DNA of 24,876 nt, taken from a virus. A program made the position numbers and the translations under genes. Below are positions 1 to 24,876 of this stretch, one piece after another. The stretch is taken from the IMG/VR virus record IMGVR_UViG_3300017770_000151, positions 1 through 24,876 of that record; one strand, written 5' to 3'. The notes below the pieces were generated by a model. It had not been told where the DNA came from, made no database searches, and was given only the letters and a program-made list of their open reading frames with translations. Numbering within the stretch: position 1 is the stretch's first letter; every line of letters begins with the position of its first letter.

Positions 1-345
1 AATGGTGGCAATACTGACATCAATATAATTACTGATGTTCAAGCAGTTAAGAGATCTATTAGAAATTTAGTTTTACTTAACCACTATGAGAAACCTTTTC
101 ATCCAGAGATTGGTTCTGGTGTGCGTGACATGTTATTTGAATTAATGACACCTGTTACAGCACAAATACTAGCAAGAAAAATACAAGATGTTATAGAGAA
201 CTACGAACCAAGAGCAAGACTTGTTGGTGTTCGTGCTAACCCAAACCTAGACAGAAATGAATATGATGTTACTATTGAATTCTATGTGGTAAATGCTCCA
301 ACAGAATTAGTAGAACTAGATGTCATATTAGAGAGATTACGATAA
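1..345 (+). CDS. 25: Baseplate wedge protein gp25 (3' part, start lies before the window)
   Basis: The reading frame is open from base 1 and ends with TAA at 343-345, so 114 residues are visible; T4 gp25 has 132, so only a short N-terminal piece is missing. The segment EKPFHPEIGSGV (about residues 35-46 of the visible part) matches the conserved stretch of the gp25/lysozyme-like baseplate family. The later NYEPRARL and YDVTIEFYV segments also fit that fold. In T4-like phages gp25 sits in the inner baseplate wedge next to gp6 and gp53 and helps start sheath assembly. The next gene, gp6, begins on the last base of the stop codon (TAATG), the expected neighbour and a sign of translational coupling. 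An internal ATG at 130 exists, but the conserved family residues upstream of it show that it is not the start. Confidence 0.9.
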   Translation, partial: NGGNTDINIITDVQAVKRSIRNLVLLNHYEKPFHPEIGSGVRDMLFELMTPVTAQILARKIQDVIENYEPRARLVGVRANPNLDRNEYDVTIEFYVVNAPTELVELDVILERLR

Positions 346-2285
346 TGGCAACAGTAAACGATAAGAGATTAAGAGTAACAGAATTAGACTTTGATAATGT
401 AAAGACTAATTTAAAAACATTCTTAAAGTCACAACAACAATTTAAAGACTATGACTTTGAGGGAGCAGGTATGAATATCCTGTTAGATACTCTCGCATAC
501 AATACTCACTATCTTGCAATGAATGCTAATATGTTAGCAAATGAAATGTACTTAGATAGTGCATCACTTCGTTCAAGTGTAGTATCTCATGCTAAGAGTT
601 TAGGATACGAAGTAACTTCAGCAAGAGCACCTGTTGCTACAGTTGATGTTAAATTAATTACACCTGAAACTACAAAGACATTATCTGCAGGAACAGTATT
701 TTCTACAAGTCTAGATGGGTCATCTTATCAGTATGTAAATATCTCAGATATAAGTGGTTCTAATGTTGGTGGAGAAATTATATTTCCTAGTGTTAAACTA
801 TATGAAGGAACATATATTACAGAAAGATACACTGTAGATAACAGTGATGTAGACCAAAGATTTGTATTACAAGATGTTAGAGCAGATGCTTCTACTTTAA
901 CTGTTAAAGTCCAAACATCTTCAACTGATACAACTACAACAACTTTCACTAAAGCAACAGACATAACTCAACTTGCTAGCACTAGTGATGTTTATTTTTT
1001 ACAAGAAACTGATAGTGGTTTGTTTGAAATTTACTTTGGTGATGGTTTAGTAAGTAAAGCATTGTCTGATGGCAACATAGTTATACTACAATATATTGTA
1101 ACTAATAAATCAATCTCAAATGGTTCTAACACATTTAGTCCACCTGCTAGTATAGATGGTGTCACTAATGTTACTGTTACTACAACAGCATCCTCTACTG
1201 GTGGTGCTGAACCTGAGTCAATCAGGTCGATTAAATTAAACGCACCATTAGATTATGCGTCTCAAGGAAGATGTGTAACTCCTAACGATTATAAAGTTTA
1301 TGTTAAAAAATTATTTGCTAACACTCAAGCAGTATCTGTTTGGGGTGGCGAAGATGGAAGTTTTGATACTAGCACAGGTGTATCAGCAAATCCAGAATAT
1401 GGTAAAGTTTTCATTTCTATCAAAACTACAACAGGACAAGATTTAACATCAACACAAAAGAGCAACTTAGTTTCTGCTCTTTCACCATTTAAAGTTGCTT
1501 CTATCACACCAGTAATAGTTGACCCTGATACTACAACTTTAATTTTAAATACTACTTTTAATTTTGACTCAACAGCAACAACTAAATCTAAAGAAGAACT
1601 CGAAACATTGGTTAGGTCTACTATTACCAATTATAATAATTCATCACTAAAACAATTTAACAGTTCATTCAGACATTCTAGAATGACTGGTTTGATAGAT
1701 AATACTGACAGTTCTATTTTAAGCAACACTACAGTTGTGAGCATGGCAAAACTTATTAGACCTGTATCGCCTTCTGAGAATGCGTCATATACAATTAATT
1801 ACAGTAATAAAATTTACAATCCACATGCTGGTCACCTAGCAATGAGTGGTGGCGTGATTGCTTCTACAGGATTTTTTGTAGACAATGGAGCAACAGAATA
1901 TTTCTTTGATGATGATGGTAATGGTAACTTAAGAATATATTCTTTAGTAGGTTCTGAAGGCACAAGAGTTTATTTAAACTCAAATGCAGGAACTATTGAT
2001 TATGATAATGGAATTATATCAGTTGGTGCAGTTAATATTACAGGTGTTGGATTAGTTGATGGTTCTACATCTTTAGATATTAGAATTGTTGCTATACCAG
2101 ATTCTTATGATATAGTTCCAGTTAGAAACCAAATATTAGAGATTGATGCAGGTAACACAGTTGTTAACAGTAGAGTTGATGCTGAGGCAACAACTGGTGT
2201 AGGTTACAGTGTAACTTCTACAGGTGTTACATCTACAACTTCAGTAAATACAACTTCGACTACAACACCAACAACATCATATTAA
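345..2285 (+). CDS. 6: Baseplate wedge protein gp6
   Basis: This 646-residue protein is close in length to T4 gp6 (660). The N-terminal segment (about residues 12-90, with DFDNVK, FLKSQ, DYDFEGAGMNILLDTLAYNTHY and ANEMYLDSASLR) is characteristic of gp6 of marine T4-like phages. The middle segment around residues 300-365 (TPNDYKVYVKKLF, VSVWGGEDG, YGKVFISIK) is the conserved baseplate-J-like part. The C-terminus (IVPVRNQILEIDAGN, near residues 590-605) is also typical. Gp6 dimers form the inner ring that joins the wedges around the hub. The start ATG shares one base with the gp25 stop codon, with only a weak purine-rich site (GAGAG) upstream. Residues 522-529 (DDDGNGNL) resemble a calcium-binding DxDxNG turn without the usual twelfth-position acid. 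The last 30 residues are a low-complexity Thr/Ser tail. Confidence 0.93.
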   Translation: MATVNDKRLRVTELDFDNVKTNLKTFLKSQQQFKDYDFEGAGMNILLDTLAYNTHYLAMNANMLANEMYLDSASLRSSVVSHAKSLGYEVTSARAPVATVDVKLITPETTKTLSAGTVFSTSLDGSSYQYVNISDISGSNVGGEIIFPSVKLYEGTYITERYTVDNSDVDQRFVLQDVRADASTLTVKVQTSSTDTTTTTFTKATDITQLASTSDVYFLQETDSGLFEIYFGDGLVSKALSDGNIVILQYIVTNKSISNGSNTFSPPASIDGVTNVTVTTTASSTGGAEPESIRSIKLNAPLDYASQGRCVTPNDYKVYVKKLFANTQAVSVWGGEDGSFDTSTGVSANPEYGKVFISIKTTTGQDLTSTQKSNLVSALSPFKVASITPVIVDPDTTTLILNTTFNFDSTATTKSKEELETLVRSTITNYNNSSLKQFNSSFRHSRMTGLIDNTDSSILSNTTVVSMAKLIRPVSPSENASYTINYSNKIYNPHAGHLAMSGGVIASTGFFVDNGATEYFFDDDGNGNLRIYSLVGSEGTRVYLNSNAGTIDYDNGIISVGAVNITGVGLVDGSTSLDIRIVAIPDSYDIVPVRNQILEIDAGNTVVNSRVDAEATTGVGYSVTSTGVTSTTSVNTTSTTTPTTSY

Positions 2286-2288
2286 AAA

Positions 2289-5200
2289 ATGAGTGATATA
2301 GAGAGCAAGTCAAAACTGGTAACAAAATTATCACCTTTGATTGAAGGGCAAGTGCCTGACTTCATTCAGTCTGACCATCCATTCTTTGTCACATTTTTAA
2401 AACACTATTATCAGTTCTTAGAAGCAGGAAGAATTAAATACGATTCTGATATTCAGTATATTATAACAGAAACAAATGATACTGAGTATGTTGTGCTTGA
2501 GGGTTATACCGATGAACACCCTGACCATATTGAAGATAGGATAGTTACAGAAAGAGGCGACAATGGTTCTACTGGTCATTTTGAAAATAATGAAATAGTT
2601 ACTGGTAGCACATCTGGTGCTACTGCTACTGTTCTTGTAGAAGACTCTAGAAATGAACAGATGTTTATAACATCTCAACAAAAGTTTATTACTGGTGAAA
2701 CTATTACAGGTGCAACCTCTGGTTCTACTGCAACAGTAACAGAGTATCGTGCTAACCCTGTTCAAAACATTCAACAATTATTAGATTACGCAGATGTAGA
2801 TAATAACATATTTGATTTCTTAACTCAAATGAAAGAATCATTTATGAACGATATACCAGATTCTTTAGCAAGTGGTGTTTCTAAAAGAGATTTAATTAAA
2901 AACATTCGAGACCTTTATACTGCTAAAGGTACATCAGAAGGACATAAGTTATTTCTTAGATTGTTGTTAGGAGAGAATGCTGAGATAGTCTATCCTAACC
3001 AATTTATGCTTAAAGTTTCTAATGGTAACTGGAGTTCTAATGCTGTATTAAGATGTACAACATCCAGTGGTGTTAGTGGTGAAGAAGCACTGTCACAATT
3101 AATAACAGGTAAAGTTTCTGGTGCGACTGCTACAGTGGTAAGTGTTGGTACATTTGTTGAAGGATCTTTTACAGTTACTGAGTTTATTATTGATGATATA
3201 GTTGGCACATTTAATGATGGGGAAATTATAACTTGTACATCAGCAACAAGAAATACTGATGTAACTTATACAGTTTCATCAGTAGTCAATAAAGCAACAG
3301 TTGTTAACGATGGTATCTTACACTCAGTCAGTGAAGATATTGATGTTGAGGGATTAGGAAGTGGATTAGAAAAAGTTCAAGTAGAATCTGTAGCAGGTGG
3401 TTCAGTAAGTGAAGTGTTTGTTAATACTGTTGGTACAGGATATGAGGTTGGTGATGATATAGTGTTTACTGCTAATTCAGATGACCAAGATGTATCAACT
3501 GCTGATGCATTTGTTAGTGTAGTTGGTGGTGGTATATTATCAGAAGATAATGCAAATAATATTGTTTTAGAAGATGGGACTTCATCATCGTTACAACCAT
3601 TTCAGATTGCTCTAGAAGAAGGCAATGATTTATCAGATTTCTTTAGAGGTGATGGTGAAACAAAAGTATTTACATTATCAAATCTAAATGCTAACACTGA
3701 TACAATTACATTACAGATAGATGATGTAAATTTAGCAACAACGAACTTACTTAATGAAACAGTTTGGACTGCATCTGGAACAACTCTAACATTTACTAAC
3801 GCACCAGCAGATGGTGTTAAAATATTTGTAAGAGGTAATGAATCAAATTACATACTGCTTGATAGTACAAATGGTACTGCCGATGCAGGACATCAATTAT
3901 TAACAGATACATTACAAGAAACTCAAGACACATATACTACGAATGATGATTTAATTGTATTAGAAAGTGGAACATTTGCTAATTTATCTGTTGCTACTGA
4001 AGAAGGAAACATTCGTAAAGTATTTGTAAACAATGGTGGCGAAGGATACACTAAACTTCCAGTTCTTACTATAACAAGCACAAGTGGTACAGGAGCAAAA
4101 TTATTAACACTAACAACTGACATTGGTCGTGCCACTGGACTTAAAATTATTAATCCAGGATTTAGTCATACTTCTGATAATCCACCAGAATTAGATTTTA
4201 GAGCACACTTTGTACTAAAAAATGTTAGTGGTACATTTGCTGCAACTAATACTTTAACAACTCACAGTGGTACTGTGAAGTCCTACAATGCTGATACGCA
4301 GGTTCTTGAGACAACCTTTAGAGATGTAGAGGAAATTATTTCTGAGTCTGATGGTTCTAATAATCAAGGTATAGAACTTGAGAACGAAACACTAACACCT
4401 GCTGGTGTTATACTAGAGGACATACAACAGTTCGATGGTGGTGGGTTTGTTACACTTAATGGTACAGGAACAACTTCACCATCAAATGTATTCAGAAGAT
4501 ATAAGATTACTGCTGGTAGTTCATCTGCTGATGAGAATGTTATAAAGTTTTTCATTGATGGCATTGAAGCACCAACTTTAGAATTATTAGAGGGAAGCAC
4601 ATACTTCTTTGATTTATCAGATAGTTCACTTTATAATTTAAGTGAGTCATTAAACAGAAAGTTTCAATTATCAACAACTCCTGATGGAACTAATGCTAGT
4701 GGTACAGAATATACCACTGGTATTACTAAAAGTGCAACTTCAATAAGACAAGGCACTGCTGGAGCATTTTTAAAACTTGTTGTTGCTGCGAGTTCACCAA
4801 CTTTATATTATTACAATGCTAACTTATCTGGTTTTGGTAACACAGTATTAACTCCAAAATTACCAGATACTATTAATGATGCAGACGATAGTATTTTATT
4901 AGATGGTACAACTAGTTATGAGTCTGTTATTTTACTTGAAGAAGGAACACCTAGATCTGATAATGCAACTGATACACTAAGACAAGAAAGTGGTCAAGCA
5001 ATCGGCACTGTATTAGGTGATGTAAATGGACCAGAGTTTTTATTAGAAGAAAGTATAGAGGGTGCACCAGTACAAGATGAGGGTGACAAGTTAGTCATAA
5101 ACGCATATCAAGAATTAAGTAATAGCAGTTTCTTATTAACAGAACATACAGGTGGTAGAGTTTCACATGAAACATTTGGTAATACTTTAGTTCTTGAAGA

Positions 5201-6959
5201 CAATGAACAGATTTTATTTGAAGAGGATGAGGCACAATATTATATTGTTGCTGATGCTACTGCCACTGGAAGTAGAGATGAAAACTATAATATAATTTTA
5301 GAACAACCGATAGATTTCTCAGATAGAGATGTTGTAATCACTGACTCTAGTGGAGCGAGTGGTACTATCATCAATGCTGATATAGGTACTGGTACATCTA
5401 CCATAGATACTTGGATGCAATCTGCAGGTTCTTACATTGATGCATTTAGTATTATAGATGAAGACTTAATTCGTATTCAAGATTCTTATTACTATCAAGA
5501 TTATTCTTATGAAGTTAAGGTTGGTCAATCATTCTCAACTTACATTAATGAATTAAAGAGAGCAATACATCCTGCTGGATTCCAACCATTTGGTAAAGTT
5601 TCTATCGCATCAACTATATCTGTCGGATTAAGAAACGCAGGTTCCTTTGCTCCAGAATATCGAGAAAAGTTCTCACCAATACTTGCATCATCATTTGAAG
5701 CACTGTTTGATGAAACTCTACAGATGCGTATTGCTGCCAAGAAACTTGATGGACAAATCAATGATACACTAGTTCTGGAAAGTGGACATAGTATAATTTT
5801 CGAAGATAGAAACTCTGGTGGTAGATTAATGTCAGAAGAATCTATTGCTCCAGGTGGAGATGCTGAGGGTTATGCATTACAAACTATTAATGTTAAACGA
5901 GAAACATCATTACCATCACTTCGAAGAGATAACTTATTATTAGATCTTGCGTTTTATCCATTTACTGAGAACGCAGGAATACAATTAGAGAATGATACTC
6001 CAGGAAGTTTTAATGGAGGTTATGTTGTATTAGATGGTGTAGAAGTTATACCACAACCAGTATTATTTACAATACTTGAAGACGAATCTGGATTTGTTTT
6101 ATTAGAAGATAGTGGTAGAATTAGACAAGAGGGTGATAGATGGTTTATTCCACCAGGAGATGATATCGCAGATATTGGTGAGAAAATTCATTTAGAAGAA
6201 GATTATGAAGATGCTGGTTTGACATTTGAACAAGTTGGTGAGATAAGATTAAGTGATGTATTTGAACCAGACCATATAAGATTAGAAACAATTGAGTCTA
6301 CCTATTTTCCAGATGCGATAGAAATAGATGAGATACTATTAGAATCTAATGGTCAAATATTATTAGATGGTATTGATAGTGATGCCACATCTGCTGGTTA
6401 TAAAGTATTACAAGAAACAACCAAGAGAGGATATTTTGATTTAGATAGTAATGGTCAAGTAGAAGCAGAAGAGTTTGACAGTACTTCTGTCTTTGATAAA
6501 ATGCTTCAAGAAGGAGTGGATAATATTGTATTAGAGGATTACTTCTCCGCAAATGACTTTGATGATATTATATTGGAAGATAGTAGTGGATTCATATTAC
6601 TCGATGGTGATATTGTTGCTACTTACTCTGACGCACAAAAATTTAGAGTGAACTTAGAAACATTTGAAACTACAACCACAGTATTAACTTTAGAAAGTAC
6701 AAACTTAATAACTAATTCTGGTCATGTTCCATTTGAGAACTACACATTAAGTCCAGAAACTACACCTAATAAGATGGGTCTGGGATCTCTACCAGTGGTA
6801 CACGAAGCAATTATTGATGTTAGAGCAACTGGTGATGTAGCACTAGAAGATGGAACTGATACAACAGGTGGTAATTTAGTATTAAATGGAACGAATGGTT
6901 CTTCTGCTAATGCAGGTGAAAACTTGGATTTAGAGGGAGCAACTGGTATAACAATTTAA
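2289..6959 (+). CDS. Very large baseplate/tail structural protein in the gp7 position
   Basis: This 1556-residue protein lies between gp6 and gp8, where T4 has gp7 (1032 residues), but I see no direct gp7 signature, so gp7 equivalence rests on position. The conserved marine-phage N-terminus has PDFIQSDHPFFVTFLKHYYQFLEA (residues 23-46) split by none of the later insertions; DLYTAKGTSEGHKLFLRLL lies near 207-226. A second conserved block, YYQDYSYEVKVGQSF to HPAGFQPFG, spans about 1066-1103. Between and after these are many short acidic repeats of the type I-x-LEDG / ILLE, two GExITGxTSGATA-type repeats (about 95-150), a degenerate cupredoxin-like domain (734-855), and a canonical EF-hand-like loop (D1384 to E1395). 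The C-terminal 450 residues are almost entirely acidic repeats. It starts 4 bases after the gp6 stop, with no clear ribosome site. A structural role is well supported; the exact location is inferred. Confidence 0.82.
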   Translation: MSDIESKSKLVTKLSPLIEGQVPDFIQSDHPFFVTFLKHYYQFLEAGRIKYDSDIQYIITETNDTEYVVLEGYTDEHPDHIEDRIVTERGDNGSTGHFENNEIVTGSTSGATATVLVEDSRNEQMFITSQQKFITGETITGATSGSTATVTEYRANPVQNIQQLLDYADVDNNIFDFLTQMKESFMNDIPDSLASGVSKRDLIKNIRDLYTAKGTSEGHKLFLRLLLGENAEIVYPNQFMLKVSNGNWSSNAVLRCTTSSGVSGEEALSQLITGKVSGATATVVSVGTFVEGSFTVTEFIIDDIVGTFNDGEIITCTSATRNTDVTYTVSSVVNKATVVNDGILHSVSEDIDVEGLGSGLEKVQVESVAGGSVSEVFVNTVGTGYEVGDDIVFTANSDDQDVSTADAFVSVVGGGILSEDNANNIVLEDGTSSSLQPFQIALEEGNDLSDFFRGDGETKVFTLSNLNANTDTITLQIDDVNLATTNLLNETVWTASGTTLTFTNAPADGVKIFVRGNESNYILLDSTNGTADAGHQLLTDTLQETQDTYTTNDDLIVLESGTFANLSVATEEGNIRKVFVNNGGEGYTKLPVLTITSTSGTGAKLLTLTTDIGRATGLKIINPGFSHTSDNPPELDFRAHFVLKNVSGTFAATNTLTTHSGTVKSYNADTQVLETTFRDVEEIISESDGSNNQGIELENETLTPAGVILEDIQQFDGGGFVTLNGTGTTSPSNVFRRYKITAGSSSADENVIKFFIDGIEAPTLELLEGSTYFFDLSDSSLYNLSESLNRKFQLSTTPDGTNASGTEYTTGITKSATSIRQGTAGAFLKLVVAASSPTLYYYNANLSGFGNTVLTPKLPDTINDADDSILLDGTTSYESVILLEEGTPRSDNATDTLRQESGQAIGTVLGDVNGPEFLLEESIEGAPVQDEGDKLVINAYQELSNSSFLLTEHTGGRVSHETFGNTLVLEDNEQILFEEDEAQYYIVADATATGSRDENYNIILEQPIDFSDRDVVITDSSGASGTIINADIGTGTSTIDTWMQSAGSYIDAFSIIDEDLIRIQDSYYYQDYSYEVKVGQSFSTYINELKRAIHPAGFQPFGKVSIASTISVGLRNAGSFAPEYREKFSPILASSFEALFDETLQMRIAAKKLDGQINDTLVLESGHSIIFEDRNSGGRLMSEESIAPGGDAEGYALQTINVKRETSLPSLRRDNLLLDLAFYPFTENAGIQLENDTPGSFNGGYVVLDGVEVIPQPVLFTILEDESGFVLLEDSGRIRQEGDRWFIPPGDDIADIGEKIHLEEDYEDAGLTFEQVGEIRLSDVFEPDHIRLETIESTYFPDAIEIDEILLESNGQILLDGIDSDATSAGYKVLQETTKRGYFDLDSNGQVEAEEFDSTSVFDKMLQEGVDNIVLEDYFSANDFDDIILEDSSGFILLDGDIVATYSDAQKFRVNLETFETTTTVLTLESTNLITNSGHVPFENYTLSPETTPNKMGLGSLPVVHEAIIDVRATGDVALEDGTDTTGGNLVLNGTNGSSANAGENLDLEGATGITI
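4488..4853 (+). other. Cupredoxin-like domain lacking copper ligands (inside the 1556-residue protein)
   Basis: Residues 734-855 have the order seen in a domain common in marine phage structural proteins: a Y-K-I strand, then FFIDGIEAPTLELLEG, TYFFDLSDSS, a FQLSTTPDGT turn, EYTTGITKS, and finally AFLKLVVA followed by LYYYNANLSGFGN. In the usual form, as I know it, the last motif reads like LYYYCxxHSGMG and an earlier HP precedes the FSTT turn, giving a blue-copper-like ligand set. Here the Cys, His and Met positions are Asn843, Leu846 and Phe849, and no His is present near the earlier site. The fold is therefore probably kept as a structural module without metal. Confidence 0.6.
6438..6473 (+). 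other. EF-hand-like calcium-binding loop in the 1556-residue protein
   Basis: Residues 1384-1395 read DLDSNGQVEAEE. Asp at positions 1 and 3, Asn at 5, Gly at 6, a hydrophobic residue at 8 and Glu at 12 match the EF-hand/dockerin loop pattern fully. The residue before the loop is Phe and the residue after is Phe, as is usual. It lies among acidic repeats, so a single loop could bind Ca2+ and stiffen the protein. I see no second paired loop, so calcium binding is inferred. Confidence 0.5.
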
Positions 6960-6979
6960 AAGTCGTGAAAAAACTTTTA
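6957..6979 (+). terminator. Weak hairpin at the end of the 1556-residue gene
   Basis: TAAAAGT (6957-6963) is the exact inverted complement of ACTTTTA (6973-6979), with a 9-base loop. The stem has only one G-C pair and overlaps the stop codon and the start of the late promoter. It could be a weak terminator or chance in AT-rich DNA. Confidence 0.2.
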
Positions 6980-6985
6980 TAAATA
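6978..6985 (+). promoter_or_regulatory. T4-type late promoter (TATAAATA) for gp8 and downstream genes
   Basis: The octamer matches the T4 late promoter -10 consensus exactly. It lies in the only intergenic gap longer than a dozen bases, 34 bases before the gp8 ATG, leaving room for a short leader and a ribosome site. By rough composition the octamer is expected a few times per strand by chance in this window. Its placement is therefore the main support. Confidence 0.7.
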
Positions 6986-7007
6986 TAAACATAAGTAAGT
7001 AACAGAC

Positions 7008-7011
7008 AGGA
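7008..7011 (+). promoter_or_regulatory. Shine-Dalgarno site of gp8
   Basis: AGGA, within AGGAAA, lies 8 bases before the ATG at 7020. This is one of the better ribosome sites in the window and supports gp8 as the first gene of a new late transcript. Confidence 0.65.
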
Positions 7012-7019
7012 AACGACAC

Positions 7020-8516
7020 ATGTCAGCAATTATAACCGAAAAATTTAGACAACATAATTCTAAGCAGTTTGAGGAATCTTTCTCAGAAACAGCAGGAAAT
7101 GCTTATTATTTGTTTGTCGGAAAGTCAGCACCATTTACCTCTGGTACAACATCAGGAAGTGATGGATCCCCACCAATACCAAGTGATTCCCCAGCAGATA
7201 CAGAGTATTATGCATGGGATTCTATGTTGGGTGCAAAGAAGATAACATCTTCAGATATAGCATTTACTATTCCTAGAAGGAACTGGGTAAATGGAACAAC
7301 TTATGATATGTATGAGCACAATATAAGTTCTTCTAATGCAACAACAAGTGGTGCTTCTAATTTATATAACTCATCTTTTTACTTTGTAACATCTGATTAT
7401 AAAGTATACAAAGTTCTGGATAATAATGGAGGAACTGCCTATTCAGGTGCGGAACCAAGTTCTACCTCTAGTGCTCCTTTTGCTTTGGGTGGGTATGTTC
7501 TTAAATACATGTATACAATATCAGCATCTAATGTAGCAAAGTATGTAACATCAGAGTTTGTTCCTGTCGTAACTGACTCTACTGTTTCTGCTGCTGCTGT
7601 CGATGGTGCGATAGAATCATTAACAATTACTGGTGGTTCAGGTTATACTAATGGCACATATTATGCTGCAGTTTATGGTGACGGCACTAGTGCTGGAACT
7701 GCATCAGGTGCTATCATAAGAATTACAGTAAGTAGTAACCAAATACAATCATTTGGTTTAACTGCTGGAACTGATACAACAGTTCATGCTAAAGGTGCTA
7801 ACTATACTTTTGGTACAGTAAACTTGGGAACAGGATTTACATTTAGTGATGCAGGTTTAACAAGTGCATCTAATATGAGTGGTTCAGGTGGAGCAGTAAA
7901 TGTTGTCATCAGTCCAAAAAATGGTCATGGGTTCTTCCCTTGTGAAGAATTAGGTGGTCACTTTGTAATGACATCAACATCTTTAACTGGTGATGAGGGC
8001 GACGATATTACAGCAGCAAATGACTTTAGACAAGTTGGTTTAGTTGTTGACCCAACAAACTTTGGTACATCAACTATTGCTAGTGCTACTACAATAAGAC
8101 AAACATATGTTGTTAAGATGTCATCTAATAGTGGTAACTTCGAAGTAGATGAAAAGATTTCTCAAGCAACTTCAGGTGCTATTGGTAAAGTGGTTGAATG
8201 GGATTCTACATTAAAACTTTTATATTATCAACAAGAAAGATTTGGTGACTTTGGTACTAATAGTACAACAGGTGACCATAGTCTATTTACTGGAACAACC
8301 ACAGTTACTGGTGCAACTTCTGGTGCTACTGGTTCACCCTCAAGCACAACTGAGTCAGTTACATTAGCAAATGGCACTGCGTTGTCATTATCATCTGGTT
8401 ATGCTAATCCTGAATTAGAACCAGATAGTGGTTTGATATTGTATCTAGAAAATCGTAAACCGATACAAAGAGATACAGACCAAACTGAAGATATTAAATT
8501 AATAATTGAGTTTTAA
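7020..8516 (+). CDS. 8: Baseplate wedge protein gp8
   Basis: The 498-residue product aligns with T4 gp8 (334 residues) at both ends. The N-terminus has TEKFR near residue 6, YYLFVGKSAPF (29-39), DSMLGAKKI and IPRRNW (84-89, T4 IPRRDW), YKVYKVLDN (127-135) and GGYVLKYMYTI (157-167). The last 26 residues, including LYLENRKPIQ and DQTEDIKLIIEF, match the T4 ending (MIYMENRPPI, DQTEEINILFTF). Gp8 dimers belong to the baseplate wedge around gp7. The protein is about 160 residues longer than T4 gp8; the extra material lies between about residues 190 and 465 and is rich in Gly/Ser/Thr beta-type repeats, including a TGATSGATG repeat like those of the neighbouring proteins. A late promoter and a good AGGA ribosome site precede it. 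Confidence 0.92.
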   Translation: MSAIITEKFRQHNSKQFEESFSETAGNAYYLFVGKSAPFTSGTTSGSDGSPPIPSDSPADTEYYAWDSMLGAKKITSSDIAFTIPRRNWVNGTTYDMYEHNISSSNATTSGASNLYNSSFYFVTSDYKVYKVLDNNGGTAYSGAEPSSTSSAPFALGGYVLKYMYTISASNVAKYVTSEFVPVVTDSTVSAAAVDGAIESLTITGGSGYTNGTYYAAVYGDGTSAGTASGAIIRITVSSNQIQSFGLTAGTDTTVHAKGANYTFGTVNLGTGFTFSDAGLTSASNMSGSGGAVNVVISPKNGHGFFPCEELGGHFVMTSTSLTGDEGDDITAANDFRQVGLVVDPTNFGTSTIASATTIRQTYVVKMSSNSGNFEVDEKISQATSGAIGKVVEWDSTLKLLYYQQERFGDFGTNSTTGDHSLFTGTTTVTGATSGATGSPSSTTESVTLANGTALSLSSGYANPELEPDSGLILYLENRKPIQRDTDQTEDIKLIIEF

Positions 8517-8518
8517 AT

Positions 8519-11500
8519 ATGGCACAAAATACTGATTTAAATGTCGCACCTTATTTTGACGACTTTAATGAAAATGATAATTTTCATAGAGTTATGTTCA
8601 GACCTGGATTTGCGGTACAAGCAAGAGAGTTAACAACTCTACAATCTATTTTACAAAATCAAGTAGAACGACATGGTAGTCATGTATTTAAAGAAGGAAG
8701 TGTAGTAATTCCTGGACAGATATCGTATACTGATTCTTACGATAGTGTTTCTTTACAAAGCACATTTGGTGGTGAAGATATAGACGCAAGTCAGTTCTTA
8801 AATACTACCGATCCTGTATCTATTACTGGTGTTACAACTGGTGTTAAAGCATATGTTGTAGGATATCAAGATGCTACATCAACAACTGCACCAATCTTAT
8901 TTGTAAACTATTACCAAACAGGGTCAGATAACTCAACTGCTGTTTTTGGTAATGATGAAAACATTACTGCTGATGTTGCTATAACACATACAACTGGTTA
9001 TGCGATAGGAGCAGTTTCAGCAACAACTTCTACTACCTCTGCTTCTAATACTGGTTCGGCAGTAGAAATTAATGAAGGTATATATTTTGTTCGTGGATCT
9101 TTTGTAAGAGTCGCAGAACAAACATTAGTATTAAGTACAAACTCAATAACAGAATCTGCTCGTATAGGTTTAGTTGTATCTGAAGATTTAATTACACCTG
9201 AAGAAGATTCTTCACTTACCGATAATGCTAGAGGTACTAGTAACTATGCTGCCAAAGGTGCACATAGATTAAAATTCACATTAACACTTTCCAAGTTAGA
9301 TGAAGAATCTGCTGATGATGGTTCGTTTATAGAATTAATGAACCTTAAAAATGGTATCGTTCAATCTGAAGCAAGAAATACAGATTATTCAGTATTAGGT
9401 GACACACTCGCAAGAAGAACTTTTGATGAGTCAGGTGATTACACTGTAAGACCATTTACATTTGAAGTAAAAGAATCTATTGATAATTCTGTAGGTGGTA
9501 GAGAGTTTTCTGGTGTGTATAGTTCTGGTAATACAACTGATGATGGTAATACTGCTGGGGAAACTTTATTATCTGTTGCTTGTTCTACAGGTAAAGCATA
9601 CATTCGTGGTTACGAAGTAGAAAAGATTGCTACTACATTTAAAGATATAACTAAATCAAGAGATTTTAATACTGTAAGTGGCGGAATAACTAATTTAGAT
9701 TTTGGTAACTTTGTAAAAATTGATAACTTGTATGGTACTCCAGACATTAGCGATGTAAGTGGTGAGGCAACACCATTCAAAGAAGTCAAGATTTTTAACA
9801 CTGCTACTTCTTCTAGAGGTGCTGCAGCAGGAAGTCAAATAGGTACAACTAGAATTAGAGCAATACAATATTTAAGTGGCACATCTGGTAATGTGGCAGC
9901 AATATACAGAGCATACTTGTTTGATACTCGTATGTTTACAAAACTTACAATGAGTGGAACACCAAGTCCAACCATAGTAGCAAACGAAGCAACTGGTGGA
10001 CAAAAAGTAACTGGTGTCACATCTGGTGCTACTGGTTTTGTTTATGGTTCACTAACAACTGGTACAGCAGTTTTCTTAACAAATGTAACTGGTACATTCC
10101 AAGCATCTGAAAAGATTACAGTTCATGACTCTGGTGAAACAGATTTAATTGTTGAGAATAGCAGTAATGCAGACTTAACTATTTCAAGTATTAATAGTTT
10201 TAAATTTAGTGAAGGAAAACAATTGTTCATGGATGACGCAGATTCTGGACAAGATTTCACTGCTGACTTAATACTTGAGCAAGTTCGTTTAGATTATACA
10301 GTAGCAGGAGATTTATCTACTACCCTCGCAGCAGTTAAACAACCAATTATTTATAGATCGGATGAAAACACAACTCTATTCGATTTACCAAAAGATACAA
10401 CTAAGACTTTATTGACTGCAGATAACAGTGGTGCTAGTGACACACAATACACTATAAGAAGACAGTTCGTAGGAACATCTAACTCTTCTGGGGCAGTATC
10501 GTTCTCCGCAGGAACAAACGAAGTATTCGCATCCTTTGCAGAGGGTGACTATGTTATGACTATACTTGTAGCAGGAGATGGTTCAGGTGCACAGGGTGCC
10601 CAAGTTCCTATTTCTGGAAAAATAACAGGTACTGGTTCAGCAACAATTACAATTACTGATGATACAATATTAGGTGAGAATGCTAAAGTTAAACTTATCG
10701 GAACTATCGTTAAGAGTAATGTTGCTGCTGCAATTAAAACTACAAACCTATGTAAGCAATTAAAAGTTGCTGCTGACTCAGATCCGTTTGGTACAAGACC
10801 AACACATAGTGTAATATCATTAGGTAGAGCAGATGTGTATCAACTACTTGCTGTGTATGATTCAGAAAGCACAAGTGCAGATGCTACAACACCAGAAATG
10901 ACATTGTCATCTGTTACTGGAACATTTGATAGAGGTGAAAAAATTACAGGTGCAACTTCTGGTGCTATTGCTAGATGTATTACAGCAACAAGTCCAATGT
11001 CTTATGTAATTTTAGGTGGAGTTGGTTCTACTGACTTTACTGCAGGCGAAACTATTACAGGTTCAAACTCTAGTGCTACAGCAACAGTCGGCACTGTAAC
11101 TGTAGGAAGTAAATTACTTACAGATAATTATAAATTAGATACTGGTCAAAGAGATAACTATTATGATATTTCTAGGATACACAAAAATTCTGGAGCAGCA
11201 GATCCTACTGGAAGATTATTAGTTGTATATGATTACTTCTCTCATGGTTCTGGTGACTTCTTTAGTGTTGACTCATATACATCACAAGCAGGACAAATGA
11301 ATTTTGATGATATACCAGCATACAATGAATCTTTAGTTAATCCACAAACAATACAAATAACAGGACATCACTTACTAAGAAACTCATTAGACTTCAGACC
11401 AACTGTTGCTAATATTAGTGGTACTTCTGAAACTATATCAACTGTAGACCAAGTAAATGCTGAATCCTTTGATTTTGTACATAGAGCATTTACAGGAACT

Positions 11501-12502
11501 GGTTCTGCTAGTATAGACATACCAAAACCAGATAGCACTTGTTCAAACGACTTTGAATTTTATCTATCTAAAATTGCTAACTTATTTTTGACTGCTGATG
11601 GTGAATTTAAAATTATAGAGGGTAGTTCTGCAGAAAGTCCTGAAGAACCAAAAGATTTAGATAACGCATTAAAACTTGCTAGATTCTTTATCCCTGCTTT
11701 CACATTTACACCAGATTCCGTTGAGTCTAGAAGATATAAAACACAAAGATTTACAATGAAAGATATTGGTCTTTTACAAGATCGTATCGAAAATATAGAA
11801 TATTATACAGCATTAAGTTTATTGGAAAGAGATGCCGAATCTTTTGAAATATTAGATGCGAATGGTTTAAATAGATTTAAGTCTGGATTTATAGTAGATA
11901 ACTTTGCTGGACATAAAGTTGGTGATGTTTTCCATCCTGACTATAATGTTGCTATTGATATGATAGATAATGAATTAAGACCTATCGGTGATGGTAGAAA
12001 TGTTACACTTGTAGAATCTGTTACAACTGACTCAGAAAGAACAGGTGCTGGTTATCAAAAGACTGGCGACTTAATAACACTTCCATATACTGAAGAAGTA
12101 TTTGTAGAACAACCTTATGCGACAAGAGTTGAGAATGTACAACCATTCATGACTAGTAACTGGGTTGGTAAAATTGAATTACAACCTGCTAGTGATACAT
12201 GGTTTGAAACAAAACAAGCACCAGCAGTAATAGTAAATCAAGAAGGAAACTTTGATGCTGTAGTAGCATCTGCAGATATCGGAACAGTTTGGAATGCGTG
12301 GGAAACTCAGTGGTCTGGTGTTGTGAGTACAATTACAACTAGACCATTCTTAGCAAATCAAGGAGTTATTCCACCAGAAGCAGTTATTCGTCGACCAATG
12401 ATGGGTCCACCACCACCACCTGTTGCTAACAAGAAACAAAATGGAGATAAATTTAGATTCTTCTTGGTAAATGAAAATGGAGAAATAACTAATGACGCAT
12501 AG
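8519..12502 (+). CDS. DUF4815-type virion structural protein
   Basis: This 1327-residue protein has the DUF4815 N-terminus seen in marine T4-like phages: APYFDDFNENDNFHRVMFRPGFAVQARELT (about residues 10-39) in which FRPG and QARELTxLQSILQNQ are the conserved parts, followed by GSHVFKEGSVVIPG. A second conserved block, near residues 1075-1145, contains RYKTQRFTMKDIG, RIENIEYYTALSLLERDA, GFIVDNFAGHKVGDV and HPDYNVAID. Between them are several GExITGxTSGAxA repeats (near residues 500 and 805-855). The tail has five consecutive prolines (near residue 1298) and a charged end. It probably forms part of the baseplate periphery or a fibre attachment site; the precise role is not known to me. It starts 2 bases after gp8. 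Its stop lies 11 bases inside the next gene, which may be a separated C-terminal half. Confidence 0.8.
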   Translation: MAQNTDLNVAPYFDDFNENDNFHRVMFRPGFAVQARELTTLQSILQNQVERHGSHVFKEGSVVIPGQISYTDSYDSVSLQSTFGGEDIDASQFLNTTDPVSITGVTTGVKAYVVGYQDATSTTAPILFVNYYQTGSDNSTAVFGNDENITADVAITHTTGYAIGAVSATTSTTSASNTGSAVEINEGIYFVRGSFVRVAEQTLVLSTNSITESARIGLVVSEDLITPEEDSSLTDNARGTSNYAAKGAHRLKFTLTLSKLDEESADDGSFIELMNLKNGIVQSEARNTDYSVLGDTLARRTFDESGDYTVRPFTFEVKESIDNSVGGREFSGVYSSGNTTDDGNTAGETLLSVACSTGKAYIRGYEVEKIATTFKDITKSRDFNTVSGGITNLDFGNFVKIDNLYGTPDISDVSGEATPFKEVKIFNTATSSRGAAAGSQIGTTRIRAIQYLSGTSGNVAAIYRAYLFDTRMFTKLTMSGTPSPTIVANEATGGQKVTGVTSGATGFVYGSLTTGTAVFLTNVTGTFQASEKITVHDSGETDLIVENSSNADLTISSINSFKFSEGKQLFMDDADSGQDFTADLILEQVRLDYTVAGDLSTTLAAVKQPIIYRSDENTTLFDLPKDTTKTLLTADNSGASDTQYTIRRQFVGTSNSSGAVSFSAGTNEVFASFAEGDYVMTILVAGDGSGAQGAQVPISGKITGTGSATITITDDTILGENAKVKLIGTIVKSNVAAAIKTTNLCKQLKVAADSDPFGTRPTHSVISLGRADVYQLLAVYDSESTSADATTPEMTLSSVTGTFDRGEKITGATSGAIARCITATSPMSYVILGGVGSTDFTAGETITGSNSSATATVGTVTVGSKLLTDNYKLDTGQRDNYYDISRIHKNSGAADPTGRLLVVYDYFSHGSGDFFSVDSYTSQAGQMNFDDIPAYNESLVNPQTIQITGHHLLRNSLDFRPTVANISGTSETISTVDQVNAESFDFVHRAFTGTGSASIDIPKPDSTCSNDFEFYLSKIANLFLTADGEFKIIEGSSAESPEEPKDLDNALKLARFFIPAFTFTPDSVESRRYKTQRFTMKDIGLLQDRIENIEYYTALSLLERDAESFEILDANGLNRFKSGFIVDNFAGHKVGDVFHPDYNVAIDMIDNELRPIGDGRNVTLVESVTTDSERTGAGYQKTGDLITLPYTEEVFVEQPYATRVENVQPFMTSNWVGKIELQPASDTWFETKQAPAVIVNQEGNFDAVVASADIGTVWNAWETQWSGVVSTITTRPFLANQGVIPPEAVIRRPMMGPPPPPVANKKQNGDKFRFFLVNENGEITNDA

Positions 12503-15008
12503 AACTAATAACAATACAATAGTTCGTACAGTATCATCTGTTCGTACAGACCAAACAAGGACTGGTCTAAGAACTGGTGTTGTAGAAAATATAGAAACAG
12601 AATCAATAGGAAGTAGAGTAGTATCTAGAGCATTAGTTCCATTTATACGACCAAGAACTATTTCTTTTGAGGGTAAAGGGTTTCTACCAAACACTAGAGT
12701 ATATGCTTTCTTTGCTGGTGTTGATGTTAATTCATTCTGTACTCCTGGAGATGTTGCTTATAATTCTATAGGAGCGAATGGTCAAAGAGTATCTTACACA
12801 GCACAATCTGACGATGAAACTTTTTCAAATGTGACAAGTCCAGTTGAGGGCAGTTCACTTATCGCAAATGGTGTAGGTGAAGTAAGAGGTACATTTAGAA
12901 TTCCTAACACTAGATTTAGAGGTCAAGAAAACAATCCTAGATTTAGAACTGGTGAAGTAGAATTTAGATTAACATCCAGTTCAACTAACTCTAAAGATGA
13001 GTCAGTGGTTGAAACTGCTGGACAAACAATCTACAACGCACAAGGTATTTTAGAAACTGAACAAGAAACTATCATAGCAACTCGTAATGCTAGAATTGTA
13101 CAAAACACTGTTACACAAAATAGAAGTTTAACAAGTTCAACATCTCGTGATAGAATAGTTGAACCAAGAGGTCGAGTAGATCCTTTAGCACAAACATTCT
13201 TAGTAACAGAAGATGGTGGTTGTTTTGTAACTAAAGTAGATTTATACTTTGGTGCTAAAGATAAAATTTTACCTGTTTGGGTTGAGATAAGAGATGTAGT
13301 AAATGGATATCCTGGACCAAAAGTTTTACCATTCGGTAGAAAGGTATTAAATGCCAGTGATATAAACATTTCTTCAAATGGTGCTACACCAACAACATTT
13401 AACTTTGACTCACCAATTTACTTGAAGCAAGGTTTAGAATATTGTGTTGTGTGTTTAACAAACAGTTTAGACTACAGACTTTGGATCTCACAAATGGGTG
13501 AAGTTGATTTATCTGGTACTGGTCGAACAGTGTCATCTCAACCACATCTTGGATCTTTATTTAAGTCACAAAACAATACAACTTGGAATGCTGTACAATC
13601 TCAAGATATGAAACTTAATATGTACAAAGCAAAGTTCTCTACAACTGCTGGTACAGCAACATTAAAGAATGAAGAAATAGGGGAAGAAACTACTCAAGAA
13701 GATGGCACTACAAAATTATATGGTGCTCGTCTCGGAGCAAATCCTATCGTATTAACTCATGATACTCTAGAGGCAAGAGTAAAGCATGGTGACCATGGTA
13801 TGTACTCTACTTCTAATAATGTAACAATCACTGGTGTTAAGTCTGAGATATCTACTACTCTTGATGGTGCTATTACTGCAACTAGCACATCATTAACTCT
13901 AACATCGGCAACAGGATTCCCAGGATCTGGTACAGCATTCGTTAAGATAAACAACGAGATAATCTCTGGTACTATTTCTGGAACAGCAATATCGTCCTTG
14001 ACAAGAGGTGTAGGTGGAACAACAGCAGCAGCACATGTTGATGACTCAACTATTGAGTTATACATGATTAACAATGTACCATTAACAGAAATTAATACTA
14101 CACACACTGATATTAGTAATGTCAATATAGATTCTTATACTATAACAATATCAACATCACCTGCTGTAACTGGTGGTTCTACAGATGCTGAGGTGGGTGG
14201 TGCTAATGTATTTGCTACTGAAAATTATAGATTCGAAACTGGTAAAACTATTATTGGATCTATGGAGTTACCTGATACAGATATATCATTAAACATAAAG
14301 AAAACTACAGGTACAAGTCCAAGTGGTACTGAAACATCATTTACAAAAGATGCAACTTCATCAGTAATTACTTTAAATGAAAACTTTAAATTAGATTCTA
14401 CTGCTATTGTTGCTTCTCGCATAAATGAATTAAATGAATTAGGTGGTGCTTCTTCTTTAGAATTACCAATTACTTTGTCTACAACAAATGAAAACTTATC
14501 ACCTGTAATAGATTTAGATAGAGCATCTTTAATTGCTGTATCTAACAGAGTAAATGATGTGGAATCATCTTCAGATGTTTATCCTACAGCAAACTTTGTT
14601 GACTCAACTAAACCTAGTGGTGACAATAACTCTGCAATATATTTTACTAAATCTGTAGTTTTAGAAAGTCCTGCTACTGCTTTAAAAATATTCTTTGCTG
14701 CTCAAAAACATTCTTCAGCAGATATTAAAATTATGTTTAGAATTAAACCACAAAACTCTGATGAAGATTTTGAAGATTTAGGTTTTACATATTTTAATAC
14801 TGATGGTTCACCAGATGGTGGCATAACTAATTCTTTAGATGAAAATGACTTTAGAGAATATTTCTATACTGCTGGTCTTGATGATGAAGGTAGTGGAACA
14901 GCACTAGAAGAATTTAAACAATTTCAAATAAAAATTATTTTACAATCAACTGATGCTGCGAATCCTCCAAGAATTAAGGATTTAAGAGCAATTGCTTTGG
15001 CGACATAA
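12492..15008 (+). CDS. Virion structural protein, probable partner or C-terminal half of the DUF4815 protein
   Basis: The 838-residue product has motifs that I associate with the C-terminal part of long DUF4815 proteins in related phages: FIRPRTISFEGKGFLPNTRV and YAFFAGVDVNSFC (residues 51-83), then DPLAQTFLVTEDGGCF, VDLYFGAKD, PVWVEIRD and NGYPGPKVLPF (about 227-278), then YLKQGLEYCVV and GSLFKSQNNTTW. A later module includes EARVKHGDHGMYS and the phrases TGFPGSGTAFVKI and TRGVGGTTAAAH, a beta-sandwich-like insertion. It is likely a tail or baseplate surface protein. Its ATG (12492) is followed 8 bases later by the upstream stop. The N-terminal 45 residues are polar and repetitive. I chose the first ATG because it is coupled to the upstream stop; no strong ribosome site is visible. 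Confidence 0.75.
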   Translation: MTHRTNNNTIVRTVSSVRTDQTRTGLRTGVVENIETESIGSRVVSRALVPFIRPRTISFEGKGFLPNTRVYAFFAGVDVNSFCTPGDVAYNSIGANGQRVSYTAQSDDETFSNVTSPVEGSSLIANGVGEVRGTFRIPNTRFRGQENNPRFRTGEVEFRLTSSSTNSKDESVVETAGQTIYNAQGILETEQETIIATRNARIVQNTVTQNRSLTSSTSRDRIVEPRGRVDPLAQTFLVTEDGGCFVTKVDLYFGAKDKILPVWVEIRDVVNGYPGPKVLPFGRKVLNASDINISSNGATPTTFNFDSPIYLKQGLEYCVVCLTNSLDYRLWISQMGEVDLSGTGRTVSSQPHLGSLFKSQNNTTWNAVQSQDMKLNMYKAKFSTTAGTATLKNEEIGEETTQEDGTTKLYGARLGANPIVLTHDTLEARVKHGDHGMYSTSNNVTITGVKSEISTTLDGAITATSTSLTLTSATGFPGSGTAFVKINNEIISGTISGTAISSLTRGVGGTTAAAHVDDSTIELYMINNVPLTEINTTHTDISNVNIDSYTITISTSPAVTGGSTDAEVGGANVFATENYRFETGKTIIGSMELPDTDISLNIKKTTGTSPSGTETSFTKDATSSVITLNENFKLDSTAIVASRINELNELGGASSLELPITLSTTNENLSPVIDLDRASLIAVSNRVNDVESSSDVYPTANFVDSTKPSGDNNSAIYFTKSVVLESPATALKIFFAAQKHSSADIKIMFRIKPQNSDEDFEDLGFTYFNTDGSPDGGITNSLDENDFREYFYTAGLDDEGSGTALEEFKQFQIKIILQSTDAANPPRIKDLRAIALAT

Positions 15009-15009
15009 T

Positions 15010-15240
15010 ATGGAAAAACGAGAGTATGTAAAGGTAGAAGATAATACAGATCTAGCAAGAGATATGAATTCTGGTGCTGTAGTTAATGTTAATACTTCTG
15101 CTTTTGAAAACGCAAAAAGAAGATCTTTGGATGCTCAAAGACAGAGGGATGAAATAAGAGATGCCACTAGAGAAATAAATAGTTTAAAGTGTGAGATGCA
15201 TGAAATAAAAGACATGCTAAAAACTCTAATCGATAGATAA
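15010..15240 (+). CDS. Small coiled-coil protein, conserved in marine T4-like phages
   Basis: The 76-residue product begins MEKREYVKVEDNTDLARDMN and continues through SGAVVNVNTSAFENAKRR to a heptad-rich, highly charged second half (about residues 33-76) ending in EIKDMLKTLIDR, which looks like one coiled-coil helix. The pattern 'charged start, D-S/N-G-A-V/I-N-N, Ala-rich stretch, coiled coil' resembles a small hypothetical protein that I recall next to structural genes of marine myoviruses. It may be a virion or assembly accessory factor, but the function is unknown. I chose the ATG at 15010 because it lies 1 base after the upstream stop and matches the family start; an ATG at 14992 in the same frame would overlap the upstream gene and add six uncharacteristic residues. 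Confidence 0.75.
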   Translation: MEKREYVKVEDNTDLARDMNSGAVVNVNTSAFENAKRRSLDAQRQRDEIRDATREINSLKCEMHEIKDMLKTLIDR

Positions 15241-15250
15241 GGTTTCTTAA

Positions 15251-16735
15251 ATGGCAACTGTAATTAAACCCAAAAGATCCGAAACTGGTAGTTCAGTTCC
15301 TTCTACATCTAATCTTGCTGTAGGGGAAATGGCAGTAAATACTGCTGACCAAAAAATATATGTAAGAGATAGTTCAGATAATATTGTTATAGTAGGTGCA
15401 GGTACAGCATCAGCATCAGAACTTGCTTGTGATGATTTAACTGCTGGCGATGCTGCTGTAACTATATCTACATCTTCTGGAAATATTACAATCGATGCAG
15501 CAGCAAATGATAGTGATATAATTTTAAAAGGTACAGATGGTGGTGCTGATACAACATTCTTAACTATCGATGGTTCTGCTGCTGGAGCAGCAACATTTAA
15601 CAATAAGATTGTCGCAACAGAATTAGATATTTCTGGTAATATATCAAGCACAAGAACAGACACAAACACAAATCTTACTTTAACTACTACAGAAGATAGT
15701 GCTAGTGCTGGTCCAGTTATAGATTTGAAACGAAACAGTGGTTCACCTGCTGACAGCGATTACTTAGGGCAGATTAAATTTCAAGGTGAAAATGATGCAG
15801 ACCAAGAAGTTTTATATGCAAAAATTACTGGTAAGATTGGTGACGCATCTGATGGTACAGAAGATGGTATTATAGAGTTTGCTTGTAAAGAAAATGGTTC
15901 TAATGTTATTAACATGAGATTAACTAATGACCATTTAAATCTACTTAACAGCACAGATCTAGATGTAGATGGAACAGTAACAGCAACAGGTACTTCTGTC
16001 TTTGCTTCATTAGATATATCAGGTGATATAGATGTTGATGGTACTACAAACTTAGATGTAGTTGACATTGATGGTGCTGTAGATATGGCAACAACTCTCG
16101 GTGTTACTGGAGTTGTAACTGCTAATGCTGGTGTAGTTATAGATAACATTACAATAGATGGCACAGAGATAGATTTAAGTTCAGGTGATTTAACATTAGA
16201 TGTAGCAGGAGATATTATTTTAGATGCTGGTGGAGATGAAGTTATTTTTAAAGATGGAAGCACTAATGTAGGACATGTTAGTTTAGACAGCGATAATTTA
16301 ACAATTAAATCTTTAGTTAGCGATAAAGACATGATATTTCAAGGTAATGATGGTGGTAGTGGTATTACAGCACTTACATTAGATATGTCTGCTGCTGGAG
16401 CAGCAACATTTAATAACGATGTTACTGCGTTCTCAGATGTAAGACTTAAAGAAAATATTGAAACTATACCTGATGCGTTGAACAAAGTTTGTCAAATACG
16501 AGGTGTAACATTTGATAGAATTGATACAGATGGACCAAGACAGATGGGTGTAATTGCTCAAGAAGTTGAAGAAGTTGCACCAGAAGTAATAAGAGAAGAT
16601 AGTTCTGATGATAAAATTAAATCAGTTGCTTATGGTAATATGGTGGCACTCCTTATCGAATCAGTTAAGGAACTAAATGAAAAAGTAGAAAAACTTGAAA
16701 AAACAATTATAAATACTAAAAAGATTAACAGGTAG
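15251..16735 (+). CDS. Tail fibre with C-terminal S74 autoprocessing chaperone (first of two)
   Basis: The N-terminus (KPKRSETGSSVPS, LAVGEMAVNTADQKIYVRD; residues 6-40) is the attachment domain common to phage fibres. The middle is a repetitive beta-type shaft of units such as SGNITIDAAANDSDIILKG (from 77) and DLDVDGTV / ISGDIDVDGTT. The C-terminus is an intramolecular chaperone of the S74 family: FSDVRLKENI with the Ser395-Lys400 catalytic pair, then GVTFDRI, MGVIAQEVEEVAPEVI and a terminal coiled coil (ALLIESVKELNEKVEKLEK). In known S74 fibres the chaperone trimerises the fibre and then cuts itself off before the serine. Here a 100-residue fragment would be released, leaving about 394 residues. 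A good ribosome site (TAAGG, 15238-15242) lies 8 bases upstream. Confidence 0.88.
   Translation: MATVIKPKRSETGSSVPSTSNLAVGEMAVNTADQKIYVRDSSDNIVIVGAGTASASELACDDLTAGDAAVTISTSSGNITIDAAANDSDIILKGTDGGADTTFLTIDGSAAGAATFNNKIVATELDISGNISSTRTDTNTNLTLTTTEDSASAGPVIDLKRNSGSPADSDYLGQIKFQGENDADQEVLYAKITGKIGDASDGTEDGIIEFACKENGSNVINMRLTNDHLNLLNSTDLDVDGTVTATGTSVFASLDISGDIDVDGTTNLDVVDIDGAVDMATTLGVTGVVTANAGVVIDNITIDGTEIDLSSGDLTLDVAGDIILDAGGDEVIFKDGSTNVGHVSLDSDNLTIKSLVSDKDMIFQGNDGGSGITALTLDMSAAGAATFNNDVTAFSDVRLKENIETIPDALNKVCQIRGVTFDRIDTDGPRQMGVIAQEVEEVAPEVIREDSSDDKIKSVAYGNMVALLIESVKELNEKVEKLEKTIINTKKINR
15533..15578 (+). repeat. 46-base exact repeat, copy 1 (in first tail fibre)
   Basis: This block is identical over 46 bases to 17315-17360 in the second fibre gene. 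It encodes the core of TDGGADTTFLTIDGS. The flanking bases of the two genes differ at many synonymous sites, so the identity is local. Confidence 0.9.
15575..15600 (+). repeat. 26-base repeat inside the first tail fibre, copy 1
   Basis: These 26 bases recur exactly at 16388-16413 in the same gene and same frame. They encode SAAGAATF in both places, one near the shaft start and one directly before the S74 domain, a sign of internal duplication or recombination of the shaft. Confidence 0.85.
16388..16413 (+). repeat. 26-base repeat inside the first tail fibre, copy 2
   Basis: This is the second copy of the 15575-15600 repeat, in the same frame. It sits about 15 codons before the first residue of the S74 chaperone (FSDVRLK), at the junction of shaft and chaperone. 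Confidence 0.85.
16433..16735 (+). other. S74 chaperone domain of the first fibre (predicted cleavage fragment)
   Basis: The domain begins at Ser395, the first residue after the predicted cut, and includes Lys400. It ends in a trimer-forming coiled coil. The released piece is predicted to be 100 residues. Confidence 0.75.
16708..16715 (+). promoter_or_regulatory. T4-type late promoter (TATAAATA) for the second tail fibre
   Basis: This exact consensus octamer lies within the last codons of the first fibre gene, 29 bases before the ATG of the second. The geometry is nearly the same as for gp8 (34 bases) and a strong ribosome site follows, so it could raise expression of the second fibre and adhesin. 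It overlaps coding sequence, so chance occurrence cannot be excluded. Confidence 0.55.
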
Positions 16736-16737
16736 GA
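16730..16737 (+). promoter_or_regulatory. Shine-Dalgarno site of the second tail fibre
   Basis: AGGTAGGA ends 7 bases before the ATG at 16745 and contains the stop codon of the first fibre. It is the strongest ribosome-site match that I see in the window. Confidence 0.65.
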
Positions 16738-16744
16738 TACAAAC

Positions 16745-18394
16745 ATGGCAATATCTGCTACAAGTGTTCCAGCAACGAACACATTAAATCAGTTAAGGAC
16801 GCAGTTCAATAACCTCGTAACCGATGTTACAGGTATTGAAGCAGGTACTATTGAATATAACGAATTAAATACTAATAATATTTCTTCAGGTACTTTTAAT
16901 GTAAAAGAAGATGGAGTGATAGTATTTGAGGGTGCTACTAATAATGACTTTGAAACTACCTTAACAGTTGCTGACCCAACAGCAGACAGAACAATTACAT
17001 TTCCTGACGAAACTGGCACTGTATTATTAAGTGGTTCTACAAGTACATTTAGTGGTGCAGCAACAACAGTTGTTTCAAGTGCTAATAACACTGCTAACGA
17101 AAGTGTTTTTGTTACTTTTGTAGATGGTCAAACTGGAAGTCAAGGAATTGAAACAGATTCTAATTTAACATATAATCCTAGCACTAATATTTTAAATGCT
17201 GAGATTCCAGCAGATAATCTTTCTGCAGGTGATGCTGCAATTAACCTAACTACAACATCTGGTAATATAACCATAGATGCTCAAGCGAATGATTCTGATA
17301 TTATAATTAAAGGAACAGATGGTGGTGCTGATACAACATTCTTAACTATCGATGGTTCTGATGCAGGTAAAGCAACATTCAATGGTAATGTTACAGCAGC
17401 ATCTTTTACAGGTAATATAACTGGTGCTGTTACAGGCAATGCTGACACTGCTACAGCACTTGCTACAGCAAGAGCAATCGCAGTCGCTGGGGCAGTTGCT
17501 GGTACTGCTAACTTTGATGGTTCAGCAGGAATTAGTATTTCTACAACACAACAAAATAATTCTGTTACATTAGGAACACATACAGCAGGTGATTATGTAG
17601 CAACGATTACTGGTGGAACAGGTGTAGATTCCACTGCTGCGACTTCTGGAGAAACTACTACTCATACACTATCAGTAGATTTGTCAGAACTTACAACTTC
17701 AACTTCTGACGGAGATGGTGATTTCTTTGCAGTTGTTGATGCTTCAGATGCTCAAAAGAAATTAACAAAAGGCAATATTGCTCTTTCTGGTTTCAATAAC
17801 GACTCTGGATTTACTACAAATGCTGGAACTGTAACAAGTGTAGAATTAACTGCTGGTGCTGGTATTGATGTATCAGGTGGTGCGATTACAGGATCTGGTG
17901 CGATTACAGTAGCAGTAGAAAGTGATTTAAGAAACGATGTATTTCAAATAGGTAGAGATACTAACGATTATTATATTATCAACACAACAACTCATGATTG
18001 GTATCTAGATGGCAACATGGATATGCGTTTAGAGAATGATGGAGATTTACATGTAGATAACGATGTAATTGCTTTCTCAACTACAACTTCTGACGAAAGA
18101 TTAAAGACTGATATTTCTACAGTAGAAAACGCATTAGAAAAAGTTAAAAGTATCAGAGGTGTTGAGTTTACATACAAAAATGATGGTAAGAGAAGTGCTG
18201 GTGTAATAGCACAAGAAGTAGAAAAAGTATTACCACAAGCAGTTAGAGAAAAAGCATTACCACTCCAGATGGGTGTTGAAGATGAAACCGAATATAAAGT
18301 ATTACAATATGACCAATTACATGCCTTATTAATTGAGGCAGTGAAAGAATTGTCTGATGAAATTGAGGAGTTGAGAAGTGGCATTACCAAGTAG
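16745..18394 (+). CDS. Tail fibre with C-terminal S74 autoprocessing chaperone (second of two)
   Basis: The 549-residue product has a different N-terminus from the first fibre, with a short helix (TNTLNQLRTQFNNLVTDV, residues 11-28) and then LTVADPTADRTITFPDETGTV (about 73-93), a unit common in marine fibres. The segment at 157-213 is shared with the first fibre. A second region, ATALATARAIAVAG and ANFDGSAGISI (about 233-265), is another widespread fibre module. The S74 domain begins TSDERLKTDI with the Ser449-Lys454 pair and continues with GVEFTYKNDG, AGVIAQEVEKVLPQAV and a terminal coiled coil. Autocleavage would release 101 residues. The last 17 bases overlap the adhesin gene. The order fibre then adhesin is like gp37-gp38 of T-even phages, so this fibre probably carries the adhesin tip. 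Confidence 0.88.
   Translation: MAISATSVPATNTLNQLRTQFNNLVTDVTGIEAGTIEYNELNTNNISSGTFNVKEDGVIVFEGATNNDFETTLTVADPTADRTITFPDETGTVLLSGSTSTFSGAATTVVSSANNTANESVFVTFVDGQTGSQGIETDSNLTYNPSTNILNAEIPADNLSAGDAAINLTTTSGNITIDAQANDSDIIIKGTDGGADTTFLTIDGSDAGKATFNGNVTAASFTGNITGAVTGNADTATALATARAIAVAGAVAGTANFDGSAGISISTTQQNNSVTLGTHTAGDYVATITGGTGVDSTAATSGETTTHTLSVDLSELTTSTSDGDGDFFAVVDASDAQKKLTKGNIALSGFNNDSGFTTNAGTVTSVELTAGAGIDVSGGAITGSGAITVAVESDLRNDVFQIGRDTNDYYIINTTTHDWYLDGNMDMRLENDGDLHVDNDVIAFSTTTSDERLKTDISTVENALEKVKSIRGVEFTYKNDGKRSAGVIAQEVEKVLPQAVREKALPLQMGVEDETEYKVLQYDQLHALLIEAVKELSDEIEELRSGITK
17315..17360 (+). repeat. 46-base exact repeat, copy 2 (in second tail fibre)
   Basis: This is the partner of 15533-15578. 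It encodes the same TDGGADTTFLTIDGS core in the second fibre. It could be a site of recombination between the two genes. Confidence 0.9.
18089..18394 (+). other. S74 chaperone domain of the second fibre (predicted cleavage fragment)
   Basis: The domain starts at Ser449, with Lys454 five residues later as in the first fibre. It differs in sequence from the first S74 domain except in the catalytic and IAQEVE motifs, so the two fibres are not simple copies. Confidence 0.75.
18365..18370 (+). promoter_or_regulatory. Shine-Dalgarno site that fixes the GTG start of the adhesin
   Basis: GAGGAG lies 7 bases before the GTG at 18378, an ideal distance. It supports this rare start codon over any downstream ATG, and the resulting MALPSS start matches the family. 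Confidence 0.7.
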
Positions 18395-19370
18395 TCCCAA
18401 TAGTTTATCTATAAATCAAATAGCAGGAGAGTTCGGTGGATCTACTCCGCATTCTCTATCAGAATATTATGCTGGTGGTGATAATGTAGCATCTGGAATA
18501 CAAGGTGACAGTGGTGCTATTCCATCATCAGGTGCAATCTCTATCGGTCAATTTTATGGATCGGCAAATAGAATTAGTATTGCTCTAACAATATCTTCCA
18601 ATACAAACAACTATCAAATATCTCAAAACAGAGGTGGAACTTATTCATCAGGTATAACTGACATAGTTCTAACTAACAATGCTCAAGTAGGTTCTAATGC
18701 TGTTGGAACTGCTGCACTTGCTACAGGTGCATCACCCAACTGGGCAACTGGCGACACAATTACTATTGTAAACAATGGTGCATTTAGAGGTCGTGGTGGT
18801 GATGGTGGTGGTGGTATGACTTCTGCAGGTGCATCAGTACAAGCAGGTCAAGCAGCAGGTGATAGTATAGAAATTAATTATCCTGTTACTGTACAAAACA
18901 CTGCTCCAGGTGATATCTATGCTGGAGGTGGAGGAGGTGGTGGTGGTGCCAGAGGTTCATCTGTACAACCTGGACAACCTGGAAATCCAGGAAACCCACC
19001 AAGTGGTGGTAAGAGTCCATCTCCTGGACAACCTGGACAACCTGGAAATCCACCAAGTACACAATTCTTCGGAGGAGGAGGAGGTGGCGGTGGTGCTGGA
19101 TCACAAGCAGGTTCTGGTGGTGCTGGTCGTAATAGTCAAGGACAAGCAGGACAAGCAGGATCAGCAAATTTAACTAGTGGTGGAGCAGGTGGTAACTCTA
19201 CTGGGCAAACAAATCCTAATGGTGGAGCAGGTGGTGGTAATGGTGCTGCTGGAGGACAAGGTACTGGAACAAGTGATGGTGCTGGAGGTGCAGCAGGTAA
19301 AGCAATTGAACCAAACGGAAACCAATTAACATTAAATAATTCTGGGCAAGTCATTGGAGCAACATCTTAA
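18378..19370 (+). CDS. Glycine-rich receptor-binding adhesin, gp38-like in organisation
   Basis: The 330-residue product has a GTG start. Its N-terminus (MALPSS, SLSINQIAGEFGG, GAISIGQFYGSAN; residues 1-56) is the attachment domain of many marine phage tip proteins. The rest alternates glycine-rich stretches (GRGGDGGGG near 137; eight-Gly runs at 183-190 and 232-239; later GGAGGG) with variable segments, the arrangement known from the polyglycine-II adhesin gp38 of T-even phages such as S16. It ends with GKAI, a QLTLNN strand and VIGATS, like gp38-type tips. Residues 197-226 are collagen-like, with six X-Pro-Gly triplets. It probably binds the host surface at the fibre end. It overlaps the second fibre by 17 bases. 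The nucleotide composition of the Gly runs (GGT/GGA rich) produces long open reading frames in other frames that are not genes. Confidence 0.82.
   Translation: MALPSSPNSLSINQIAGEFGGSTPHSLSEYYAGGDNVASGIQGDSGAIPSSGAISIGQFYGSANRISIALTISSNTNNYQISQNRGGTYSSGITDIVLTNNAQVGSNAVGTAALATGASPNWATGDTITIVNNGAFRGRGGDGGGGMTSAGASVQAGQAAGDSIEINYPVTVQNTAPGDIYAGGGGGGGGARGSSVQPGQPGNPGNPPSGGKSPSPGQPGQPGNPPSTQFFGGGGGGGGAGSQAGSGGAGRNSQGQAGQAGSANLTSGGAGGNSTGQTNPNGGAGGGNGAAGGQGTGTSDGAGGAAGKAIEPNGNQLTLNNSGQVIGATS
18966..19055 (+). repeat. Collagen-like X-Pro-Gly segment of the adhesin, with a 21-base direct repeat
   Basis: Residues 197-226 contain QPG, QPG, NPG, SPG, QPG and QPG triplets, interrupted by NPPSGGKSPS. At DNA level a 21-base block encoding PGQPGNP occurs at 18969-18989 and 19032-19052. 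Such repeats can expand or contract by slippage, so they could vary between isolates. Confidence 0.8.
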
Positions 19371-20686
19371 TGGAATTAAGTAGAATTGTAGTTCAGAATA
19401 AAGATATAAAAGAAATCGCATATTATGCTTTGACTAAAGATGATACTCAGATGTTATCTTTGAAGTCAAGAATACATGCTGTTTGGAATAACTTCTTTAT
19501 TAATAGAAGAGGATTTGAACAGTTTATTCAGGAAGCATACATTGATGTTTCTAATCCAAATATTATAACCATCGCATCTTATTATCTAGATGATGATGGA
19601 GAAACTGTTAAAAATATTTTAGACTCTGTTCCAGATACTGTTGCTAGTGGTCTTTCTAGAGCAGAAGCAGATCGAGAATTTCATAATGATACACAAACAA
19701 TAGAGATAGAGTATACCTCTCCAAGTTTGCCATTTAGTATGCCTTCTAATGTTAGTCTTAGAAGAATGACACATGACTTTGATGCAAAGTATGTTGATAA
19801 GAATAAATCAAATGTATATGTTATAGGTGAACTTGCAAATGTAGACTCTTTAGTCAAATCATTAAACAGTAGTTTATCTGCTACTATTCCATCAGGATAT
19901 ACACTTAGTGTAAATGATTCTTTTAAATTAGTTTTTGATAACGATGACAATTTAACTGCATGCACTTTATCTCCCCAAGATTCTTTTCCATATGCTGATG
20001 AGAATATTCCTCTTTCTTTATACCATAATCTATTATTAAATAAAGAACAAATGTTCTGGACATTTAACTTAACAGATGAAACAAGAAAGTTTGAAATCGC
20101 ATATAATTCAGGTTCAGCATATCCTGTAGAACCATTGGGAAAAAATCTATTATTGCTAATGATAACAGAAGAATACGATTCAAGTTTTAATAATACTAAT
20201 GTTCAACATGTATATGTTCAAGGTAGATTACATGATGTATATGCATGGGCAAAGAGTTTAAAGTCAGATATAGATTTGCCAATACCTGACGATTTAGATA
20301 CAACCGATAAAATATTATTTGAAGATGGTTCTGTCTATATGATACAAGAAGGTGAGTTTATGCCGAATGATGATATGGATTATATTTGTTTCGAGACTGG
20401 TGAGAGAATGATAATTCGTGAACATGAATTAACTGAAGATACTGATTACTTTAAATTCTCATTTAACTCTGATGATGAATTAACAAGTGTAGAATTATAT
20501 GGTGGTGTTCAGGTACAACAAGTCAGATCTAAAAAGGTTAGAAGACAATTTAGTATTGAACATACTTTAAGATATTCTGATGGTATTAAAAACTTAGATG
20601 TAACTAAAACACTAGTTTCAGATTCAGCATGTAAAATTGTTCAACCAAAATATGACACAGATGGATTTAGGTACGCAGACGAATAA
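19370..20686 (+). CDS. Protein of unknown function with two copies of a repeated domain (paralogue A)
   Basis: I do not recognise this 438-residue protein from a named family. It contains two copies of one domain. The first, about residues 140-200, has VYVIGELANVDSLVKSLNSS, then SFKLVFDNDDNLTACTL. The second, in the C-terminal half, has VYVQGRLHDVYAWAKSLKSD, then YFKFSFNSDDELTSVELYGG and a basic strand (QVRSKKVRRQ) and an LRYSDGIKNLD segment. The second copy is split by about 45 residues of acidic repeat (ILFEDGSVYMIQEG, ERMIIREHE) that resemble the LEDG repeats of the 1556-residue protein. The same domain occurs in the two proteins downstream. The gene starts on the last base of the adhesin stop (TAATG), which places it in the fibre operon. 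A virion accessory or fibre-assembly role is possible but unproven. Confidence 0.65.
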   Translation: MELSRIVVQNKDIKEIAYYALTKDDTQMLSLKSRIHAVWNNFFINRRGFEQFIQEAYIDVSNPNIITIASYYLDDDGETVKNILDSVPDTVASGLSRAEADREFHNDTQTIEIEYTSPSLPFSMPSNVSLRRMTHDFDAKYVDKNKSNVYVIGELANVDSLVKSLNSSLSATIPSGYTLSVNDSFKLVFDNDDNLTACTLSPQDSFPYADENIPLSLYHNLLLNKEQMFWTFNLTDETRKFEIAYNSGSAYPVEPLGKNLLLLMITEEYDSSFNNTNVQHVYVQGRLHDVYAWAKSLKSDIDLPIPDDLDTTDKILFEDGSVYMIQEGEFMPNDDMDYICFETGERMIIREHELTEDTDYFKFSFNSDDELTSVELYGGVQVQQVRSKKVRRQFSIEHTLRYSDGIKNLDVTKTLVSDSACKIVQPKYDTDGFRYADE

Positions 20687-20689
20687 ATT

Positions 20690-21553
20690 ATGTTCTTACA
20701 TAGAGTATTGATTGAAGACTGTAAAGTCTTAACTAGAGTATGGTGGTTTGATCCAACAAAACTATCTGAAGTAAAATTTGTCAAAAAGATTCACAAACAG
20801 ATAAGTGATGTGTTTCCTGATGAGACATATACTTATCCTGTCAATCACATCTATGGTATGAACCATGATGATAATAATATTATATTTCATATGTGTTCTC
20901 CCTTTGAAGATGAAATGAAAACTTTAGAAAGGAAACACGCACTCAAAGCACAACATCCTATATTGACAGGCAAAGCATACACTCGATACCTTTACAATAT
21001 GGAAACTAAATCAAAAATATTTGAAGTAGTTTATAGAGATATAGAAAACTTTGGATATGAAAACTATCCAGATCCTGTTGTTGATGTTCCATCTACAGTT
21101 CATATTAATACTGTCTCAGAATTTTACGATGAAGATTTTAAATACATATCTCAAAATATATTAATAAATGGATGTGATAATATTAAAGCAGTGTATGACT
21201 TCGCAGATAGTTTGAACAAAGATATTCCTAAACCTATACCTGTAGATAAATGGTTACATAAAGACGATTTATTTAAGTTTGTATTTGATAAGTATGGACA
21301 CTTAATTAGTTTACAATTATGGGCACATGTTGATAGAGTTTCTATTCGTGAGAAAGGTGAATACAGAACAGAGTATAAAGCAGATTATGCAGACTGTATA
21401 AATAATTTAGATGAAACTGAAATAGTAATACCAGAGTATGATGATTATGGTAATTCTATAAAGTCATCAAAACCAAAAGATAATGAACAATATATTTTAT
21501 TTCCTAAAGCAAGGGATAAAGACTATGAAAAAATTAATTACAAAGATTTTTAA
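20690..21553 (+). CDS. Protein of unknown function, first copy of the duplicated cassette (paralogue B)
   Basis: The 287-residue product has no named family that I recognise. Its N-terminus (LHRVLIED at 3-10, WWFDP near 18-22, VKKIHKQISDVFPDETYTY) matches the N-terminus of the protein at 21961-22851. Its C-terminal half carries the same domain as the 438-residue protein: QNILINGCDNIKAVYDFADSLNKDIPKPI, split here as QNILINGC and SLNKDIPKPI, then LFKFVFDKYGHLISLQLW, a basic REKGEYR strand and INNLDETEIVIPEYDDYGN. The protein ends YILFPKARDKDYEKINYKDF, and its last 29 bases overlap the following cupin gene. It begins 4 bases after the upstream stop; no good ribosome site is seen. Lack of a signal peptide or membrane segment suggests a soluble protein. 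Confidence 0.65.
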   Translation: MFLHRVLIEDCKVLTRVWWFDPTKLSEVKFVKKIHKQISDVFPDETYTYPVNHIYGMNHDDNNIIFHMCSPFEDEMKTLERKHALKAQHPILTGKAYTRYLYNMETKSKIFEVVYRDIENFGYENYPDPVVDVPSTVHINTVSEFYDEDFKYISQNILINGCDNIKAVYDFADSLNKDIPKPIPVDKWLHKDDLFKFVFDKYGHLISLQLWAHVDRVSIREKGEYRTEYKADYADCINNLDETEIVIPEYDDYGNSIKSSKPKDNEQYILFPKARDKDYEKINYKDF

Positions 21554-21956
21554 AAACTGTGGCATAGGCACAAGTCATGTAATCAATAAAGATGGTATTA
21601 CCTGTATAAAAAGGTATGGTTTCTGGACTCCCTATCTAACTATCTTTATTTCAAAAATATATCCAATCACACATTTACATAAGATATCGCAGGTGTATCA
21701 TTCACATCAAGGAAGTTTTCTATCCTTTATTTTAAAAGGAGCATATCTACAAGATGTGTTAGAAGTAAATAAAGTATTTCGAACTTCACATAAATGGTTT
21801 AATTATCTTCCTTGTGGATGGCATCATAAAATTACTTGTTATAAACCAGTATATACATTAATGTTTATGGGAAAACGAAAGTGTGAACCAACTGTAAGAT
21901 TAAAAGAAAGTGGTAGGAAATTAAAACATGAAAGATTTTTTACAATAAGCGATTAG
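21525..21956 (+). CDS. Cupin-like protein, first copy
   Basis: The 143-residue product has the layout of a small cupin: GFWTPYLTIFISKIYPI (32-48), YHSHQGSFLSFILKGAY (58-74, with His59 and His61), and GWHHKI (98-103, with His101). Cupins bind one metal with two His from an HxH motif, a Glu and a later His. At the Glu position this copy has Gln76, where its paralogue has Glu85, so metal binding may be altered. The start chosen (ATG at 21525) matches the MKELFSKI start of the paralogue; the reading frame also has an earlier ATG at 21483 that would extend 14 codons inside the upstream gene. It overlaps paralogue B by 29 bases. The substrate is unknown; related sequences are often in the AspB/hydroxylase or dioxygenase-like cupin group. 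Confidence 0.65.
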   Translation: MKKLITKIFKNCGIGTSHVINKDGITCIKRYGFWTPYLTIFISKIYPITHLHKISQVYHSHQGSFLSFILKGAYLQDVLEVNKVFRTSHKWFNYLPCGWHHKITCYKPVYTLMFMGKRKCEPTVRLKESGRKLKHERFFTISD

Positions 21957-21960
21957 AGAT

Positions 21961-22851
21961 ATGATATATTTACATAGAGTGATAGTTGAAGACAACGAAG
22001 CAACTTGGAAGATATACTGGTTTAATCCAGGAATATTGTCACATAGAAAAAAGGTGAAGAAAATACAAGAACAAATATATAAAGTATTTCCAAGTGAGAC
22101 ATATTCTTGGGCAGATCCAGCACACCAATGTTTTGGTTATCATTTAAAAGATAATCTCGTTGTAACTAATGTATGTGGTTCTGATGATTTTAATCTTGAA
22201 AAAAATAAACACTACAAAGAATTAAAAGACCAACATAAAATATTTTATGATAAAGATTTTATCTGTTTCTATTATGATTTAGATAATGCTAAGAAATGGT
22301 CTGAAGTTTATTATAAGACTGACGATAATCCAGAAGTTATTTGTAAAACTAAATTAGATGATGGTTTAGAAATTGCTTGGATGTCAGAATATTACTCAGA
22401 TACATTTGAAAGAATGGGACAAAATCTTTTTATAACAGGTAATACTGAAGATGTATATAAATGGATTGATAAACAAAATAAAGATATTGCTAAACCATTT
22501 ACAAATCTTGTTCATGTAGATAATGGAACTGATGCTATTGATAGGATAAACACAAAGAACGCATTTAAGTGTGAGTATGATAATGAGGGAAATTTAATTA
22601 GACTTAAATTTTTTGGTTGTGTTAAAAGAACTAAAGTTAAAAAGAAAGGTGAATTTTCTCATATTGAGATTACATCAAGTTATTCAAGCAGTATAAATAA
22701 TATAGAACAAATAGAAATTGTCGAATCGAAGTATGATGATAATGGTAATCAAGTACCATCAGATATTATAAAAAGAGTTGATGATTATATTTTCTTTCCT
22801 AAAGCAAGGGAGAATGGTGAGTATGAAAGAGTTATTCTCGAAGATATGTAA
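21961..22851 (+). CDS. Protein of unknown function, second copy of the duplicated cassette (paralogue C)
   Basis: The 296-residue product is a clear paralogue of the protein at 20690-21553. Matching parts are LHRVIVED (4-11) versus LHRVLIED; YWFNP (19-23) versus WWFDP; VFPSETYSW versus VFPDETYTY; QNLFITGNTEDVYKWIDKQNKD versus QNILINGCDNIKAVYDFADSLNKD when read as aligned pieces; EYDNEGNLIRLKFFG versus FDKYGHLISLQLW; KKKGEFSHIE versus REKGEYRTEY; SINNIEQIEIV versus INNLDETEIV; and YIFFPKAREN versus YILFPKARDK. Identity is moderate, so the duplication is not recent. It begins 4 bases after the first cupin gene and overlaps the second cupin gene by 29 bases, exactly as in the first copy. The function is unknown. 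Confidence 0.65.
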   Translation: MIYLHRVIVEDNEATWKIYWFNPGILSHRKKVKKIQEQIYKVFPSETYSWADPAHQCFGYHLKDNLVVTNVCGSDDFNLEKNKHYKELKDQHKIFYDKDFICFYYDLDNAKKWSEVYYKTDDNPEVICKTKLDDGLEIAWMSEYYSDTFERMGQNLFITGNTEDVYKWIDKQNKDIAKPFTNLVHVDNGTDAIDRINTKNAFKCEYDNEGNLIRLKFFGCVKRTKVKKKGEFSHIEITSSYSSSINNIEQIEIVESKYDDNGNQVPSDIIKRVDDYIFFPKARENGEYERVILEDM

Positions 22852-23296
22852 AAAACTTAAAATTGGATTTGGTCCAAATCATGTTGTTGCCAACAATGGT
22901 GTTACAGCATTATCACGATGGGGATTCTGGTCTCCATTCTTCACTATCCTAGTATCAAGAATACATCCTATCGACCATGATAAGATGTTCAACAATACAC
23001 GAAACGATGCTAGAATAATATATCACAGTCACGAAACAAACTTCTTATCATTAATTTTTTGGGGTAAGTATATTGAGGAAAGAAATGTTAATGGTACAAT
23101 TGTTGTCAAAGAAAGAAAGTGGTTTAACTATGTGAAACGAGATACCTTTCATAGAATTAAAGCAAAAGATTATGCTTGGTCTATACAAGCAGGTTTTACT
23201 AGAGATGAAAAGGTGAAAGTAAAAATTAATAATAAAATATATCCACATAGAAGATTGTTTACTATGGGTGGTAGGAGTGATGGAACTTTAGGATGA
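22823..23296 (+). CDS. Cupin-like protein, second copy
   Basis: The 157-residue product is a paralogue of the first cupin. It begins MKELFSKICKKLKIG, against MKKLITKIFKNCGIG. The metal-binding set is complete: His68 and His70 in YHSHETNFLSLIFWG, Glu85 in GKYIEE, and His110 in DTFHRIK. GFWSPFFTILVSRIHPI at 34-50 corresponds to the same part of copy one, and RKWFNY at 98-103 to HKWFNY. A WSIQAG strand near 119-124 completes the core. I chose the ATG at 22823 by alignment with copy one; an upstream in-frame ATG at 22814 adds only MVS. It overlaps the next gene by 4 bases (ATGA). It may be an Fe(II)-dependent enzyme or a sugar- or small-molecule-binding protein; the substrate is unknown. Confidence 0.68.
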   Translation: MKELFSKICKKLKIGFGPNHVVANNGVTALSRWGFWSPFFTILVSRIHPIDHDKMFNNTRNDARIIYHSHETNFLSLIFWGKYIEERNVNGTIVVKERKWFNYVKRDTFHRIKAKDYAWSIQAGFTRDEKVKVKINNKIYPHRRLFTMGGRSDGTLG

Positions 23297-23997
23297 TGAA
23301 AGTATTAAATGATGTAGATAGCACTGATATTGAAAACTATTGGGAAGTAACTAAAAGTGATAGTGAAGTTTTTCCTTACTTGATTGTTGACAATTGGTAT
23401 AACCCAGAAGAACTAGAATCTGTTTGGAAAGAACTAGATTTTTATCAGTCTTGTCCTAGACATAAAATTTCTAGAACAGAAGAAAACAATGCACCTGTTG
23501 CTCGTGAGATAGATGGTACACCAAAGAGTAAAGCATTTAGATTTCATTTGTGGGATTTATACTTAACACAAGAGGGTAGAAACTTCTCAAACATATTGAG
23601 AAATATGTACAAACAAAGATCGCCTGAGTTTTATAAGATTGTTGAAGATGCGTTTCCTATTCACCACCATAGTTACAAAGGTACAAATACTGATGGAACT
23701 ATGATTTCATATTATGAAGATGGTGATTATTATAAACCACATATTGACAGTATGATGTTTACTTGTTTGATATGGGTTTACAGAGAACCAAAACAATTTA
23801 AAGGTGGCGACCTACGATTACCACAAGCAGAAAAAACAATAAAAGTTAAGTCTAATCGAATGTTACTCTTTCCGAGTTATTTTTCACATCAAGTAATACC
23901 TGTAAAATTTGACAAAGAACCAACACAAAGTGGTCTTGGAAGATATTGTATTACACATTTTTATAATTGGGAGTCTAGTAATGTTCAAAGTATATGA
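23293..23997 (+). CDS. 2-oxoglutarate/Fe(II)-dependent oxygenase, prolyl 4-hydroxylase-like
   Basis: The 234-residue product has the full 2OG-Fe(II) oxygenase set: the Fe ligands His150 and Asp152 (in YYKPHIDSMM), distal His199 (in PSYFSHQVIP), and Arg217 (GLGRYCITHFYN), which binds the 2-oxoglutarate carboxylate. The N-terminal helix-rich region (to about residue 75) with FPYLIVDNW at 27-35 fits prolyl 4-hydroxylase-type proteins. Members use O2 and 2-oxoglutarate to hydroxylate or otherwise oxidise a substrate. The start ATGA (23293) overlaps the cupin stop by 4 bases. The ATG doublet (23293 and 23296) leaves the first Met uncertain. The substrate could be a peptide proline, a nucleotide or a small molecule; nothing here decides it. 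Confidence 0.85.
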   Translation: MMKVLNDVDSTDIENYWEVTKSDSEVFPYLIVDNWYNPEELESVWKELDFYQSCPRHKISRTEENNAPVAREIDGTPKSKAFRFHLWDLYLTQEGRNFSNILRNMYKQRSPEFYKIVEDAFPIHHHSYKGTNTDGTMISYYEDGDYYKPHIDSMMFTCLIWVYREPKQFKGGDLRLPQAEKTIKVKSNRMLLFPSYFSHQVIPVKFDKEPTQSGLGRYCITHFYNWESSNVQSI

Positions 23998-24508
23998 TAA
24001 TGTTTTAGATACACAAATGTTAAATTATGTTGACGATTACATTAAAACACTCCCATACTTTCCACATACATCTACTACGATGGATGAGGGTAACTTCTTT
24101 GCCACAAATGATTTAAGAGAAGATGTATTGTTTAATTTTTTAACTAGTGTAATTACAGAGTATAATGACAAACCTTTATTTAAAGAATGTCCACATGTAA
24201 CAAGAGTATATGTTAATGCTCACAATTATGGTAAACACAATGGTGGTCGTTGGCATACTGATGAAGGCGATAATGGTAATGGTTGGTGTAATGCTACAAT
24301 TATCTTTTATCCACAACAATGGCAAGTAGACGATCTTGGTGGTACATTATTTAAGAATGGTGATGAAATAGAAACAGTTGATTATGTAAGAAATAGAATG
24401 GTAGTATTTCCTGCTAATATGCCACACAAGGCACAACATCATCTTAATAAAAAAACAATGAGATACTCAATCGCATATAAAATGAGAGGTAAACTTAATG
24501 ATTGGTAA
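23981..24508 (+). CDS. 2-oxoglutarate/Fe(II)-dependent oxygenase, second type
   Basis: The 175-residue product has Fe ligands His92 and Asp94 (WHTDEGDNG), distal His149 (PANMPHKAQH), and Arg161 (MRYSIAYKM). It is shorter than, and not closely similar to, the preceding oxygenase, so the two may act on different substrates. It resembles the small 2OG-Fe(II) proteins common in T4-like marine phages. The ATG at 23981 lies 17 bases before the end of the upstream gene, giving an overlap. The reading frame is open further upstream, but that part is out of place within the previous gene's conserved end (GRYCITHFYNW). The protein is likely cytosolic. Confidence 0.83.
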   Translation: MFKVYDNVLDTQMLNYVDDYIKTLPYFPHTSTTMDEGNFFATNDLREDVLFNFLTSVITEYNDKPLFKECPHVTRVYVNAHNYGKHNGGRWHTDEGDNGNGWCNATIIFYPQQWQVDDLGGTLFKNGDEIETVDYVRNRMVVFPANMPHKAQHHLNKKTMRYSIAYKMRGKLNDW

Positions 24509-24876
24509 AACAGCATTAGTGACAGGTGCGACAAGTGGTATTGGTAATGCTATCGCAAACAAATTAAAACAAAGTGGTGTTAATGTCATTGGTGTTTCCA
24601 TGACAGAAGAAGATAAACATAAATTTGATGGTGAATGTATTGTTATAGATTTAACTAATGAGGAACAAATAAAAGAAGAACTTTCTAAGATAGACAAACC
24701 AGATATCTTAATTAATTGTGCTGGGTTTTGTTTAGTCAATAAGAACATTGAAGATACAACTACTCATGATTGGGATTATACATTTGATTGTAATTTAAAA
24801 TCTATGTTTTTACTAGTAAGAGAAGTTGTTCCTAGTATGAAAGAAAACAAGTATGGTGTTATTGTAAATATGTCAT
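24498..24876 (+). CDS. Short-chain dehydrogenase/reductase, N-terminal part (runs off the window)
   Basis: The 126 visible residues start MIGKTALVTGATSGIG; TGATSGIG (9-16) is the NAD(P)-binding TGxxxGIG motif. DLTN (51-54) and NCAG (73-76, usually NNAG) follow, then Asn99 of the catalytic set in the FDCNLKSMF stretch. The sequence ends IVNMS just before the expected catalytic Ser and the YxxxK motif, which lie beyond the window. It is FabG-like in layout. It probably reduces or oxidises a hydroxyl or keto group. The ATG at 24498 overlaps the second oxygenase by 11 bases, continuing the coupled array. In phages such enzymes are often linked to modification of sugars or lipids, but the substrate is not visible here. 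Confidence 0.8.
   Translation, partial: MIGKTALVTGATSGIGNAIANKLKQSGVNVIGVSMTEEDKHKFDGECIVIDLTNEEQIKEELSKIDKPDILINCAGFCLVNKNIEDTTTHDWDYTFDCNLKSMFLLVREVVPSMKENKYGVIVNMS

Follow-up and report, generated by a model that had tools for sequence, protein, structure and literature searches.

A fixed gene order of tail adhesin, U and an apparently exchangeable cupin in uncultured marine phages

Introduction

Two pairs of genes stand in tandem in a phage genome, each consisting of a gene of no recognised family, here called U, and a cupin gene that begins inside the end of U. Are these pairs copies of one working unit, and if not, what keeps the genes in this order? The DNA concerned, referred to as the window, is the whole stretch analysed: a virus record of 24.9 kb (IMGVR_UViG_3300017770_000151, 24,876 nucleotides). 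Baseplate and tail-fibre genes lie upstream of the cassette, and the window's gp6 is 50% identical to gp6 of Methylophilales phage Melnitz-3, so the window comes from a T4-like marine phage. A preliminary description of this DNA proposed that a two-gene unit had been duplicated and that its two proteins work as a pair. The observation is real and general, and the interpretation was half right.

Genes of the cassette

All features given here are on the + strand. The cassette follows a glycine-rich tail adhesin (18378..19370, 330 aa, GTG start; PHROG tail fiber, E=9e-7) with collagen-like GQPGNP repeats. The last base of the adhesin is the start of U0 (19370..20686, 438 aa), a third and longer U paralogue without a cupin, which was absent from the preliminary description and which BLASTP relates to U1 (E=3e-13) and U2 (E=1e-6). 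Repeated U segments are apparent in U0, as profile matches in near-identical contigs (profile positions 94-191, 74-170 and 164-242).

The first pair consists of U1 (20690..21553, 287 aa) and the cupin C1 (21525..21956, 143 aa), which has an HxH...H metal motif and matches PHROG_4786, 'cysteine dioxygenase' (E=9e-6). The second consists of U2 (21961..22851, 296 aa) and the cupin C2 (22823..23296, 157 aa; PHROG_4786, E=1e-8). Both members are paralogous between the pairs, as had been reported: U1 and U2 are 33% identical over 306 columns (E=4e-47), and C1 and C2 are 32% identical (E=2e-27). By their open reading frames, the genes of each pair overlap by exactly 29 nt (21525..21553 and 22823..22851), a stretch that is coding in both frames. 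The overlaps had been called identical, which is correct for their length but not for their sequence, as 21 of the 29 bases match when compared by eye.

Directly adjoining the cassette is a 2OG-Fe(II) oxygenase gene (23293..23997; PF13640, E=1e-10), followed by a second (23984..24508; PF13640, E=4e-8). The second ORF also matches PHROG_274, 'DNA endonuclease V' (E=2e-22), yet its Pfam family is 2OG-FeII_Oxy_3, and the PHROG label looks wrong. The two oxygenase genes are about 4 kb downstream of the adhesin, whose collagen-like repeats read GQPGNPGNPP. The 2OG-Fe(II) oxygenase superfamily includes prolyl hydroxylases, and modification of these repeats by such an oxygenase is conceivable. Behind the cassette of a near-identical contig (L001:6333-10785) come a series of oxygenase-like genes, several of which resemble 2OG-Fe(II) oxygenases, and a short-chain dehydrogenase gene (PF13561, E=3e-55).

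Gene order in other viral contigs

We scanned 2.9 million viral contigs independently with a U profile and with a cupin profile. Many of the resulting rows are near-identical contigs, and there are 23 distinct U members at 85% non-redundancy. A cupin lies downstream of U at 79 of 80 loci in the U scan, the exception being a contig that ends 71 nt after U, and in the last cupin scan U lies upstream for all 78 cupins with enough upstream sequence. The two-gene unit therefore exists well beyond the window, and the idea that its genes are mostly apart in other viral contigs is refuted.

The unit also has a fixed third member. Adhesin, U and cupin follow one another in the same order in public viral contigs, and in the 95 rows with a recognisable adhesin, U starts directly behind a glycine-rich adhesin, usually with an overlap of 1 or 4 nt. 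The N-terminal family of the window adhesin precedes U at the loci with enough sequence. Apart from the window lineage and L008/L003, no locus was found to have more than one U or cupin. At L012, L058 and L234, U and the cupin are separated by 1.1 kb, with an oxygenase gene between them.

A further scan, selected by the adhesin, gives counts that rest on 80 of 509 adhesin relatives. In this set, the slot behind the adhesin holds U at 34 loci, and L160 has a true U without a cupin, a structural gene starting 1 nt after U. Where U is missing, the slot holds other small proteins. For example, at L171:6066-6494 a Phage_tail_APC protein (PF16778, E=2.4e-13; PHROG tail fiber assembly, E=4e-12) replaces U behind the same adhesin family. 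Whether the slot is filled goes with the glycine-rich part: the next structural gene comes straight after the adhesin in 10 of 11 same-family adhesins that have no such part, and in 0 of 54 that have one (hand-counted; Fisher 6e-11, with rows that are not independent). In other phages, the slot behind glycine-rich adhesins holds an unnamed family of about 115 aa (FASDTTxSQNPDDY...MWPD; L178:4215-4565, L180:2048-2407, L182:5494-5847 and L208:1459-1800), which is without a PHROG match and is probably another adhesin accessory protein.

Behind the cupin, the commonest first gene elsewhere is a 2OG oxygenase (38 rows), and a separate PF00487 desaturase gene stands there in 18 rows. The identity of this next gene has no link with cupin type (r=0.01) and instead follows the adhesin, i.e., the phage background (r=0.46). 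The desaturase and 2OG context may point to oxidative chemistry, perhaps on lipids, but because the next gene does not follow cupin type, this association is suggestive only.

Against 50,697 phage records, tblastn gave no match for U or for the adhesin N-terminus and one distant match for the cupin. Neither U nor a cupin occurs in the tail region of Melnitz-3, the nearest cultured relative seen, and the first 50 kb of Atu_ph07 showed no U. Bacterial and archaeal genomes gave no cupin and a single contig with U, so this is not a host family at the search sensitivity used. That contig (L134, NZMJ01000077.1) is binned as Maricaulis and has the same tail-fibre, adhesin and U genes; it is probably phage DNA that was placed in a bacterial bin.

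The 29-nt overlap

The gene-pair architecture has indeed been kept, as the preliminary description held, and the 29-nt overlap is an old and conserved arrangement in other viral contigs. Counted from the final base of U, position -28 is the exact site of a cupin-frame start codon in 82 of the 120 U rows (a redundant set) and in 15 of the 23 members at 85% non-redundancy, which is more than chance. Members outside this class vary: L015 and L022 have a 1-nt overlap and have lost the U tail, L026, L032, L040 and L059 have no overlap, L012 has its cupin at a distance and L111 has no ATG at the 29-nt position. Other in-frame upstream starts exist (a 71-nt overlap is possible in both window copies, and 35 or 38 nt in C2), so the figure of 29 nt rests on the conserved ATG and the Shine-Dalgarno-like stretch before it.

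All 15 members of the 29-nt class have that stretch, and in each it ranks among the top 0-12% of the 22-mers of U. Immediately ahead of the ATG, the codons read DGSGG in most members and PKARD/E in the window. In U1 the stretch is GCAAGGGAT (21508..21516), within the PKARD codons (duplex dG -5.1, best 10% of background), and in U2 it is GCAAGGGAG (22804..22812), within the PKARE codons (duplex dG -9.4, best 1% of background). Synonymous change drops by half within the overlap, from 0.69 upstream to 0.36, in relatives that do not belong to the window lineage. The conserved ending of U thus doubles, at least in part, as a ribosome-binding site and as coding sequence in a second frame. The preliminary description thought that the two proteins were perhaps made in a fixed ratio; an embedded ribosome-binding site would argue for separate initiation of the cupin as much as for its coupling to U.

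History of the two pairs

A tandem duplication of a two-gene unit should leave both genes of one pair closest to those of the other. This is what we found for U and not for the cupin. In the U tree, U1, U2 and their L008/L003 relatives group together (100/99), and the alignment has insertions common to these genes. In the cupin tree, C2 and its L003 homologue fall within a clade of other phages' cupins (support 100/99.8), C2 being 72-73% identical to the L117/L129 cupins, and C1 falls elsewhere. The AU test rejects a single C1+C2 clade (p-AU 0.0004), a grouping of U2 with the U genes of C2-type phages (p-AU 2e-6) and a single clade of those U genes (p-AU 7e-4). The proposed duplication thus survives for the sister genes U1 and U2, while separate sources, which the preliminary description had named as the opposite outcome, hold true for the cupins.

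The same can be seen between phages. L026 and L113 are 93% identical in U and 84-90% in the adhesin, and their cupins are 30% identical (35% over aligned residues), with DNA identity breaking at the U tail. Over 30 loci, Mantel tests correlate U divergence with adhesin divergence (r=0.56, p=5e-4; r=0.58 with the cupin partialled out), but not cupin divergence with adhesin divergence (r=0.001, p=0.46), and U and cupin are weakly correlated (r=0.24, p=0.001). U tracks the adhesin's N-terminal half as well as its glycine-rich part, and some of the U-adhesin correlation may therefore reflect common descent of the phages. Of the two genes, only U changes in step with the adhesin; the cupin is thus a passenger open to exchange, not a co-evolving partner. 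The two window pairs are not a simple duplication, and the cupin behaves as an exchangeable gene behind a partner that is bound to the adhesin. The overlap is also the exchange point of the downstream gene, and it could serve as a homology anchor for cupin exchange.

A candidate assembly factor for the adhesin

What, then, might U do for the adhesin? In cyanophage Pam3, the glycine-rich fibre gp24 needs the chaperone gp25, with which it forms a 3:3 complex, and gp25 is absent from the virion (PMC9608196). U lies immediately downstream of a glycine-rich adhesin and co-evolves with it. From this position and covariation, the chaperone that occupies the slot in a relative, the dependence of the slot on the glycine-rich part and the Pam3 precedent, we infer that the adhesin is assembled with the help of U. 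We lean, with modest confidence, towards the view that tail adhesin and U form a conserved unit, with U as the adhesin's dedicated assembly factor and the cupin as an exchangeable third gene.

In such a system, U would be an intermolecular chaperone for the glycine-rich adhesin, doing the job of Tfa/gp38-type chaperones, and would be made directly after the adhesin from its start overlapping by 1-4 nt. The cupin, with its three-histidine metal site, would be translated from the ribosome-binding site in the last codons of U. Cupins differ from phage to phage behind an almost unchanged U, with the exchange point at the U tail or the overlap. In the window phage, U is triplicated, and the cupins behind two of its copies have separate origins. 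The additional pairs probably serve as diverged spares, whether for another form of the adhesin or for another cupin activity.

Some features of U fit a chaperone less well. It has no significant match to Pfam, PHROG or PDB sequences, and against Tfa, gp38 and gp25 it has neither a sequence nor a fold match, with no Tfa among the PDB fold matches listed. Of its 17 invariant columns, which include R5, C65, Y92, K99, E102, Y105, E212, N223 and E228, many are polar, a pattern closer to that of an active site than to the surface of a chaperone. Its best PDB fold matches, albeit weak ones, are with prenyltransferases.

The cupin and alternative explanations

The predicted C2 model (pLDDT 78) is a cupin beta-barrel, with 145 PDB matches at E<=0.001 that are cupins throughout those listed. 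All 33 cupins tested match PHROG_4786, 'cysteine dioxygenase' (best E=3e-13), and H68, H70 and H110 (C2 numbering), i.e., an HxH motif and a distal histidine, are invariant in them. The cupin is therefore presumably an active metal enzyme. At L008:5477-6387, a start with the 29-nt overlap is followed by a fatty-acid desaturase-like domain and then the cupin, all in one in-frame fusion. L003:1-476 starts partway through this fusion (98.8% over 172 nt), and the two contigs come from different samples. Given this fusion, host-side chemistry, on envelope or lipid, is the most likely role of the cupin.

It follows that the cupin and its neighbours (2OG oxygenases, desaturase and SDR) might alter the host envelope or lipids during infection, e.g., against superinfection, and that the adhesin adjoins them since receptor binding and receptor change co-evolve. 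The fusion in L008/L003, the PF00487 desaturase genes behind the cupin and the independence of cupin identity from the adhesin favour this explanation. However, a cupin matched to the receptor should covary with the adhesin, and none of this is seen, so we consider the full proposal possible but on balance unlikely. It concerns only the cupin and is compatible with U being an assembly factor.

The fold matches of the U model suggest another explanation. The U model has a pLDDT of 91, and its better fold matches, ahead of those in the PDB, are uncharacterised viral (phage) proteins. The top seven PDB matches are all ABBA/PT-barrel enzymes (AmbP1, AnaPT, DciF and PatF). U could thus be a PT-barrel (ABBA prenyltransferase-like) enzyme that modifies the adhesin, with the cupin, 2OG oxygenases and desaturase as tail-tip tailoring enzymes. 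The invariant polar residues of U, the oxidative genes that follow and the tracking of the adhesin by U would all suit such an enzyme. We nevertheless think this quite improbable, as the fold matches are weak (E 0.014-0.1, TM 0.33-0.39, rmsd 8-9 A), U has no sequence match to known ABBA prenyltransferase families and the cupin does not track the adhesin. The specific version, where U chemically modifies (e.g., prenylates) the glycine-rich adhesin and the adhesin-U-cupin-oxygenase run is a tail-tip maturation cluster with exchangeable oxidative enzymes, is very doubtful. A cyanophage ACG-2014e protein considered as a fold neighbour (Syn7803C2_39, in a 2OG oxygenase cluster) was rejected: it had been placed by its 284-aa length alone, and profile comparison gave nothing.

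U might instead be a structural part of the fibre, such as an adhesin collar or cap that stays in the virion, with the cupin as a small decoration. Its position among tail genes and its covariation with the adhesin are what one would expect of a fibre part. The conserved metal motif of the cupin is not, and neither is the absence of the cupin at some loci or the chaperone in place of U at another, so we give this explanation little credence.

Finally, the matched two-protein machine (a complex, or an enzyme with its partner, duplicated as a unit) that the preliminary description favoured has become very unlikely, for although U and cupin are linked almost perfectly, keep their overlap across divergent members and are weakly correlated, C1 and C2 have separate origins, cupins only 30-35% identical are swapped behind near-identical U without tracking the adhesin, L160 has U without a cupin and U and cupin lie 1.1 kb apart at three loci.

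Significance

This analysis identifies adhesin-U-cupin as a fixed order of genes in T4-like and other uncultured marine phages and gives U, which no Pfam, PHROG or PDB family explains, a testable role. We found no description of the unit in the open-access literature searched. The analysis also shows a site of gene exchange in the conserved 29-nt overlap, at which phages replace the downstream gene and keep the upstream one matched to their tail tip. If U is an adhesin chaperone, producing the two together could allow such adhesins to be prepared and studied in the laboratory. If U is an enzyme, it would carry out a post-translational modification of the tail tip, of a kind not described in the literature searched.

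Comparison with known systems

The PHROG_4786 cupins have the same conserved HxH...H as the window-type cupins; the name 'cysteine dioxygenase' is a PHROG label inherited from remote homology. One cultured phage, Milchi, has a cupin match, beside which no adhesin or U is annotated or detected. The ABBA/PT-barrel prenyltransferases AmbP1, AnaPT, PatF and DciF, which supply the top seven PDB fold matches, resemble the U model weakly and have no sequence similarity to U.

From sequence, the window adhesin resembles the adhesins S16/T2 gp38 and Pam3 gp24 in its glycine-rich distal part at the tail tip, but its N-terminal family was not detected in the cultured-phage collection. Among chaperones, Tfa, T4 gp38, Mu Tfa, Pam3 gp25 and Phage_tail_APC have no detected sequence or fold relation to U. 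However, like U, each is encoded directly behind a fibre or adhesin gene. In Pam3, gp25 serves a glycine-rich fibre, and U sits behind a glycine-rich adhesin. At 162 aa, gp25 is shorter than U, which has about 250-300 aa and a cupin gene downstream.
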